A DNA stretch of 54,862 nucleotides from contig SWDN01000017.1 in assembly GCA_005116775.1 (NCBI GenBank), positions 111,080 to 165,941 of the forward strand, in the 5' to 3' direction. The notes beneath the pieces are model-generated. The model was not told the origin of the DNA. It made no database searches and saw only the letters and a program-made list of their open reading frames with translations. A program made the position numbers and the translations under genes. Every line of letters begins with the position of its first letter. Position 1 is the first letter of the stretch. Shown here piece after piece: positions 1 to 54,862 of this stretch. The DNA comes from Nitrospira sp. (GTDB lineage: Bacteria > Nitrospirota > Nitrospiria > Nitrospirales > Nitrospiraceae).

Positions 1-115
1 GGTCTAGCAATCACACATATATCCCTAGCATTAATGTTGCCGAGCAGCCTGATGATCGATTCTACTGGTTTCTGCACCGGAGGCAACGAGAACGCCGTTC
101 GATACTGGACTATCG

Positions 116-243
116 CAGCAGGCTGCTCAAAAAGGCAGCCAACGAGGCCGCAGGTGAGAGAAAACCGGAGGCGTACCCTCTGGGGTACGTTGAGGATTTT
201 GTCGAACCGAGAACGAAGTTGGGGCCTTTTTCAGCGGCCTGCT
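116..243. repeat. Long imperfect palindrome, copy 1 of a dispersed repeat family
   Basis: About 128 bp with terminal inverted repeats (CAGGCTGCTCAAAAAGG at the left, CCTTTTTCAGCGGCCTG at the right) and a central inverted GGCGTACC...GGTACG. The same organisation recurs at 3856-3979, and half of it at 38551-38639. It lies directly after the stop of the minus-strand gene at 246-863, so its RNA hairpin may also end that transcript. It encodes no protein and is best described as a REP/MITE-like unit. Confidence 0.8.
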
Positions 244-245
244 TT

Positions 246-863
246 TTAGAAGATTTTTCGATACTGACGCGAATGCACCCCCGACTCATCCGCAAAGCCG
301 AGGGAGGCGCTGTCTGGATTACCGGTGTCGTTGAGGTCGATGCGATAGTGGCCACGAATGGCCTCCATCGCCGTTTCGAAAGGAACAGCCTGGGGGTACA
401 GATTGCCAGGCGCATGCGCGCCGCGGGTCAGGATGCGGATGACGTCAGCCTTCGCATATTGGGCATCTGACACGATGTAGATATCGGCAACGGCGTGGTC
501 TCCTAATTTGTGGCCGGGTGTAGTGGGGGGCAACAGATCGACCAGGGTGCCGGCAAGGCGATCGCTTTTAAACCGTTTCAAGAGTCCGGCAACTTGGCTG
601 TCGGTCGCTTCTGGGGGAACCGAGAGGCTGATGGCGTTCATGTCCGCAACAACTGACTGAACTTTAAAGAGTACCGGCGCGGCTTCGAGATCTTCGGTGA
701 TCGGCCCGGCTGGCCCCTCCGTCCCCGTGGCTTGTTTGTTCTTTGAGCTGGGCACGATGAGAAACACAAACAGCCAGAGCCCAATCAGCACGGCGAACAC
801 GACGATGAGCGGGTGAATACCGGCGCGTTTACCTTCTTGGTAGGGATGTGGCTCATCACTCAT
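246..863 (-). CDS. Membrane-anchored protein of unknown function
   Basis: This 205-aa protein has one N-terminal membrane segment (about residues 17-37) after a short charged start, so the remaining 165 residues are probably periplasmic. I do not recognise the soluble domain. The chosen ATG overlaps the end of mazG by 8 bp, which suggests translational coupling; the frame is open further upstream, but that extension runs inside mazG and is unlikely to be used. The palindromic repeat at 116-243 follows the stop codon. Confidence 0.7.
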   Translation of the reverse strand: MSDEPHPYQEGKRAGIHPLIVVFAVLIGLWLFVFLIVPSSKNKQATGTEGPAGPITEDLEAAPVLFKVQSVVADMNAISLSVPPEATDSQVAGLLKRFKSDRLAGTLVDLLPPTTPGHKLGDHAVADIYIVSDAQYAKADVIRILTRGAHAPGNLYPQAVPFETAMEAIRGHYRIDLNDTGNPDSASLGFADESGVHSRQYRKIF

Positions 864-1728
864 GACGGTGTTCCTCGGTGACAACGGCAGAATTCTGTTT
901 CTTGGCTTCGTCCCACAATCGATCCATTTCTGCAAACGAGAGGTCTCCAACCGCGCGACCCGACGCAGTCGCTCGGGCTTCGATGAATTGAAATCGTTCG
1001 ACGAATCGGTTGGCGGCTTGGCGCAGCGCATCCTCCGGATTCACCTTGATGAAACGGGAAAGGTTCACGAGTGAAAACAGCACGTCGCCGAACTCCGCGA
1101 CGATCTGTGCCTGTCGAGCGGTCGCGGCATCTGGCTCTGCCTGATTCGGATCGGGGGCTCTGATCGCGACGCGGAGTTCTTGGATTTCTTCCTCGATCTT
1201 GCCGAGCACTTGATCAAATCCTGTTGCGTCGTGGGTCCAATCGAACCCGACGCGTGATGCGCGGGCTTGAAGTTGGTACGCTCTCAGGAGGGCGGGCAGC
1301 GTCTGGGGCACGCCGGCGAGCGCCGAGTCCGGCTTGCCTGAGGCCTGACGTTCTGTCCGTTTAATCTCTTCCCAGCGCGCAACGACTTGGTCGGCATTCG
1401 TCGGAGTCGGATCGGTCGCGCCATTGCCGAATACGTGAGGGTGCCGCCTGATCAATTTATCGGCCAATTGCTCAAGCACGTCTTCGATGGTAAAGGTGCC
1501 CGCCTCTGACGCGATCTGACTATGAAAGAGCACTTGCAACAGGACATCACCCAGCTCTTCAGGGAGCTTGGATCGGTCCTGTCGGTCGAGAATTTCCAAC
1601 ACTTCGTAGGTCTCCTCGAGCAAATAGGGTTTCAGCGACTCATGCGTTTGTTTGCGGTCCCAGGGACATCCATTCGGCGCGCGCAACGCCGCCATCAAAC
1701 CCACGAGCGCATGAAATCGTTCCGACAT
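856..1728 (-). CDS. mazG: Nucleoside triphosphate pyrophosphohydrolase MazG
   Basis: MazG hydrolyses (d)NTPs to NMP and pyrophosphate in the cytoplasm and is regarded as a housecleaning enzyme. The product is about 290 aa. It opens with the typical segment around GCPWDRKQTHESL, then LLEETYEV and the metal-binding ELGDVLLQVLFHS of the first MazG domain. A second MazG-like half (around EEEIQEL and EFGDVLFSLVNLSR) follows, as in full-length two-domain MazG. The start at 1728 is preferred over an upstream one because AGGGG lies just before it. It is the first gene of a two-gene unit with the membrane protein at 246-863. Confidence 0.93.
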   Translation of the reverse strand: MSERFHALVGLMAALRAPNGCPWDRKQTHESLKPYLLEETYEVLEILDRQDRSKLPEELGDVLLQVLFHSQIASEAGTFTIEDVLEQLADKLIRRHPHVFGNGATDPTPTNADQVVARWEEIKRTERQASGKPDSALAGVPQTLPALLRAYQLQARASRVGFDWTHDATGFDQVLGKIEEEIQELRVAIRAPDPNQAEPDAATARQAQIVAEFGDVLFSLVNLSRFIKVNPEDALRQAANRFVERFQFIEARATASGRAVGDLSFAEMDRLWDEAKKQNSAVVTEEHRHE

Positions 1729-2116
1729 CGTTCCCCTCATGGTCACCCGGAGTTGGGCGCTCATTATACCTAGTTCTTAGCAAGCTTCAATCGGTCGGTG
1801 GGCATCTCCTGTGCTCGCGCAACGCGCGGCCTCAGAAGGCCCTCGTTGGACGCGCGCAGTGGGAGACAATCAGTTCCCAGCCTTGAAAAGATAGCGAGCA
1901 AGCTTGGAAGGATCAAATAGAATGTGCACGTTCGACGCGCGCATTCAAGGATCGACCAGGCCACCCTTGAAAATGAAATGGGGAATTGGAAAGATTCGCG
2001 CAGTGGAGACCATCCCAGCCGCCTCGCTATTAATGGGATGTGGGTGAAGAGTTGAGACTGTCCCTCGAATAGTCCTGGCGCTTGTGCGTTGACCTCTCCA
2101 ATACCCCTCCGCTAAG
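1729..2116. other. Intergenic region between divergent mazG and purM
   Basis: This 388-bp stretch holds no convincing gene; the short open frames in it lack ribosome sites and family features. It should carry the divergent promoters. One candidate for purM is TTGACC near 2090, but the matching -10 would sit on the start codon, so it is weak. A GC-rich segment at about 1810-1856 resembles, in inverted orientation, sequence at 30766-30836 (listed separately). Confidence 0.5.
1810..1856. repeat. Dispersed GC-rich repeat, copy A
   Basis: The segment has TGCTCGCGCAACGCGC, then CCCTCGTTGGACGCGCGCA and GTGGGA. The reverse complement of 30766-30836 shows the same order (TGCTCGCAGAACGCGC, CCCTCGTTGGACGCTCGCA, GTTGGGA). 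Both copies lie in intergenic DNA. The role is unknown; a REP-like element is the simplest reading. Confidence 0.55.
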
Positions 2117-3166
2117 ATGCGCCCTCCTATGACCACCTATCGAGATGCCGGAGTCGATATCGATGCGGGCGACGAATTCGTCGATCGCATTTCACCGTTG
2201 GTGCGATCCACGTTCCGCCCGGAAGTCCTGACGGACCTGGGCGGGTTCGGCGGACTGTTTCGGCTTCAGGCGCATCGCTATGCCGAGCCAGTCCTCGTCT
2301 CCGGTACTGATGGGGTCGGAACGAAATTGAAGATTGCGTTCCTCACGGATCGTCACGATACCGTGGGGATCGATCTGGTGGCTATGTGTGTGAACGACAT
2401 CGTGGTCAGCGGGGCCGAGCCGCTCTTCTTTTTGGACTATTTCGCCACGGGAAAACTTGCGGTTCCCAAGGCTGAGTCTGTGCTCAAGGGAATTGCCGAA
2501 GGCTGCCGCCAGGCCGGCTGCGCCTTGATTGGAGGAGAAACCGCCGAAATGCCTTCGTTCTATGCGGAGGGCGAATATGACCTGGCAGGATTCGCCGTCG
2601 GAGTGGTGGATCGCCCCAAGATCATCGATGGCCGCAACATCGTGCCGGGCGACGTCCTGATTGGACTGGCTTCAACCGGTCTTCATAGCAACGGCTATTC
2701 ACTGGCGCGTCGTGTCTTATTGGATCAGGCACAACTCAGCGTGACCAGTCGCCTACCCGAATTCGATCAGCCTCTTGGAGATGTCTTGCTGACGCCGACC
2801 AGAATCTATGCCAAACAGGTCCTCACCTTGATCCAGGAGCATCCCATCAAGGGCATCGCTCATATCACCGGCGGCGGTATTACTGAGAATCTCCCGCGAG
2901 TATTTCCCTCCGGCGTGCGGGCGCAGATACGACGAAGCGCCTGGTCCGTGCCGGCTATTTTCCACGCGATCGCCCGGCTTGGACAGGTCGAGCGTGAGGA
3001 AATGTATCGCGTCTTCAACATGGGGATCGGTCTGATTCTCGTGGTTCCGGCTGCAAACGTTCACGCGATCATCGCGCGCGCCGCATCCTTAGGCGATCCC
3101 GCTTGCCAGATCGGAACCATTGTCTCATCGAACGATGAGGGGCCATCGGTGGAGTATGTCGATTAA
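2117..3166 (+). CDS. purM: Phosphoribosylformylglycinamidine cyclo-ligase (AIR synthetase)
   Basis: PurM closes the imidazole ring of formylglycinamidine ribonucleotide using ATP, giving AIR in de novo purine synthesis. The product is about 349 aa, normal for the family. Family signatures are visible: [12 protein letters not shown] at the start, [12 protein letters not shown], the [12 protein letters not shown] loop and [13 protein letters not shown]. Two ATGs (2117 and 2129) are possible; neither has a clear Shine-Dalgarno sequence. Its end overlaps the start of purN, so the two are co-translated. Confidence 0.95.
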
Positions 3167-3830
3167 GCGGACGGATGCGCTACGAGTCGCCGTCTTGGCA
3201 TCCGGGCGCGGATCGAATCTTCAAGCAGTCATCGACGCCATCGAAGCAGGGACGGTTCAGGCGAAAATTGTCGCCGTCATCAGCAACAAGAAAGACGCCC
3301 CGGCATTAGAACGCGCCCGCCGGCATGGACTACCGGACTTCTTCGTCGACCCCAAACCCTATGCAGGAAGACCAGACAGCCGCGAAGCGTACGACCGCGA
3401 ACTTCTCGACCTGCTCACACTGCACAATGTGGAGTTGGTGTTACTCGCCGGGTACATGAAAATTGTGACCAGTATCCTCGTCGAGGCCTTTGCGAATCGC
3501 ATGATGAATATTCACCCGTCCCTGTTGCCCTCGTTTCCAGGGTTGGACGTGCAGAAGAAGGCGATCGAGTGGGGATGCAAACTTGCCGGTTGTACGGTGC
3601 ACTTTGTGACGGAAGGCGTGGATGAAGGGCCGATCATTCTGCAAGCAGCAGTTCCGATTCTCGATGGCGATGGTCCCGACACATTGGCTGCTCGTATTCT
3701 CGAGCAAGAACACAAGGTCTATCCGCGAGCAGTCCAGCTCTTTGCCGAAGGGCGATTGCGGATTGAAGGGCGACGCGTCTTCATCGAAGCCGGAAAGCCG
3801 GAGGGTCACGCGGTCATCAGTCCATCATGA
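3156..3830 (+). CDS. purN: Phosphoribosylglycinamide formyltransferase (GAR transformylase)
   Basis: PurN transfers a formyl group from 10-formyltetrahydrofolate to glycinamide ribonucleotide. It is about 224 aa from the ATG at 3156, which lies inside the last codons of purM. Visible signatures are [12 protein letters not shown] (substrate loop), the catalytic region [13 protein letters not shown], and [16 protein letters not shown]. Longer upstream starts would run deep into purM and are rejected. The palindromic repeat at 3856-3979 follows and may end the transcript. Confidence 0.95.
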
Positions 3831-3855
3831 TGGTGTGACGAATCGGAATAGTCCC

Positions 3856-3979
3856 GCAGGATGCTCAAAAAGTTCGTCCAGCAAGGCCGCAGCGAGCAAA
3901 GAGGCGAGGCGTACCTTCGGTACGTTGAGCCTCTGAGCGAAACGAGAACGACGCTGGCAGACTTTTTCAGCATCCTGCT
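3856..3979. repeat. Long imperfect palindrome, copy 2 (complete)
   Basis: This is the best-preserved copy: GCAGGATGCTCAAAAAG at the left end is inverted as CTTTTTCAGCATCCTGC at the right. The centre is GGCGTACC-TTC-GGTACG, a hairpin in itself. The internal arms also pair (GAGGC...GCCTC). It lies between the purN stop and the tRNA-Ala gene. Confidence 0.85.
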
Positions 3980-4004
3980 AGAGACTCGGGGAATGGTTGT
4001 GTAT

Positions 4005-4010
4005 TATACT
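4005..4010 (+). promoter_or_regulatory. Probable -10 box of the tRNA-Ala gene
   Basis: TATACT lies 10 bp before the first base of the mature tRNA, a plausible -10 element. No good -35 hexamer is seen at the normal distance. Confidence 0.4.
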
Positions 4011-4020
4011 GCTTCGAAGT

Positions 4021-4096
4021 GGGGGGCTAGCTCAGTTGGGAGAGCACTACGTTCGCAACGTAGGGGTCGGGGGTTCAACTCCCCTGCCCTCCACCA
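4021..4096 (+). tRNA. tRNA-Ala (anticodon CGC)
   Basis: A complete 76-nt cloverleaf can be folded. The acceptor is GGGGGGC/GCCCTCC with the G3:U70 pair that marks alanine tRNAs. The D arm is GCTC...GAGC. The anticodon stem CTACG/CGTAG encloses loop TTCGCAA, giving anticodon CGC, which reads GCG. The T arm is GGGGG-TTCAACT-CCCCT, and the CCA end is encoded. The last 25 nt occur twice more downstream (4242-4266, 5179-5203), showing the gene was used as an integration target. Confidence 0.97.
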
Positions 4097-4112
4097 AAAC
4101 CCTGAACAATTG

Positions 4113-4266
4113 AGGAAGGTTAAACCCCCGACCGGGGGCTTCGAAGGGGGTGTGCCCCCTTCGTGGGGAGCGTGCGAGGGGGCTGGCCCCCTCAGCAGGA
4201 GCGGGGAGGCATGTCTCAGAGCCGAACCCGCGACGGAGGGTGGTTCAACTCCCCTGCCCTCCACCA
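4113..4266 (+). repeat. Direct repeat A ending in a copy of the tRNA-Ala 3' end (att-like)
   Basis: This segment begins near GGAAGGTTAAACCCCCGACC and ends with 25 bp (4242-4266) identical to the last 25 nt of the tRNA-Ala gene, CCA included. A second, slightly shorter and diverged copy lies at 5083-5203. A tRNA 3' end repeated downstream of the intact gene is the classic footprint of tyrosine-recombinase integration. No integrase gene remains in the window. Confidence 0.75.
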
Positions 4267-4267
4267 G

Positions 4268-4309
4268 CCTTCGCTAAAGCTTCGGCTGGCAGGCCAGCTT
4301 TAGCGAAGG
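4268..4309. repeat. Inverted repeat just inside the att-like copy
   Basis: CCTTCGCTAAAGC at the left is repeated inverted as GCTTTAGCGAAGG at the right, with about 16 bp between. The hairpin sits directly after att-like copy A and before the dead GIY-YIG gene. It could be a terminator without a U tract or a repeat remnant. Confidence 0.55.
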
Positions 4310-4319
4310 GGGACGGTTC

Positions 4320-4460
4320 ATGAAGTACGTCTACCTCCTCCAAAGCATCTCGGTCCCAAATCAACGCTAGATCGGCATCACCGCAGACCTCGATGAACGG
4401 CTTCGAGCCCATGATGCCGGTATGTCGCCTCACACTCCAAGTATCGCCCTTGAAAGTTAG
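4320..4460 (+). pseudogene. Remnant of a GIY-YIG family endonuclease gene
   Basis: Translation from the ATG gives MKYVYLLQS, close to the usual start of small GIY-YIG superfamily proteins, then an in-frame TAG, then IGITADLDERLRAHDAG, the continuation of the same domain. The family is about 80-100 aa; here the frame closes after 47 codons and the C-terminal half is not recognisable. The stop replaces the Tyr expected before IG, a single base change (TAC/TAT to TAG). It lies between the two att-like repeats, so it is cargo or debris of the integration. Confidence 0.75.
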
Positions 4461-4625
4461 TGCTGCATCTCTGCTTTCAGGTTGAGCAACGGATCGTCGC
4501 GCCTGAAGCGGTGGTGCGTTGGGCGGAGATGGCATGAGATTTTGAACCGTGGGCAGAATGCGAAGAACGCACGTGTGTCCGGAATCGGAGAGAAGACACG
4601 CCGAGTTCCACAGGCAGCCAGGACG

Positions 4626-4820
4626 TCAGATATCGTCAGGTCGACGGCTCTGAGAAGCTGCTAATCTCTCTTGTTTAAGACGCTCGGAACGCAGGAGCTC
4701 TAGTCGTTGCTCCTCCTCTTTTCTAGCTATTCGCTGAATATACGAATTCAACATCATTAGCAAGATGATAACGACCCCACCTGCAATGGACAATATGGTA
4801 TTTCCCAACCAATCCTTCAT
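4626..4820 (-). CDS. Small membrane protein with cytoplasmic coiled coil
   Basis: This 64-aa product has one membrane segment (about residues 8-28, ILSIAGGVVIILLMML). It is followed by a highly charged helical stretch rich in Glu, Arg, Lys and Leu that should form a coiled coil. AAGGAG lies 8-9 bp before the ATG. No family is recognised. It sits between the att-like repeats, so it may be accessory cargo. Confidence 0.6.
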   Translation of the reverse strand: MKDWLGNTILSIAGGVVIILLMMLNSYIQRIARKEEEQRLELLRSERLKQERLAASQSRRPDDI

Positions 4821-5082
4821 CAGCGCAGCTCCTTGTTGAGTGAGTGTTTCGACATACTATCTTCCAGACAACACTTCAAACGGTTTAACGTAAACTCATA
4901 CGCCATGGCTTTCAAGCACGAAGTCTGCAAAGGCCGCCGTGGGAGTGGAGGAAGCGGAAATCGCGTGAGTGGGCAGGCGTATGTCTTGGCGTTGGCGCGC
5001 GTGGAGTCAGCCTGCATCGCTCTCAGCGGCACCCGAATCGTTGCCGCCGGATACACACCTTCGACAGCTGTATAATTGTTCA

Positions 5083-5203
5083 GAAGGTTGAACCCCCGAC
5101 CGGGGGATTCGAAGGGGGTCTGCCCCCTCAGCAGGAGCGGGGAAGGCATGTCTCAGAGCCTAACCCGCGACGGATGGCGGTTAAACTCCCCTGCCCTCCA
5201 CCA
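5083..5203 (+). repeat. Direct repeat B ending in a copy of the tRNA-Ala 3' end (att-like)
   Basis: This is a diverged copy of 4113-4266, with a shorter middle part. Its last 25 bp (5179-5203) match the tRNA-Ala 3' end with one mismatch (TTAAAC for TTCAAC). Together with copy A it brackets about 0.8 kb that holds the GIY-YIG remnant and the small membrane protein. Confidence 0.75.
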
Positions 5204-5275
5204 CCGTCATGAATCACTACACCGGCGCTCCAGTGGATACGGCAACAGGCACGAGTTTCACCCGTTCAAACGCGA

Positions 5276-5764
5276 CTAGGATTTTCTCTCGTGATCTCCT
5301 CTGCGCCTCTTCTGCGTCCCTCCTATGCGGTTGCGCTCTTGCTCGAAGCCCACGGCAGCATAATACAGCACGCGATCGAAGAACTGGCTGAGCAGGTACA
5401 ACAGCTCCAGCTCTCCATGCAATTCCATGGCACTCTCGGATAGACCTTCCCGCTGGACGAAGTCGCGCACGTGCCCCTTGGTGGAGATGATGGCCCAGAC
5501 GAAGTGGCTGTAGGCCACACCCTGCTGGGCGCGCGCTGCGCCCAGCTCGGTGTAACGCCGCTCCAACTGGGCCTCGCCCTTGTCCATATCCAACAGCCAG
5601 TCACTCAGGTTACGGTAGATCTCGCTCGTGCGGGCTTGAAGTTCGTTCGCCGGGACTTTGTTCAAATCGCTGCACCGGGGAGAGTTCCATACTTTCTCGC
5701 TGAGGTCGCGGGAAAGCTGTTCAATGTGATTCTCGATCAGTCGCACCAATCGGACAGCCAGCAT
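5276..5764 (-). CDS. Helical sensor-like protein, possibly related to RsbRD N-terminal domains
   Basis: This soluble, all-helical product has 162 aa from the ATG at 5764, which has GAGG six bases before it; an in-frame upstream start has no such site. The central part, with RRYTELGAARAQQGVAYSHF and VWAIISTKGHVRDFV, resembles the helical N-terminal region of RsbR/RsbRD-type stress regulators and some kinase input domains. It has no STAS or kinase domain of its own. It lies upstream of no other gene on its strand but next to the Hpt/hybrid kinase block, so a signalling role is plausible. The family assignment is tentative. Confidence 0.5.
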   Translation of the reverse strand: MLAVRLVRLIENHIEQLSRDLSEKVWNSPRCSDLNKVPANELQARTSEIYRNLSDWLLDMDKGEAQLERRYTELGAARAQQGVAYSHFVWAIISTKGHVRDFVQREGLSESAMELHGELELLYLLSQFFDRVLYYAAVGFEQERNRIGGTQKRRRGDHERKS

Positions 5765-5966
5765 GGTTTGCCTCAAACTTCGGTTAAAAATGGGAGCGCG
5801 CTTCACCAACTACGCAGTCCTGCTTGGCCCTGCGCTTCACCTTATGCACTCCACACTGTGGGGATGTCAATATGTTCGTTGAAGAGAAGGCGTGTTGCCG
5901 CCGGATTCGCCTCGCCAGTGAGTTTTTCAGAGATGACATTTGTGCGCGCTGCGCAGAGCGTGGCTC

Positions 5967-6296
5967 TTATCTCCGATACACCACAAACACTCGGGCAAGA
6001 AAGTCGGTAAGTTCGGCAGTATGTCGTCGAATCGCTGGCCGGTCTTCTCGCGCAGCTGCTTGCTCCAAAGCGGCTCCGATCGCACTGATCGCGTCGAATC
6101 CGTACCCTCCTCCATCTCCCTTCAAGCGATGACCGATCATTTGGATCTGCGACAAATTATTTTCTTGTAACGCCGTTTCTATGGTCTGCACGTCGCCCCG
6201 ACGATTTTCTAAAAACCCGGGAATTATCTCTTCCAGCTCTTGGTCGATATACAGGGTAATCGTATTCTCGGTATTTCTATTCGATCCTGTGTTCAT
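5967..6296 (-). CDS. Histidine phosphotransfer (Hpt) domain protein
   Basis: This 109-aa single-domain protein has the Hpt signature [13 protein letters not shown], with the phosphoaccepting His at position 56 and the usual Lys and Gly at +3 and +4. Hpt proteins shuttle a phosphoryl group between receiver domains in multistep phosphorelays. Its start overlaps the stop of the hybrid kinase by 4 bp (ATGA), so the two are co-translated, and the kinase's two receiver domains are the expected donors. The likely final acceptors are the REC proteins at 11262-12958. Confidence 0.88.
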
Positions 6297-9200
6297 GCCG
6301 TAGGCCTTCCCTTACAAGCCTGGAGGACTTCGAGGAACGTCTGTTTCTTGATAGGTTTGGTCATATGCGCATTACAGCCGGCTTCAAGAATCTTGGCCCC
6401 GTCCGTTTTCAACGCCAACGCGGTCAAGGCAATCACTTGTGTGGGAGGAAGATCCTGCTCCCGCTCCCAGGCCCGGATCGCTTTCGTTGCCTCATAACCA
6501 TCCATAACTGGCATCTGCACATCCATCAAGATCACGTCGTAGTACCCGTGCTTAAATAGTTCCAATGCAATGGCTCCATTATCCGCGATATCGAGACGAT
6601 GGGGAGTCTGCTTCAGATACGAACGAATCAGCACCTGATTGTCCGGGGAATCTTCCGCCAATAAAATACGAAGTGCCCTGGCTTCGGTAGGAGTGGTGGT
6701 GGCCACTGACGCCGTTTGAGTTGTCGGGTGGATCCCCTTCGAACGGTCGAGCGCGATACCGATGGTCTTGAGCAAGTCCGATCTTCTGATGGGTTTGACC
6801 AAGTATCCACCCAAGCCCATGTCGTAGGTGCGGGCAATATCGTCGGCCCAATGGTCGGAGGTCATCATGATAATCGTCAGACCCTGGGAATGGCTGGCTC
6901 GCCTGATCTCTTCGACGACTTGAAATCCATCCATCTCCGGCATGCGAGAGTCGAGAAGTACCAGCTGGAAGGGGGTACCAGAAGCAGCGGCTCGCCGCCA
7001 TTCGACGAGGGCCTCACGACCGGTAGCGACATCCGTCACCTCTGCACCTATAGCCGACAAGGTTTCGTGAAGGATCAGGCGGTTGGTGCTATGGTCATCG
7101 ATAACGAGAGTGCTGATTCCGTGAAGGTCGAGTGAGTCCTTATCGCCTGCAAGCGCAGGGCCGGATTGCACTGCCAGCTGCACGCAGCCATGAAACGTGC
7201 TGCCCTCTCCGAGGGTGCTCTCGACCCAGATTCGCCCGCTCATGAGCTCCGCGATTTGCTTTGAAATGCTCAGCCCTAGACCCGTCCCCCCATACTTGCG
7301 CGTGGTTGAGGTATGGGCTTGTGTGAAACTGTCAAAAATGGATGTGAGCTTGTCTGCCGGAATACCGATTCCTGTATCGCTGACAGAAAATCGAATGGCT
7401 CCAGGCATGGGATTCTCAGGATCCAGCGAGACCCGCACTGTCACGGACCCATGGTCGGTGAATTTGATGGCATTGCTGATGAGGTTGATGAAGATCTGGT
7501 GGAGCCGGTTAGGGTCTCCGGTCACGGCATGGGGGACGTCGGGCGAAAGGTGGCAGGCGAGTTCGATGCCCTTTTCGTTCGCCTTCATGGCGAGGATCTC
7601 GATGACTTTTTCGAGCAAGTCACTCAAATCGAAGTCGGTCGATTCCAACTCGAGATGACCGACCTCGATTTTCGACAGGTCGAGAATGTCGTTGATCAGA
7701 CTCAAGAGATTTCCGCCGGCGCGCCGGAATATGCGCAGGTATTTCCGTTGCTCTGGAGTCAGCTCTGTATCCCACAATAAATCGGCCATGCCGATGATCG
7801 CGTTCATCGGCGTGCGAATCTCGTGACTGACGCTGGCAAGGAATTCGTTTTTGGCTGCGCTCGCTTTTTCCGCACGTTCCTTGGCCTGGGTCAAGGCTCT
7901 TTCCGACTCCACTCGTTCCTTGGCTTCCATCGCCAGAGTCGCCACCGTGGCAAATGAGGCGGCAACAGCCATTTCATCGGTGGTCCATTCGCGGGACGCG
8001 CCGACATGTTCATGACACAAGACACCCACCACCTTGCCCTTGTATCTGATCGGCGCATCGAGCATCGCGCCGATCCCAAGCGGCGTGAGATATGACGATG
8101 AAAACTCACAGGTGCGTGGATCGGAGTGGGCATCGTGAGCCGCAAGTGTATGCTCTTCCCGCTCCAATGCCTGAAAGTAAGACGGAAATTGCTCGGCCTG
8201 AAGAACAGCTCCTGCGCTGTGCCGGCGGGCGATGACCTCATACAGATTTTGCAGCCGGATGGCCGAGCGGTTTTCCAGGAACAGCCAGATGCTGGCGCGA
8301 TCGACTGCCAACACGCGGCTGGCTATTTCGGTGATGGCCTGAAACGCTCGGTGAAGGTCTCCGGAGATGGCCGCTTCGTTCTGAGTCAATTCAAGCAGCC
8401 CGGCCTGATGTTCTTGAAGCAAACTGAACCGCTGCCGTTCTTGCCTAACAACTCGTTTGCTCTCTGTGATGTCTCGGCAGGTGCAGATAAGGTCGGGGTT
8501 CTGTTCCTCGCCACGTCTAAATTGCTGCAACGCCGCTTCGACATCGAATAACTCTCCGGTCTTCTTTTTACCGACCAATTCGCCGCGCCAATATCCGACC
8601 TGCCTCAAGAAGGGAATATGGACTTGTTCCATCGTGATCTGTTGATCGGGGCCATACAGTTTCTTCCACGGTTTTCCAATCAATTCTTCAACCTCGTAGC
8701 CGTACAAAGCCGCATGGGCTTGGTTCATATAGGTGTACAGTCCGTCGGCATTCAGAATGGCCAGGCCTTCCATGCTGTGAGCCACGGCATGCTGGAGTTG
8801 AATCAATGACTCGTGCTCGCGTTTCTGCTCCGTGATGTCGATCATAAGGCCGCGAGCCAAGACGGGCCGTCCTTCTTCTGTATGCACGGTAACGATGTCT
8901 TTGAACCAGACAGCCAGACCGTCGGCGGCGATCATCCGGTAGTCGGCCTCATGGGCCAAACCCAGCTTTGTCTGTTTCAGGCAATAGGCCAGGACCCATT
9001 CCCGATCCTCTGGGTGGATATGATCGGGCCAGAACGACGGGTCGTCATACCATCGCTGGAGGGGATAGCCGAGGAGATGCTCGGCTTGTCTGCTCACAAA
9101 GGTGAAGCGGAGGGTGGCGGGGTCCATCTCCCAGACAATGCCGGCCACGGAGTTGAGCAATGAGGCGTAGCGCTGCTCGGACAGGCGCAGGGCCTCCTCC

Positions 9201-11188
9201 GTTCGTTTGCGCTCGGTGATGTCCTGAATGAGTGCGATCGAATGGAGGTGGTTTCCCTGCTTATCGAGAATGCTCGAGACCGTGGTTTGAGCCCATATCA
9301 GTGATCCGTCTTTCTTCACGTATCGCTTCTCAATAGTTCCGTGACTCCTGGTGCCTTCGACCAGCTGATTCATCAATTCCTTGCTGGCCGGGATATCGTC
9401 CGGAAAGGTGAGACCCTTCATGCCAAGATGGCAAAGCTCTTCTGGTGTGTATCCAAGCATCGAGGCAAATACGGGATTGACCTGGTCGATACCAGTTCCC
9501 GTCGTATGACTGCCGACGGCAATTCGAAGTTGAAGCAGCTTCTCATGCTGGCGTTTCTGCTCTGTGATATCTTCCGAGATGCCGAGCAAGTAGCGGGGGC
9601 GTCCTTGCTGATCCACAATAGGGATTTTTTTCGTATGAAGAATCCGCCGCCCCTTCTTCTTTGTCTCAATGGTTTCTTCTGGAATATCGAGGAGATCTCG
9701 CCTCTTAAGGACTTCCCGATCCTTGCTCGTAAAAAAATCCGCTTCCTCCTTGGGAAAGAAGTCGTAGTCGTTCTTGCCCAGCAACTCCTCGCGCGAGTGT
9801 CCGATCAGATCCTCGCAGGCGCGATTGAGCCGAACGAATCGAAGATCGCGCGCATCTTTCACAAAGATCATGTGCGGGATGTTCTCGACGATCGATTGCA
9901 TGAACTGATCACTCTCCTGTCTTTCTTGCTCATCGCGTACGCGCTGAGTGATATCGCACACGATAGCCAGGAGAAATTCCCGATCGAGCTGCACCAAACG
10001 AGTATTGACCTCGACTGGGAAGGTCGAGCCGTCTTTCCGGCGATGGACGGTTTCCAGCGTCACCGGTCCGTTTTCTCGTATTCGCGTGATATTTTGCGCA
10101 AGGATCGGCGCTGTGACATTCGGATCGATATCAGGGACGGTCAGCGACCGATGCTCTTCGCGGGTGTAGCCAAGACTTGAGAAGGCCTTGTCATTGGAAT
10201 CTATGAAGCGACCGGTCGCGGGATCGATAATCTCGATAGAGTCTTCGGCCTGATCGAGCAACGCGCGAAACAGTGTCACCGCCTGCTCCGCCTGCCTGCG
10301 CTCTGTGATGTCTTCGCAGGCGATGAGCGCGACTGACACTCCCTCGCGACATGCGATTCGAACCGTCTCACTAACCCAAATCACGGTTCCATCTTTCTTG
10401 ACCTTCCGGAATGTCCACCGAGCCACGCGGGAGGGATTGTCGAAGGCTTCAGCCAGGTTTCGGACTACCGCACTTTTGTCTTCGCCGTAAAAGACATCGA
10501 GGACGGAATGCCCGACCAGCTCTTCCTGCTCATATCCCAGCTGCGATGCCCCAAATCTGTTGACAGAGAGCACCCTGCCCGTCTGGCTCACCGTAAAATA
10601 CATGAAGGGAGTTTCTTCGAAGAGATCGCGGAATCGTCCCTCGCTTTGGCGCGTGACCTCTTCCAGACGCTTCCGCACAGTGATATCTTGTCCGATGGCC
10701 AACACACCTCGCGCCTTGCTTTGGCCGGTCAGGATCGGGGTGATATTCCACAACAGCGTATGACGTCCGCCGTTCTGATCAATGACCTCATGTTCATAGG
10801 CCTGGGTAGACACCCCTTTCAGCACCTTGCGAATGTCGGCGGACACTGCCTCGTGAATGTCCTTGGGCAAAAAAGTTGTGAGATAGTCTTTGCCCATCAC
10901 CTCTTCTCGGGACCAGCCATAGATGCGTTCGGCCGCGCGATTCCACTCGAAGATCCGGTGCTTCGGCGTCAGGCCGATAATCACGCTCGGGCTGGTTTCC
11001 AACAAGCAGCGATACAGATCGTCTCCCGCAAGCGGCACTTGCCGAATCGCATGTGGCTTGCGATCGCTGTCAATGGGAACCAGCGTTTGCGCGGAAGTTC
11101 TGCTTCGTGAGGGTGCTTCAGATTGGCGTAGAGCCCGACTCTTCTTCGTAGAGTTCTGGCGAGAGACCGTCTTGGATCGTTTGATCAT
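6293..11188 (-). CDS. Hybrid sensor histidine kinase: seven PAS, GAF, HisKA, HATPase, two receivers
   Basis: The 1631-aa protein has no clear membrane segment, so it is probably cytoplasmic. About seven PAS/PAC units fill residues 55-915, each ending in a DIT-x-R/Q/K motif. A GAF-type domain follows (about 925-1085). The HisKA domain has [11 protein letters not shown], with the phosphorylated His at 1122. HATPase motifs are [16 protein letters not shown] and GGTGLGL. REC1 has its Asp at 1413 (LLDSRMP) and REC2 its Asp at 1556 (LMDVQMP). The fifth PAS (around [14 protein letters not shown]) lacks about 12-15 residues of its N-terminal strands. It shares a 4-bp overlap with the Hpt gene. Confidence 0.93.
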
Positions 11189-11261
11189 AGCCTACAGTGC
11201 GAGGATGACTGTTCGGCCAAGAAGCCCGTGCTATGGCCGACCCAGCGACCGTGCCGAACCA

Positions 11262-12269
11262 TTATGCATCGTGGTTGTGCGGGACCAGGGTGAGGACACC
11301 GGCTTGCTTGGCCCTGTTTCTGCCTTCTTGCTTGGCTTGATACAGCGCTTGATCCGCCGCCTTGATCAAGTCGGTTGGAGACGTGTTCCGGCTTGGGATC
11401 GTACTGGCGAAGCCCACGCTGATGGTGGTGCAGCCCCCGTCGGAATGCGTGATGCCGAGCGCCTCGATACGTTGCCGGAGCGTTTCAGCCACCTGCGCGG
11501 CCCCATCCGTACGGGTGCCGGGAAGCACCACGACAAATTCGTCGCCACCGTACCTCGCAACGAGGTCTCCCGGTCTGCTGACAGCACCCGAGATCGCAGC
11601 TGCAACCTGGCGGAGGCATTCATCGCCTGACGTATGGCCGAGCGTATCGTTGTAGGATTTGAAGCGATCGATATCGAGCATGATCAGGGAGAGCGGCGTC
11701 AATTCACGCACGGCGCGGCGCCATTCTTGGTCGAGAAAGTCGTCGAATTGCCGGCGGTTGGTAATGCCGGTGAGGCCGTCGAGGCAGGACAGGCGCAACA
11801 GCATCTGATTGGCTTCCTGGAGCTGACGCATCACCTCAAGAAGCTCCTGCTCCCGAGCCCGACGCCGATCGATTTCGTGAACGAGCCGCAAGACCGACCG
11901 GACACGAGTCAAGAGGTCGATCTTGCTGACGGGTTTTCCAATGTAATCGAGCGCCCCGGCGGCAAAGGCCAGTTGGAGATCCACGGGATCGGTCTTCACC
12001 GTCACCATCATGATCGGTGTGTCGCGGAATCGTTCGACCGCCTTGATCTGGCGGCAGGCTTCGATACCGCTCATCTCCGGCATGACGATATCCATGAGGA
12101 TCAGGTCGACTCGAGAGGCGGGGCTATGCTTCCCGTCGTCGAGCCCCAGCAAACGGAATGCGGCAGCGGCCGAGTCCGCAACCAAGAGATGGTCGTAGCC
12201 GGCAGCTGAAAGAATCGACTGAAGCAACAGCCGGTCGTCCGCCGAATCATCGACGATCAAAATGCCCAT
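11262..12269 (-). CDS. Response regulator diguanylate cyclase (REC-GGDEF)
   Basis: The 335-aa product has a receiver domain (residues 1-125, phosphoacceptor Asp60 in LILMDIVMP), a short coiled coil, and a GGDEF domain (about 165-320). The active-site YGGDEF is intact, so it should make cyclic di-GMP from two GTP. RPGD five residues before GGDEF matches the RxxD product-inhibition site. It lies between the hybrid kinase and a second receiver protein on the same strand. The Hpt relay is the likely phosphoryl donor (inference). Confidence 0.93.
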
Positions 12270-12319
12270 GAATTTTCGCTCCAGTGATGACGGGCTGACT
12301 CGCTGGGAAATCGTATCAG

Positions 12320-12958
12320 CTAGTCCTGGTAAACTCCAGGATAAAGCTTTTTGACACAGGGCTGACAGATGCCGTGGCTGAATTCGGCCTCGGAATGATC
12401 GCCGATATATTCCTCCAACTGCTGCCAGACCCCCCCGTCATTGCGGATTTTTTTACAGGATGCGCAGATGGGAATGAGTCCTCTGAGAACTTTGACGTCC
12501 CGCAACGCTTTCTGCAGTTCCTCATTGCTCCGACGGAGCTCCCCTTCACGCGCCTTGCGGCAATCCATTTCTTTTTTCAGCGTGAGCGCGGTGTTGGCGC
12601 GCGCCAAGAGCTCTATGCTGTTCACCGGCTTGGTGATGTAATCGTTCGCTCCCGCCGCAAAGGCGGCTTGAAGATTGGAGAGATCGGTTTTAGCTGTGAC
12701 CATGATGATGGGAATATCGCGCAGATGCGGTCGGCTCTTGATCTGACGGCAGGCTTCAACTCCATCCAGCTCCGGCATGAGGACATCCATCAGAATCAAG
12801 TCGATCTGTGCGGGCTGCTCATGGCCGTCTATGTCGAGCAGAGAAAATGCCGCCTTCGCCGAGTCGGCGCTCAGGAGATCCGTATGGCCGGCCTTCCCGA
12901 GAATTGCGCGAAGGAGCACCTGTTGGTCTGGAGAGTCGTCGACGATAAGAATGCTCAT
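12320..12958 (-). CDS. Response regulator with C-terminal Cys-rich motif
   Basis: The 212-aa product starts with a receiver domain (phosphoacceptor Asp58 in LILMDVLMP; the lysine of TKPVNS also visible). A coiled-coil linker leads to a C-terminal module with [11 protein letters not shown] and, further on, FSHGICQPC. The four cysteines (two CxxC pairs) could bind a metal. The module is common at the end of bacterial sensor and receiver proteins, but its role is not established. The receiver is similar to that of the downstream diguanylate cyclase, suggesting gene duplication. Confidence 0.85.
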
Positions 12959-13029
12959 GCTGATTCCTGTCGGGCGCGTGCGCAGGCAGTGTGCGCGATC
13001 ACCTTTCAGTATAGCAGGCGCGGATTCGG

Positions 13030-13476
13030 CTACTGGAGCTTGGCGCGGACGAGATCGCTGATCTGCTTACCGTCTACCGTCTGACCGGCCACACGGAGCA
13101 TGACGGCTTTCATCACCGCGCCCATCTCTTTCAGAGATTGAGCGCCTAGTTCCTGAATGGCGGCATCCACAACGGCAGAGAGTTGTTCGAGGGAGAGGGC
13201 TTGCGGAAGATAGGATTCGAGAATGGCAATTTCCTGCCGTTCTTTTGCGGCAAGCTCTGCGCGATGGCCTTTTTCAAACTGTTCGACCGATTCCCGGCGT
13301 TGCTTGATCATGGTCGTCATGACACGGCTCATTTCAGCATCGTCGAGGTCTTTTTTAATCTCCATCTCCTTATTCATCACGGCAGCCTTGATCATGCGAA
13401 TGACATCCATCCGCAATTGATCGCGCGCCTTCATGGCCAGTTTAAGATCTTCGGTCAAACGGTCGTGCAGGGACAT
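13030..13476 (-). CDS. GatB/YqeY domain protein
   Basis: The 148-aa product matches the YqeY family over its whole length: LTEDLKLAMKARD...LRMDVIRMIKAA near the start, YLPQALS in the middle and the C-terminal GAVMKAVM...GQTVDGKQISDLV. YqeY resembles the tRNA-binding tail of the GatB amidotransferase subunit; its cellular role is not settled. It stands alone between the signalling block and the lipoprotein genes. Confidence 0.9.
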   Translation of the reverse strand: MSLHDRLTEDLKLAMKARDQLRMDVIRMIKAAVMNKEMEIKKDLDDAEMSRVMTTMIKQRRESVEQFEKGHRAELAAKERQEIAILESYLPQALSLEQLSAVVDAAIQELGAQSLKEMGAVMKAVMLRVAGQTVDGKQISDLVRAKLQ

Positions 13477-13664
13477 ACGGCCTCGTGGATCATGCGATCT
13501 CGGTTAGGAATTGGAGAATACCCCTTCATGCGGTATCAGTCAATGTACGGCTGCGCTTGGAGGGCGATCTACCCGGCATGGTTTTCATATCGAGCAGGGA
13601 GTATGATATGAGCAACATCTGGTGCGGTTCGACGCAAGACCGGCACATGGAGTGAGGGACTGTC

Positions 13665-14309
13665 GTGGCAAGTCGAGATGCAGTCATCCAGTTGATGCAA
13701 GCCCTCACACTGGTGACTCTCGTCGTAGGTTGTACGAACGCCACGACTCACACGCCCCAGCCATCCTGGCTCCACGCTACGACCCCGATGTTGCCGATCC
13801 CTGCCGATGTCCAACAAATGGCGGTGCTGTACCCTCGCGGAGGGACCCCTGATTGGTCCAATGCCTATGGCCGCTTGGAGGAAGCCGCATTTCAGCTGAA
13901 GACATTTCGCCCACATCTGAGGATCATCGATCGTTCCCATATGCAGGACATCGTCTCGGAGCAACGCTTTCAAACCGGAGGGCTTGTCTCCGAAGACAGC
14001 GCAGTCCGCATCGGGCAGCTCCTGGGCGTGGACAGCGTATTGATCTATCGAATTGAAGGACCGACGCTGCGCGAACGGTTCTTCGCGCGCCGGCATCGTG
14101 ATCTTCCACCGATGACCATCACGAGCAAGATCATTCGCGTCGAGAGTGGGGAAATTATCTATCACAACGTAGTCACGGCACATGCGGACGACACTGAAGA
14201 ATCTGGCTGGTCCCTTTCAGACAATGTCGATTATCACCGATGGAACCGCGAAGCATTGAACCGTGGTATCCTACAGACAGTCTATGAGCTGCATCGCGCA
14301 TTCGATTAA
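13665..14309 (+). CDS. CsgG-like lipoprotein
   Basis: This 214-aa lipoprotein starts at a GTG with GAGGG six bases upstream. The signal peptide ends in the lipobox LVVGC (Cys23). The mature part, with MAVLYPRGG, LRIIDRSHMQDIVSEQRFQTGG, and a segment on a ligand-dependent location (LLGVDSVLIYRIEG), follows the pattern of CsgG-related outer-membrane or periplasmic lipoproteins. The function is unknown. It is followed at short distance by a second lipoprotein gene. Confidence 0.75.
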   Translation: MASRDAVIQLMQALTLVTLVVGCTNATTHTPQPSWLHATTPMLPIPADVQQMAVLYPRGGTPDWSNAYGRLEEAAFQLKTFRPHLRIIDRSHMQDIVSEQRFQTGGLVSEDSAVRIGQLLGVDSVLIYRIEGPTLRERFFARRHRDLPPMTITSKIIRVESGEIIYHNVVTAHADDTEESGWSLSDNVDYHRWNREALNRGILQTVYELHRAFD

Positions 14310-14333
14310 CAACGTGGATGGGAGAGAATGCAC

Positions 14334-14549
14334 ATGAGTCATCGACAGAGCACGTTGCAACGACCTGGAATCGTCATAGCCGTAGGTCTGTGTATCCTCT
14401 CACTGATCACCGCTTGCGCCGGCGACCAGCCAAAACCTCTTCCTCAACCGACTCCGGACCAGGTGCGGGGTCATGCCGATCGGGCATTCGAGAAGCTTAA
14501 GCAAGAGGAACAGGAGCGCGCCGCCCAGCCGCCGGCGCCTGGCTACTAG
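14334..14549 (+). CDS. Small lipoprotein of unknown function
   Basis: The product is 71 aa from the ATG at 14334, which has GGGAGAG eight bases before it (an ATG 6 bp upstream is too close to the site). The signal peptide ends in the lipobox LITAC. The mature protein is short, proline-rich at both ends and has a charged helix between. It probably forms an operon with the CsgG-like lipoprotein 24 bp upstream. Confidence 0.7.
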   Translation: MSHRQSTLQRPGIVIAVGLCILSLITACAGDQPKPLPQPTPDQVRGHADRAFEKLKQEEQERAAQPPAPGY

Positions 14550-14558
14550 GCCTCACGC

Positions 14559-15962
14559 CTAGCGTTCCGATTTTGGTAGGGCCCAGACCATAAACTGGGC
14601 AACGGGTTTTACCAGCGGCAATTCCCCGAAAAGGCGTTGCCGAGAAGCCTGCTCCACGAGGCGCGCTTCATGGAAAGTGCCGAGAAGGCTGGACGAGACC
14701 AGCAGTCGCAGGATGCCTGAGAGAAAGAAGACAAACGGCAAATTGGATGCAGGCTGGAGCATGAATCCAGCCCACTCGATACGCGCAGGAAGATGCTCGA
14801 CTAACCAGCTCCCAAGCAAGGCTCCCACCGACCAGCCGACCGCATTGACTGTGCTATACAAGGCAATGGCTTTTGCGCGGTCCTCCGGCCTGACTGAATC
14901 GAACACATAGTTTTGCAGCCCCAATGCCAAGCCGGCCCAAATGACGCCGCCTACAAAATTGACTGCCAAAAGAAATCCCAGATTCGTACTCACAAGGTAG
15001 AGCATCGGCAAAAATGGCACCGTGAAACCAGTGATGGACAACAGTGCCTTGTTACCAAAGCGGTCCCCAAACTGACCCCAGGCCTGCAAGGTGAGGAGTT
15101 GACCCAAAAGGCCGGCAGCCAGCCATCCTCCATAGCCGAGGTACGACAGGTGGAGATCTTGCAACATGTACAGCACGAAAAACGGACCGGCGATCAACAC
15201 AGACGCATGCATCAGGCCGGAGAAAAACAAGAAACGGCGGAAGTCCTTCGTTGCGCTCCGGAGGAAGAAATCCCGAAATCCTTGTTGCGCCTCTTGGTGG
15301 GCGGTCGGATGCACATCTTGAACAGGGGACAAGGACCAGGCTGAGAGGATGCGCGCGCTTCCGGCCAAGGCGAAGATCAGCACGAACCCCCACCAGGCGG
15401 CGGTAGAATCCTGCCAGCTGGTCAGCACCCATCCGGCTCCGCAGAGTGCCAGGAAACTGAGACCGGCGATAATTTTGGCTCGGCGCGCGAAATAGGCGCC
15501 CCGCTCATGCTGATCGAGCCAATCCGCGATCAAGCTATTCCAAGCTGGTGTGGTGAAGTGGGCGCACGCAAAATACGCGGCCGCTCCACCAACAACGAGC
15601 CAGGGCCCCCATTGCGGAAACAGGAGCGGCAGCAGCACGATGGGAATCCAGACCAATGCTTGTCCCACGGTGCCGGAAAAAATAAGAGCTTTGCGATCGG
15701 GAAACCATTGTAACAACTTTACCGAGGCGAGTTGGGCTCCTGTCCCGATCAGTTGGGGCAATGCCGACAGCACACTCAACTGAAATGGGGTTGCCTGAAG
15801 GAGCAAGGCGAAGGCTGACAGGTATTGCTCCCCGCTTCCTTGCGTCACAGCTTGGCAGGCACCGTCTCGAAGGCCATAGCGACGTCCCTGCTCGCCGGCG
15901 CTCTGGGCTTTCGCGCTGCTTGGAACGAACTCTTGCTGATGTTCAGGCATGGTCGGATTCAC
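14559..15962 (-). CDS. Major facilitator superfamily transporter
   Basis: The product of about 467 aa has roughly 12 hydrophobic segments typical of MFS permeases, with a loop of charged residues between the two six-helix bundles. The substrate cannot be predicted. A GTG at 15962 has AAAGGA close upstream; an ATG at 15950 is the alternative. It converges with the lipoprotein gene ending at 14549, leaving only 9 bp between them. Confidence 0.8.
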   Translation of the reverse strand: MNPTMPEHQQEFVPSSAKAQSAGEQGRRYGLRDGACQAVTQGSGEQYLSAFALLLQATPFQLSVLSALPQLIGTGAQLASVKLLQWFPDRKALIFSGTVGQALVWIPIVLLPLLFPQWGPWLVVGGAAAYFACAHFTTPAWNSLIADWLDQHERGAYFARRAKIIAGLSFLALCGAGWVLTSWQDSTAAWWGFVLIFALAGSARILSAWSLSPVQDVHPTAHQEAQQGFRDFFLRSATKDFRRFLFFSGLMHASVLIAGPFFVLYMLQDLHLSYLGYGGWLAAGLLGQLLTLQAWGQFGDRFGNKALLSITGFTVPFLPMLYLVSTNLGFLLAVNFVGGVIWAGLALGLQNYVFDSVRPEDRAKAIALYSTVNAVGWSVGALLGSWLVEHLPARIEWAGFMLQPASNLPFVFFLSGILRLLVSSSLLGTFHEARLVEQASRQRLFGELPLVKPVAQFMVWALPKSER

Positions 15963-16115
15963 AGAGTCCTTTCCCGCGAGTGACACTGATCGAGAGTAAC
16001 ATAGACATAGGCCAAGGCGTACATAGATGCGCCGTTCGGTTAGTCGACGATTGACCCCTTATAGATCTCTCGATACCATAATAGAACGAGTGGACAGCAT
16101 TTGAGGCGGGCTTCA

Positions 16116-16739
16116 ATGATAGAGATCGGAAATAGAGGGAAGCAACTCCTGGCAATCGTACTTGTGTGCCTCAGCGGTTTCGTGTGTGTCTGGCAGGATG
16201 TCGAGGCACGAGACCTATTCGCACCGAAGGAGCAAGCGACAACTGAGTTCGACCCCACGCAAAGTCCGTCGTTCGACGAGCAAAAGAAAGGGATTCCACA
16301 ATCCCTGTTTACCTGGATCAAGATGGCCAAAGGGTATGACATTGAGTGGGATACGTTCGGGCGAAAAGGCTGGTACACGCAAGACCCACGGCTGAAACCG
16401 GTTGAGCCAGGATCGGTGTTTCCTCGCGATATTCCCGCAATCTATATTGTGTTCGAGTCGGCCCCGCTGGAAGATCCTACCCAGTTCAGCGCACAATGGT
16501 TTCTGGAGGGCGAGAAGGGCGTTCTCTCGTCCGTGCCGCTCGGCAAAGACACCTTGGAAGTCCCAGGGCATGAACGCTATGGGTTTCTGGAACTCAAGAA
16601 ACCTGGAAAGGCCTGGGACGCCGGGAGATATCTGGTGAAGATCTTCATCTCGCCGCTCGGACAACAGTCTTTTCATGCGGCCAATCAAGTCGGCACTCTG
16701 CAGTTTACCATTGTCGAGGATAACGCTCCTCAGCAGTGA
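16116..16739 (+). CDS. Exported protein of unknown function
   Basis: The product is 207 aa from the ATG at 16116, with GAGGCGG six bases upstream. A signal peptide ends near DVEARD (about residue 30). The mature part is mostly beta-strand-like and has no family I recognise. It stands alone on its strand, followed after 90 bp by another unknown. Confidence 0.65.
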   Translation: MIEIGNRGKQLLAIVLVCLSGFVCVWQDVEARDLFAPKEQATTEFDPTQSPSFDEQKKGIPQSLFTWIKMAKGYDIEWDTFGRKGWYTQDPRLKPVEPGSVFPRDIPAIYIVFESAPLEDPTQFSAQWFLEGEKGVLSSVPLGKDTLEVPGHERYGFLELKKPGKAWDAGRYLVKIFISPLGQQSFHAANQVGTLQFTIVEDNAPQQ

Positions 16740-16830
16740 ACGTTCACTCGCCACAGGCCAACCCCCTGATGATTAAAGATTAAGATAGAAACGCATTGTT
16801 AATTGCGCGGAATCAACGGAGATACAGAAC

Positions 16831-17118
16831 ATGATGGGAAACCGGGTCAAAGTCACGGACCAAGAGAAGCTGCTGTTGCTCTATGAGCGATTCAAAGATG
16901 TGTGTCTAGTCGAGAAAGAAGTCTGGAAAGAGATTTTTATGCCGAGAGAAGTGACACAGGGACCTGTCAGAACAAACGTACAGGATCGTTACGACGTGGA
17001 AATCGACGACCCCGCGATCGAAGACGCTCTGGATGCGAATATCCCTCTTGGCGGGCAAGCCCTCGCGGCGGCGATCCAGGAATATCGCGAGAATATTTCT
17101 TTTTATCGAAAAACCTGA
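16831..17118 (+). CDS. Small soluble protein of unknown function
   Basis: This acidic 95-aa protein has GGAG about nine bases before the ATG. It is predicted mostly helical (LLLLYERFKDVCLVEKEVWKEIF). No signal peptide, membrane segment or known motif is visible. It ends 5 bp from the converging end of the broken glutathione peroxidase gene. Confidence 0.6.
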   Translation: MMGNRVKVTDQEKLLLLYERFKDVCLVEKEVWKEIFMPREVTQGPVRTNVQDRYDVEIDDPAIEDALDANIPLGGQALAAAIQEYRENISFYRKT

Positions 17119-17123
17119 ATGGG

Positions 17124-17638
17124 TCAGCGCGCAGCAAGCACTCGTTCGACATCCTGGACGATGTCAGGCGCTGAGGGCTTCGTGCGGTGATGGTATCGAG
17201 CGACGACCTTTCCTGAACGATCGATTAAATACTTTTGAAAATTCCATTCCACTTCGCCGGGAAATGGGCTCTGTTCAGTCAGGTATCGATATAGTGGATG
17301 CTTGTCGTCGCCCTTCACACTGATCTTGCTGAACAGCGGAAACGACAAGCTGTACTTTACATTTTTTCGAGGTCAGTATACTGCGGCGTATTGCCGCAGA
17401 AGCTGGCCGTATTGACCAGTAACAGAGCCTTGCCGCGGAACTGGCTCAGAGAAACCGGCTTCCCATCGATATCATTCAGCGTAAAATCATAGACCATGGG
17501 CGTTTGCGCTGCCATCAGTATGGTCCCTTCTTGCTTCGCCTGTGCGAGGACAGGCTCAAGTAGATCGCTTGATCCGCCACCGAAGATCAGCCCAATCGCA
17601 GTGAGCGACCCTCCCACGATATGACGAATTCTCATCAG
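17124..17638 (-). pseudogene. Glutathione peroxidase-type gene with internal deletion and frameshift
   Basis: The N-terminal part encodes an exported form: a signal peptide, then VYDFTLNDIDGKPVSLSQFRGKALLLVN and the peroxidatic Cys region TASFCGNTPQYTDLEKM, then an immediate stop. The next frame resumes as KYSLSFPLFSKISVKGDD, the C-terminal third of the same family, and continues to LAAR. The missing piece should hold about 40 residues, including the FPxNQF..QEP segment with the catalytic Gln. The frame also changes at the junction, so no full protein can be made. It starts 10 bp after htpX. Confidence 0.85.
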
Positions 17639-17648
17639 GCGCCTCAAG

Positions 17649-18536
17649 TCAGAGCCTCTCCAAAGCAGAAATACGCGCTTCAACCGGCGGATGCGTCGCA
17701 AAGAGGCGCATGAACCCCGATGAGTTACCGGAGATCTTCATCGTCGCAAGCGCATCCTGTCCGGAGTACTCCACCTGCGAACGAGTCACCCACCGATCGA
17801 TCGAGCGAAGGGCCGAAATCATCGACTCCTTGCCGTACACCTTGGCAGAAAAAGCATCTGCGCCATATTCACGCTGCCTCGAAAACCAGCAGATCACCAC
17901 CGAGGCCATGACACTGACAACAATCTGGATCACAATCGATACGCCAAAACCGAGCATCGCTTGATCGCGTTGCGCAAAAAACCGGCGTACCCACATCGCA
18001 ATGTAATACACGAAGGTATTCATCAGCCCCGCCAATACGGTCGTCGCAAACATGTCCCCGTTGTAGACATGTCCCATTTCGTGGGCGAGGACGGCACGCA
18101 CTTCCTGCTCTTGTAGATTGCTCAGTAACCCGGTCGAGACGGCTACCATCGAATTATTCTTGCTGGGACCGGTTGCGAAGGCGTTGGGATCGGGAGATTC
18201 GTAGACCCAGACCTCCGGCATCGTAATCTGAAGCCGTTGCGCGATCTCCTGGACAGTGCCGTAAATCACCTGTTCAGCATGCGACCGGGGTTCGGTAATC
18301 TGACGGCAATCCAACATGGCCCGAGCCATCTGCTTGGAGAAAGCCAAACTGATAAAGGCGCCACCGAAACCGAAGGCGAGAGCCCACACTAACGAGCTGA
18401 GATCGACTGCTCCGCGCAGATCGATCCCGAACATGGGCAACACGACATTGATCAGCACCGGTACGGTCAGCGAGAGCGTCACCATAATCAGCACATTGGC
18501 GACTAACAACAGCACCATGCCTTTCATCCATTTCAT
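17649..18536 (-). CDS. htpX: Membrane zinc metalloprotease HtpX
   Basis: HtpX is an inner-membrane protease for quality control of membrane proteins. The 295-aa product has two N-terminal membrane segments, the cytoplasmic protease site HEMGHVYNGD (HExxH), two further hydrophobic segments around the middle, and the third-ligand region CWFSRQREYGADAFSA. AGGAGG precedes the ATG by five bases. A TATAAT box (18598-18603) lies upstream. Confidence 0.95.
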   Translation of the reverse strand: MKWMKGMVLLLVANVLIMVTLSLTVPVLINVVLPMFGIDLRGAVDLSSLVWALAFGFGGAFISLAFSKQMARAMLDCRQITEPRSHAEQVIYGTVQEIAQRLQITMPEVWVYESPDPNAFATGPSKNNSMVAVSTGLLSNLQEQEVRAVLAHEMGHVYNGDMFATTVLAGLMNTFVYYIAMWVRRFFAQRDQAMLGFGVSIVIQIVVSVMASVVICWFSRQREYGADAFSAKVYGKESMISALRSIDRWVTRSQVEYSGQDALATMKISGNSSGFMRLFATHPPVEARISALERL

Positions 18537-18597
18537 CGAGATCCTCCTTCACACCTATGTTCTCGCCTCATCATCGAGCGAGCGACCAGTGAACGTC

Positions 18598-18603
18598 ATT
18601 ATA
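18598..18603 (-). promoter_or_regulatory. Probable -10 box upstream of htpX
   Basis: A perfect TATAAT lies on the minus strand about 60 bp before the htpX start. The hexamer 17 bp further upstream (TGTATT) is a poor -35 match, so control by a heat-shock factor or activator is possible but not shown. Confidence 0.45.
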
Positions 18604-18771
18604 CTAAGCGATTCTCTGAAATACATCTCCATCGAGATTGCAATGACGACATGTTGTAAGGAATAACTCCGTAAATTCCAAGGTCAAGGCGCCTCAAGTG
18701 CCTGAAACTCCTAGACAAAGTTGACCCATTCCCATCCTTCCTGTTAGAAAGGGCTCATCGATGGGGTGCAT

Positions 18772-19197
18772 ATGCGATTGACCCACATCTCAGCGGCTGT
18801 CTGGTTGCTGATATCAGTCGGTGTAACGATCGTTTATGCAGCGGAACCCTCCCAACCAAGCCCTTCTGTGGTAATCTCGGTGGCGGAAGACGGGATGCAG
18901 CGAGCCACAATCACACTTGATAGCTACTCGTATTCCCCAAACCATTTGATTGTCGAAACCGGGAAGCCGGTTGAACTGATGCTGACCAGTGTGACGACAT
19001 TGATCCCACACAACTTTATCATCAAGGATCCAGCGGGAAACCTTTCTGTCGAACAGGATGTGAGCGCCGGCAAGACGGTCATCATTAGGTTTACACCGAC
19101 TCAACCCGGCATATTCCCCATTTACTGCGACAAGCGGCTCTGGCCGTTGCCCAGCCATCGCGACAAAGGGATGGAAGGGACCCTGGAAGTGCGATAG
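18772..19197 (+). CDS. Exported cupredoxin-domain protein
   Basis: The 141-aa product has a signal peptide ending near VYAAEP. The cupredoxin fold carries a full set of likely type-1 copper ligands: His in LIPHNF, Cys in IYCDKRLW, His in PSHRDK and the Met that follows. It is probably a periplasmic copper protein, perhaps an electron carrier. A TTGACC box at 18721 might be its -35. The next gene starts 2 bp after its stop, so they are an operon. Confidence 0.85.
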   Translation: MRLTHISAAVWLLISVGVTIVYAAEPSQPSPSVVISVAEDGMQRATITLDSYSYSPNHLIVETGKPVELMLTSVTTLIPHNFIIKDPAGNLSVEQDVSAGKTVIIRFTPTQPGIFPIYCDKRLWPLPSHRDKGMEGTLEVR

Positions 19198-19199
19198 GT

Positions 19200-20246
19200 G
19201 TGGCTACAAACATAGAAACCTCCAAGCAAGACCTGCTCCGCGATCTCCTCAAGCAAGTGTCTCGTCTCTTCTACACGACGTTGGCCGTGGTTCCGGCAGA
19301 TGTGCGCGATCAAGTCAGCCTCGCGTATCTCTTTGCTCGCGCAGCAGACACGATTGCAGATACGGAATTGATCGATCGTCCTCGTCGGCTGGACTTACTC
19401 GGCCAGCTCAAAGCTCAGTTCGTGAGCGATCAGATCGCATGGACTCAGGTACGAGACATCCAGCAAGCGGTGGCGCCGATCCAACAACACTCTGCCGAGC
19501 GTATCCTGCTTGAACGACTAGAAGATTGCTTCAAGCTCTACCAGACCTTTTCACCGGACGACCGCCGCCGGATACAACGGCTCATGTCCACGCTGACACA
19601 AGGCATGGAGATGGATCTCGTCGTCTTCCACGGCACGACAGCGGAAGATCTTACAGTTCTGAAAACACTCGATGACCTGGATCGCTACACCTATTACGTA
19701 GCCGGCTGTGTCGGCGAGTTCTGGACAGATTTGATGTGCGCGCACCGAAAGGCGTTGGCATCATGGAACGTGCGAGAGATGTCGGAAGTCGGTGTGCGGT
19801 TTGGGAAAGGGTTGCAACTCACAAATATTGTCAAAGATATCGCGCACGATCTTCAGAAGGGCCGCTGCTATGTGCCGGCACCCATGCTGGCCGAAGCCGG
19901 ACTCACCGCACAGGACTTACTGGACCAACAGAACCGTGCACGTTTTCAGCCGGTCCTGAGCAAGCTCGTCCGTATGGCAGTGGAGCATCTTGACCAAGGT
20001 TGGCTCTACGCCATGGCGATACCACGACATGAGACTCGTCTACGCTTATCCTGCATGTGGCCGATTCTTTCTGCCGGAGAATCGCTGAAGCTTGTCATGA
20101 ATTCGCCCGATCTCTTGAACCCCGCCGTCAAAGTCAAAATCCCTCGGAGCCAGGTCTATCAAATCATGGCCCTCACGACAGGCACCTTCGCCTGCGGATA
20201 CGTCGGCACGGCTTGCTGGGGGCGGTTGCGAAAACAGATCGTGTAA
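19200..20246 (+). CDS. Squalene/phytoene synthase family protein
   Basis: The 348-aa product starts at a GTG two bases after the cupredoxin stop. Both aspartate-rich motifs that bind prenyl diphosphates through Mg are present: ARAADTIADTE near residue 50 and QLTNIVKDIAHD near 215, followed by KGRCYVP. Family members join two prenyl diphosphates head to head (squalene, phytoene or related). Which product is made here cannot be told; hopanoid or carotenoid synthesis are the usual roles. Confidence 0.88.
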   Translation: MATNIETSKQDLLRDLLKQVSRLFYTTLAVVPADVRDQVSLAYLFARAADTIADTELIDRPRRLDLLGQLKAQFVSDQIAWTQVRDIQQAVAPIQQHSAERILLERLEDCFKLYQTFSPDDRRRIQRLMSTLTQGMEMDLVVFHGTTAEDLTVLKTLDDLDRYTYYVAGCVGEFWTDLMCAHRKALASWNVREMSEVGVRFGKGLQLTNIVKDIAHDLQKGRCYVPAPMLAEAGLTAQDLLDQQNRARFQPVLSKLVRMAVEHLDQGWLYAMAIPRHETRLRLSCMWPILSAGESLKLVMNSPDLLNPAVKVKIPRSQVYQIMALTTGTFACGYVGTACWGRLRKQIV

Positions 20247-20287
20247 ACGGAACTGCTTTACAACCTCATATCACTCGATCCGCGGTC

Positions 20288-21544
20288 TCAGAGCCCCGGT
20301 CTCGACTCTGCGACGATGCTGATTTCCAATGGAGAGCCGCCGCGTTCGATGGCGAGTTTCAAGGTTTGCCCTACCTGGACGTGGCACAGCCGTTTCGCTT
20401 CCCGCTCTGAAGACACACGAGATAAGACCACGCCATGACAGGCCACGACCCTATCGCCCACCTTGAGACCGGCTTTCTCGGCAGGCAGGCCGCTCCGAAG
20501 TTCACGCACGAGGTAGTATCGAGCGCCGGCTGATTCCTGTAGTTCCCAATTGACGCCGATGTGTCCAGACCCAAGTAATCCGGTTTGTGAACCGAATCGG
20601 GCAAGAACACGATGAGCAATGACGCGAGCCAAGCTCTCTGGATCGCTCACCGTGGCGTCAGAACCGTATCCTTCCCCGTTGAATAAGACCAGACCGCTCT
20701 CGACATCGATCATCCGTAAAGCCAGCGACACGCGGGTGACCTGGTCTCTCTCGGCTCGCTCCCATTGTTGCACTTCTCCCACCACAATGGCCTGCGCGCC
20801 AACGAGTTTCCCAATTTTCAGTACCTCAGCATCATCGGCATGTTTGAGCTGAACGATTTGCTCTTTGAGCACCTCGTCGAGCTCAGTTCGCTCGACCATG
20901 TTGATATCCAGGTCCAATAACAGGGTCGTCACCATCCCGGCCACACGCGACCCTGACCCCTCTTCGCCAGGCGCATCCTCAAACAGCACGACGGCCATCG
21001 TTCGATAGCGATCGATCGTATCGCGGTTGATCGGACCTGCGCCGGCCACGACCGGTTCGGGGCGTCCTCGCATCCCGCCAAATCCTAAGGCGGCTGTGCC
21101 TGATGACGCACAGGCCCGGCGTCGGTGCAAGATGGCGGCGGGCGTACCCCAGGCACAGAGCTCGTCGTTCACCAACACGACGTGGTGCGGATATTCACGT
21201 TGATGTTCCGCGGCAATATTGGTGAAGGGATAGAAGATGCAGCCACCGATCCAGACCGATAACGGGCAGAAGGCCAATTCATAGAGCCACTGTTTGCGGG
21301 CTGTCAGGGAATATTCCCACACTAGCAGACGGCCATCGTCACGCAACACACGGTCAGGTCGACCGATCTGTTCGATCACCTCGGCCTTCGTCATCGGCAC
21401 GGCCAGCCGGTCCAACTTGGATTCCGACTTCACAATCGTGTAGGCAACCCCACAAGCTGAAAGTGTGCTGGAAAGACCAACGAGCACGAGTGTGAGAATG
21501 AATGAAGAGCACCGGATGGGAGAACGGGCCTGCTGAATCGGCAT
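20288..21544 (-). CDS. Lipoprotein with CsgG-like and C-terminal PDZ domains
   Basis: The 418-aa product has a signal peptide with lipobox LSAC (Cys31). An N-terminal region includes KAEVIEQIGRPDRVL, typical of small outer-membrane (SmpA/BamE-like) folds. A CsgG-type domain follows, with MAVVLFEDA and LDLDINMVERTELDEVLKEQ. A PDZ domain ends the protein (VRELRSGLPAEKAGLKVGDRV). The architecture suggests an envelope assembly or sensing role; the actual function is unknown. Confidence 0.78.
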   Translation of the reverse strand: MPIQQARSPIRCSSFILTLVLVGLSSTLSACGVAYTIVKSESKLDRLAVPMTKAEVIEQIGRPDRVLRDDGRLLVWEYSLTARKQWLYELAFCPLSVWIGGCIFYPFTNIAAEHQREYPHHVVLVNDELCAWGTPAAILHRRRACASSGTAALGFGGMRGRPEPVVAGAGPINRDTIDRYRTMAVVLFEDAPGEEGSGSRVAGMVTTLLLDLDINMVERTELDEVLKEQIVQLKHADDAEVLKIGKLVGAQAIVVGEVQQWERAERDQVTRVSLALRMIDVESGLVLFNGEGYGSDATVSDPESLARVIAHRVLARFGSQTGLLGSGHIGVNWELQESAGARYYLVRELRSGLPAEKAGLKVGDRVVACHGVVLSRVSSEREAKRLCHVQVGQTLKLAIERGGSPLEISIVAESRPGL

Positions 21545-21606
21545 CGCACTAAGCGTAACACTCCGGAAGCGAGGGCTGCAACGCAGAGAGACGGGGTGGA
21601 CAGGGA

Positions 21607-22167
21607 TCAGTTCAAGGAAGGATCGAACGGCATATCCGCATAATGGCGATAGTCGTCGCCCAGCGTACTCACGATATCAGGCCAGATACGGGTGGGATCC
21701 TTGTCGAACACCGCAGTGGGATCGGCGGGAAGAGTCAACCAGGATCCCGTCCGCATTTCCGACTCCAGTTGTCCTGGACCCCACCCGGAATAGCCGATAT
21801 AGGCGCGAAACGCCTCACGCCCCTCACTGGCAGTCAATATACGGTCGACGAGCTCTGTATCCCCACCAAGGCAGATTCCATCGAACACGTGATGCGAGTT
21901 CTCAGGGAGTTGATCCAATCGATAGAGCATCATAACTTGGTTCGTTTGCACCGGCCCTCCGGAAAAGAGGACGTGCCGTTGGCCTTCGAGGATCGGTATT
22001 TGAGGTAACGCTTCCGAGACTGACATCGCTGTCGGACGATTGACGACGACTCCCAGCGCGCCTTCGGCCCCATGCTCGCAGAGCAACACCACGGTCTGCC
22101 GAAAATTCGGATCGCGCAAGGATGGCGCCGCGATGAGGAAGATGCCTTTCCCGAGCGGGGCTTTCAT
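21607..22167 (-). CDS. YqgE/AlgH family protein
   Basis: This 186-aa product has the full family pattern: GIFLIAAPSLRDPNF at the start, VVLLCEHGAEGALGVVVNRP, LFSGGPV and the AYIGYSGWGPGQLESE block. The ATG at 22167 has AGGA eight bases before it; the longer open frame upstream is repeat DNA. The molecular function of the family is unknown, though AlgH has been linked to regulation. Confidence 0.92.
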   Translation of the reverse strand: MKAPLGKGIFLIAAPSLRDPNFRQTVVLLCEHGAEGALGVVVNRPTAMSVSEALPQIPILEGQRHVLFSGGPVQTNQVMMLYRLDQLPENSHHVFDGICLGGDTELVDRILTASEGREAFRAYIGYSGWGPGQLESEMRTGSWLTLPADPTAVFDKDPTRIWPDIVSTLGDDYRHYADMPFDPSLN

Positions 22168-22226
22168 ATTACTGATCCTACCGCGCAGACCTGTGACGTG
22201 CAAGCGAGACGAGCAGACTTGTTGAT

Positions 22227-22293
22227 CTGGTATATTTGGTTTGTTTCGTTTCTTTGGTTGAACCAGATGAACCAAATAGACCAAACAAACCAG
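22227..22293. repeat. Imperfect inverted repeat of ACCAAA-type units
   Basis: Units like TTTGGTTTGTTTCG and TTTGGTT on the left are answered by AACCAGATGAACC, AAATAGACC and AAACAAACCAG on the right. The region can fold as one long hairpin. It sits between the yqgE start and the end of the truncated nitrilase gene and encodes nothing. Confidence 0.65.
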
Positions 22294-22302
22294 CGCAACC
22301 AG

Positions 22303-22800
22303 TTAGCGGTAGAGGGATTCGCGTCGATCGCGGAGTAGATCGTTGTAGCGCGTGAGAGTTTTGTTTCGCGCGTCGGCAGGGTCGATCTCGACGATATAGA
22401 GTTCGTCCTGATCTCGTGGCGCGCGATGCAGAATCGCCCCCTTGGGAGCGACGACTTCACTGTTCCCAATAAACGTCAGCTGATCTTTGCCGTCTCGCGC
22501 TTCGCTCCCTGTGCGGTTACAGGTAATCGCGAAGACTCGATTCTCCAGGCACCGAACCGGCATAGAGTCCGGGCAATTCGGCAAGATCAGATTCGAGGGA
22601 TGGCAAATAATCTCCGCTCCCTTGAGCGCCAATGTGCGAGCTGCTTCCGGGTAGTACCAATCGAAACAGATCATCGTGCCGATCTTGGCTGATCCGATAT
22701 CCCACACCTGAAACCCTGTGTCGCCGGGGGCAAAGAACAGCGTTTCTTCAAAAAACAGATGAGTCTTGCGATAACACCTTATGTGGAATTCCATATACAT
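22303..22800 (-). pseudogene. Carbon-nitrogen hydrolase (nitrilase family), 5' part missing
   Basis: Family identity starts at YRKTHLFFEE, which carries the catalytic Lys, and continues through the nucleophile region IGTMICFDWYYPEAAR (Cys) to the end (RYNDLLRDRR). Full-length members are about 260-290 aa; only 165 codons remain, and the first 100 or so residues, including the catalytic Glu, are absent. The ten residues before YRKT do not belong to the family. It is therefore almost certainly non-functional or a chimera. Confidence 0.8.
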
Positions 22801-22861
22801 AATTTGGCACCTACAATGAATATGTCGGTTCGGTCATCACGTTGAGAAAGGAGTGACACCC

Positions 22862-23326
22862 ATGAAAGTCTTTACAAAATCGACAGCCATTGTGCTGACA
22901 GGGATGCTGGTCATCACAGCCGCTATCGTGCTGCCTCTGCAACCGGTGTTTGGCGAAGGCGGCGCGAGGCGAGACGTGGTTCGTTACGCGGCAATGATGG
23001 ATCGACTGTATCTGGTCGAATTCGAGGCAACCCAAGCAGGCGCTCCAACGAACCGCGAGCAACAAATCAAGCAGCTCGAGAAACTCGTCATCCCAACGAT
23101 CGAGAGCCTGGGGAAAGATGGCAGGGTCCGAACCGGAGGCCTCGCCGCAGGCTCGCTTTCCGGAACCTTCGTTGTTGTAGCCAAGTCAGAGGACGAGGTG
23201 AATGAACTCGTTCGCGCGCTTCCAGCCCAGGACATTATGCAGTGGAAGGTAACAGAGCTCGAGACCTTCGCTCAGCGGGCAGAGATGGAAAAGAAGGTCG
23301 TGCAGGAACTCAAGGCACAGAAGTAG
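22862..23326 (+). CDS. Exported small alpha/beta protein (muconolactone isomerase-like fold possible)
   Basis: The 154-aa product has AAAGGAG nine bases before the ATG at 22862. A signal peptide (IVLTGMLVITAAIVL) precedes the mature domain. The last 80 residues (GGLAAGSLSGTFVVVAKSEDEVNELVRALP) look like the small ferredoxin-like domains of the YCII/muconolactone isomerase type. No function is proposed. A strong terminator follows. Confidence 0.65.
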   Translation: MKVFTKSTAIVLTGMLVITAAIVLPLQPVFGEGGARRDVVRYAAMMDRLYLVEFEATQAGAPTNREQQIKQLEKLVIPTIESLGKDGRVRTGGLAAGSLSGTFVVVAKSEDEVNELVRALPAQDIMQWKVTELETFAQRAEMEKKVVQELKAQK

Positions 23327-23349
23327 TCCGATCCCATAACCTGAAATGA

Positions 23350-23388
23350 GAAACCCCCAGTCCGGCGTGAAGCCGGACTGGGGGTTTC
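23350..23388. terminator. Strong bidirectional terminator
   Basis: A perfect 17-bp stem (GAAACCCCCAGTCCGGC and its complement) with a GTGAA loop lies between the ends of two converging genes: the exported protein ending at 23326 and the NXR gamma-like gene ending at 23465. The short T/A runs at the stem edges suit either direction. Confidence 0.85.
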
Positions 23389-23464
23389 TGGTTATCATCC
23401 TATCGCGCCTGCCCCATAAGCCAAACTGGCAGAAAAGGCAGATCTCCAGGGACCGGTCCTCTGA

Positions 23465-24415
23465 CTACAGCTTCAAGGTAAACCAGGTGGAGAGCGCCTT
23501 CATACCGTTGCGCTCGATGTTGTTCCCATCCCACACTGCAAATGCGATGGGCACGGACATTCCCGCCTTGAATTGAGTATCGTTGGCATCGCCGGTTTCC
23601 AACGAGCGCTTGACCACCACGCGCCATGTCGGACCGGAGTATCCACCGCCCTTGACTGCGCCGGAAGGTTCCCACACGCCGTTGCCAATGACATCCTGAT
23701 GCGCTTGCGTGGTGAGAGTGCTGAAGCCATTGGCGTTCAGATCTTCAACCGAACTCACGCGTAATGTCGGATCAGACATGATGTTGCCTGACCAGATACC
23801 AGGATTGAAGGGCCCGAGGCTTCGGCCAATCCGGTCCGGATAGGTCACGCCGCCAGCCGGCTCTTCGTAATAGTAATCCCAGAAAATGCCCGGGTATTGG
23901 TCGTCCACGTCCCAGATGCCTGCGCTATCCTTGCCGATATCCTTCTGCCATTCCGCGTTCCATCGCCAGATGTTGGTGGTACCGCCTGACTGACCCATGC
24001 ACTGGAAGGGTGGCGCTCCGGCAGTATTGACCGGGAACATGACCGCGGCCTGATCCCGAAAATCCTGAGGGCCGATGGCCGTATCGTTCTTGGTCTGATC
24101 CTGCCACTCGATGCGCATACCGATCTCTTTCCCGTTGGTCATGGCTTTCACGAACACCGACTTTACCGAAATATTCGGGTGCATCGGCGTGGTAATCAGC
24201 TGCCCGCTCAACGGCACGATCACCCCAGGCACACCTTCCCATACGGGGTTCGCGCCATCCATCGGGATCGCGCCCTTGACCATCTTGGCCGGAATCGTCA
24301 CCGGCTGGCTGACAGCCAACGGAACCTGCCCGATCGTGAGCATCACGCCCACAACCAACGCAGCGAGAAGAATGCCGAAGACCACACGTTTGCTGTGTGT
24401 CTGCACTACTCTCAT
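23465..24415 (-). CDS. NXR gamma-like heme b subunit (EB_dh domain)
   Basis: The 316-aa exported protein has a signal or anchor segment (residues 11-30) and an ethylbenzene dehydrogenase gamma-type domain. In this family a heme b is held by Met and Lys; Met140 in PPFQCMGQ and Lys269 in WRVVVKR are the likely ligands, and IWRWNAEW fits. In Nitrospira such proteins are NxrC candidates, passing electrons from nitrite oxidation to the respiratory chain. No alpha or beta subunit lies here. GAGGAGG precedes the ATG. Confidence 0.85.
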   Translation of the reverse strand: MRVVQTHSKRVVFGILLAALVVGVMLTIGQVPLAVSQPVTIPAKMVKGAIPMDGANPVWEGVPGVIVPLSGQLITTPMHPNISVKSVFVKAMTNGKEIGMRIEWQDQTKNDTAIGPQDFRDQAAVMFPVNTAGAPPFQCMGQSGGTTNIWRWNAEWQKDIGKDSAGIWDVDDQYPGIFWDYYYEEPAGGVTYPDRIGRSLGPFNPGIWSGNIMSDPTLRVSSVEDLNANGFSTLTTQAHQDVIGNGVWEPSGAVKGGGYSGPTWRVVVKRSLETGDANDTQFKAGMSVPIAFAVWDGNNIERNGMKALSTWFTLKL

Positions 24416-24466
24416 AGGATACTCCTCCTCTCGATTAAAGAATGAAAATTGACGTCACACTCTCGG

Positions 24467-24598
24467 TCAATGCGGATTATTGGACATTGAGAAGATGGCC
24501 AAGATCACGCCCACGATCAACGAACCGACAAGAATGCCGATCCTCACCAGGTTACTATGCGGCTTCTCCGCTTTCGGTTCTGGCTTCGGTTCTTTCAT
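24467..24598 (-). CDS. 43-aa single-span membrane protein in the NXR-accessory operon
   Basis: A short frame of 43 codons has AAGGAGG nine bases before its ATG. The product has a Lys/Pro/Glu-rich N-terminus (MKEPKPEPKAEKPH) and one membrane helix (about residues 19-37), ending SMSNNPH. It lies between the TorD-like chaperone gene and the EB_dh gene on the same strand. It may help assemble or anchor the heme b subunit (inference). Confidence 0.75.
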   Translation of the reverse strand: MKEPKPEPKAEKPHSNLVRIGILVGSLIVGVILAIFSMSNNPH

Positions 24599-24693
24599 TC
24601 GACATTCCTCCTTATCGAATCACAATACGCCGGGTGGCCCATGACCACTCTCGAACGTACCGAGCCGGCGCCTTCAGATACATCTGATACCGG

Positions 24694-25665
24694 TTAGGCG
24701 TTTCCGACTGGCCCCTCGCCCTCTTTGTCTTTGTCCTGCTCCTTCTTGTCCAAAAACGACTCTGCGCCGACTTCGTTCAGCAACAGACTCAGCTCGTTTC
24801 CTTGATCCTGCGCGCCGCACTCGTAGGCCTGGCCCTCCGGAGAATTGAACGTCGCCGGGCGATAATCGGTTTCCGAGTAGGGCTGAGGAGCGACACCGAG
24901 AAATGCGACTTCAAAATCCATCCATTCCGCCATTAAGTCTGCCATATGTTTATACAAGCCAGACCCGGCTTTTTTGACCAACATCCGGCAAAACAACGGG
25001 ACCCACCGGCCGACATGATTTTTGACAAATTTTTTCTGCGCGTCCAGGACAATCTGCGTCTTGTCCGCTCCATCGTGGCAGCGGGAATAGGATTCTTTGT
25101 AGGCCAGAAAATGCATGAACTCGAATTCGACGCTCAAATGATCCAGTCGCTCGTGGATGTCTCTGGATAATTCCACTCCGAACGCGCGATAGAATCCTGC
25201 GATGTCGCCCATCACTTGCGATTGCGCGAACACGTGGTCGTTTCCGAACAGCGTTTCGTAGGGAGGACAATCGAGCGTGATCACATTGCTGAATACGCGA
25301 CGATGTTCAGCTTGCAAATCCGCGAGTTGCCAATTGACACATTCCGACGCCACTACTTTTTCGATCAGGTCGAACTGTTTACGCAGCAAGACCAGCTTGA
25401 GTTTGGTCCGCTCACCGCCGATGCCGTCGAGCGCCTGATCCAACGCGTCAAGCGCCGCTCGTCCATCATCGACAAACTCGCCGCATTGCACATAATCGAG
25501 AAACTCGTCGTCTTCAGGATAGAGCTGGCTCCACGACACGAGGAGATAGAGCTTACTGCGATTGAGCGCTCGCTCGACTGCGGGGGAATCTTTGATGGCC
25601 GGCGAAGCAGGAAGAACCCCGGCCAGGGCTTGAGAATTGGCTTGCACCGGCTGTTTACCTGTCAT
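24694..25665 (-). CDS. TorD/NarJ-family molybdoenzyme chaperone
   Basis: Chaperones of this family bind an apo-molybdoenzyme and its twin-arginine leader until the cofactor is inserted. The 323-aa product is all-helical with the signature region around YETLFGNDHVFAQSQVMGDIAGFYRAFG, and HLSVEFEFMHFLAYKE. The C-terminal 35 residues are very acidic and Lys-rich (DKKEQDKDKEGEG). With the neighbours, NXR maturation is the likely job; its client is not encoded here. Confidence 0.9.
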   Translation of the reverse strand: MTGKQPVQANSQALAGVLPASPAIKDSPAVERALNRSKLYLLVSWSQLYPEDDEFLDYVQCGEFVDDGRAALDALDQALDGIGGERTKLKLVLLRKQFDLIEKVVASECVNWQLADLQAEHRRVFSNVITLDCPPYETLFGNDHVFAQSQVMGDIAGFYRAFGVELSRDIHERLDHLSVEFEFMHFLAYKESYSRCHDGADKTQIVLDAQKKFVKNHVGRWVPLFCRMLVKKAGSGLYKHMADLMAEWMDFEVAFLGVAPQPYSETDYRPATFNSPEGQAYECGAQDQGNELSLLLNEVGAESFLDKKEQDKDKEGEGPVGNA

Positions 25666-25823
25666 GAAATTCAGTTCCTCAGTTGACCCTGTTGTTTAGA
25701 CAAATATTCCGGGCGTACGAGGACACACCTTTCGCACAAGCGTTTGTATGGTAGGTATCGGCTCAGGAGTTGTCAAGGGTGATCTTTTGATGTGTTTTTG
25801 CATTCGGACTTCTTGCTTCACAT

Positions 25824-26426
25824 TCAGGAAGACGCTTGCGCCATCAATCGATAGGGGGTGACTCGAATCGCCACATGATCGTTCACGGTCTGACACACCT
25901 GTTCGCACAGCCCGCATCCGACGCAACGCTCATTCGTCACCATAAGCCGCTGCCGATCAAAGTCCATCGAGAGGGCCTCTGTGGGACATTTCGATACGCA
26001 GGCATGGCACCCCTGCTCTGCCGTGCAAAGTCGGTGCGAGACAACCGCGAGACCCATTCGTATCTGCCCGCGTCCTTCGACAGGGAGCAGCGCCTCGGTG
26101 GCACAGGCCGCGATGCAGGGCACATCCTCGCAGAGGTAGCACGGCATCTGGTCCGCAAAAATCACCGGCGTCCCGTTCTGCGGATGGAACGTAATCGACC
26201 CGTACGGACAGGCCTTGCCACAGTCGCCGCATTGTGTGCATCGCTCCATGAACAGCGACTCATCGACCGCGCCGGGAGGTCGCAACCAATCCGTCCGCGC
26301 CGGTGGTGGAGCCGGCTGTGTCGGCGCGGTCTCTTTGTGTTTGGCGAATTCATGCGCCGCTTTGGCAACGGACACGACAGAGTCTTTGAGGAAATCGCGG
26401 CGCCCATATGTCGGATCGGTGGCCAC
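25824..26426 (-). CDS. Twin-arginine 4x[4Fe-4S] ferredoxin, NapG-like
   Basis: The 200-aa product begins at a GTG. RRDFLK at residues 9-14 is a twin-arginine motif, although the following hydrophobic stretch is weak. Four cysteine groups follow: C63/66/69/73, C96/99/104/108, C134/140/143/147 and C168/171/174/178. These should hold four 4Fe-4S clusters, as in NapG/MauN-type electron carriers. It lies 12 bp downstream of the HExxH gene in the NXR-accessory operon. Confidence 0.9.
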   Translation of the reverse strand: MATDPTYGRRDFLKDSVVSVAKAAHEFAKHKETAPTQPAPPPARTDWLRPPGAVDESLFMERCTQCGDCGKACPYGSITFHPQNGTPVIFADQMPCYLCEDVPCIAACATEALLPVEGRGQIRMGLAVVSHRLCTAEQGCHACVSKCPTEALSMDFDRQRLMVTNERCVGCGLCEQVCQTVNDHVAIRVTPYRLMAQASS

Positions 26427-26438
26427 AACGATGCCTCG

Positions 26439-27437
26439 CTACATGACGCCGTCGGCGCGCAACTTATAAACCTCGACACAGCGATCGCACGCTCCAAATT
26501 CGATATCCCAGCCAGGGTGATTTTCGCGGATAAAATCAAGCACGTAGGGCTCGAGCGTATTCCCCATATCCTCGACCCACGAATAGGTCGGAAACCGGCA
26601 CAGAGGGCAGGGAAATCCCGGCATCAACATGACCTTGTTTTCTGTTTCCGGAACCTCGCCCCCCTCGACATCCACGGCGCGGTCCATCACGCGCAGGGTG
26701 TCCGAAGCCATCTCGATCAATTCCGAGTGGGTAAAGAAACTCGTCTGCCACAACCCCTCAAATACCGATTTCAATTGTGGCGCGGGAATCTTGCGGTACC
26801 AGGAACGGAACTCCTTGAACCGGTCCTCCTTCCTCAGCATCGGCTCTTTGCCGGCTGCGGCCAACCGGCTATCGACGGTGAGGCTCCACAAGATCCGATA
26901 CCGCTGGAGGATGAGAGTTTCCTCGCCGGGATTTTGTCCGACCTTGGTATCCGGATCGTACCCGAAGACCGGGTCCAGCATGTCCGAGATATGCAACAAC
27001 TCATGACGGCAATAACGCGTGAGGGCGGGATCGTAGAATCGGCGAGGAATGAGCTTGATACCAACGCCTTTCAACCCTTTTTCCTCGAACTGCCGAGCCA
27101 ACTCGTGTTCGACAGATCCCCATTTCCTGAGAATATCGACGCCTTCCTGGTCTTCTTTGAGCACCCCCTTCACAAGCACAATGCCGACTCGCTCTTTGAG
27201 CAATGGATATTCGTTGAAGGCATCCCGGATGATATCGGAAAATCCCCAGGTCCCGAACATGAATTGGTAGAGCTTCTTGAACTCACTTTCACGATCGTCG
27301 AGCGTAAACTTCTCGTAGATCGGATCGGCGAACTCATGGAATTCTTTATAATAGGTGGGGTCGCCTTCACGTTCCGTCTTTTCGACGAACGAGTCGATGA
27401 CCTCTTGCAGCAACGCTGGCTGAAAACGAAGTTCCAT
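26439..27437 (-). CDS. Unknown NXR-associated protein with HExxH and zinc-ribbon-like cysteines
   Basis: This 332-aa soluble protein is first in the operon. Residues 145-149 read HELLH, the form of a zinc-protease site, in the context RYCRHELLHISD. Near the C-terminus two CxxC pairs (C277/C280 and C317/C320) could form a zinc ribbon. The rest is helical and charged. I recognise no family. Placement beside a TorD-like chaperone suggests a maturation role, perhaps proteolytic; it could equally be structural. Confidence 0.75.
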   Translation of the reverse strand: MELRFQPALLQEVIDSFVEKTEREGDPTYYKEFHEFADPIYEKFTLDDRESEFKKLYQFMFGTWGFSDIIRDAFNEYPLLKERVGIVLVKGVLKEDQEGVDILRKWGSVEHELARQFEEKGLKGVGIKLIPRRFYDPALTRYCRHELLHISDMLDPVFGYDPDTKVGQNPGEETLILQRYRILWSLTVDSRLAAAGKEPMLRKEDRFKEFRSWYRKIPAPQLKSVFEGLWQTSFFTHSELIEMASDTLRVMDRAVDVEGGEVPETENKVMLMPGFPCPLCRFPTYSWVEDMGNTLEPYVLDFIRENHPGWDIEFGACDRCVEVYKLRADGVM

Positions 27438-27554
27438 ACCTGTCCTTGATCCTCGCTACGCCGTAATGTCCAGTGTGAGGGAACGGAAACCGGCTCTCAT
27501 GGCCGCTTGACTTGATGATGAGGCTTCTCTTACGATCACCTCAGGCTCACACGA

Positions 27555-27584
27555 ATTATACTGGCGCGAATCGACGGTTTGCAA
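27555..27584 (-). promoter_or_regulatory. Sigma-70-type promoter of the NXR-accessory operon
   Basis: On the minus strand TTGCAA (27579-27584), an 18-bp spacer and a perfect TATAAT (27555-27560) lie about 120 bp upstream of the HExxH gene. This is the best promoter match seen in the window. The same 200-bp region must also drive the divergent WD40 gene. Confidence 0.6.
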
Positions 27585-27639
27585 TGAAGCCATGACCGTA
27601 CGCCGCTTCACCTCGCCAACACTTTAAGGATTATTAAAT

Positions 27640-28740
27640 ATGGCGGACCAAACGGCTTCCCAACTTGCCACCGCTCCTTCCCCACTCGCAACATCGCCGG
27701 GAACCGGGCCTGCGCCGGTCGATTTTCTCGAATACTGGAAGACTGGAGCGCGGGAACTCACCACGTATCGCGGCCATTCGCACGGAGTCTGGTCGGTAGC
27801 CTTCGCGCCTGACGGATTGACCCTCGCCAGCGGAGGAGTCGACCGGCTTGTTCGGCTATGGGACATCGAAACTGGACGCCTCCTTCGCTCACTGAGAGGA
27901 CATACAGCGGACATCCGATCCGTCGTCTTCACGCCGGACGGCCAGACCCTGGCCACAGCCAGCGAGGACCGTACTATTCGGCTGTGGAACCCGGCCACCG
28001 GCGAATCAAAAAAGCTTCTGTTCACACGCTACGACCACAATGTCGTCAGCCTCTCCCTTTCTCCCGACGGCCTCATGCTGGCGCGCGGCAGCCACAACAA
28101 AGACATCAAGATCTGGGAAGTCACGACCGGCACCGAACTCATGACCCTCCTCGGCAAAGATCAGTACGACCACAACTGGTCTGTTTGCGTCGCCTTTTCA
28201 CCGGATGGAATCCACCTCGCCAGTGGAATGGATATCGGCAAGATCAAGTTGTGGGAGGTCTTACCCAGCGGCGAGGAAAAGATCCTGCATAACGGCCACT
28301 GGAAAGAGACAGAAGAAGACTCCAGTGAAACACGTGGATACTTCGTAGAAGACGACGGGGGATTTCAAAAGCCGATGAGCTATTGGATTGGTGCGATGAC
28401 CTTTACTCCCGATGCCAAACTGCTCATCACCGGGAGCCGTGACCAGACAATCAAGCTGTTCGACATGCCCCATATGACAGAGCAACGAACCCTGAAAGGC
28501 CACACAGCCTGGGTGCGAGCGCTCGCCGTCACAGCAGACAGCAAAGTGCTCATCAGCGCCGGCGACGACGCGACGATCCGGTTTTGGGATCTGTCGAATG
28601 GTCGCTGCTTCAGGACCATCAAAGCCCATACCGCAGCCATTCGCGGCATTACCCTGTCACCGGATGGAATGAAACTCGCCAGCGCCTCGTGGGACCGGAC
28701 AGTGAAGCTGTGGGCAGGGGGACCGGAACCAGCAGAGTAA
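27640..28740 (+). CDS. WD40 repeat protein
   Basis: The 366-aa product has about seven WD40 repeats, with clear units ending in VRLWD, IRLWN, IKIWE, IKLWE, IKLFD, IRFWD and VKLWA. These should close one seven-bladed propeller for protein binding. There is no signal peptide. It diverges from the NXR-accessory operon, and WD40 genes are known near NXR genes in Nitrospira, so a scaffold role in assembly is possible. Confidence 0.9.
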   Translation: MADQTASQLATAPSPLATSPGTGPAPVDFLEYWKTGARELTTYRGHSHGVWSVAFAPDGLTLASGGVDRLVRLWDIETGRLLRSLRGHTADIRSVVFTPDGQTLATASEDRTIRLWNPATGESKKLLFTRYDHNVVSLSLSPDGLMLARGSHNKDIKIWEVTTGTELMTLLGKDQYDHNWSVCVAFSPDGIHLASGMDIGKIKLWEVLPSGEEKILHNGHWKETEEDSSETRGYFVEDDGGFQKPMSYWIGAMTFTPDAKLLITGSRDQTIKLFDMPHMTEQRTLKGHTAWVRALAVTADSKVLISAGDDATIRFWDLSNGRCFRTIKAHTAAIRGITLSPDGMKLASASWDRTVKLWAGGPEPAE

Positions 28741-29431
28741 TTCGGAAAGTCGGCGCCGGCCAGAAAGCTTCGCTCCTCATCTCCCGAAACCACCCTTCCG
28801 GACTGTCCCGAGTGGAAACCTTCTGGAATTCTCTCCGCCACGGTCTTATCAGACCGTGAAGCGTCGGTCAGTTCCAGCTTTCCTTCTCGGCACAGTCTCG
28901 TTGGGTCCCGGTTTCTCCGATGAAGTCGCTCCGCTTTCCGTCCGGCGCCTCGGCAAGAGTTACCCTGCCAAAGAAAAAATAGAAAGGCGACAGGCCGCTT
29001 ACAAGCCTGTCGCCTTAACGCTTCGCCACGTTCAGTGGGTTACGCCAGTAGTGATTGCCCTAGCCCACTTAAGACTCCCGACCCCCCCCCAAAACTGCCT
29101 TGCCCTCGCACCCATTCTGCAGGAGCGAATGGTGAGCAAAGCCATGCGTGGACGAGGTCAATCCTCAATAAATCAATACTCACGCCTGACCACAAATCCA
29201 GATTTTCTTGTCTCCAGTCCACGTTTACCTGTCCCGACCCGCCTTTTGACGCCGTACTCCGCCTGTGACAGATTGTACCTCTGAACAAATTCTTACTGGT
29301 CTCCATCAGGCTTGATGATTGCCATCTTTTGGAATCTAGCCCATCGTGTGGTCGGTAAGATGGTATCCACTCTATCTTCCGGTCTAAGTCACGTGTGGAA
29401 TCAGGTCTGGAAGGAAAAAGGGAGAACAAAG
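28741..29431. other. 690-bp gene-poor region
   Basis: No supported gene was found. The region holds a small hairpin (28839-28858, stem CACGGTCT), a strong hairpin (28984-29016) and a run of nine C (29082-29090). From about 29150 the sequence becomes more AT-rich, as does the following gene, which suggests a boundary of acquired DNA. A promoter for the downstream gene is expected but none is clear. Confidence 0.5.
28984..29016 (+). terminator. Hairpin terminator after the WD40 gene region
   Basis: A perfect 12-bp stem (AAGGCGACAGGC and its complement) with a 9-nt loop lies about 240 bp after the WD40 stop. The 3' side lacks a U run, so termination efficiency is uncertain. Confidence 0.55.
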
Positions 29432-30634
29432 ATGTCCGAGCAGAATGATGCAAATCAGCTTCGAGCTTACGTTGTGGTTGGTCGCACTCCTGCAAGCGCC
29501 ATTTTCGGTGCCGATGAAGAAATGGCCATAACCTATCGGTATGGAGAGTGTGAGCCAGCAGAGGTTGTGTTTCGAACGAGGTACCTTGATAAAGGTTACG
29601 AAGTGCCGGTCCCGGAGGACTTATGGGTTGAAGCGCGAGGCAAAGCGATGGGCCTTATCCCAGCAGCTGAGATGCTGGCGAATGGGGCAAGAGATCTCGC
29701 TACCATCATCTCTGTCAGCGTGAATGCCTCTATGGGCAAGATAGACATTGAGTTGGCATTTGACGCAACGCCAGGTGTTCAGGAGCATGAGTATTTCCAA
29801 AGCTTCGTGCCCGAAAAGAATCTTACGGTTGTGCCTGGAAGAAAAATTGATTGCCGGGCGACTGCAGCTCTGGTTAGCGCTCTAACACCGCACAGTGATA
29901 GAGAGAGGATCATGAGGGCCATAAGCCAATACAGTTTGGCGCTCGAATACTGGTCTCCTGGCTCAGAGTTGCTATGTGTTGCGCACCTATTTATGGGTAT
30001 TGAGGCACTCAAGTCAGTGGCCTTGAAACAACACCTTCATGAAACTGGCCTAACAAAAGAACAACTCGGGGAGAGATGGGGATACCAGCAGGATAGGCGA
30101 AAGTCCATTGACCAATATTTGGATCACGAAGTGCGAATGAGAATTCTTCATGGAGGGGATACCGAATCTCATCAGAAGGCGAAGTATGTGAGCGATAACT
30201 TCGAACATGGTTTTAGGAATTTCGGCGACTTGCGTCCGAAGGCACGAGAGGTCGTTGTGGCCACTGCGAGACATCTAAGAACTGCCATCGTCCGCCTGGC
30301 AGGAGTTGATGCTGAAGTGAGAGACCTTCTTCTGGCCCCTCCATTCGATACTCCTCGAGGCCCATTGAAGTTGACCAAGTATCTGTGGGGACAATTGTTG
30401 GGCGACACAGGAAACCTTGCTGCTGAAGGTCAACAGTATCCGATCTGTCACTGGAAGTCGTCGTTGGGGAAGGTGGTTCGCAACGAGGATGGAGGCTACA
30501 GTTTCAGTCCGACGGAGACTTTTACCATGAGTCTTGGGAGTGGTGTCAGGTTCAAGCCAGGGCGTTTTGAGGTGTGGGATGGATCATGTGTCCAGGAAGT
30601 ACCTCGCTCGCCCGTGCAGTCCTCCACTTCATAG
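29432..30634 (+). CDS. Orphan HEPN-like protein
   Basis: The 400-aa product starts at an ATG with GGGAG seven bases upstream; the longer frame has no such site. The middle is helical (LEYWSPGSELLCVAHLFMGIEAL), as in HEPN/ApeA-like domains, and R235-x4-H240 in VRMRILHGGD matches the RX4-6H motif of HEPN RNases. The N- and C-terminal parts are unassigned. The gene is less GC-rich than its surroundings and has no partner gene, which suggests horizontal gain. A defence role is possible but not shown. Confidence 0.6.
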   Translation: MSEQNDANQLRAYVVVGRTPASAIFGADEEMAITYRYGECEPAEVVFRTRYLDKGYEVPVPEDLWVEARGKAMGLIPAAEMLANGARDLATIISVSVNASMGKIDIELAFDATPGVQEHEYFQSFVPEKNLTVVPGRKIDCRATAALVSALTPHSDRERIMRAISQYSLALEYWSPGSELLCVAHLFMGIEALKSVALKQHLHETGLTKEQLGERWGYQQDRRKSIDQYLDHEVRMRILHGGDTESHQKAKYVSDNFEHGFRNFGDLRPKAREVVVATARHLRTAIVRLAGVDAEVRDLLLAPPFDTPRGPLKLTKYLWGQLLGDTGNLAAEGQQYPICHWKSSLGKVVRNEDGGYSFSPTETFTMSLGSGVRFKPGRFEVWDGSCVQEVPRSPVQSSTS

Positions 30635-30765
30635 CTTGGAGGAAATACGAAGAAACAGGGACATTCTACGTTTTCATCGTCGGCTGATCCATGCCTATGA
30701 GAGGCTGTCCACCAAACCCTCCATTCATCCCCTTCCTCCAAGTAGTTGAAGGGGCGGCTTGGCGG

Positions 30766-30836
30766 GTTCCCAACGTGCGAGCGTCCAACGAGGGGAATCC
30801 ACGACTGCGCGTTCTGCGAGCAAGAAGGGCACCTGG
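30766..30836. repeat. Dispersed GC-rich repeat, copy B (inverted relative to copy A)
   Basis: The segment includes TGCGAGCGTCCAACGAGGGG and then GCGCGTTCTGCGAGCA. Its reverse complement follows the same order as 1810-1856. It lies between the HEPN-like gene and the end of the NtrC-type regulator, near the right edge of the suspected acquired DNA. Confidence 0.55.
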
Positions 30837-30843
30837 CCGCTCC

Positions 30844-32289
30844 CTACTCCTTCTCATCCTCCGCCTCTTCCCTCGCCGATGGAATCCCGTAGCGCTTACA
30901 TTTTTCCCAGACGGCTTTGCGGGAGAGGCCCAGGATCTTGGCCGCGGTCGTCCGGCTACCGTCTACCCGTTCCAGCACTGACACAATATAGTCTTTCTCA
31001 AACTGCTCTCGCGCCGTCGCCAACGATGTCAGCGGGCGCGCCTCTCGCTTCTGCCCCGTCAGTCCTTCGCTACAGAATCCACACGATTCTTGTGGCGCCC
31101 CGCCTGTATACGGACAGGACTGGAACCCGCAGAGATCGGACGGCTGGACCGCTTCACGATCCCGCCCCAGCGCCACCGCGCGCTCGACCATGTTCTCCAA
31201 CTCCCGCACGTTGCCCGGAAATGAATAGCGCAGGAAGAGTTCACGCGCCGCGGGGGAAAACCCTTTCAAGGTCTTATTCATCTTGCCGGCGCAGGTCTTC
31301 AGGATATGCTCGGCGATGATCATGATGTCTTCCTGCCGTTGGCGCAACGGCGGGATTATGACGGGCACGACATTGAGCCGATAAAATAGATCCTCTCGAA
31401 ACCGCCCCTGCGCGACTTCTTTTCGGAGATCCTTCTGCGTCGCGCACACCAGGCGCACATCGACGTGGATCGTGTCGTTTCCCCCGACACGCTCGAACTG
31501 CCGCTCCTGAAGCACCCGCAATAACTTGACCTGGATGACCGGCGAGATTTCCCCAACTTCATCGAGAAACAACGTGCCGCGATGGGCCAACTCGAACCGC
31601 CCCCGCCGCTGCCGCAGCGCCCCCGTAAAGGCTCCCTTCTCGTGTCCGAAGAGTTCCGCTTCCAAGAGGGTTTCCGGGAGCGCAGCACAACTGACCTTGA
31701 TGAGAGGATATTGGCTGCGTGGGCTGTTTTGGTGGATGGCATTGGCGACTAATTCCTTGCCGGTTCCGCTCTCTCCCAGAATTAACGTGGTGGAGTCTGT
31801 TCCCGCAACCAACTTGATCTTCTCGAGCACCGCCCGCATGTGATTGTTTGCGCCGAGAATGCCTCCGAAACTGAACTTATCTTCCAGCACCGCTTTGAGA
31901 TCTTGATTTTCACGCCGCAAGGTCACGACGCGGCCCACCCGCTCGACGATCAACAGCAATTCGTCCATTTGAAACGGCTTCGTGATGTAGTCGAACGCAC
32001 CGAGTTTCATCGCGCCAACGGCTGTTTCCACCGATCCATGCGCGGTAATCATCACGACTTCCGTGTGGGGAGATTGTTCTTTGGCTGCGGCGAGCACCGT
32101 GAGCCCGTCCGCGCCCGGCAACCGAAGATCGGTGATCACGAGATCGAATGGGCGTTGACGAATTGCGTCGATCCCGTCCGTTCCGGATGCCACCGCTTCG
32201 ATATCGTGGCCAACCGTCTCCAAGGCATCGACCATCGACAACCGCATTAGCGGCTCGTCATCGACCAGGAGGATCTTGAGCCCCTTCAT
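30844..32289 (-). CDS. NtrC-family sigma-54-dependent response regulator
   Basis: The 481-aa product has a receiver domain (phosphoacceptor Asp54), an AAA+ domain with Walker A GESGTGKE and the sigma-54 contact loop GAFTGA, and a Fis-type helix-turn-helix (TTAAKILGLSRKAVWEKCKRYGI). An unusual cysteine-rich linker (CGFQSCPYTGG...ESCGFCSEG) lies between AAA+ and helix-turn-helix and might bind a metal or sense redox. The start overlaps the kinase stop by 4 bp. It should activate sigma-54 promoters; its targets are unknown. Confidence 0.94.
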   Translation of the reverse strand: MKGLKILLVDDEPLMRLSMVDALETVGHDIEAVASGTDGIDAIRQRPFDLVITDLRLPGADGLTVLAAAKEQSPHTEVVMITAHGSVETAVGAMKLGAFDYITKPFQMDELLLIVERVGRVVTLRRENQDLKAVLEDKFSFGGILGANNHMRAVLEKIKLVAGTDSTTLILGESGTGKELVANAIHQNSPRSQYPLIKVSCAALPETLLEAELFGHEKGAFTGALRQRRGRFELAHRGTLFLDEVGEISPVIQVKLLRVLQERQFERVGGNDTIHVDVRLVCATQKDLRKEVAQGRFREDLFYRLNVVPVIIPPLRQRQEDIMIIAEHILKTCAGKMNKTLKGFSPAARELFLRYSFPGNVRELENMVERAVALGRDREAVQPSDLCGFQSCPYTGGAPQESCGFCSEGLTGQKREARPLTSLATAREQFEKDYIVSVLERVDGSRTTAAKILGLSRKAVWEKCKRYGIPSAREEAEDEKE

Positions 32290-35200
32290 GACACCCGCTC
32301 CATCAATGAACGTTCGCGCGACACGGGAAGACAGAGGGTGAAGGTCGTTCCCTTCCCGACCTCGCTGTCCACCAGGATCTTTCCTCCGTGGCGCTCGGCG
32401 ATGCCCAAACTGACCGACAAGCCGAGACCGGTGCCTTCGCCTTCGCTTTTCGTCGTAAAGAACGGGTCGAAAATCCTTGGCAGGACCGCCGGAGAAATTC
32501 CCGACCCTGTATCGCGCACGTCGATGAGACAGACTCCTTCGACCACAGAGGTTCGGATCGTCAGCGCTCCTCCGTCTTTCATCGCTTGCACCGCATTCAA
32601 GATCAGATTCATCAGCACCTGCTCGATCATGTGCCGGTCGACCATGACATTCGGCAACCCTTGACCGAATCCTGTCTCCAACAGAATTCTGTTCGGCGCA
32701 AAGAGATGCGTGGTCAACACCAATACCCGATCCACGACGTGATTGATGTCGGTCAGGGTAAACGTAGGCTCATGCTGCTGGGAAAAATCAAGGAGCTGTC
32801 GCACGATCTTCTGTACGCGCCGCACGCCATCTTCCATCGACGCCCAATATTCCTCTTGCCGGCCTGGCGACAGCGTCCCCTTCCGCAAGTTGTAGAGACA
32901 GTTGAGGATGCCGCCAAGGGGATTGTTGATCTCGTGCGCGACCCCTGCTGCCAGCTTGCCGACCGAGGCCAGCTTCTCAGAATTCCTGATCTGTTGCTCC
33001 AGCTTCTTGGTCTCCGTCATGTCGCGCGCAATGCCCAGCACGCCCAGGACCGATCCCTCGACCCCGTGCAGCGGGGAGACACTCACCATCACCGCCCTCG
33101 GTTCCCCCGTGCGAGTCACCACTTCGACCTCATAGACCTGCTTTGCGCCGATATCCAGGGTGCTCTTGAGGCGCTTCCCCCGATGACGCTTGGAGAGCAG
33201 CGCGAGGTACGGCCGCCCGATCAAATCGTCTTTTCTGTAGCCCCATGCCTCGATCTTGCTGTTGACGTAGGTGAAGCGCTGCTCGGTATCGAGGGTATAG
33301 ATGACATCGTTGGCGTTCTCAAGTAGATTTTCGAGATACTGTGTGGTCTCTTCAATCTCCCGCGTGCGCGCCTTGACGTTATGCTCCAACTCCTCCCTGT
33401 ACGTCTCCAGTTGTCGCTCCAGCCGCTTCCGATCGGTAATGTCCCGCAATTGCACCATCACCAATAACTCATCGTCCGCTCCGACGCGGATCAAGTCCAT
33501 TTCTACCGGAATGTCTTGCCCCCCGGCATGGCGCACCATGATTTCCTGGGTCGACACTTTCTGCTGCCCGGAGATGACGTCGCTCAGCCATCCACGCAGC
33601 GAATCGTGATGCCCTGGGAGCGCCACTTCCAACAAACTGCGGCCCACCACATGCGCCTCGGCGTATCCCAGCGCCTGCTCTTCACGCTTATTGACCGCGA
33701 CGATCGTGCCGCGCGGATCCACGATAAACACCGAGTCCGCCACCAAATCGAACAAGGCCTTGTAGCGCGCCTGCGACGCCACGAGCTGTTGCGTCCGTTC
33801 CGATACCGCCTCTTCAAGTTTCGCCGTATAGTCCTGCAGATGCCGCTCAAGCCTGTGACGTTCGGTCACGTCGTGGACAAAGGCGCGCGAGTGCACCAAC
33901 CCGCCCCGCTCTCGATCGATCAACGCCGTGGCGTCGATTTCCACATCGATCGCGTGACCGTCTTTAGTGAGAAAGACCGTCTCCATCGAACTGCGTCCCT
34001 GCGCCACCAACCGCTCTAGATACTGCAAGACGAGCGGCTCCTGGCCGCGCGGCACAAGATCCCAGAGCTTCATCGACAACATCTCGTCGAGCGTATATTT
34101 CAACTTCTCGATCCCCGTCTTGTTGACGTGCACGAATCGGCCATTCCGGTTCAATTGATAAATCATCTCAGGGGAATGTTCGATCAAATCGCGGTACTTT
34201 TCTTCCAACCGGCGCACATCGACCACACGTTGTTCGATCTGGCCGAACGAGCGTTGGAGATTCTCCGCCATCTGATTGAATGCCTCGGCCAGCCCTTCGA
34301 TTTCATCTCCGGTCTTGATCTCCAACCGCCGGTCTAATCGCCCGCTTCCGATTTCACGCACCCCATCGTGCAACAGCTGAATGGGGCGGGCGATCCTGCG
34401 CGCGACGACCAGGCCTATCCCGCACAATACAGCGAGCACGAGCAATCCAGCGAGCAGCACTTTCCCCACAAGTTCGGCGAGCGGCGCATAGGTCTCGCGA
34501 GGGTCCTGGCGCACCAAGGTGATCCATCGATGCCCTCCGAGACTCCCTGCTGCCAAACCCTCGCCGAGTCGGACCGGCGCGTAGCCGATCAAGGAATCTT
34601 GGCTCCCGTGCGAATCGTCTGCGGCAACCGTCCAGCCGGCTTTTAGCCCATCGAGCGCGCGTGCGAGCTCAGTCCTTCCCGTATGCTCTTCCGGGGCCAG
34701 GACTGGGCAGATCAGCGGAGCGCCATCGGAACTGAACAACATGGCGTGACCAGTCGATCCGATCGTCACCTCGGCAATGGCATGGAAAATGGTATCGCGG
34801 CGCAACAAAATGGTGACCGTCCCGATCACGGTTTTTGTCGTGTCGTCGAGAATGGGTGCCGCGACGACGACCACGTGAGTACCGAACGCAGGGTCGAAGG
34901 CGATGTCGCTCACATAGCCCTGGGAACTTCCTCCCTTCACGACCGCCTGCCACCAGGCTGTCTTCCCGTAATAGTACTCCACTTGTGGGATAGAACTGAC
35001 GACCAACGCCCCCTGTTGGTCCGTCACGAGAATCCCGACATAGTCCGACTTACGGATATCGTGCCATCGGATCAGGTAGTTCGTGACGATGCGATTGATA
35101 AAGAGTGGAAACTCGCTTTGCTTGCCCCGCTGACGCCACCGCTGCTGCCAATCCTTGATCATGTCCTGGATACGGCGCGCATCCTTGCCCTCGTATGTGC

Positions 35201-35465
35201 GGTTGGCTTCGGTGACGGCGGTGTGGAGAAACGGAGTAGTGGCGAGCTGCTGGGCCTCATTCATCCCGCGGCTGACCTGCATTTCGATGCGGCGCGCGGC
35301 TTCCACGGCGACTTCTTTGAAGGTGCCGCCGGTCATCTCTCGAAGCGCGCGGCGTTCCTCGACGTAGATGAACCCCAGCAGAAGGGTCAGGGGCAGGAGT
35401 CCGACCAGCACGATCGCTGCGATGATCTTGCGCTGGAGGCTATGAGACTGGCTCCAGAGTGTCAT
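32286..35465 (-). CDS. NtrB-type multi-PAS sensor histidine kinase with periplasmic sensor domain
   Basis: The 1059-aa product has a membrane segment near residues 13-32, a large periplasmic (Cache-like) domain to about 330, a second membrane segment (LLAGLLVLAVLCGIGLVV) and a HAMP domain. Three PAS domains follow (about 420-820). The kinase core has AAGVAHEINNPLGG (His844), NLILNAVQA, DTGSGI and GTGLGLS. It is co-translated with the sigma-54 regulator, which should be its partner. The periplasmic ligand is unknown. Confidence 0.94.
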   Translation of the reverse strand: MTLWSQSHSLQRKIIAAIVLVGLLPLTLLLGFIYVEERRALREMTGGTFKEVAVEAARRIEMQVSRGMNEAQQLATTPFLHTAVTEANRTYEGKDARRIQDMIKDWQQRWRQRGKQSEFPLFINRIVTNYLIRWHDIRKSDYVGILVTDQQGALVVSSIPQVEYYYGKTAWWQAVVKGGSSQGYVSDIAFDPAFGTHVVVVAAPILDDTTKTVIGTVTILLRRDTIFHAIAEVTIGSTGHAMLFSSDGAPLICPVLAPEEHTGRTELARALDGLKAGWTVAADDSHGSQDSLIGYAPVRLGEGLAAGSLGGHRWITLVRQDPRETYAPLAELVGKVLLAGLLVLAVLCGIGLVVARRIARPIQLLHDGVREIGSGRLDRRLEIKTGDEIEGLAEAFNQMAENLQRSFGQIEQRVVDVRRLEEKYRDLIEHSPEMIYQLNRNGRFVHVNKTGIEKLKYTLDEMLSMKLWDLVPRGQEPLVLQYLERLVAQGRSSMETVFLTKDGHAIDVEIDATALIDRERGGLVHSRAFVHDVTERHRLERHLQDYTAKLEEAVSERTQQLVASQARYKALFDLVADSVFIVDPRGTIVAVNKREEQALGYAEAHVVGRSLLEVALPGHHDSLRGWLSDVISGQQKVSTQEIMVRHAGGQDIPVEMDLIRVGADDELLVMVQLRDITDRKRLERQLETYREELEHNVKARTREIEETTQYLENLLENANDVIYTLDTEQRFTYVNSKIEAWGYRKDDLIGRPYLALLSKRHRGKRLKSTLDIGAKQVYEVEVVTRTGEPRAVMVSVSPLHGVEGSVLGVLGIARDMTETKKLEQQIRNSEKLASVGKLAAGVAHEINNPLGGILNCLYNLRKGTLSPGRQEEYWASMEDGVRRVQKIVRQLLDFSQQHEPTFTLTDINHVVDRVLVLTTHLFAPNRILLETGFGQGLPNVMVDRHMIEQVLMNLILNAVQAMKDGGALTIRTSVVEGVCLIDVRDTGSGISPAVLPRIFDPFFTTKSEGEGTGLGLSVSLGIAERHGGKILVDSEVGKGTTFTLCLPVSRERSLMERVS

Positions 35466-35595
35466 GGGTGTGCCCTAGCAGGACGAGACAACCCCTATCG
35501 CGCGAGACTTGCGAGAAACGCGGGACGAGCCGGAAGCTTTATCTTCACGAGTCGCACTATCAGGCACGTCTCGATTCTCGCGCCTATGATTCCGG

Positions 35596-36513
35596 CTAAC
35601 TCCGAGTCAGAAGCCGGCCGGCCGCTCCTGGCCAGAGCAACAGCAACGGGCTCGCGACAAACACAGACGAATAGGTCCCGAAGATCACGCCCCACAAGAG
35701 GGCGAGGGAGAAGTCGTGCAAGACTTCTCCGCCAGCCAGCGTCAGAGGAATCAGCACCAATACAACGGTCAAACTGGTGACAATCGTACGGCTCAGAACC
35801 TGATTGACTGCATTATTGATAATGGTTTCTTCGCTCTCTCGCCGCCGCATTCGAAGATTTTCCCTGATCCGGTCGAACACGACGACCGTATCCGTCATCG
35901 AATAGCCGGCCAATGTCAGCAAGGCCGTCACGACCAGCAGGGTAATTTCTTTGTCCAGGATATAAAAGGCCCCCAACACCGCCAGCACGTCGTGAAAGGT
36001 CGCCAGGGCCGCCGCGATACCGAAGCGAAGTTCAAATCGCGCCGCCACATATAGAACGATCCCAAAAAATGAAATAAGGATCGCGACGAGGGCATCCTCT
36101 TGAAGCTTCTTTCCGATGGTCGGCCCTATTTCCGTGCTGGAATCGACCACGAAATGGTTCGAGGCAAACTCCTTCGTAAAAACCGCCACAACCCGATCGG
36201 CGACCTTTTCCTCGATGGTCGTGGATGCTTTCAGACGAATCAGGAGTTTATTGTCCTGGCCGAACTCTTGCAGTTCAGCGTTGCTCAAGCCGTTCGCTTC
36301 CAGGATCTTTCTCGCTTCGTCGATCCGGATCGGTTGGTCGAACTTCAACTGCACAGCCGTCCCACCGGCGAAGTCGATGCCGAGGTTCGCCGTCCCCCGG
36401 CCGATCTGAATGAGCGCCACAATTCCCAGTACCACCATGATACCGGAAAAGAGAAAGGCCCAGCGGCGCTTCCCCATAAAATCGATACTGGTTTTTCCCA
36501 GGATTTCTAACAT
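35596..36513 (-). CDS. secF: Protein translocase subunit SecF
   Basis: SecF pairs with SecD and uses the proton gradient to help complete protein export through SecYEG. The 305-aa product has the typical start (FMGKRRWAF), the periplasmic loop with GIDFAGGT, and the C-terminal bundle with TLAGYSMTDTVVVFDRIREN. It lies 15 bp downstream of secD. Confidence 0.96.
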   Translation of the reverse strand: MLEILGKTSIDFMGKRRWAFLFSGIMVVLGIVALIQIGRGTANLGIDFAGGTAVQLKFDQPIRIDEARKILEANGLSNAELQEFGQDNKLLIRLKASTTIEEKVADRVVAVFTKEFASNHFVVDSSTEIGPTIGKKLQEDALVAILISFFGIVLYVAARFELRFGIAAALATFHDVLAVLGAFYILDKEITLLVVTALLTLAGYSMTDTVVVFDRIRENLRMRRRESEETIINNAVNQVLSRTIVTSLTVVLVLIPLTLAGGEVLHDFSLALLWGVIFGTYSSVFVASPLLLLWPGAAGRLLTRS

Positions 36514-36528
36514 GCCGACTCCTTCGAA

Positions 36529-38172
36529 CTAGATGCTTAACTGTCCCACTTTCTGTCGTTGATTGAAGAGGTCGAAGATGACCTTGGTGCCGATCAAGGC
36601 GGTAAAGAGATTGATGCCGATTCCGAGACACAAGGTCACGGCAAACCCTTTGATCGGTCCCGTGCCGAAGAGAAACAGCGCCGCCCCTGTGATCAGGGTG
36701 GTCACGTGAGAATCGACAATGGTTAACAGCGCCTTGTCATATCCTCCATCCACCGCCAGGCGAACCGCTTTCCCCGATCGCAGTTCTTCGCGAATACGCT
36801 CGAAGATCAGGACGTTTGAATCGACGCCCATCCCGATCGTGAGTACAATGCCGGCGATGCCAGGCAGGGTGAGTGTGGCGTTCAACGCCGAAAGGGCCCC
36901 CATCAAACACAAGAGATTCAGCGCCAGCGCAAAGTCCGCAATCACCCCGGACAGCCGGTAATACACGATCATAAAAATGACCACCATGGCGCCGGCAAAT
37001 AGCGTGGCCTGCACGCCTTTCTCGATCGAATCCTTCCCCAACGACGGCCCGACCGTGAGGTCTTGAATGATCTTCAGCGGAGCCGGCAAGGCGCCGGCCC
37101 GAAGCACGATGGCCAAGTCGTTGGCTTCTTGCATGGAAAACGTCCCGGTAATTTGCGCGCGCCCACCGGTGATGCGGTCCTGAATCACGGGCGCCGAGTA
37201 GACCGTATTGTCGAGCACCACGGCCATGCGCTTCTTGATATTCTCGCCTGTGATCCGCTCGAACTCCCGGCCGCCTTTCCCATCGAACGTGAGCGAGACG
37301 TAGGGTTGGTTAAATTGATCGATCGAGACCCTTGCATCGGTCAACACATCTCCGGTCAACATGACCCGCTTTTTCACGAGAAAGGGAACGTAATAGTCGC
37401 GGCCTGTGTCTTTCTCGACAGCCCGCTCGAACAGGATCTGGTCGCCTTCGGGCAGATTGGCCTCGGCCTGTTTCAGGACTTCCTCCTCTTTGCCTCTTGG
37501 AACCCTGACCGGCAATTCGAGCTTCGACTGATTGTCTTCATCGATCATCTTGAATTCGAGCAACGCGGTCTCTTTGATCAGATCCCTGGCTCGCTTGGGC
37601 TCTTTGACGCCTGGCAGTTGCACGACGATTTGCTTCAGCCCCTGCCGCTGCACGATCGGTTCTGCCACGCCAAACTGATCGATGCGGTTCCTGATTGTTT
37701 CCAGCGCCTGGTTGATGGCGGAATCCTTGATCCGCTTCACCTCGAGTTCTCGCAGCTCCCACACCAGACGATTGGCCGACCCGGCAGACACCGTTTCACT
37801 GAACGTAGGATACTCATCGATCATCTTCTCGATCTGCGCCTTGAGTTCGGCATTTTGGAATTGAATCGTGATCTGGGCCAGTCCCGTCCGCATGACAGAT
37901 TCGACTGGAATTTTCTTTTCGACCAAGACATCTTGCAGCGACACGACCGATCGATCCACGGCAATCTCGACCGCGCGATCTTCCTCCACCTCCATCACGA
38001 GATGAATCCCGCCTTGGAGATCCAAGCCCAGAGTAATACCTTTATTCGGCATCACCTTTTTCAGCCAATCGGGCAACTCTTGATAGAACGGCTGATAGGT
38101 CGGAATAAAGAAAATGACCGACAGCACCACGACCGACACCAACAATAGTAACCGCCCACCCACTTTTTTCAT
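36529..38172 (-). CDS. secD: Protein translocase subunit SecD
   Basis: The 547-aa product has the signature LGLDLQGGIHLVMEV near the start, the P1 head domain in the periplasm (around 90-330), and the membrane part with LPGIAGIVLTIGMGVDSNVLIFERIREE. Six membrane segments are visible. It forms the order yajC-secD-secF, as in many bacteria. Confidence 0.96.
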   Translation of the reverse strand: MKKVGGRLLLLVSVVVLSVIFFIPTYQPFYQELPDWLKKVMPNKGITLGLDLQGGIHLVMEVEEDRAVEIAVDRSVVSLQDVLVEKKIPVESVMRTGLAQITIQFQNAELKAQIEKMIDEYPTFSETVSAGSANRLVWELRELEVKRIKDSAINQALETIRNRIDQFGVAEPIVQRQGLKQIVVQLPGVKEPKRARDLIKETALLEFKMIDEDNQSKLELPVRVPRGKEEEVLKQAEANLPEGDQILFERAVEKDTGRDYYVPFLVKKRVMLTGDVLTDARVSIDQFNQPYVSLTFDGKGGREFERITGENIKKRMAVVLDNTVYSAPVIQDRITGGRAQITGTFSMQEANDLAIVLRAGALPAPLKIIQDLTVGPSLGKDSIEKGVQATLFAGAMVVIFMIVYYRLSGVIADFALALNLLCLMGALSALNATLTLPGIAGIVLTIGMGVDSNVLIFERIREELRSGKAVRLAVDGGYDKALLTIVDSHVTTLITGAALFLFGTGPIKGFAVTLCLGIGINLFTALIGTKVIFDLFNQRQKVGQLSI

Positions 38173-38205
38173 GTCCTCTGATACCCCTTTTCCCTGTGCG
38201 GCCTG

Positions 38206-38550
38206 CTACTCTTTATCCTTATCCTCATCATCGCCACCGCGTAATCGAGCAATCTGATCCCGTTGTATTCGAATCTTCGTATTGTCGGATATTTGCAGCG
38301 TCACTGTGTCCTTCCCAAGATTTGTGACGGTACCCCAGATACCTGATGCCGTGACCACCTTATCGCCCTTCTTCAGAGCCTCCAGCAACGCCTTTTGCTG
38401 TTTGGAGCGTTTCTGTTGCGGCAAGATGACCAGGAAATAGAAAATCACGAAGATCAGCGCGAACGGAACGAGGGAAAGGATCGTGCTGGCAGTGGAACCC
38501 CCTGCCGCCCCTCCACCACCGAACAACTGAGCCATTACGACTGATTGCAT
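38206..38550 (-). CDS. yajC: Preprotein translocase subunit YajC
   Basis: This is a small SecDF-associated membrane protein of about 114 aa. It has one membrane segment (ILSLVPFALIFVIFYFLVILP), then the usual QQKRSKQQKALLEALKKGDKVVTASGIWG and a charged tail. The ATG at 38550 is preferred because GTGAGG lies nine bases upstream; other in-frame ATGs occur within 15 codons. That ribosome site belongs to the truncated palindromic repeat at 38551-38639. Confidence 0.93.
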   Translation of the reverse strand: MQSVVMAQLFGGGGAAGGSTASTILSLVPFALIFVIFYFLVILPQQKRSKQQKALLEALKKGDKVVTASGIWGTVTNLGKDTVTLQISDNTKIRIQRDQIARLRGGDDEDKDKE

Positions 38551-38639
38551 GACCATAATCCTCACCGTACCCCAAAGGGTACGCCTCCGGTTTCGATTCG
38601 CCTGCGGCCTTGCTGGACAGCCTTTTTGAGCATCCTGAT
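38551..38639. repeat. Palindromic repeat, copy 3 (one arm lost at yajC)
   Basis: On the minus strand this begins ATCAGGATGCTCAAAAAGG and continues through CCAGCAAGGCCGCAG to GGCGTACC...GGTACGGTGAGGATTATG. The first arm and the centre match copies 1 and 2. The second arm stops just past the centre, where the yajC coding region takes over. The repeat's GTGAGG supplies the yajC ribosome binding site. Confidence 0.75.
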
Positions 38640-38656
38640 GCTATTCCCGCACCTTG

Positions 38657-39817
38657 CTAATCTCCTCCGGCAGACCGAAGCTCATTCACATCCGCAACTG
38701 AAACATCCGGCGCAGCCAGGTCTCGGGATTGATAAAAGTCGTCCCGGAACGACCGTAACGTCCCCTGTGCGATCGCCTCCCGCACCTGGCCCATGAGGTC
38801 GGCAAAATACCAAAGATTGTGGATCGTATTCAGTCTCGACGACAACATCTCTTTCATCTGAAAGAGGTGATGCAGATAGGCCCGCGAGTAGCGGGCACAG
38901 ACGGGACAACCGCAGGCTGGATCGATCGGCCGCTCATCCCGCGCGTATTGCGCTTGTTTGATCACCACTCGCCCGAAACTCGTAAACAGCGAGCCGGTCC
39001 GTCCATGTCTCGATGGCACGACGCAATCGAACAGATCGATCCCGCGCGCCGCCCCTTCGATCAAATCCTCCGGCATCCCGACACCCATCAAGTATCGAGG
39101 CTTCGAAGCCGGCAGCTCCGGCACCGTCACATCCAACATGGCATACATCTCTGTCTTCGACTCTCCCACCGAAAGTCCGCCGATTGCGTAACCATCAAAG
39201 CCAATCCCGACGAGGTCGCGCGCCGAGGTCACACGAAGATCTCGGTCCAGCCCACCCTGCACGATCCCGAAGAGGGCCTGATCCGTGCGACGCCGACGAG
39301 CCTGACAGCGTTGCGCCCAGAGCGTGGTCCGCCGCACCGCGTCGCGCACTACGTCGCTCTGAGCCGGCAACGCCACACAGTGATCGAACGCCATAATGAT
39401 GTCGGCCCCCAACGCTTCTTCGATCTCAACGGCGGTCTCCGGTGTAATGAAATGTGTGGACCCATCGAGATGCGACTGAAAACTCACGCCCTCATCCGTC
39501 ACTGTGCATAGTTTGGCAAGACTGAAAATCTGAAATCCACCGCTGTCCGTCAAGATGGCTCCCGGCCATCCGGTGAACCGATGCAATCCACCCATCTCGG
39601 CGATAATCTTATATCCAGGCCGCAGATAGAGATGGTACGCGTTGTTGAGCATCAGGCGAAAACCGAGCTGCTCTAAATCCGCTGGGTCGATCCCCTTCAC
39701 CGGTCCTAGCGTGCCGACCGGCATGAACGCCGGCGTATCGATTTCCCCATGGGCGGTTGTGAGCTTCCCCACCCGCGCGCTGGCCTCACGATCTAGTTGC
39801 TGAACTGAAAATTCCAC
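38657..39817 (-). CDS. tgt: Queuine tRNA-ribosyltransferase
   Basis: Tgt exchanges guanine 34 for preQ1 in tRNAs with GUN anticodons, on the way to queuosine. The 386-aa product has LTDSGGFQIFSLAKL, the nucleophile region FDCVVPSRHGRTGSLFT, and the zinc site CGCPVCARYSRAYLHHLF. It lies between argS and yajC on one strand; tgt-yajC-secD-secF is a common order. Confidence 0.96.
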   Translation of the reverse strand: MEFSVQQLDREASARVGKLTTAHGEIDTPAFMPVGTLGPVKGIDPADLEQLGFRLMLNNAYHLYLRPGYKIIAEMGGLHRFTGWPGAILTDSGGFQIFSLAKLCTVTDEGVSFQSHLDGSTHFITPETAVEIEEALGADIIMAFDHCVALPAQSDVVRDAVRRTTLWAQRCQARRRRTDQALFGIVQGGLDRDLRVTSARDLVGIGFDGYAIGGLSVGESKTEMYAMLDVTVPELPASKPRYLMGVGMPEDLIEGAARGIDLFDCVVPSRHGRTGSLFTSFGRVVIKQAQYARDERPIDPACGCPVCARYSRAYLHHLFQMKEMLSSRLNTIHNLWYFADLMGQVREAIAQGTLRSFRDDFYQSRDLAAPDVSVADVNELRSAGGD

Positions 39818-39832
39818 AGTTCCTCTTGCCTA

Positions 39833-41587
39833 CTACATCTGGTCAGGCGCGGAAATCCCAAGCACCGCAAGCCCGTTCTTCAAGACTTGCTGGACTCCGC
39901 TCATCAGCGCCAATCTCGCCGCAGTCCGTTCGGGAGTCGGCGTCTCTTTCTGTGGGACATCGCTTGACGTCAATCCCTCAGGCGTCGCAGCCAACAGATC
40001 CCGATCCGCAGCAGGGGGCAAAATCCGATGTTTGTTGTAAAACGTATGCAGCAGCCCTGCTAGCTGTTGAAGATAGTAGGTCATCCGGTGAGGCTCGTAG
40101 GCCATCGCGCTCCCCTGCAGGACGGAGGGATAGGCAGAGAGCTTGCGAATCAACCCCAATTCATCAGGATCTGTCAGTATCGCCAGATCCGTCTGGCTCG
40201 GAAGGGGGCAAGCGATGCCTCGCGCAGCCGCAACACGCCAGAGGCTGGCGATCCTAGCATGAGCATATTGCACATAATAAACGGGATTATCTGATGACCG
40301 TTGCTTGGCCAGCTCCAAATCGAAATCGAGATGCGAATTGGAATCGCGCATCAAGAAAAAGAACTTGGCTGCATCCGCCCCGACCTCATCGATGACTTCC
40401 CGCATCGTGATGAACTCGCCGGCCCGCTTCGACATTTCGACTTTCTTCCCGCCGCGCAAGAGATTGACCATCTGGACCAGGACGACCTGAAGGCGATCTT
40501 TCGGATACCCGTAGGCCTGCACGACCGCTTGCATGCGAGGAATGTAGCCATGATGATCGGCGCCCCACACGTCGATGAGCAGATCGTATCCACGCTGCAA
40601 CTTGTCCCGGTGATAGGCGATATCGGATGCCAGGTAGGTATATTCGCCGTCCTGTTTCCGGACGACACGATCCTTCTCGTCGCCGAACGCTGAGGAACGG
40701 AACCACCAGGCCCCTTCCTCTTCGAACAGATATTGTTGCGACTTCAGTTCCTCCAAAACCCGTTGGACGGCTCCAGAGTTGACGAGAGAGGCCTCGCTGA
40801 ACCAGGACTCCAATTCGATCCCGAAGGATTTCAGATCCTCGCGGATCAGGTTCAACAGTTCCCGATTGGCGAATGTTCGGCAACGTTCTTCGACCTCACC
40901 GGCAGGACGTCCGGCCAGCTCAGGCTCAAGCTGTTGTTTCACCCGTTCGGCCACGGCAGTAATGTAGGCTCCGTGATACCCCTCTGTCGGAAACTCGACC
41001 GGCCGGTTTGACAATTCTTCATAGCGCGCATAGACGGAGGCTCCCAACAATTTCATCTGCCGGCCTGCGTCGTTGATATAGTACTCACTCACCACGTCGT
41101 ACCCGACCGCTTTGAGCATGTTCGCGACCGCCTGTCCGACTGCCGCGCCACGCCCGTGTCCCACATGCAATGGACCGGTTGGATTGGCGCTGACATATTC
41201 CACCAACACTCGACGTTGCTGCCCCAGCTTGGCCTGTCCGTAGGCTGCCCCCTTCACCTCAATTTCTCTCAGTACCTCTTGCCAGATAACCGGCTTGATC
41301 GTGAGATTGAGGAACCCAGGCCGGACGATCTCGATCCGGTCGAAGAGCTGCTCGCGCTGAGACAGATTGTCGATGATAATTTGGGCGATGTCGTGGGGCG
41401 CTCGTTGCTCTGACGCCGCGAGTGACATGGCTACTGTCGAAGCTAAATCCCCCCATTCAGGTCGTTTGGGAGTATCCAGACTCACCAGAGGCCAGGCTTC
41501 CGTCTTCAGTTGGCCTTTCTTCTTAGCCCCCTCAAGCGCTCCAATCAATGCGCTGGCGACCTTTTCCTGAACGACCCCGCTAGACAA
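39833..41587 (-). CDS. argS: Arginyl-tRNA synthetase
   Basis: This class I enzyme charges tRNA-Arg. The 584-aa product has the N-terminal additional domain, the HIGH-like motif in NPTGPLHVGHGRGAAVG, and a KMSKS-like VEMSKRAGEF. The C-terminal helical anticodon-binding domain includes the family-typical VQYAHARIASL. It is 15 bp upstream of tgt. Confidence 0.96.
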   Translation of the reverse strand: MSSGVVQEKVASALIGALEGAKKKGQLKTEAWPLVSLDTPKRPEWGDLASTVAMSLAASEQRAPHDIAQIIIDNLSQREQLFDRIEIVRPGFLNLTIKPVIWQEVLREIEVKGAAYGQAKLGQQRRVLVEYVSANPTGPLHVGHGRGAAVGQAVANMLKAVGYDVVSEYYINDAGRQMKLLGASVYARYEELSNRPVEFPTEGYHGAYITAVAERVKQQLEPELAGRPAGEVEERCRTFANRELLNLIREDLKSFGIELESWFSEASLVNSGAVQRVLEELKSQQYLFEEEGAWWFRSSAFGDEKDRVVRKQDGEYTYLASDIAYHRDKLQRGYDLLIDVWGADHHGYIPRMQAVVQAYGYPKDRLQVVLVQMVNLLRGGKKVEMSKRAGEFITMREVIDEVGADAAKFFFLMRDSNSHLDFDLELAKQRSSDNPVYYVQYAHARIASLWRVAAARGIACPLPSQTDLAILTDPDELGLIRKLSAYPSVLQGSAMAYEPHRMTYYLQQLAGLLHTFYNKHRILPPAADRDLLAATPEGLTSSDVPQKETPTPERTAARLALMSGVQQVLKNGLAVLGISAPDQM

Positions 41588-41683
41588 GAAAATAACTCCT
41601 AAGTCCTTACCAACGAAAGAGAAAATGAACTGGCCAATCTAGCATATGGGATAGTCAGTGACAAGGCAGTCGGATGGGATTCC

Positions 41684-42691
41684 CTACTGAACCGCAACCT
41701 CGTTGAGATGCCTGACACAGTGCGCCACAAGACGGTCTTGTTCTATCTTGAGACAAGGTTTTTCCTCACATCGACTGACCTCGGCCCATGAGCGGCAGAG
41801 ACAGGGTGCCCCCTGAATCACCGTAACATTGGTGCCACGGGGAGCCCAATGGATAGGATCGGTCGGCCCAAATAGGGCTACCGTCCGAACTCCTATCAGT
41901 CCCGCAAGATGAGAAATTCCAGAGTCCTGGCCAACAAATAGAGCCGCCTGGACCAACACCCCGGCAACGGTGAGAAGATCCAGATCCTTCAATAGGATCG
42001 GAGGCTCTTCACATAACCCCAGGAGATGCTGAACTGACTCTCGGTCTGCCGGTCCTTCTAGAATCACCGGGGTAACTCCGGAATCCTGCAGTACGGCAAT
42101 GACAGCTGCAAGCGCCTCTGGCTCCACACATTTGTGGATACTCCCGCTCCCAGGGTGAATGACGGCAAGAGATTGTCCGATCGAGAGGCCTGCGGCTTCG
42201 AGACAGGCTCGTCCAAGATGGAGGAGCGGTTCTGGCACTAACAAGGCGTTGCATTCGCTCTCCCCACAGGATGGCTCATCGATCGTTTCGAGAAACCGAT
42301 CGCATTGGTGTATCGCCCTGATCTCATTCGAAAATGGAGACTGCACGATCGTCTTACAGGCGCCGAGCGCCTTCAGTGTCTCGCTCATCGTACCGTCGAC
42401 ATCCTGAGTCCAACCAACGGCAAGGTCGCAGTCCTCCAACCATGTCCGTACCGGACCTCTGACAACCTCTGCACCGGCAAACAATTCCGCACAGTCGCGT
42501 CCTTGCGCAGAAACCCAGGCATCGATGACATGGCACGCGACGAGCAGCCTTGCGACCTGATCTTGTGCGCAGAGCGCCATCATGTGACTGGGAAAGCGCG
42601 CACGCAAACGAACCATCGCCGGGACCGCCAGGAGCACATCGCCAAGGCTGCCTGGGTGGATTATCACGATCGTCCTGCTCACGGTGGGCAC
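41684..42691 (-). CDS. Glycosyltransferase family 9 (heptosyltransferase-like)
   Basis: This 335-aa protein resembles ADP-heptose:LPS heptosyltransferases: IIHPGSLGDVLLAVPAM at the N-terminus, AVIHPGSGS at the domain junction, then VGQDSGISHLAGLIGVRTVALFGPTDP. It probably acts on the inner face of the inner membrane in LPS core synthesis; the exact sugar and acceptor cannot be read. Its start overlaps the end of mobA by 13 bp. Confidence 0.88.
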   Translation of the reverse strand: MPTVSRTIVIIHPGSLGDVLLAVPAMVRLRARFPSHMMALCAQDQVARLLVACHVIDAWVSAQGRDCAELFAGAEVVRGPVRTWLEDCDLAVGWTQDVDGTMSETLKALGACKTIVQSPFSNEIRAIHQCDRFLETIDEPSCGESECNALLVPEPLLHLGRACLEAAGLSIGQSLAVIHPGSGSIHKCVEPEALAAVIAVLQDSGVTPVILEGPADRESVQHLLGLCEEPPILLKDLDLLTVAGVLVQAALFVGQDSGISHLAGLIGVRTVALFGPTDPIHWAPRGTNVTVIQGAPCLCRSWAEVSRCEEKPCLKIEQDRLVAHCVRHLNEVAVQ

Positions 42692-43311
42692 TCGTGTTCC
42701 TCTGAGGGAGGTAGTCGGACCAGTAGGGACTGCGCCGCCTCAAGATCAACCAATGTGTTCACGTTATAGAATGAACGTCCGGAGGGATCAATGATGGACA
42801 GATTTTTTTCGGTGACATATTCCACCCGCAGCGCCGATTGCGATACTATTTCTTGGATCTTGAGCTGTCTGGCCGCAATCATCTGCTCCAAGGCCGGCAG
42901 ACATGGCTTGCTGTATAAGGCATGCATCGGATGTAATCGGCCATTGAGTTTTGCCATCACAATATCTGCAGTCGCTTTTCGATTCGTGAAATGAGTCATG
43001 ACGGCCTGATCCAAAAATGGCATATCGCAGGCGACCACGAATATGTAGGGGGTCGTTGCCTGCATCAGCCCTGTGTACAGGCCTCCGAGACTTCCGCAAT
43101 CAGGCACTAGATCGCGTATCACTCTTCCATCGACGTGAAGGGGAGGACTGTCCTGCGCAATGACGACGACGACCTCTTGAAAGATGGAATGAAGCGCCGC
43201 AAGTCCTCGCTGAAGGAGGGTCTGCTCCCCCAAAACGAGAAACCGTTTATCCTCGCCCATTCTTCGGCTTTTCCCTCCGGCGAGAAGAATGCCTGTCACT
43301 CCGGTCTCCAT
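42679..43311 (-). CDS. mobA: Molybdenum cofactor guanylyltransferase MobA
   Basis: MobA adds GMP to molybdopterin, giving the bis-MGD cofactor of DMSO-reductase-type enzymes such as NXR. The 210-aa product has the nucleotide-binding LLAGGKSRRMGEDKR, then GSLGGLYTGL and VACDMPFL. It overlaps the glycosyltransferase gene. Its place between that gene and a cytochrome cluster fits the demand for Mo-bisMGD in this organism. Confidence 0.93.
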   Translation of the reverse strand: METGVTGILLAGGKSRRMGEDKRFLVLGEQTLLQRGLAALHSIFQEVVVVIAQDSPPLHVDGRVIRDLVPDCGSLGGLYTGLMQATTPYIFVVACDMPFLDQAVMTHFTNRKATADIVMAKLNGRLHPMHALYSKPCLPALEQMIAARQLKIQEIVSQSALRVEYVTEKNLSIIDPSGRSFYNVNTLVDLEAAQSLLVRLPPSEEHECPP

Positions 43312-43330
43312 TATCTATCCTTCATGTATA

Positions 43331-43370
43331 CAACAAAAAAGAAAGAGGGGGTGGGTCACCCCACCCCCTC
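43331..43370 (-). terminator. Rho-independent terminator of the respiratory cluster
   Basis: Read on the minus strand, an 11-bp stem (GAGGGGGTGGG and its partner) with a 4-nt loop is followed by TTTCTTTTTTG. It lies 35 bp after the last cytochrome reading frame and just before mobA, separating the two transcription units. Confidence 0.88.
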
Positions 43371-43404
43371 TTCATGCTCAACAGACTTTCCGTTCAAAAG
43401 AAGG

Positions 43405-44621
43405 TTAGATCCCCTTCGCCTTCTTTTTGTTCGATCGCCTGATCAATATCCAGCCTTCAAGAAAAACCACACCGGCAGCGATCACAATCGGATAGATATA
43501 GGCTTCTCGCGGCATCGGTGGCTCCAGGAACGTATAGTAGAAGGCTGAGACGGCCATCTTTCGCCCAGCGTCACCGTTATGTCCATCCCAAGCGAAGAAC
43601 ACCGTGGGAATGTATTGTCCCATTTCAAAGAAGGTATCTTCGTCGTAAATATTATCCTTATTGTTGCCTAACGGCCGTTGCATGATCACTGTCCAGCGAC
43701 CATTCTTCCACTCGGAAAATAGAATCTTGGTGAACTCTTCGTAATTGTCCCGCTGTTCAAAATCCTTATCCCATCCGGTTCCCTTGAAGGCGCGCAGTGA
43801 ATTGTCCGCTTCCCATTTCAGAATATCGACTGGGAACTGTTCGTTGCTGCCGAATAGATAACGCGGCTTGATCGGCGCAGGAAGCTCTTTCCACTTTACC
43901 GCCGTCTGCATAGCGACTGCATCCATTTATGCCAATCGGCGGGCTGTATTGAAAATCCCCAGTCGTCCTTAAGATTGAATGCATTACCGTCGCCACGTCC
44001 TTCCATACCGTGGCACTCCACACACTTCCTTTCGACAACAAGCTCCCCCCCTTTTTTCACACTCTCTTCGTTTGCAGGGAGCGGCTTCAAGTCGGCCAGC
44101 TGCAACACCGTCTGGCTCTCTGACTGCTTGTCCGTAAATTTTCGATCTTTCACAAGCTGGGTGGTAACGAATGACAATACTTGGAGCCGTTGCTCCTCCG
44201 TCAGAATACCTTCCCACGACGGCATAGCAGACCCTGGCAGACCGTGCGTCACAGTTTCAAACAGATCGTTTTGGCCCGCAATGGGCTTCTTGGCATCGAA
44301 CAATGGCAATTCACCGCTGGCAGTATGACGAATCTTGAACGTTCCCTGATTGAAGTTACGTGGGCGAGGCCAGAGTCGATCGGCGCCTGGGCCATCACCT
44401 GCCCCATCGACACCGTGACACCAGACGCATTTGGTGAAGTAGACCCGCTTTCCTGCTTCGACCATGTCAGCAGAAGGCTCAGGCGCCAATGCACCCGTCT
44501 TGAACCCCGCAGGAACAGCATCTGCGGCTAGGGCCAATCCCCCGCTCATGCCAGAGACTAATATGATTCCAAAAGCAGTCGTGAGGAATCTCCCTGCTTT
44601 CAGATGTAACGAATTCTTCAT
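43405..44621 (-). pseudogene. Diheme cytochrome c / EB_dh fusion gene with internal deletion and frameshift
   Basis: The first frame (start 44621, AGGG upstream) encodes a signal peptide and two cytochrome c domains with CVWCH and CVECH. It reaches SIQPADWHK and then runs into a stop after ten foreign residues. The other frame resumes as DAVAMQTAVKWKELPAPIKPRYLFG. It continues with the C-terminal half of an EB_dh heme b domain (GWDKDFEQRD, WTVIMQRPL, VFFAWDGHNGD) and a C-terminal membrane helix. The start of the EB_dh domain is missing. An intact version would be a cytochrome/NXR-gamma-like fusion. Confidence 0.78.
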
Positions 44622-44669
44622 CGCTTCCCTCATGTCATCAAACCAGGTTGGCTATACGCTCGATGAACT

Positions 44670-45707
44670 CTAGTCCCAGGTTCTTGGGTAGTATCCTGTG
44701 TGCCAATATTCGAACAAGATTACCTTCCAGATCTCGTCTACCGTCAAATGTTGTTCCCAGGGCGGCATGACAGAGGCCCAGGGAAATCCTTCGTTCGGCA
44801 AGCCGATTCCACCCTTGGAGACGCGCCAGAAAATAAATGTCTCTTGGAGCTGGGCGATTGTCCCCGGATCGGTAAAGTTCGCCGGAATTGGATTGAACGC
44901 AAACGCGTGAAGCCCGCGCCCGTTTAAGTTATCACCGTGACAGAAATGACAGTTCTGATAGAAAATTTCTCCACCCTCGCGGACATATTTCAGATACCCT
45001 TGAGCATCCTTATCCCATGGATTGGATGTGGGCTTCATCAAACGGCCCATACCCTGCTCCACAATATTGGCGTTGCTATACTCCTGGTCGAATTTTCCCT
45101 CAGGGTTGACCCGATAAGGATTCTGCGACGTTTGAAGTGTATAGGTCTTCCCATGCACCTTGGTGCTGGCCGGCGGAGCAGGATGCACCGTACGCAACTC
45201 AATCGGCTCCTCTGACTTGGGAACCATGGCATTGTATGAAAACCCACCGATCAAGATCGGGATGATAACCAGATACGCAATCCGCAATGCCTTGGTCCCA
45301 CCGGTCTTGGCGTCCAAGACGTTCATAATCGGCTGTTTGAATTTTTTCCAGTCCTCTTCGTTTGCAGAGACCCACATAAAGATGGCCACCAGGGAGATCG
45401 TTCCGTACATGGCTCGAACGCTAAACGGAATAGGCGGATAGATACGGAACTTCAAATAAATCAGCAGAAACGCCCAAAAAAGAATCCCCTGCCAAAACCG
45501 TGGGAACGCCATTCCCATGGCACTCATCATGTAGCTGATCCCTGTAAACCCCGCGACAAACAGGGTGAGCTCAGCGATGACCTGGACCGGCATGTACCCT
45601 TCGATCAGACGCACGGTATTTGATGGAACGATACCCACAGTCATTCCAGCAAGCAGGAGTATTCCAGCCGCTCCAATAAGTGCTGCCACTGACATTAATG
45701 CTTTCAT
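44670..45707 (-). CDS. Membrane protein with C-terminal monoheme cytochrome c
   Basis: From the ATG at 45707 (GGAG upstream) this protein has about 345 aa. Four to five membrane segments fill the first 160 residues. A periplasmic cytochrome c domain follows, with heme site NCHFCHGDN and a likely axial Met in SVMPPWEQHL. It probably passes electrons at the membrane between other carriers of this cluster. No exact family name is known to me. Confidence 0.82.
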   Translation of the reverse strand: MKALMSVAALIGAAGILLLAGMTVGIVPSNTVRLIEGYMPVQVIAELTLFVAGFTGISYMMSAMGMAFPRFWQGILFWAFLLIYLKFRIYPPIPFSVRAMYGTISLVAIFMWVSANEEDWKKFKQPIMNVLDAKTGGTKALRIAYLVIIPILIGGFSYNAMVPKSEEPIELRTVHPAPPASTKVHGKTYTLQTSQNPYRVNPEGKFDQEYSNANIVEQGMGRLMKPTSNPWDKDAQGYLKYVREGGEIFYQNCHFCHGDNLNGRGLHAFAFNPIPANFTDPGTIAQLQETFIFWRVSKGGIGLPNEGFPWASVMPPWEQHLTVDEIWKVILFEYWHTGYYPRTWD

Positions 45708-45750
45708 CGGTGAACTCCGTTTACTCGACAAAAGAAGTAAATAACCATGA

Positions 45751-45942
45751 TCAGGAAAGCTTCGGTGGTGGCGCCCCCACCTTCACTTGCGATAGATAAT
45801 CGACGATCTTTTTAATAGCGCCAGCACTCAACTTTTGACCAAATATTTTCGGCATCGTATTATCAGGGAACGGCTTCACCACGTAAGCACAACTACAACC
45901 AATGTGCCGCTGAATCAGCTCAGCGAGTTTCTTGACACACAC
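45751..45942 (-). pseudogene. C-terminal fragment of a small cytochrome c
   Basis: The remaining 63 codons end in a typical cytochrome c tail: AYVVKPFPDNTMPKIFGQKLSAGAIKKIVDYLSQ, with the axial Met in TMPKIF. The heme-binding CxxCH half is absent, and upstream DNA on this strand holds no such motif before a stop. It is judged a 5'-deleted cytochrome gene. A functional short protein without heme is unlikely. Confidence 0.65.
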
Positions 45943-45998
45943 ATACCCGTATGTTATTCAAAAATCCTTCTCGCACACGCAAAATCAGAGGAAATTCG

Positions 45999-46103
45999 AT
46001 GAAACGAAAATCAAAAGTGTTCGACATTATAGTTTTGGTCGGAATGGTTGTCAATATACTTGTGGCCGTGTTTTTGATTCTCTACTACTTTGATTTCTTA
46101 TGA
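45999..46103 (+). CDS. 34-aa single-span membrane protein
   Basis: A 34-codon frame on the plus strand has GAGGA six bases before its ATG. It encodes a Lys/Arg-rich start (MKRKSKVF), one strong membrane helix and the end YYFDFL. It is surrounded by minus-strand cytochrome genes. Size and layout resemble the tiny subunits often found with membrane oxidases (inference only). Confidence 0.6.
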   Translation: MKRKSKVFDIIVLVGMVVNILVAVFLILYYFDFL

Positions 46104-46123
46104 TTTTCACAGGGACTTTCCTG

Positions 46124-47014
46124 TCAGCCTCTCTCTGATTTTTCGCCAGAAACCGCGCAGCGAAACCCAATGGTCTCATCGCGAAAGTCCGCGACCATCT
46201 TGCTCCGGCTCGTGATTCGAATATCAGCGCCTGTGGTCGCATAGCCGCCTCCACGAAGCACTCGAAATACGCCGTGTTCCGGACTCGGCGGGTTCTGCTC
46301 CGGAGCCTCCTCGAAGTACCGTTCTCCATACCAATCGTCTACCCACTCCATTACATTGCCTGCCCCATCCATGACACCATACGGACTCTTATCAGTCGGT
46401 ACGGTGCCGACAATCGCGGACACCTCATGACCATCCTGCACTCTGGCCCAATTCGCTCCATTAGGCTGTTCCGCATTACCCCAAGGCCACAGGCGCCCGT
46501 CCGATCCTCGCATCGCTTTTTCCCACTCTGCTTCAGTCGGAAGCCGCTTCCCCTTCCAACGACAGTACTCCTCCGCATCCTCCCATGACACATAGACCAC
46601 AGGCTGATTGACACTCAGCATTTTTCCCATGTTCTTCGCGTAGCGAGCGGGGGGGCCGGACTTCCGGTGTCCAGTCGCATTGACAAATTGTTGGTACTGA
46701 TAGTTGGTCACTTCGTAGCGATCGATCGCAAAGGCGCTCAGCAACAGCGTGCGCTGCGGACGTTCATCGAACCCACCATTATTGGTCCCTCGGATAAAAG
46801 GACCTGCCGGGATTGAAACCAATTCGTCTTTAATCGGCTCCTCATAAGCAGCCTGAGTAGGGTCGATCGTCTCAGATTGAGCGACATTTCCGGAATCGGT
46901 AGGAGACGTTTCAAACGGAGTCAGTTGAGTTCCACGTAGGATTCCCATGATCGGGATCGCAGCAAATGCAAGAATAGCGAGAAGAAACAGAACCTTGAAT
47001 TTGGTCTCGAGCAT
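46124..47014 (-). CDS. SUMF1-fold (formylglycine-generating enzyme-like) protein B
   Basis: The 296-aa product has an N-terminal membrane anchor and a SUMF1/FGE-type domain: IPAGPFIRGTNNGGFDE, VSWEDAEEYCRWKGKRLPTEAEWEKA, PYGVMDGAGNVMEWVDDW, VLRGGGY and GFRCA. The two active-site cysteines found after RGG(S/G) in true formylglycine-generating enzymes are missing. It is therefore probably structural or a sensor. It lies 5 bp downstream of its paralogue. Confidence 0.85.
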   Translation of the reverse strand: MLETKFKVLFLLAILAFAAIPIMGILRGTQLTPFETSPTDSGNVAQSETIDPTQAAYEEPIKDELVSIPAGPFIRGTNNGGFDERPQRTLLLSAFAIDRYEVTNYQYQQFVNATGHRKSGPPARYAKNMGKMLSVNQPVVYVSWEDAEEYCRWKGKRLPTEAEWEKAMRGSDGRLWPWGNAEQPNGANWARVQDGHEVSAIVGTVPTDKSPYGVMDGAGNVMEWVDDWYGERYFEEAPEQNPPSPEHGVFRVLRGGGYATTGADIRITSRSKMVADFRDETIGFRCAVSGEKSERG

Positions 47015-47019
47015 ATCGG

Positions 47020-47946
47020 TTATGATGCCCCGGGACTGTCGCTCATCTCGCCGTCATCGCTCGCGCAGCGAAACCCGATCGTAATATCCGTTCGCCAAGC
47101 TTTTGCGGCAAATCGCTTGGATAGCCGCGCATTATGCTCCGTCTCTCGCCACGACCCTCCCCGCACGACTTTCAAATCCGCACGGTCCGGCCCCTTCGGA
47201 TCGCGATAGGGCGCTTTCTCATAGTAGTGCTCATCGTATGAATCCTCAACCCATTCCGCGACGTTCCCTGTCATGTCATAGATCCCGTAGGGACTTCGTC
47301 CGAACTCGAAGGAGCCCGGCGGCGCGAGATACCGATATCCATCTTCACTCCCGTCCAAGTTTGCGTTCGCGCGACCATTCTTCACCGTGTCCCCCCAAGC
47401 ATATTTCCGCTTCCCCTCACCACGGCCAGCCTTTTCCCATTCTGCTTCCGTCGGAAGACGCTTTCCCGCCCATTTGCAATAGGCCGCCGCCTCGTCCCAC
47501 GACATGCTCATCGCGGCAAACTCGGGCTTCAGCAGCTTCGATTGATCGTCTTCGAACACTTCGATCTTGGGGAGCTGCCGCTTCGTCATTTTGGCGAACC
47601 GGGCATATTCCTCTTGCGAGACTTCTCTCTTGTCGAGATAAAAAGCCTTGAGAAACCGTTGACGCTCCGGCATTTCGTCAGGACCGCCGTCGGTGCTGCC
47701 CATGATGAATGGGCCATCTGGAATCTGCACCATTTCTCGGCCGTCATCGCCTATCTTCGTCTTATACATCGAATAGTCCAGCGCGGGCGCGCTGGCCGCC
47801 GCGGGGTGAGCCTCGGTCTTGATCGACGCGGCTAACACTTTCATCTGTTTCGCTTTGTAGGACTCGTACATCAGCAGGCTGATCATCAGGACGAACGCCC
47901 CAAAGACAAACACAATCGAGCCGATGAGCACCCCTCTATTTTCCAT
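47020..47946 (-). CDS. SUMF1-fold (formylglycine-generating enzyme-like) protein A
   Basis: This 308-aa paralogue of the neighbouring gene has an N-terminal membrane helix (GSIVFVFGAFVLMISLLM), then IPDGPFIMGSTDGGPDE, LPTEAEWEKAGRG, GIYDMTGNVAEWVEDS, VVRGGSW and GFRCAS. It too lacks the catalytic cysteine pair of FGE. The tandem pair probably faces the periplasm in the respiratory cluster; a role in complex assembly is possible. Confidence 0.86.
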   Translation of the reverse strand: MENRGVLIGSIVFVFGAFVLMISLLMYESYKAKQMKVLAASIKTEAHPAAASAPALDYSMYKTKIGDDGREMVQIPDGPFIMGSTDGGPDEMPERQRFLKAFYLDKREVSQEEYARFAKMTKRQLPKIEVFEDDQSKLLKPEFAAMSMSWDEAAAYCKWAGKRLPTEAEWEKAGRGEGKRKYAWGDTVKNGRANANLDGSEDGYRYLAPPGSFEFGRSPYGIYDMTGNVAEWVEDSYDEHYYEKAPYRDPKGPDRADLKVVRGGSWRETEHNARLSKRFAAKAWRTDITIGFRCASDDGEMSDSPGAS

Positions 47947-47952
47947 TGCGTC

Positions 47953-48337
47953 TTACGCTCCTCCGGCTGCAGCTTTCTTCTTTGCCGCGCGCATATCCAA
48001 CAACATTGAAATCTGCACACCGAGAAATCCGCCCATGGCAGCGCCGGCGCCGGCCCCTACGGATATTCTCTCCGATCCGGCAACGAGCCAGGCCAGCGCC
48101 GGATATTCTCTCCGATCCGGCAACGAGCCAGGCCAGCCCCCCGCCCAACAGAGTCCCCACCAAAATACTCGCCAAGAATCGCCGCCCACCCATAAACCCG
48201 ATGACTCCGCCGAGCACCAGCCCTGCCCCACTCGCCAGCGGCAAGATGCCGCCGCCCATAATCATCCCGATGAGCGTCCCGACGGTTCCCATGACGGCCA
48301 CGCCGAATAGGATATCCATCACCTTCTTTACGGACAT
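47953..48337 (-). pseudogene. Small membrane protein gene frameshifted by a 40-bp tandem duplication
   Basis: From the ATG at 48337 (GGAG upstream) the frame encodes glycine-rich membrane helices ([33 protein letters not shown]) up to [11 protein letters not shown]. There a 40-bp sequence is repeated, which shifts the frame into Arg-rich nonsense. Removing one copy restores a continuous product of about 114 aa, going on to [21 protein letters not shown] and KKKAAAGGA. The restored stop lies 6 bp before the SUMF1 A start. Confidence 0.82.
48061..48138. repeat. 40-bp tandem duplication
   Basis: The sequence starting GGATATTCTCTCCGATCCGG occurs at 48061 and again at 48101, and 37-38 bp are identical between copies. 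Since 40 is not a multiple of three, it disrupts the reading frame of the membrane protein gene that contains it. Confidence 0.93.
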
Positions 48338-48384
48338 GCCTGGCTCCGTGCCGGACTTGACCACACAAACAACGGTGCATTTAT

Positions 48385-49041
48385 CTAGCGCCCTGCGCTC
48401 GCTACGATAGAGCCAAAATCGATTTCTACGCCGGACGCGGCAATGATCGAGATACCCCAGGCTTTGGCAGCCGGTTCATGCTTGTGAATTCGCTTGAAAT
48501 CTTCATAGACGTTCACGCGCTCTTCAAACCACTGGCCGACCGCTTTTGTCCCGCTCTGCACCACAATCTCCGAACCGCTGAACATCCCGCCTTCGGTCAG
48601 CGTGCCCTCAGGCTTGGCGGCGCTCCAGACATACTTCGTGAACACAGGAATGAACATCAAGTCGGTATCCAGCGAGGCATAAAGTGCCGCAATCGGCTCA
48701 GTCTCCGTCGTCGCTTTCTGTAGACGCCAGCGCCAGGTCAGGACTGGAAAAGCCTTGGGGTCCCAATCGATTTTCTTTTTCTTGATCCGCTGCCCCGCGT
48801 CCCTCACCGCAAGAAAGCCCACAGCATTCTCTGTTTGAACCTTATACGCATCGCGCCCCTTGGATTGGCTCCGTTGATTCTCATGCTCCCAATTCAACGG
48901 GAATCCTTCTGCGTCTTTCGCCTGAAAATCTTCCAGGACCAAGGTTTGACTTTGTGCCGTGACCACGCCTGCCGTCAACACGCCTCCGCAAACCATGAGC
49001 CCAACCGCTACATATATCCTGAACATGACCCCTCGCTGCAT
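48385..49041 (-). CDS. Exported DUF3047-type protein
   Basis: The 218-aa product has a signal peptide (VGLMVCGGVLTAGVVTAQ). The mature domain looks like the DUF3047 family: VLEDFQAKDAEGFPLNWEHE, WRWRLQKATTETEP and YVWSAAKPEGT. The family function is unknown. Two ATGs (49041, 49026) both have purine-rich sites. It lies just downstream of the bd-like oxidase gene. Confidence 0.8.
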   Translation of the reverse strand: MQRGVMFRIYVAVGLMVCGGVLTAGVVTAQSQTLVLEDFQAKDAEGFPLNWEHENQRSQSKGRDAYKVQTENAVGFLAVRDAGQRIKKKKIDWDPKAFPVLTWRWRLQKATTETEPIAALYASLDTDLMFIPVFTKYVWSAAKPEGTLTEGGMFSGSEIVVQSGTKAVGQWFEERVNVYEDFKRIHKHEPAAKAWGISIIAASGVEIDFGSIVASAGR

Positions 49042-49063
49042 AACTCCTCACCCCTTTTGATGT

Positions 49064-51013
49064 TCATGCCTCTTGCGACGACGATGGTGACGGCGCCAGC
49101 ACCCTTGCGCTTTCCCCAGCAGACTCTTCTCCCATCTCAGACGATTGACCACGCTGACACATCCAGAACAGAACTAACACTGAGCCCCAAAATACCATCA
49201 TATTGAGCGTCACCATCTTCGCAGCAAACGCAAAGTCCGGTGTAAAGGCCCAGGGAGACACATCGGCCATTACCTCACTCACATGCCATGACAGCCGCCC
49301 TGAGGAACGGATAAAGCCCATGAGACCCATCACCCACGTAAACGCCGCAGCCAATCCAAAGAGGCCCGCCATCGCTCGCAGAGAGATCTTTCCCCACTGG
49401 ATCGGCCCATGAAGGAGTGAGCCTTTGAGCATCATCCGATTCACGATCACGCCGATCACAAGAACCGTCAAGGTGGTGGCAGCCTGTGGCGACGACAGCC
49501 CGACACGGAGCTTCGCCGGCAAATAGTACCCATAGACAGAGAGCCAAATAATGTTGAGCGCGCCTAATAAAAACAACGCGCCGATGAGGAAGTTTCCCTT
49601 CTTCACCCAGGACACCACCATCGTGCGATTGGCGCGGCGATAATAGATAAAACTCATCGCAGTGACGAGAATCATGATGTTGACTGCGCCATTCTTCGCA
49701 GACATCACTCCGTAGTTGCCGACGACGGGATGCGACGCGCCGCCCATCGCCTTCACTTCACTGGCCGACATAAAGACGGTATGCGGCGTCAGCCACACAA
49801 ACAACGCCACCATAAACACCGAGAGCAATACCTGGTAGTACGGCTGATACCGTTCCCCTCCGCGTAGGCGCGCCATGCTTTGCCAGAGATAAAAATTGAT
49901 CCCAAGGAACAGGACACCGATCAAGATGGCTTGCACCACAAAGAGCCACGTGAGTAATCCACCCATCATCGTCACGCCCATACTCTGGCTGAATGAGTAG
50001 ACCGACCGCATCAACCAGTAGCCGGCAAAGGGCATCGGTAACAAGGCGAGAACCGTCACAAATAAAAAGACATGCCCGACCCAATCGAAATAGGCGCTCT
50101 CTTTCTCCGTCTTGCTGGTGAAGAATCGATAACAGGCATAGGCCATCACGACCGCCCCGCCGGACATGATGTTTGCCAGAAAGCGATGGACATTCAACGG
50201 ATTCCAGAGAGCCGAATGGAGCAAATGCCATCCGTTCCCCAGGAACTGCCCTTTGGCATTGATGCCGGCAGGAGCCATCATGAAGGCCGACCAGGCATTG
50301 GCCAAAAGCAGCAATGCGGTGCCAAACAGATTACTCAACAGGCCGATCGAAGCATGCATCCATTTCGAAGCCGGTTCCGTCAGCCGGTTCCAGCTATAGT
50401 AATAGGTGATCAGCAGGAGCGATTCCCCCAGAAATACGGACGCATAGACGGGCATGAAAGTCTTGAACGTCCCGCCCATGTACCGCATGAAGCTGGGATA
50501 GAAATAGAGAAAGATCCCCAGCATGATGCTCCCGACCACAGCGGTAACGGACAGGGCGAGGAGACCGACTTTTGCCAAATCACGCGCGAGGCCATCATAG
50601 CGAAGCGCGAGCTCCGGCTTTCTGCTGCTGAGACCGAGGAATTCCAGCAAGACACAAAAAATCGGCAGCGCAAGGACAAAGCCTCCGAAGTAGGTATGAA
50701 GTTGGGTGACGAACCAGACAAGCAGTCGACTGTCGAACGACCCCATGCGCGGATACACAGTCTCCTGAGGAGAAGGGGCCGATGGCCCATCGGGAATCCC
50801 CGGTGTCTTGAAATACAGATCGACAGCATCCTCGGCAAAAGATTGGCTCTGAAAACCCCAGCCAATCCCCAAAGCACCGAACACTGCCAACAGCAGAACC
50901 GCGTACCCGACTGCGCTAGAGGCATTCTTTCTGAAGACCATATGCTTACGCGATCTCTCCTTGTCGCTCGTGAAGCGTGACGCATCCAAATCTGGAAGCA
51001 AACGCCACGTCAC
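49064..51013 (-). CDS. Cytochrome bd-like quinol oxidase subunit I
   Basis: This polytopic protein has about 14 membrane helices. It resembles CydA-type subunits but is distant: TQLHTYFGGFVLALP early, an acidic helix with FLGESLLLITYYY, NVHRFLANIMSGGAVVMAY, and a further His in WLTPHTVF. Such proteins are known from Nitrospira, where they have been proposed as terminal oxidase in place of a normal heme-copper enzyme. No CydB-like partner lies in the cluster. The start may instead be the ATG at 50941. Confidence 0.85.
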   Translation of the reverse strand: MTWRLLPDLDASRFTSDKERSRKHMVFRKNASSAVGYAVLLLAVFGALGIGWGFQSQSFAEDAVDLYFKTPGIPDGPSAPSPQETVYPRMGSFDSRLLVWFVTQLHTYFGGFVLALPIFCVLLEFLGLSSRKPELALRYDGLARDLAKVGLLALSVTAVVGSIMLGIFLYFYPSFMRYMGGTFKTFMPVYASVFLGESLLLITYYYSWNRLTEPASKWMHASIGLLSNLFGTALLLLANAWSAFMMAPAGINAKGQFLGNGWHLLHSALWNPLNVHRFLANIMSGGAVVMAYACYRFFTSKTEKESAYFDWVGHVFLFVTVLALLPMPFAGYWLMRSVYSFSQSMGVTMMGGLLTWLFVVQAILIGVLFLGINFYLWQSMARLRGGERYQPYYQVLLSVFMVALFVWLTPHTVFMSASEVKAMGGASHPVVGNYGVMSAKNGAVNIMILVTAMSFIYYRRANRTMVVSWVKKGNFLIGALFLLGALNIIWLSVYGYYLPAKLRVGLSSPQAATTLTVLVIGVIVNRMMLKGSLLHGPIQWGKISLRAMAGLFGLAAAFTWVMGLMGFIRSSGRLSWHVSEVMADVSPWAFTPDFAFAAKMVTLNMMVFWGSVLVLFWMCQRGQSSEMGEESAGESARVLAPSPSSSQEA

Positions 51014-51030
51014 AGGCTTCTTTGCCCCTG

Positions 51031-52086
51031 CTACACCTTCGAACTGGAACCAGCCGTGATCGAAACACCTGAGCTCGTCGATTTACCAAGAATTCCCATG
51101 ACAAAGGGACATCGGAGCAGCGCGCTCGACATAGTCTGCCCCTGCTGCTCTTCTACTTGCCGACGAAAGCCGAGATAGTAACAATATAACGCCATCATGC
51201 CTGTCACAAGTCCACCAACAGCCATGGCATAGGCCGTAGATATTCCCGGCTGTTTCAAAAGAAAAATCACGATTCCGGCCGCCACAAGGTAGTAGGTGGC
51301 GGAGAAGGAGAGTCCAGGCCACCACCAATACTTGAGCAGTTCTCCCGCTTTGGTCTGCAACAGTCCTTGAGTCCACGACCTCTTTGGCCGAAGTCCGCCG
51401 AAATAGGCACAGAGCGCAACCGCTCCCCCCAACAACGCCACAGCGGACAGTTGGATCAATGCCGCCCACTGACTCGCTTCGACCAAGTGCCCCAGCGATG
51501 CACCCAAGGCACCGACGACGAGACCGACTGCGACCCAGGGGCCACATTCCATCGCATGACTACTCACCATCGCACGGAGAGCCGCCCCGTCGGGAAATGT
51601 TGGGAACGGCCGGCCCATCCGGGCTATTTTCTGCACGTGGCCGATCTCAAAGGCATCGCGCGCAACAGAGGTACAGGCAATGATGATGGCCATCATGGCC
51701 GGCCCGTCCGGATGTTTGAGGTAGTCATACCCAACGAGCCAGAGCAGCGCCAAGACCAGCAAAGACAGCTGGACTCCATACACAAACCCGATCCAGCCGC
51801 CGAGCCATGTCAGTACGCGGCCTCCGTCCTCTCTCAGAATGTTCGCCCATGGAACGGCTCGACCGACTCGATAGGCTAACAACGCCGTCACCAGTGAGAC
51901 CAGACCGCTCACGGCCAACAACACGATCGGTTCTGAAAGGGGCACCAGCAGTTTGGCCAACCGATAGACAGCAAACGCCACCAACCCTGGCACAAACATC
52001 ACGATCCGCTTTCTCTTGCGCACAGAGCCTTCCGTCACGGCCAGACTGAGGCTGGGTAAGACTCGTAACGCCATTCGATGCAACAT
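51031..52086 (-). CDS. Polytopic membrane protein of unknown function
   Basis: About 351 aa with eight or more hydrophobic segments; the ATG at 52086 has GGAG five bases upstream, though a later Met near residue 31 is possible. HAMECGPWVAVGLVVGALG and FEIGHVQKIARMGRPFPTFP are noticeable. No family is recognised. It lies directly upstream of the bd-like oxidase gene and may belong to the same complex. Confidence 0.7.
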   Translation of the reverse strand: MLHRMALRVLPSLSLAVTEGSVRKRKRIVMFVPGLVAFAVYRLAKLLVPLSEPIVLLAVSGLVSLVTALLAYRVGRAVPWANILREDGGRVLTWLGGWIGFVYGVQLSLLVLALLWLVGYDYLKHPDGPAMMAIIIACTSVARDAFEIGHVQKIARMGRPFPTFPDGAALRAMVSSHAMECGPWVAVGLVVGALGASLGHLVEASQWAALIQLSAVALLGGAVALCAYFGGLRPKRSWTQGLLQTKAGELLKYWWWPGLSFSATYYLVAAGIVIFLLKQPGISTAYAMAVGGLVTGMMALYCYYLGFRRQVEEQQGQTMSSALLRCPFVMGILGKSTSSGVSITAGSSSKV

Positions 52087-52095
52087 CACAACTCC

Positions 52096-52182
52096 AGTGA
52101 TGGGCGATAGGTGACGGGTGAACAGTCACGGGACATGTGTGATCCTCTCCGCTCATTACTCATCACAGATCACCCTTCACTC
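52096..52182. repeat. Inverted repeat at the 3' side of the PCP_red gene
   Basis: An arm of GTGATGGG-type units (52096-52121) is answered by an inverted arm ending in CATCACAGATCACCCTTCAC (52153-52182). The right arm overlaps the last codons of the PCP_red gene. A very similar pair of arms lies at 52682-52779 on the other side of that gene; ACTCATCACAGATCACCC is identical in both. Confidence 0.75.
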
Positions 52183-52670
52183 TTCTGGGCCGCCATTCCG
52201 AAATAGCGCGCCTTCACTTCTTCCATCAGTGCGACGGTGATGCGAGTCTCGCCGCGATCTGCCACTGTCCGTTCTAATTCGATACGTGCCATGGCGCGCA
52301 CCGGCGCCGGCACCCGATCCAGACGGCGTTCTGCTTCAGGTTCCCACTCGATACGTTCACCGGTTCGCGGACGAAGTAATATGTCGTAGGTGACGACCCG
52401 TTCTCCTCTTACCCTCATATCCTGCTCAACCTCACTTCGCACGAGCGGGGCCAGATACGGAGGCATGCGGTCGAGCCGATGAATCGCTTCGTCGGTCCAC
52501 ATCATCCGATCGACAAACCTGCCCGGGTGTCCGGCTGGAACATCAGCCCCTATTTTTAGTCCACAACCACGGCATTCCGACCGAATGAACCACTGGGGCG
52601 TCCCATCCCCGTACAATCGTTCTTCAATCCCTTCCGTATGCATCCAGCGACCGCAACCACAGGTCAACAT
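52170..52670 (-). CDS. Protein with two PCP_red-type domains and zinc-ribbon-like cysteines
   Basis: The 166-aa product starts with a cysteine-rich module (CGCGRWMHTEG, then CRGCG), likely metal-binding. Two repeats follow that resemble the C-terminal domain of light-independent protochlorophyllide reductase (PCP_red): one near DEAIHRLDRMPPYLAPLVRS and a second near AERRLDRVPAPVRAMARIEL. Such domains occur in non-phototrophs, with unknown role. Hairpin repeats flank the gene on both sides. Confidence 0.78.
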   Translation of the reverse strand: MLTCGCGRWMHTEGIEERLYGDGTPQWFIRSECRGCGLKIGADVPAGHPGRFVDRMMWTDEAIHRLDRMPPYLAPLVRSEVEQDMRVRGERVVTYDILLRPRTGERIEWEPEAERRLDRVPAPVRAMARIELERTVADRGETRITVALMEEVKARYFGMAAQKSEG

Positions 52671-52681
52671 GGTGAAACCCC

Positions 52682-52779
52682 GTGATGGGTGATGGGTGAT
52701 GGGTAATGCGCTTCGGAGCACGTGTTCATCCTGAATCTCCGAACGGAGTACCCATCACTCATCACAGATCACCCATCAC
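52682..52779. repeat. Inverted repeat at the 5' side of the PCP_red gene
   Basis: GTGATGGGTGATGGGTGATG (52682 onward) pairs with ACCCATCACTCATCACAGA and the following bases (52750-52779) across a 40-bp loop. It fills the gap between the DUF420-like gene, whose stop it touches, and the PCP_red gene. It matches the repeat at 52096-52182. Confidence 0.8.
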
Positions 52780-53496
52780 TTATCCGATCTTCCCAGGGTA
52801 TAAAAGATAGAGCATCGTATAGGTGGTCGTCCCGGTAACAAAAAGAACGCAGTACACAACCATCGTAAACAGCCCGAGCGCCCGATGGCGGCGCGCGCCG
52901 TTTGGCCAGATCCGCTGGATCGTCATCTCGACTGAGAACACGACCGCTATGACAGCCAGCAAACCGAGATACACTTCAAATTTCCGCATTGAGAAATCGG
53001 CTGTGGCGATGCGCGATAAGAACAACAGCATGATCAGCGCCGTCAGTGTACCGAAGATAATTCCGATCTTCTTCCACGTCGTAAGCAGCAATGTCTCCTT
53101 AAGAGACCGGACACCATCGATCACTTGTTGTGCGCGAAACCCCAGCACAATCATGTAGACCGCCATCACCAGTCCGAGAATGACGAGAATGATGTGCACG
53201 GTCAGGATAGGAATAAAGACATAATCGTAGAGGGCCTGTGACCCACCGAAGCCTTCTTTTCCTTCAAAAGCCAACACACCTAATTGGCGAAATAGATAGT
53301 AACTGATGAAAAACGCCACCATGGCGATCATTCCGCCAAACATCATCCAGTGATGCGCATCCGCCCGACGTCTTTTCGCCTGGATCCAGCCGATCACAAA
53401 GAGCCCAGTAAAGAATGTCGCCATGAGCTGGCTCATATCGGCCCCGACCGTGGCGTGGGTTCCAAAAAAGCCCGGCTCTTTCAGCCATTCAAGCAT
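52780..53496 (-). CDS. DUF420-like membrane protein
   Basis: The 238-aa product has seven hydrophobic segments. HHWMMFGGMIAMVAF, FIPILTVHIILVILGLV and HRALGLFTMVVYCVLF carry His residues in the places typical of the DUF420/CtaM-like family, members of which are tied to oxidase assembly. It overlaps the methyltransferase gene by 8 bp and leads into the bd-like oxidase cluster, so an oxidase-related role is plausible. Confidence 0.75.
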   Translation of the reverse strand: MLEWLKEPGFFGTHATVGADMSQLMATFFTGLFVIGWIQAKRRRADAHHWMMFGGMIAMVAFFISYYLFRQLGVLAFEGKEGFGGSQALYDYVFIPILTVHIILVILGLVMAVYMIVLGFRAQQVIDGVRSLKETLLLTTWKKIGIIFGTLTALIMLLFLSRIATADFSMRKFEVYLGLLAVIAVVFSVEMTIQRIWPNGARRHRALGLFTMVVYCVLFVTGTTTYTMLYLLYPGKIG

Positions 53497-54478
53497 GGTG
53501 GCCCTTCACGCCTTGCACGACCGCCGACGGCTCCAGTTCTGTCACAGTCGGAAAGCCTGCTTCCTCCATCCACTGCATTGCGTCTGCCGTCTTGTAACAG
53601 CCGCCTCGTTCTGTGTTGACGAGAATGTGAACCGCAAATGCGGTGGTCCAGGCCGGAGCGGTTCCTGCTTCGGTCAAGAATCGGTCCTTGATGACTAACC
53701 GGCCACCGGGCGCCAAATGAGTCCAGACTCTCTTCACCAATGATGCGTTCGTCGAAAAGTCTTGATAGTGCAGGATGTCGGACATCAGGACGACATCGTA
53801 AGGTCCACCGAGTCCATCCTTGTTGAAATCGCCTGAAAACAACGCAATTCTTGTTTCTAGACCAGCTTCTTTCACCGTTCGCTCTGTGAGTCGGAGAGTC
53901 GGAGATAAATCGAACACCGTGGCAGTCAGCTCCGGATAGGTCTGACAGAACGCGATCGCGTTGGTCCCTGCTCCGCCTCCCAAATCCAGGAATCGCACCG
54001 GTCCGCTTAGCTGTAGCCGCTTGGCAAGGTCTGGCCCGCTCTGCTGCCCAATCCGGTGAAGTACCGCCAGCACATTGCTGCCTAATTCAGGGTCGGTTTC
54101 AAAGACGTGCCGGTCGACCGACCGCTGTCCCGTGCGAATCGTCTGCTCCAGCTTGCCCCAGTTGTCCCATTCTGCGTCGTGAAGCAAAAGAAGGTGCCCG
54201 ATATATTGAGCAGAGCTACGGACCAAATGAGTGGCTGCGGCCGTCGAATTCCCATAGGAATCCCCGTCCTTCTCCAACAATCGCATCGCGACAAGGGCGT
54301 TTAACAGCAGCTCCAGTGTCGATGCATGAGCGCCAATCCGCTCGGCCACTTCGGAGAGTGTTTTCCGCTTTCCGTTCAACGCAGAAAAGACATCCAGCCG
54401 GACAGCTGTAAGCAGAATTTTGGTCTCCCAGTAGTACCCAAGCTGGAAGATTTCCGCGAGCGAAAGATCTCGTGACAC
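53489..54478 (-). CDS. SAM-dependent O-methyltransferase-like protein
   Basis: About 329 aa with an N-terminal winged-helix dimerisation domain (LSEVAERIGAHASTLELLLNALVAMRLL) and a class I methyltransferase domain: VRFLDLGGGAGTNAI binds SAM, then SDILHYQDF and APGGRLVIKDRFL. The GTG at 54478 has GAGGGG upstream and is preferred to a TTG at 54496. The substrate is unknown; related enzymes methylate small phenols or quinone-like compounds. Confidence 0.85.
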   Translation of the reverse strand: MSRDLSLAEIFQLGYYWETKILLTAVRLDVFSALNGKRKTLSEVAERIGAHASTLELLLNALVAMRLLEKDGDSYGNSTAAATHLVRSSAQYIGHLLLLHDAEWDNWGKLEQTIRTGQRSVDRHVFETDPELGSNVLAVLHRIGQQSGPDLAKRLQLSGPVRFLDLGGGAGTNAIAFCQTYPELTATVFDLSPTLRLTERTVKEAGLETRIALFSGDFNKDGLGGPYDVVLMSDILHYQDFSTNASLVKRVWTHLAPGGRLVIKDRFLTEAGTAPAWTTAFAVHILVNTERGGCYKTADAMQWMEEAGFPTVTELEPSAVVQGVKGHHA

Positions 54479-54579
54479 ACCACGCCCCTCAAGCAAATCG
54501 CTTTGAAACTCAGCATCTTACCTAGATTGGAAACTGAAAGGCAAGGCGGCTGACCGAGCAGGAAATATGGCATAAACAC

Positions 54580-54609
54580 AAAGGGCAGCGGATTGCTCCG
54601 CTGCCCTTT
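54580..54609 (-). terminator. Hairpin terminator of the gene at the window edge
   Basis: A perfect 13-bp stem (AAAGGGCAGCGGA and complement) with loop TTGC lies about 35 bp after the stop of the minus-strand gene at the right edge. The minus-strand 3' side reads CCCTTTGTGTTTATG, a broken U tract. It also separates that gene from the methyltransferase. Confidence 0.75.
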
Positions 54610-54643
54610 CATCGCAGGTTGCCCCGCTTGTATGACTCCTCGC

Positions 54644-54862
54644 TTACTTGATTTCAGCCTTGAGATTGGCGGTTCCGCCGTCGGTCACATCGACCTCGAA
54701 CTCCACTTTCTTACCCTTGGCGGCGAACGGATGCCAGGCGACCACTTTGTGCTTGCCGGCCGGTACATCCTTGATCTCGAAGGAACCATCGTCCTTCACG
54801 ACCGCAAAGTGCGGGCTCGACACTGGGAGGAAGAAGCCCTGCATGAACTCGTGCTGGTCGCA
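54644..54862 (-). CDS. Partial: carboxypeptidase regulatory-like domain protein
   Basis: Only the last 72 residues are in the window; the frame stays open to the edge. It begins CDQHEFMQGFFLPVSSPHFAV and continues DDGSFEIKDVPAGKHKVVAWHP, the pattern of exported proteins that join a cupredoxin-like segment to a carboxypeptidase regulatory-like beta-sandwich. The role cannot be given from the fragment. Confidence 0.75.
   Translation of the reverse strand, partial: CDQHEFMQGFFLPVSSPHFAVVKDDGSFEIKDVPAGKHKVVAWHPFAAKGKKVEFEVDVTDGGTANLKAEIK

Follow-up and report, generated by a model that had tools for sequence, protein, structure and literature searches.

A broken copy of alt_nxrC_2 in a Nitrospira contig, more probably a misassembly than a gene loss

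The minus strand of the window (the whole 54,862-nucleotide stretch that we analyzed; Nitrospira sp., assembly GCA_005116775.1, contig SWDN01000017.1, positions 111,080 to 165,941) carries two fragments of an alt_nxrC_2-type gene, one whole and one truncated membrane cytochrome c gene, and a bd-like oxidase gene, interrupted by two breaks:

43405..43926, minus strand: 3' fragment of the alt_nxrC_2-type gene, 173 aa (ORF list, Pfam, hydropathy, 83-89% identity to genus relatives)
43896..44633, minus strand: 5' fragment of the alt_nxrC_2-type gene, 245 aa (ORF list, Pfam, 88% protein identity to relatives)
43923..43924, minus strand: break 1, at which 559-565 bp are absent relative to 14 relatives (DNA alignment); no N
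44670..45731 (open frame to 45782), minus strand: membrane-bound monoheme cytochrome c gene, whole (Pfam, full-length matches)
45754..45888, minus strand: C-terminal remnant of a second membrane cytochrome c gene (461-463 aa in relatives)
45888..45912, minus strand: break 2, at which ~3.4-3.7 kb are absent relative to relatives
49064..51013, minus strand: bd-like oxidase, whole (Pfam Cyt_bd_oxida_I; ~50% identical to bd-like_3)

The 5' fragment encodes a signal peptide, a first cytochrome c domain with the motif CVWCH (44429-44415), the first half of a second cytochrome c domain with the motif CVECH (44024-44010), and an out-of-frame tail, in which PADWHK is followed by WMQSLCRRR and a stop. 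The 3' fragment starts at DAVAMQTAVKWKELP and comprises the C-terminal part of an EB_dh domain and a hydrophobic C-terminal helix (~43503-43438, by hydropathy). Pfam recovered cytochrome c in the 5' frame (2.2e-14) and EB_dh in the 3' frame (1.6e-5), the latter over profile positions 186-232 of 236 and at 25.5 bits, i.e., below the cut-off of 33.3. An earlier sequence-only reading had described two cytochrome c motifs in one frame running to PADWHK, and a second frame with the later part of EB_dh and a membrane helix; both descriptions hold. It had also placed the loss at the start of EB_dh, which is indeed missing at the join, but the loss is wider: residues 244-432 of the CG24C orthologue (L035) are absent at break 1, and with them went the second half of cytochrome c domain 2, including a conserved TPMPSF, as well as the first part of EB_dh. 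The break shifts the frame, and its edges share at most 1 bp (by eye).

As the two frames overlap at 43896-43926, one could imagine that programmed frameshifting or another form of recoding joins them. The relatives that we read need no such event, and the idea is refuted by the 187-189 residues that are absent rather than merely out of frame, which leaves it a practically nil chance. It is likewise very improbable that the frames represent separate proteins, namely, a truncated diheme cytochrome and a membrane-anchored partial EB_dh protein: each frame is open, with a possible start of its own, but cytochrome domain 2 is without its second half, the EB_dh portion covers only the end of the profile and begins without a hydrophobic N terminus, and no genus relative searched has this arrangement. 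Consistently, a 200-bp query laid over the join found an undivided match in only 1 of 32 genus genomes, that of the window itself, whereas one or both of its halves matched separately in 29 others, split at base 100/101 and ~560 bp apart where both were listed; G011 and G021 gave no match among the 32 genomes searched. The confinement of the undivided match to one genome of 32 indicates that the join is not a matter of chance.

Comparison with orthologous loci, which the sequence-only reading had proposed as a check, revealed that relatives encode a single frame of ~600 residues with two heme c motifs and EB_dh, so that the cytochrome c/EB_dh fusion it had suspected is supported. More specifically, the EB_dh fragment found matches in 31 of 32 genus genomes (own genome included), and in 28 of the 31 others a strong match lay inside one open frame of 451-611 aa. 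G011, G012, and G021, whose assemblies are in 370-510 contigs, gave no strong match; in G012, the 5' half of the join query matched near a contig end. Across the family, 174 of 175 genomes yielded at least one match, which in a number of genomes was only weak and paralogue-like, and among the matches listed the strong ones lay mostly in frames of ~590-660 aa. Four short-framed family cases were inspected, of which two lay at contig ends, one at an N gap, and one (G034) had a frame change of its own. In all 80 named loci, a single frame of 594-658 aa contained the EB_dh end and exactly two CxxCH motifs; the genome scan had found 171 relatives, of which these were the best 80, a selection that favors intact copies. 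In an intact orthologue, EB_dh reached 40.1 bits. An N-terminal signal and a C-terminal membrane helix were both present in two intact orthologues, and the helix in the 3' fragment of the window, as judged from hydropathy only. Residues 63-299 of the intact orthologue matched a diheme cytochrome, PDB 6h5l chain B, at 8.1e-40, over both cytochrome domains and the TPMPSF region; that chain has 226 residues and, unlike the orthologue, no EB_dh part. The EB_dh half had no match by sequence in the PDB at E up to 10, and the predicted structure of the intact orthologue had a mean pLDDT of 44.8.

The gene is this genome's copy of alt_nxrC_2, and the intact protein is already known as alt_NxrC_2 of N. 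moscoviensis (PMC6606698). Table 2 of that paper lists alt_NxrC_2 as a diheme cytochrome c of 66.8 kDa (63.8 without signal) with a single signal peptide and a single membrane helix. The orthologue that we found in N. moscoviensis (NITMOv2_3640; NZ_CP011801, L032/L142) would be of 67.3, 66.8, or 66.7 kDa from three possible starts, one of which reproduces the tabulated mass, and it shares the two heme c motifs, EB_dh, the N-terminal signal, and the single C-terminal helix. The window sequence is a broken copy and, as it stands, not a working member: both CxxCH motifs are there, whereas EB_dh, which lies on the same polypeptide in the intact orthologue, is in the other frame and below the Pfam cut-off. 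A literature search for alt_NxrC with Nitrospira found PMC6606698 and PMC3578206 only. The latter describes alternative gamma subunits of Nitrospina with 1-3 heme c sites and a DMSO reductase-like heme b domain, and our likening of the gene to Nitrospina gracilis alt_NxrC follows that description. Because alt_NxrC_2 and these similar Nitrospina proteins have been published, the fusion is known. The sequence-only reading had seen in it a striking link between a periplasmic cytochrome and NXR-type electron transfer; the link is not new, since the account in PMC6606698 already offers alt_NxrC_2 as a possible NXR membrane anchor, or as a participant in reverse electron flow, a putative function that remains a proposal there. 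Further gamma-type homologues, per PMC8387239, are the soluble heme b subunits NXR-C of Kuenenia (Kustd1704) and EbdC, each described there with one heme b and as not membrane bound; that the window gene shares a family with them rests on Pfam EB_dh.

The neighborhood supports the same identity. In N. moscoviensis, alt_NxrC_2 has bd-like oxidase 3 and two membrane cytochromes as its neighbors (PMC6606698), and relatives of the window likewise have a bd-like oxidase, two membrane cytochromes, and, a few genes further along, another bd-like oxidase. Their order of transcription is the bd-like oxidase, a cytochrome of 461-463 residues, a membrane cytochrome of 370 residues, and the alt_nxrC_2-type gene, and G002, G004, and G028 have the complete cluster. 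The window differs from N. moscoviensis both in the split gene and in what lies next to it. One cytochrome is whole (87-95% identity over its full length; dN/dS 0.01-0.04), as is the oxidase at 49064..51013, which by position corresponds to bd-like_4 of the literature. Break 2, situated 2 kb upstream of break 1 in the same operon, falls where relatives carry the entire bd-like_3 oxidase gene and ~400 residues of the second cytochrome gene. Two adjacent proteins with FGE-sulfatase domains (window 46124-47946) adjoin the bd-like cluster, as they also do in G002, G004, and G028.

The intact product is exported and C-terminally membrane-anchored, with two heme c sites and a heme-b-type EB_dh domain, heme binding beyond the motifs being a prediction. 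The heme b of EB_dh and the two hemes c would then probably relay electrons to or from the bd-like_3 membrane complex, with NXR or a periplasmic carrier as the other partner.

Two breaks within one functional unit are what true loss of an alt_NxrC_2/bd-like_3 complex would predict, one recent deletion having taken bd-like_3 with most of a cytochrome gene and another having broken alt_nxrC_2. Several observations are compatible with such a loss: (i) bd-like_4, a paralogue, is still present in the window, as is a further EB_dh gamma-type gene; (ii) neither the missing alt_nxrC_2 segment (weak EB_dh or cytochrome matches only) nor bd-like_3 (only oxidase paralogues of 36-50% identity) was found elsewhere in the assembled genome; and (iii) the three genus genomes named above (3 of 31) also lack a strong match, though their assemblies are highly divided. 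Given the first break, a second would fall in the same operon by chance with a probability of ~0.18, and two random breaks would lie this close with a probability of ~0.12. Against a loss stand the strong matches to alt_nxrC_2 in 28 of 31 other genus genomes, the strong constraint on the remaining cytochrome gene, and equally sharp, N-free breaks elsewhere on the contig and in the window, which are described below. Both halves of the window gene are under purifying selection like that on whole neighbors (dN/dS 0.03-0.07, a rough estimate as dS was often near or above 1), which fits an artefact or a very recent loss alike. Taken together, we consider a real recent loss, the chief alternative to misassembly, unlikely. 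Improbable, too, is the natural double knock-out that it would amount to, in which this Nitrospira retains the other gamma-type subunit and bd-like_4 and the lost complex is dispensable for nitrite oxidation in its habitat; if the loss were true, it would test the need of the alt_NxrC_2/bd-like_3 complex for growth on nitrite.

To place the breaks in the context of the whole contig (C9, 354 kb), we compared it with relatives. Collinear alignment covered 169 kb of C9 and revealed 17 sharp losses in C9 versus 2 in G028. One of the 17, at 165635, is shared by G002 and G009 and was not counted further; the other 16 amount to about 1 per 10.6 kb. At this rate, ~3 breaks are expected in 31 kb of the window, where 2 were seen. 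We also flagged orthologues that appeared broken, using stop-to-stop frames of at least 180 residues, a survey in which some flags reflect extended N termini or antisense frames (e.g., the DegP row). With G028 as the reference, 28 of 131 orthologues on C9 were flagged at first, and 22 of 131 after exclusion of 6 broken only at N gaps. Flags away from N gaps numbered 13/97 with G025 and 6/43 with G086 (the complete genome of N. moscoviensis) as references. The corresponding controls from G028 were 0/51 in G002, 2/19 in G004, 2/23 in G009, 6/139 in G025, and 2/96 in G086; those from G025 were 8/130 in G028 and 2/80 in G086; and those from G086 were 1/53 in G028 and 1/51 in G025. Flags were thus somewhat raised, on small numbers, in G004 (MAG CG24A) and G009 (MAG RSF11) as well.

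Sharp, N-free breaks on C9 lie at ~31027 (an AAA ATPase gene, named by eye), 33211 (a ctpA-like protease gene), 196571 (moeA), 198321 (tatC), and 243809 (ilvD); further genes named in the survey were msbA, lpxB, mutL, and a gltD-like gene (by eye), the break in lpxB being at an N gap. Of ilvD, 130 of 578 residues are left, and of moeA 79 of 445. Of tatC, two pieces of 29 and 181 residues remain on either side of a 311-bp loss, as blunt as break 1. As NXR depends on a molybdenum cofactor, moeA would be expected to be indispensable. We found neither ilvD nor moeA a second time in the assembled genome, whose completeness is 70.19% although C9 extends over 354 kb; whole copies could lie in the missing part. 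For TatC, a 37% identical homologue is encoded on C23, and the loss of tatC alone need not be lethal. Losses of ilvD, moeA, and tatC are nevertheless difficult to reconcile with a living autotroph and therefore point to errors in building the contig. As C9 breaks these genes and others in the same way as alt_nxrC_2, misassembly is favored, and of the two outcomes that the sequence-only reading had left side by side, a newly dead gene or a misassembled one, the second is the better supported. Most probably, then, break 1 is an assembly error by which ~560 bp were left out while the contig was being built, and the living cell probably carries an intact gene of ~600 residues. Our guess is that a wrong join across a low-coverage stretch may have dropped the sequence at the breaks.

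We also considered whether the breaks in the window are scaffold joins. C9 contains 19 runs of exactly 100 N, the window being one N-free block between two of them, and 100-N runs also occur in the fetched stretches of G002, G004, and G009. MeDuSa inserts 100 N. According to the methods of PMC8751384, the Danish rapid sand filter MAGs, to which RSF names belong, were obtained by IDBA-UD short-read assembly, metaWRAP reassembly, and MeDuSa scaffolding. The window's genome may come from this set as well. Because the breaks lie inside an N-free contig block, scaffolding does not explain them, and the candidate was rejected. None of the window's breaks is at a marked scaffold gap, an observation that counts against misassembly. 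Exact tandem duplications, a sign of overlapping contig ends, gave no support either, there being one short instance in C9 and one in G028. We found no usable literature that describes internal deletions in MAGs of Nitrospira.

A third break, near 22780 and outside the operon, affects a nitrilase-type gene (~22306-22782) that keeps only residues 104-262 of a 262-residue domain, all of which is present in G002 and G025. The sequence beyond this break matches a place ~33 kb away in G002, so that, judged from these matches, break 3 looks like another false join, and it leans towards an artefact. From 23465 to the end of the window, the other genes (frames of at least 150 residues) were covered in comparisons with G002 and G028, except for low-identity or antisense frames and one gene cut by the window end.

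This genome and, less markedly, G004 and G009 have contigs with clean, N-free internal deletions; in genomes of this type, an apparent gene loss or broken fusion should therefore not be taken as biology without reads. A break of the same kind was noticed in G004 (L034, ~5612-6340), where a tgt gene is without ~450 bp in its middle.

Two further observations concern other parts of the window. At 23465-25665, a full-length EB_dh protein (316 aa) is encoded beside a nitrate reductase delta/TorD-like chaperone, a pair resembling nxrC_2 and its chaperone as described for N. moscoviensis (PMC6606698). At 6293-11188 lies the gene for a hybrid histidine kinase of 1631 residues with many PAS domains, one GAF domain, and two receiver domains.
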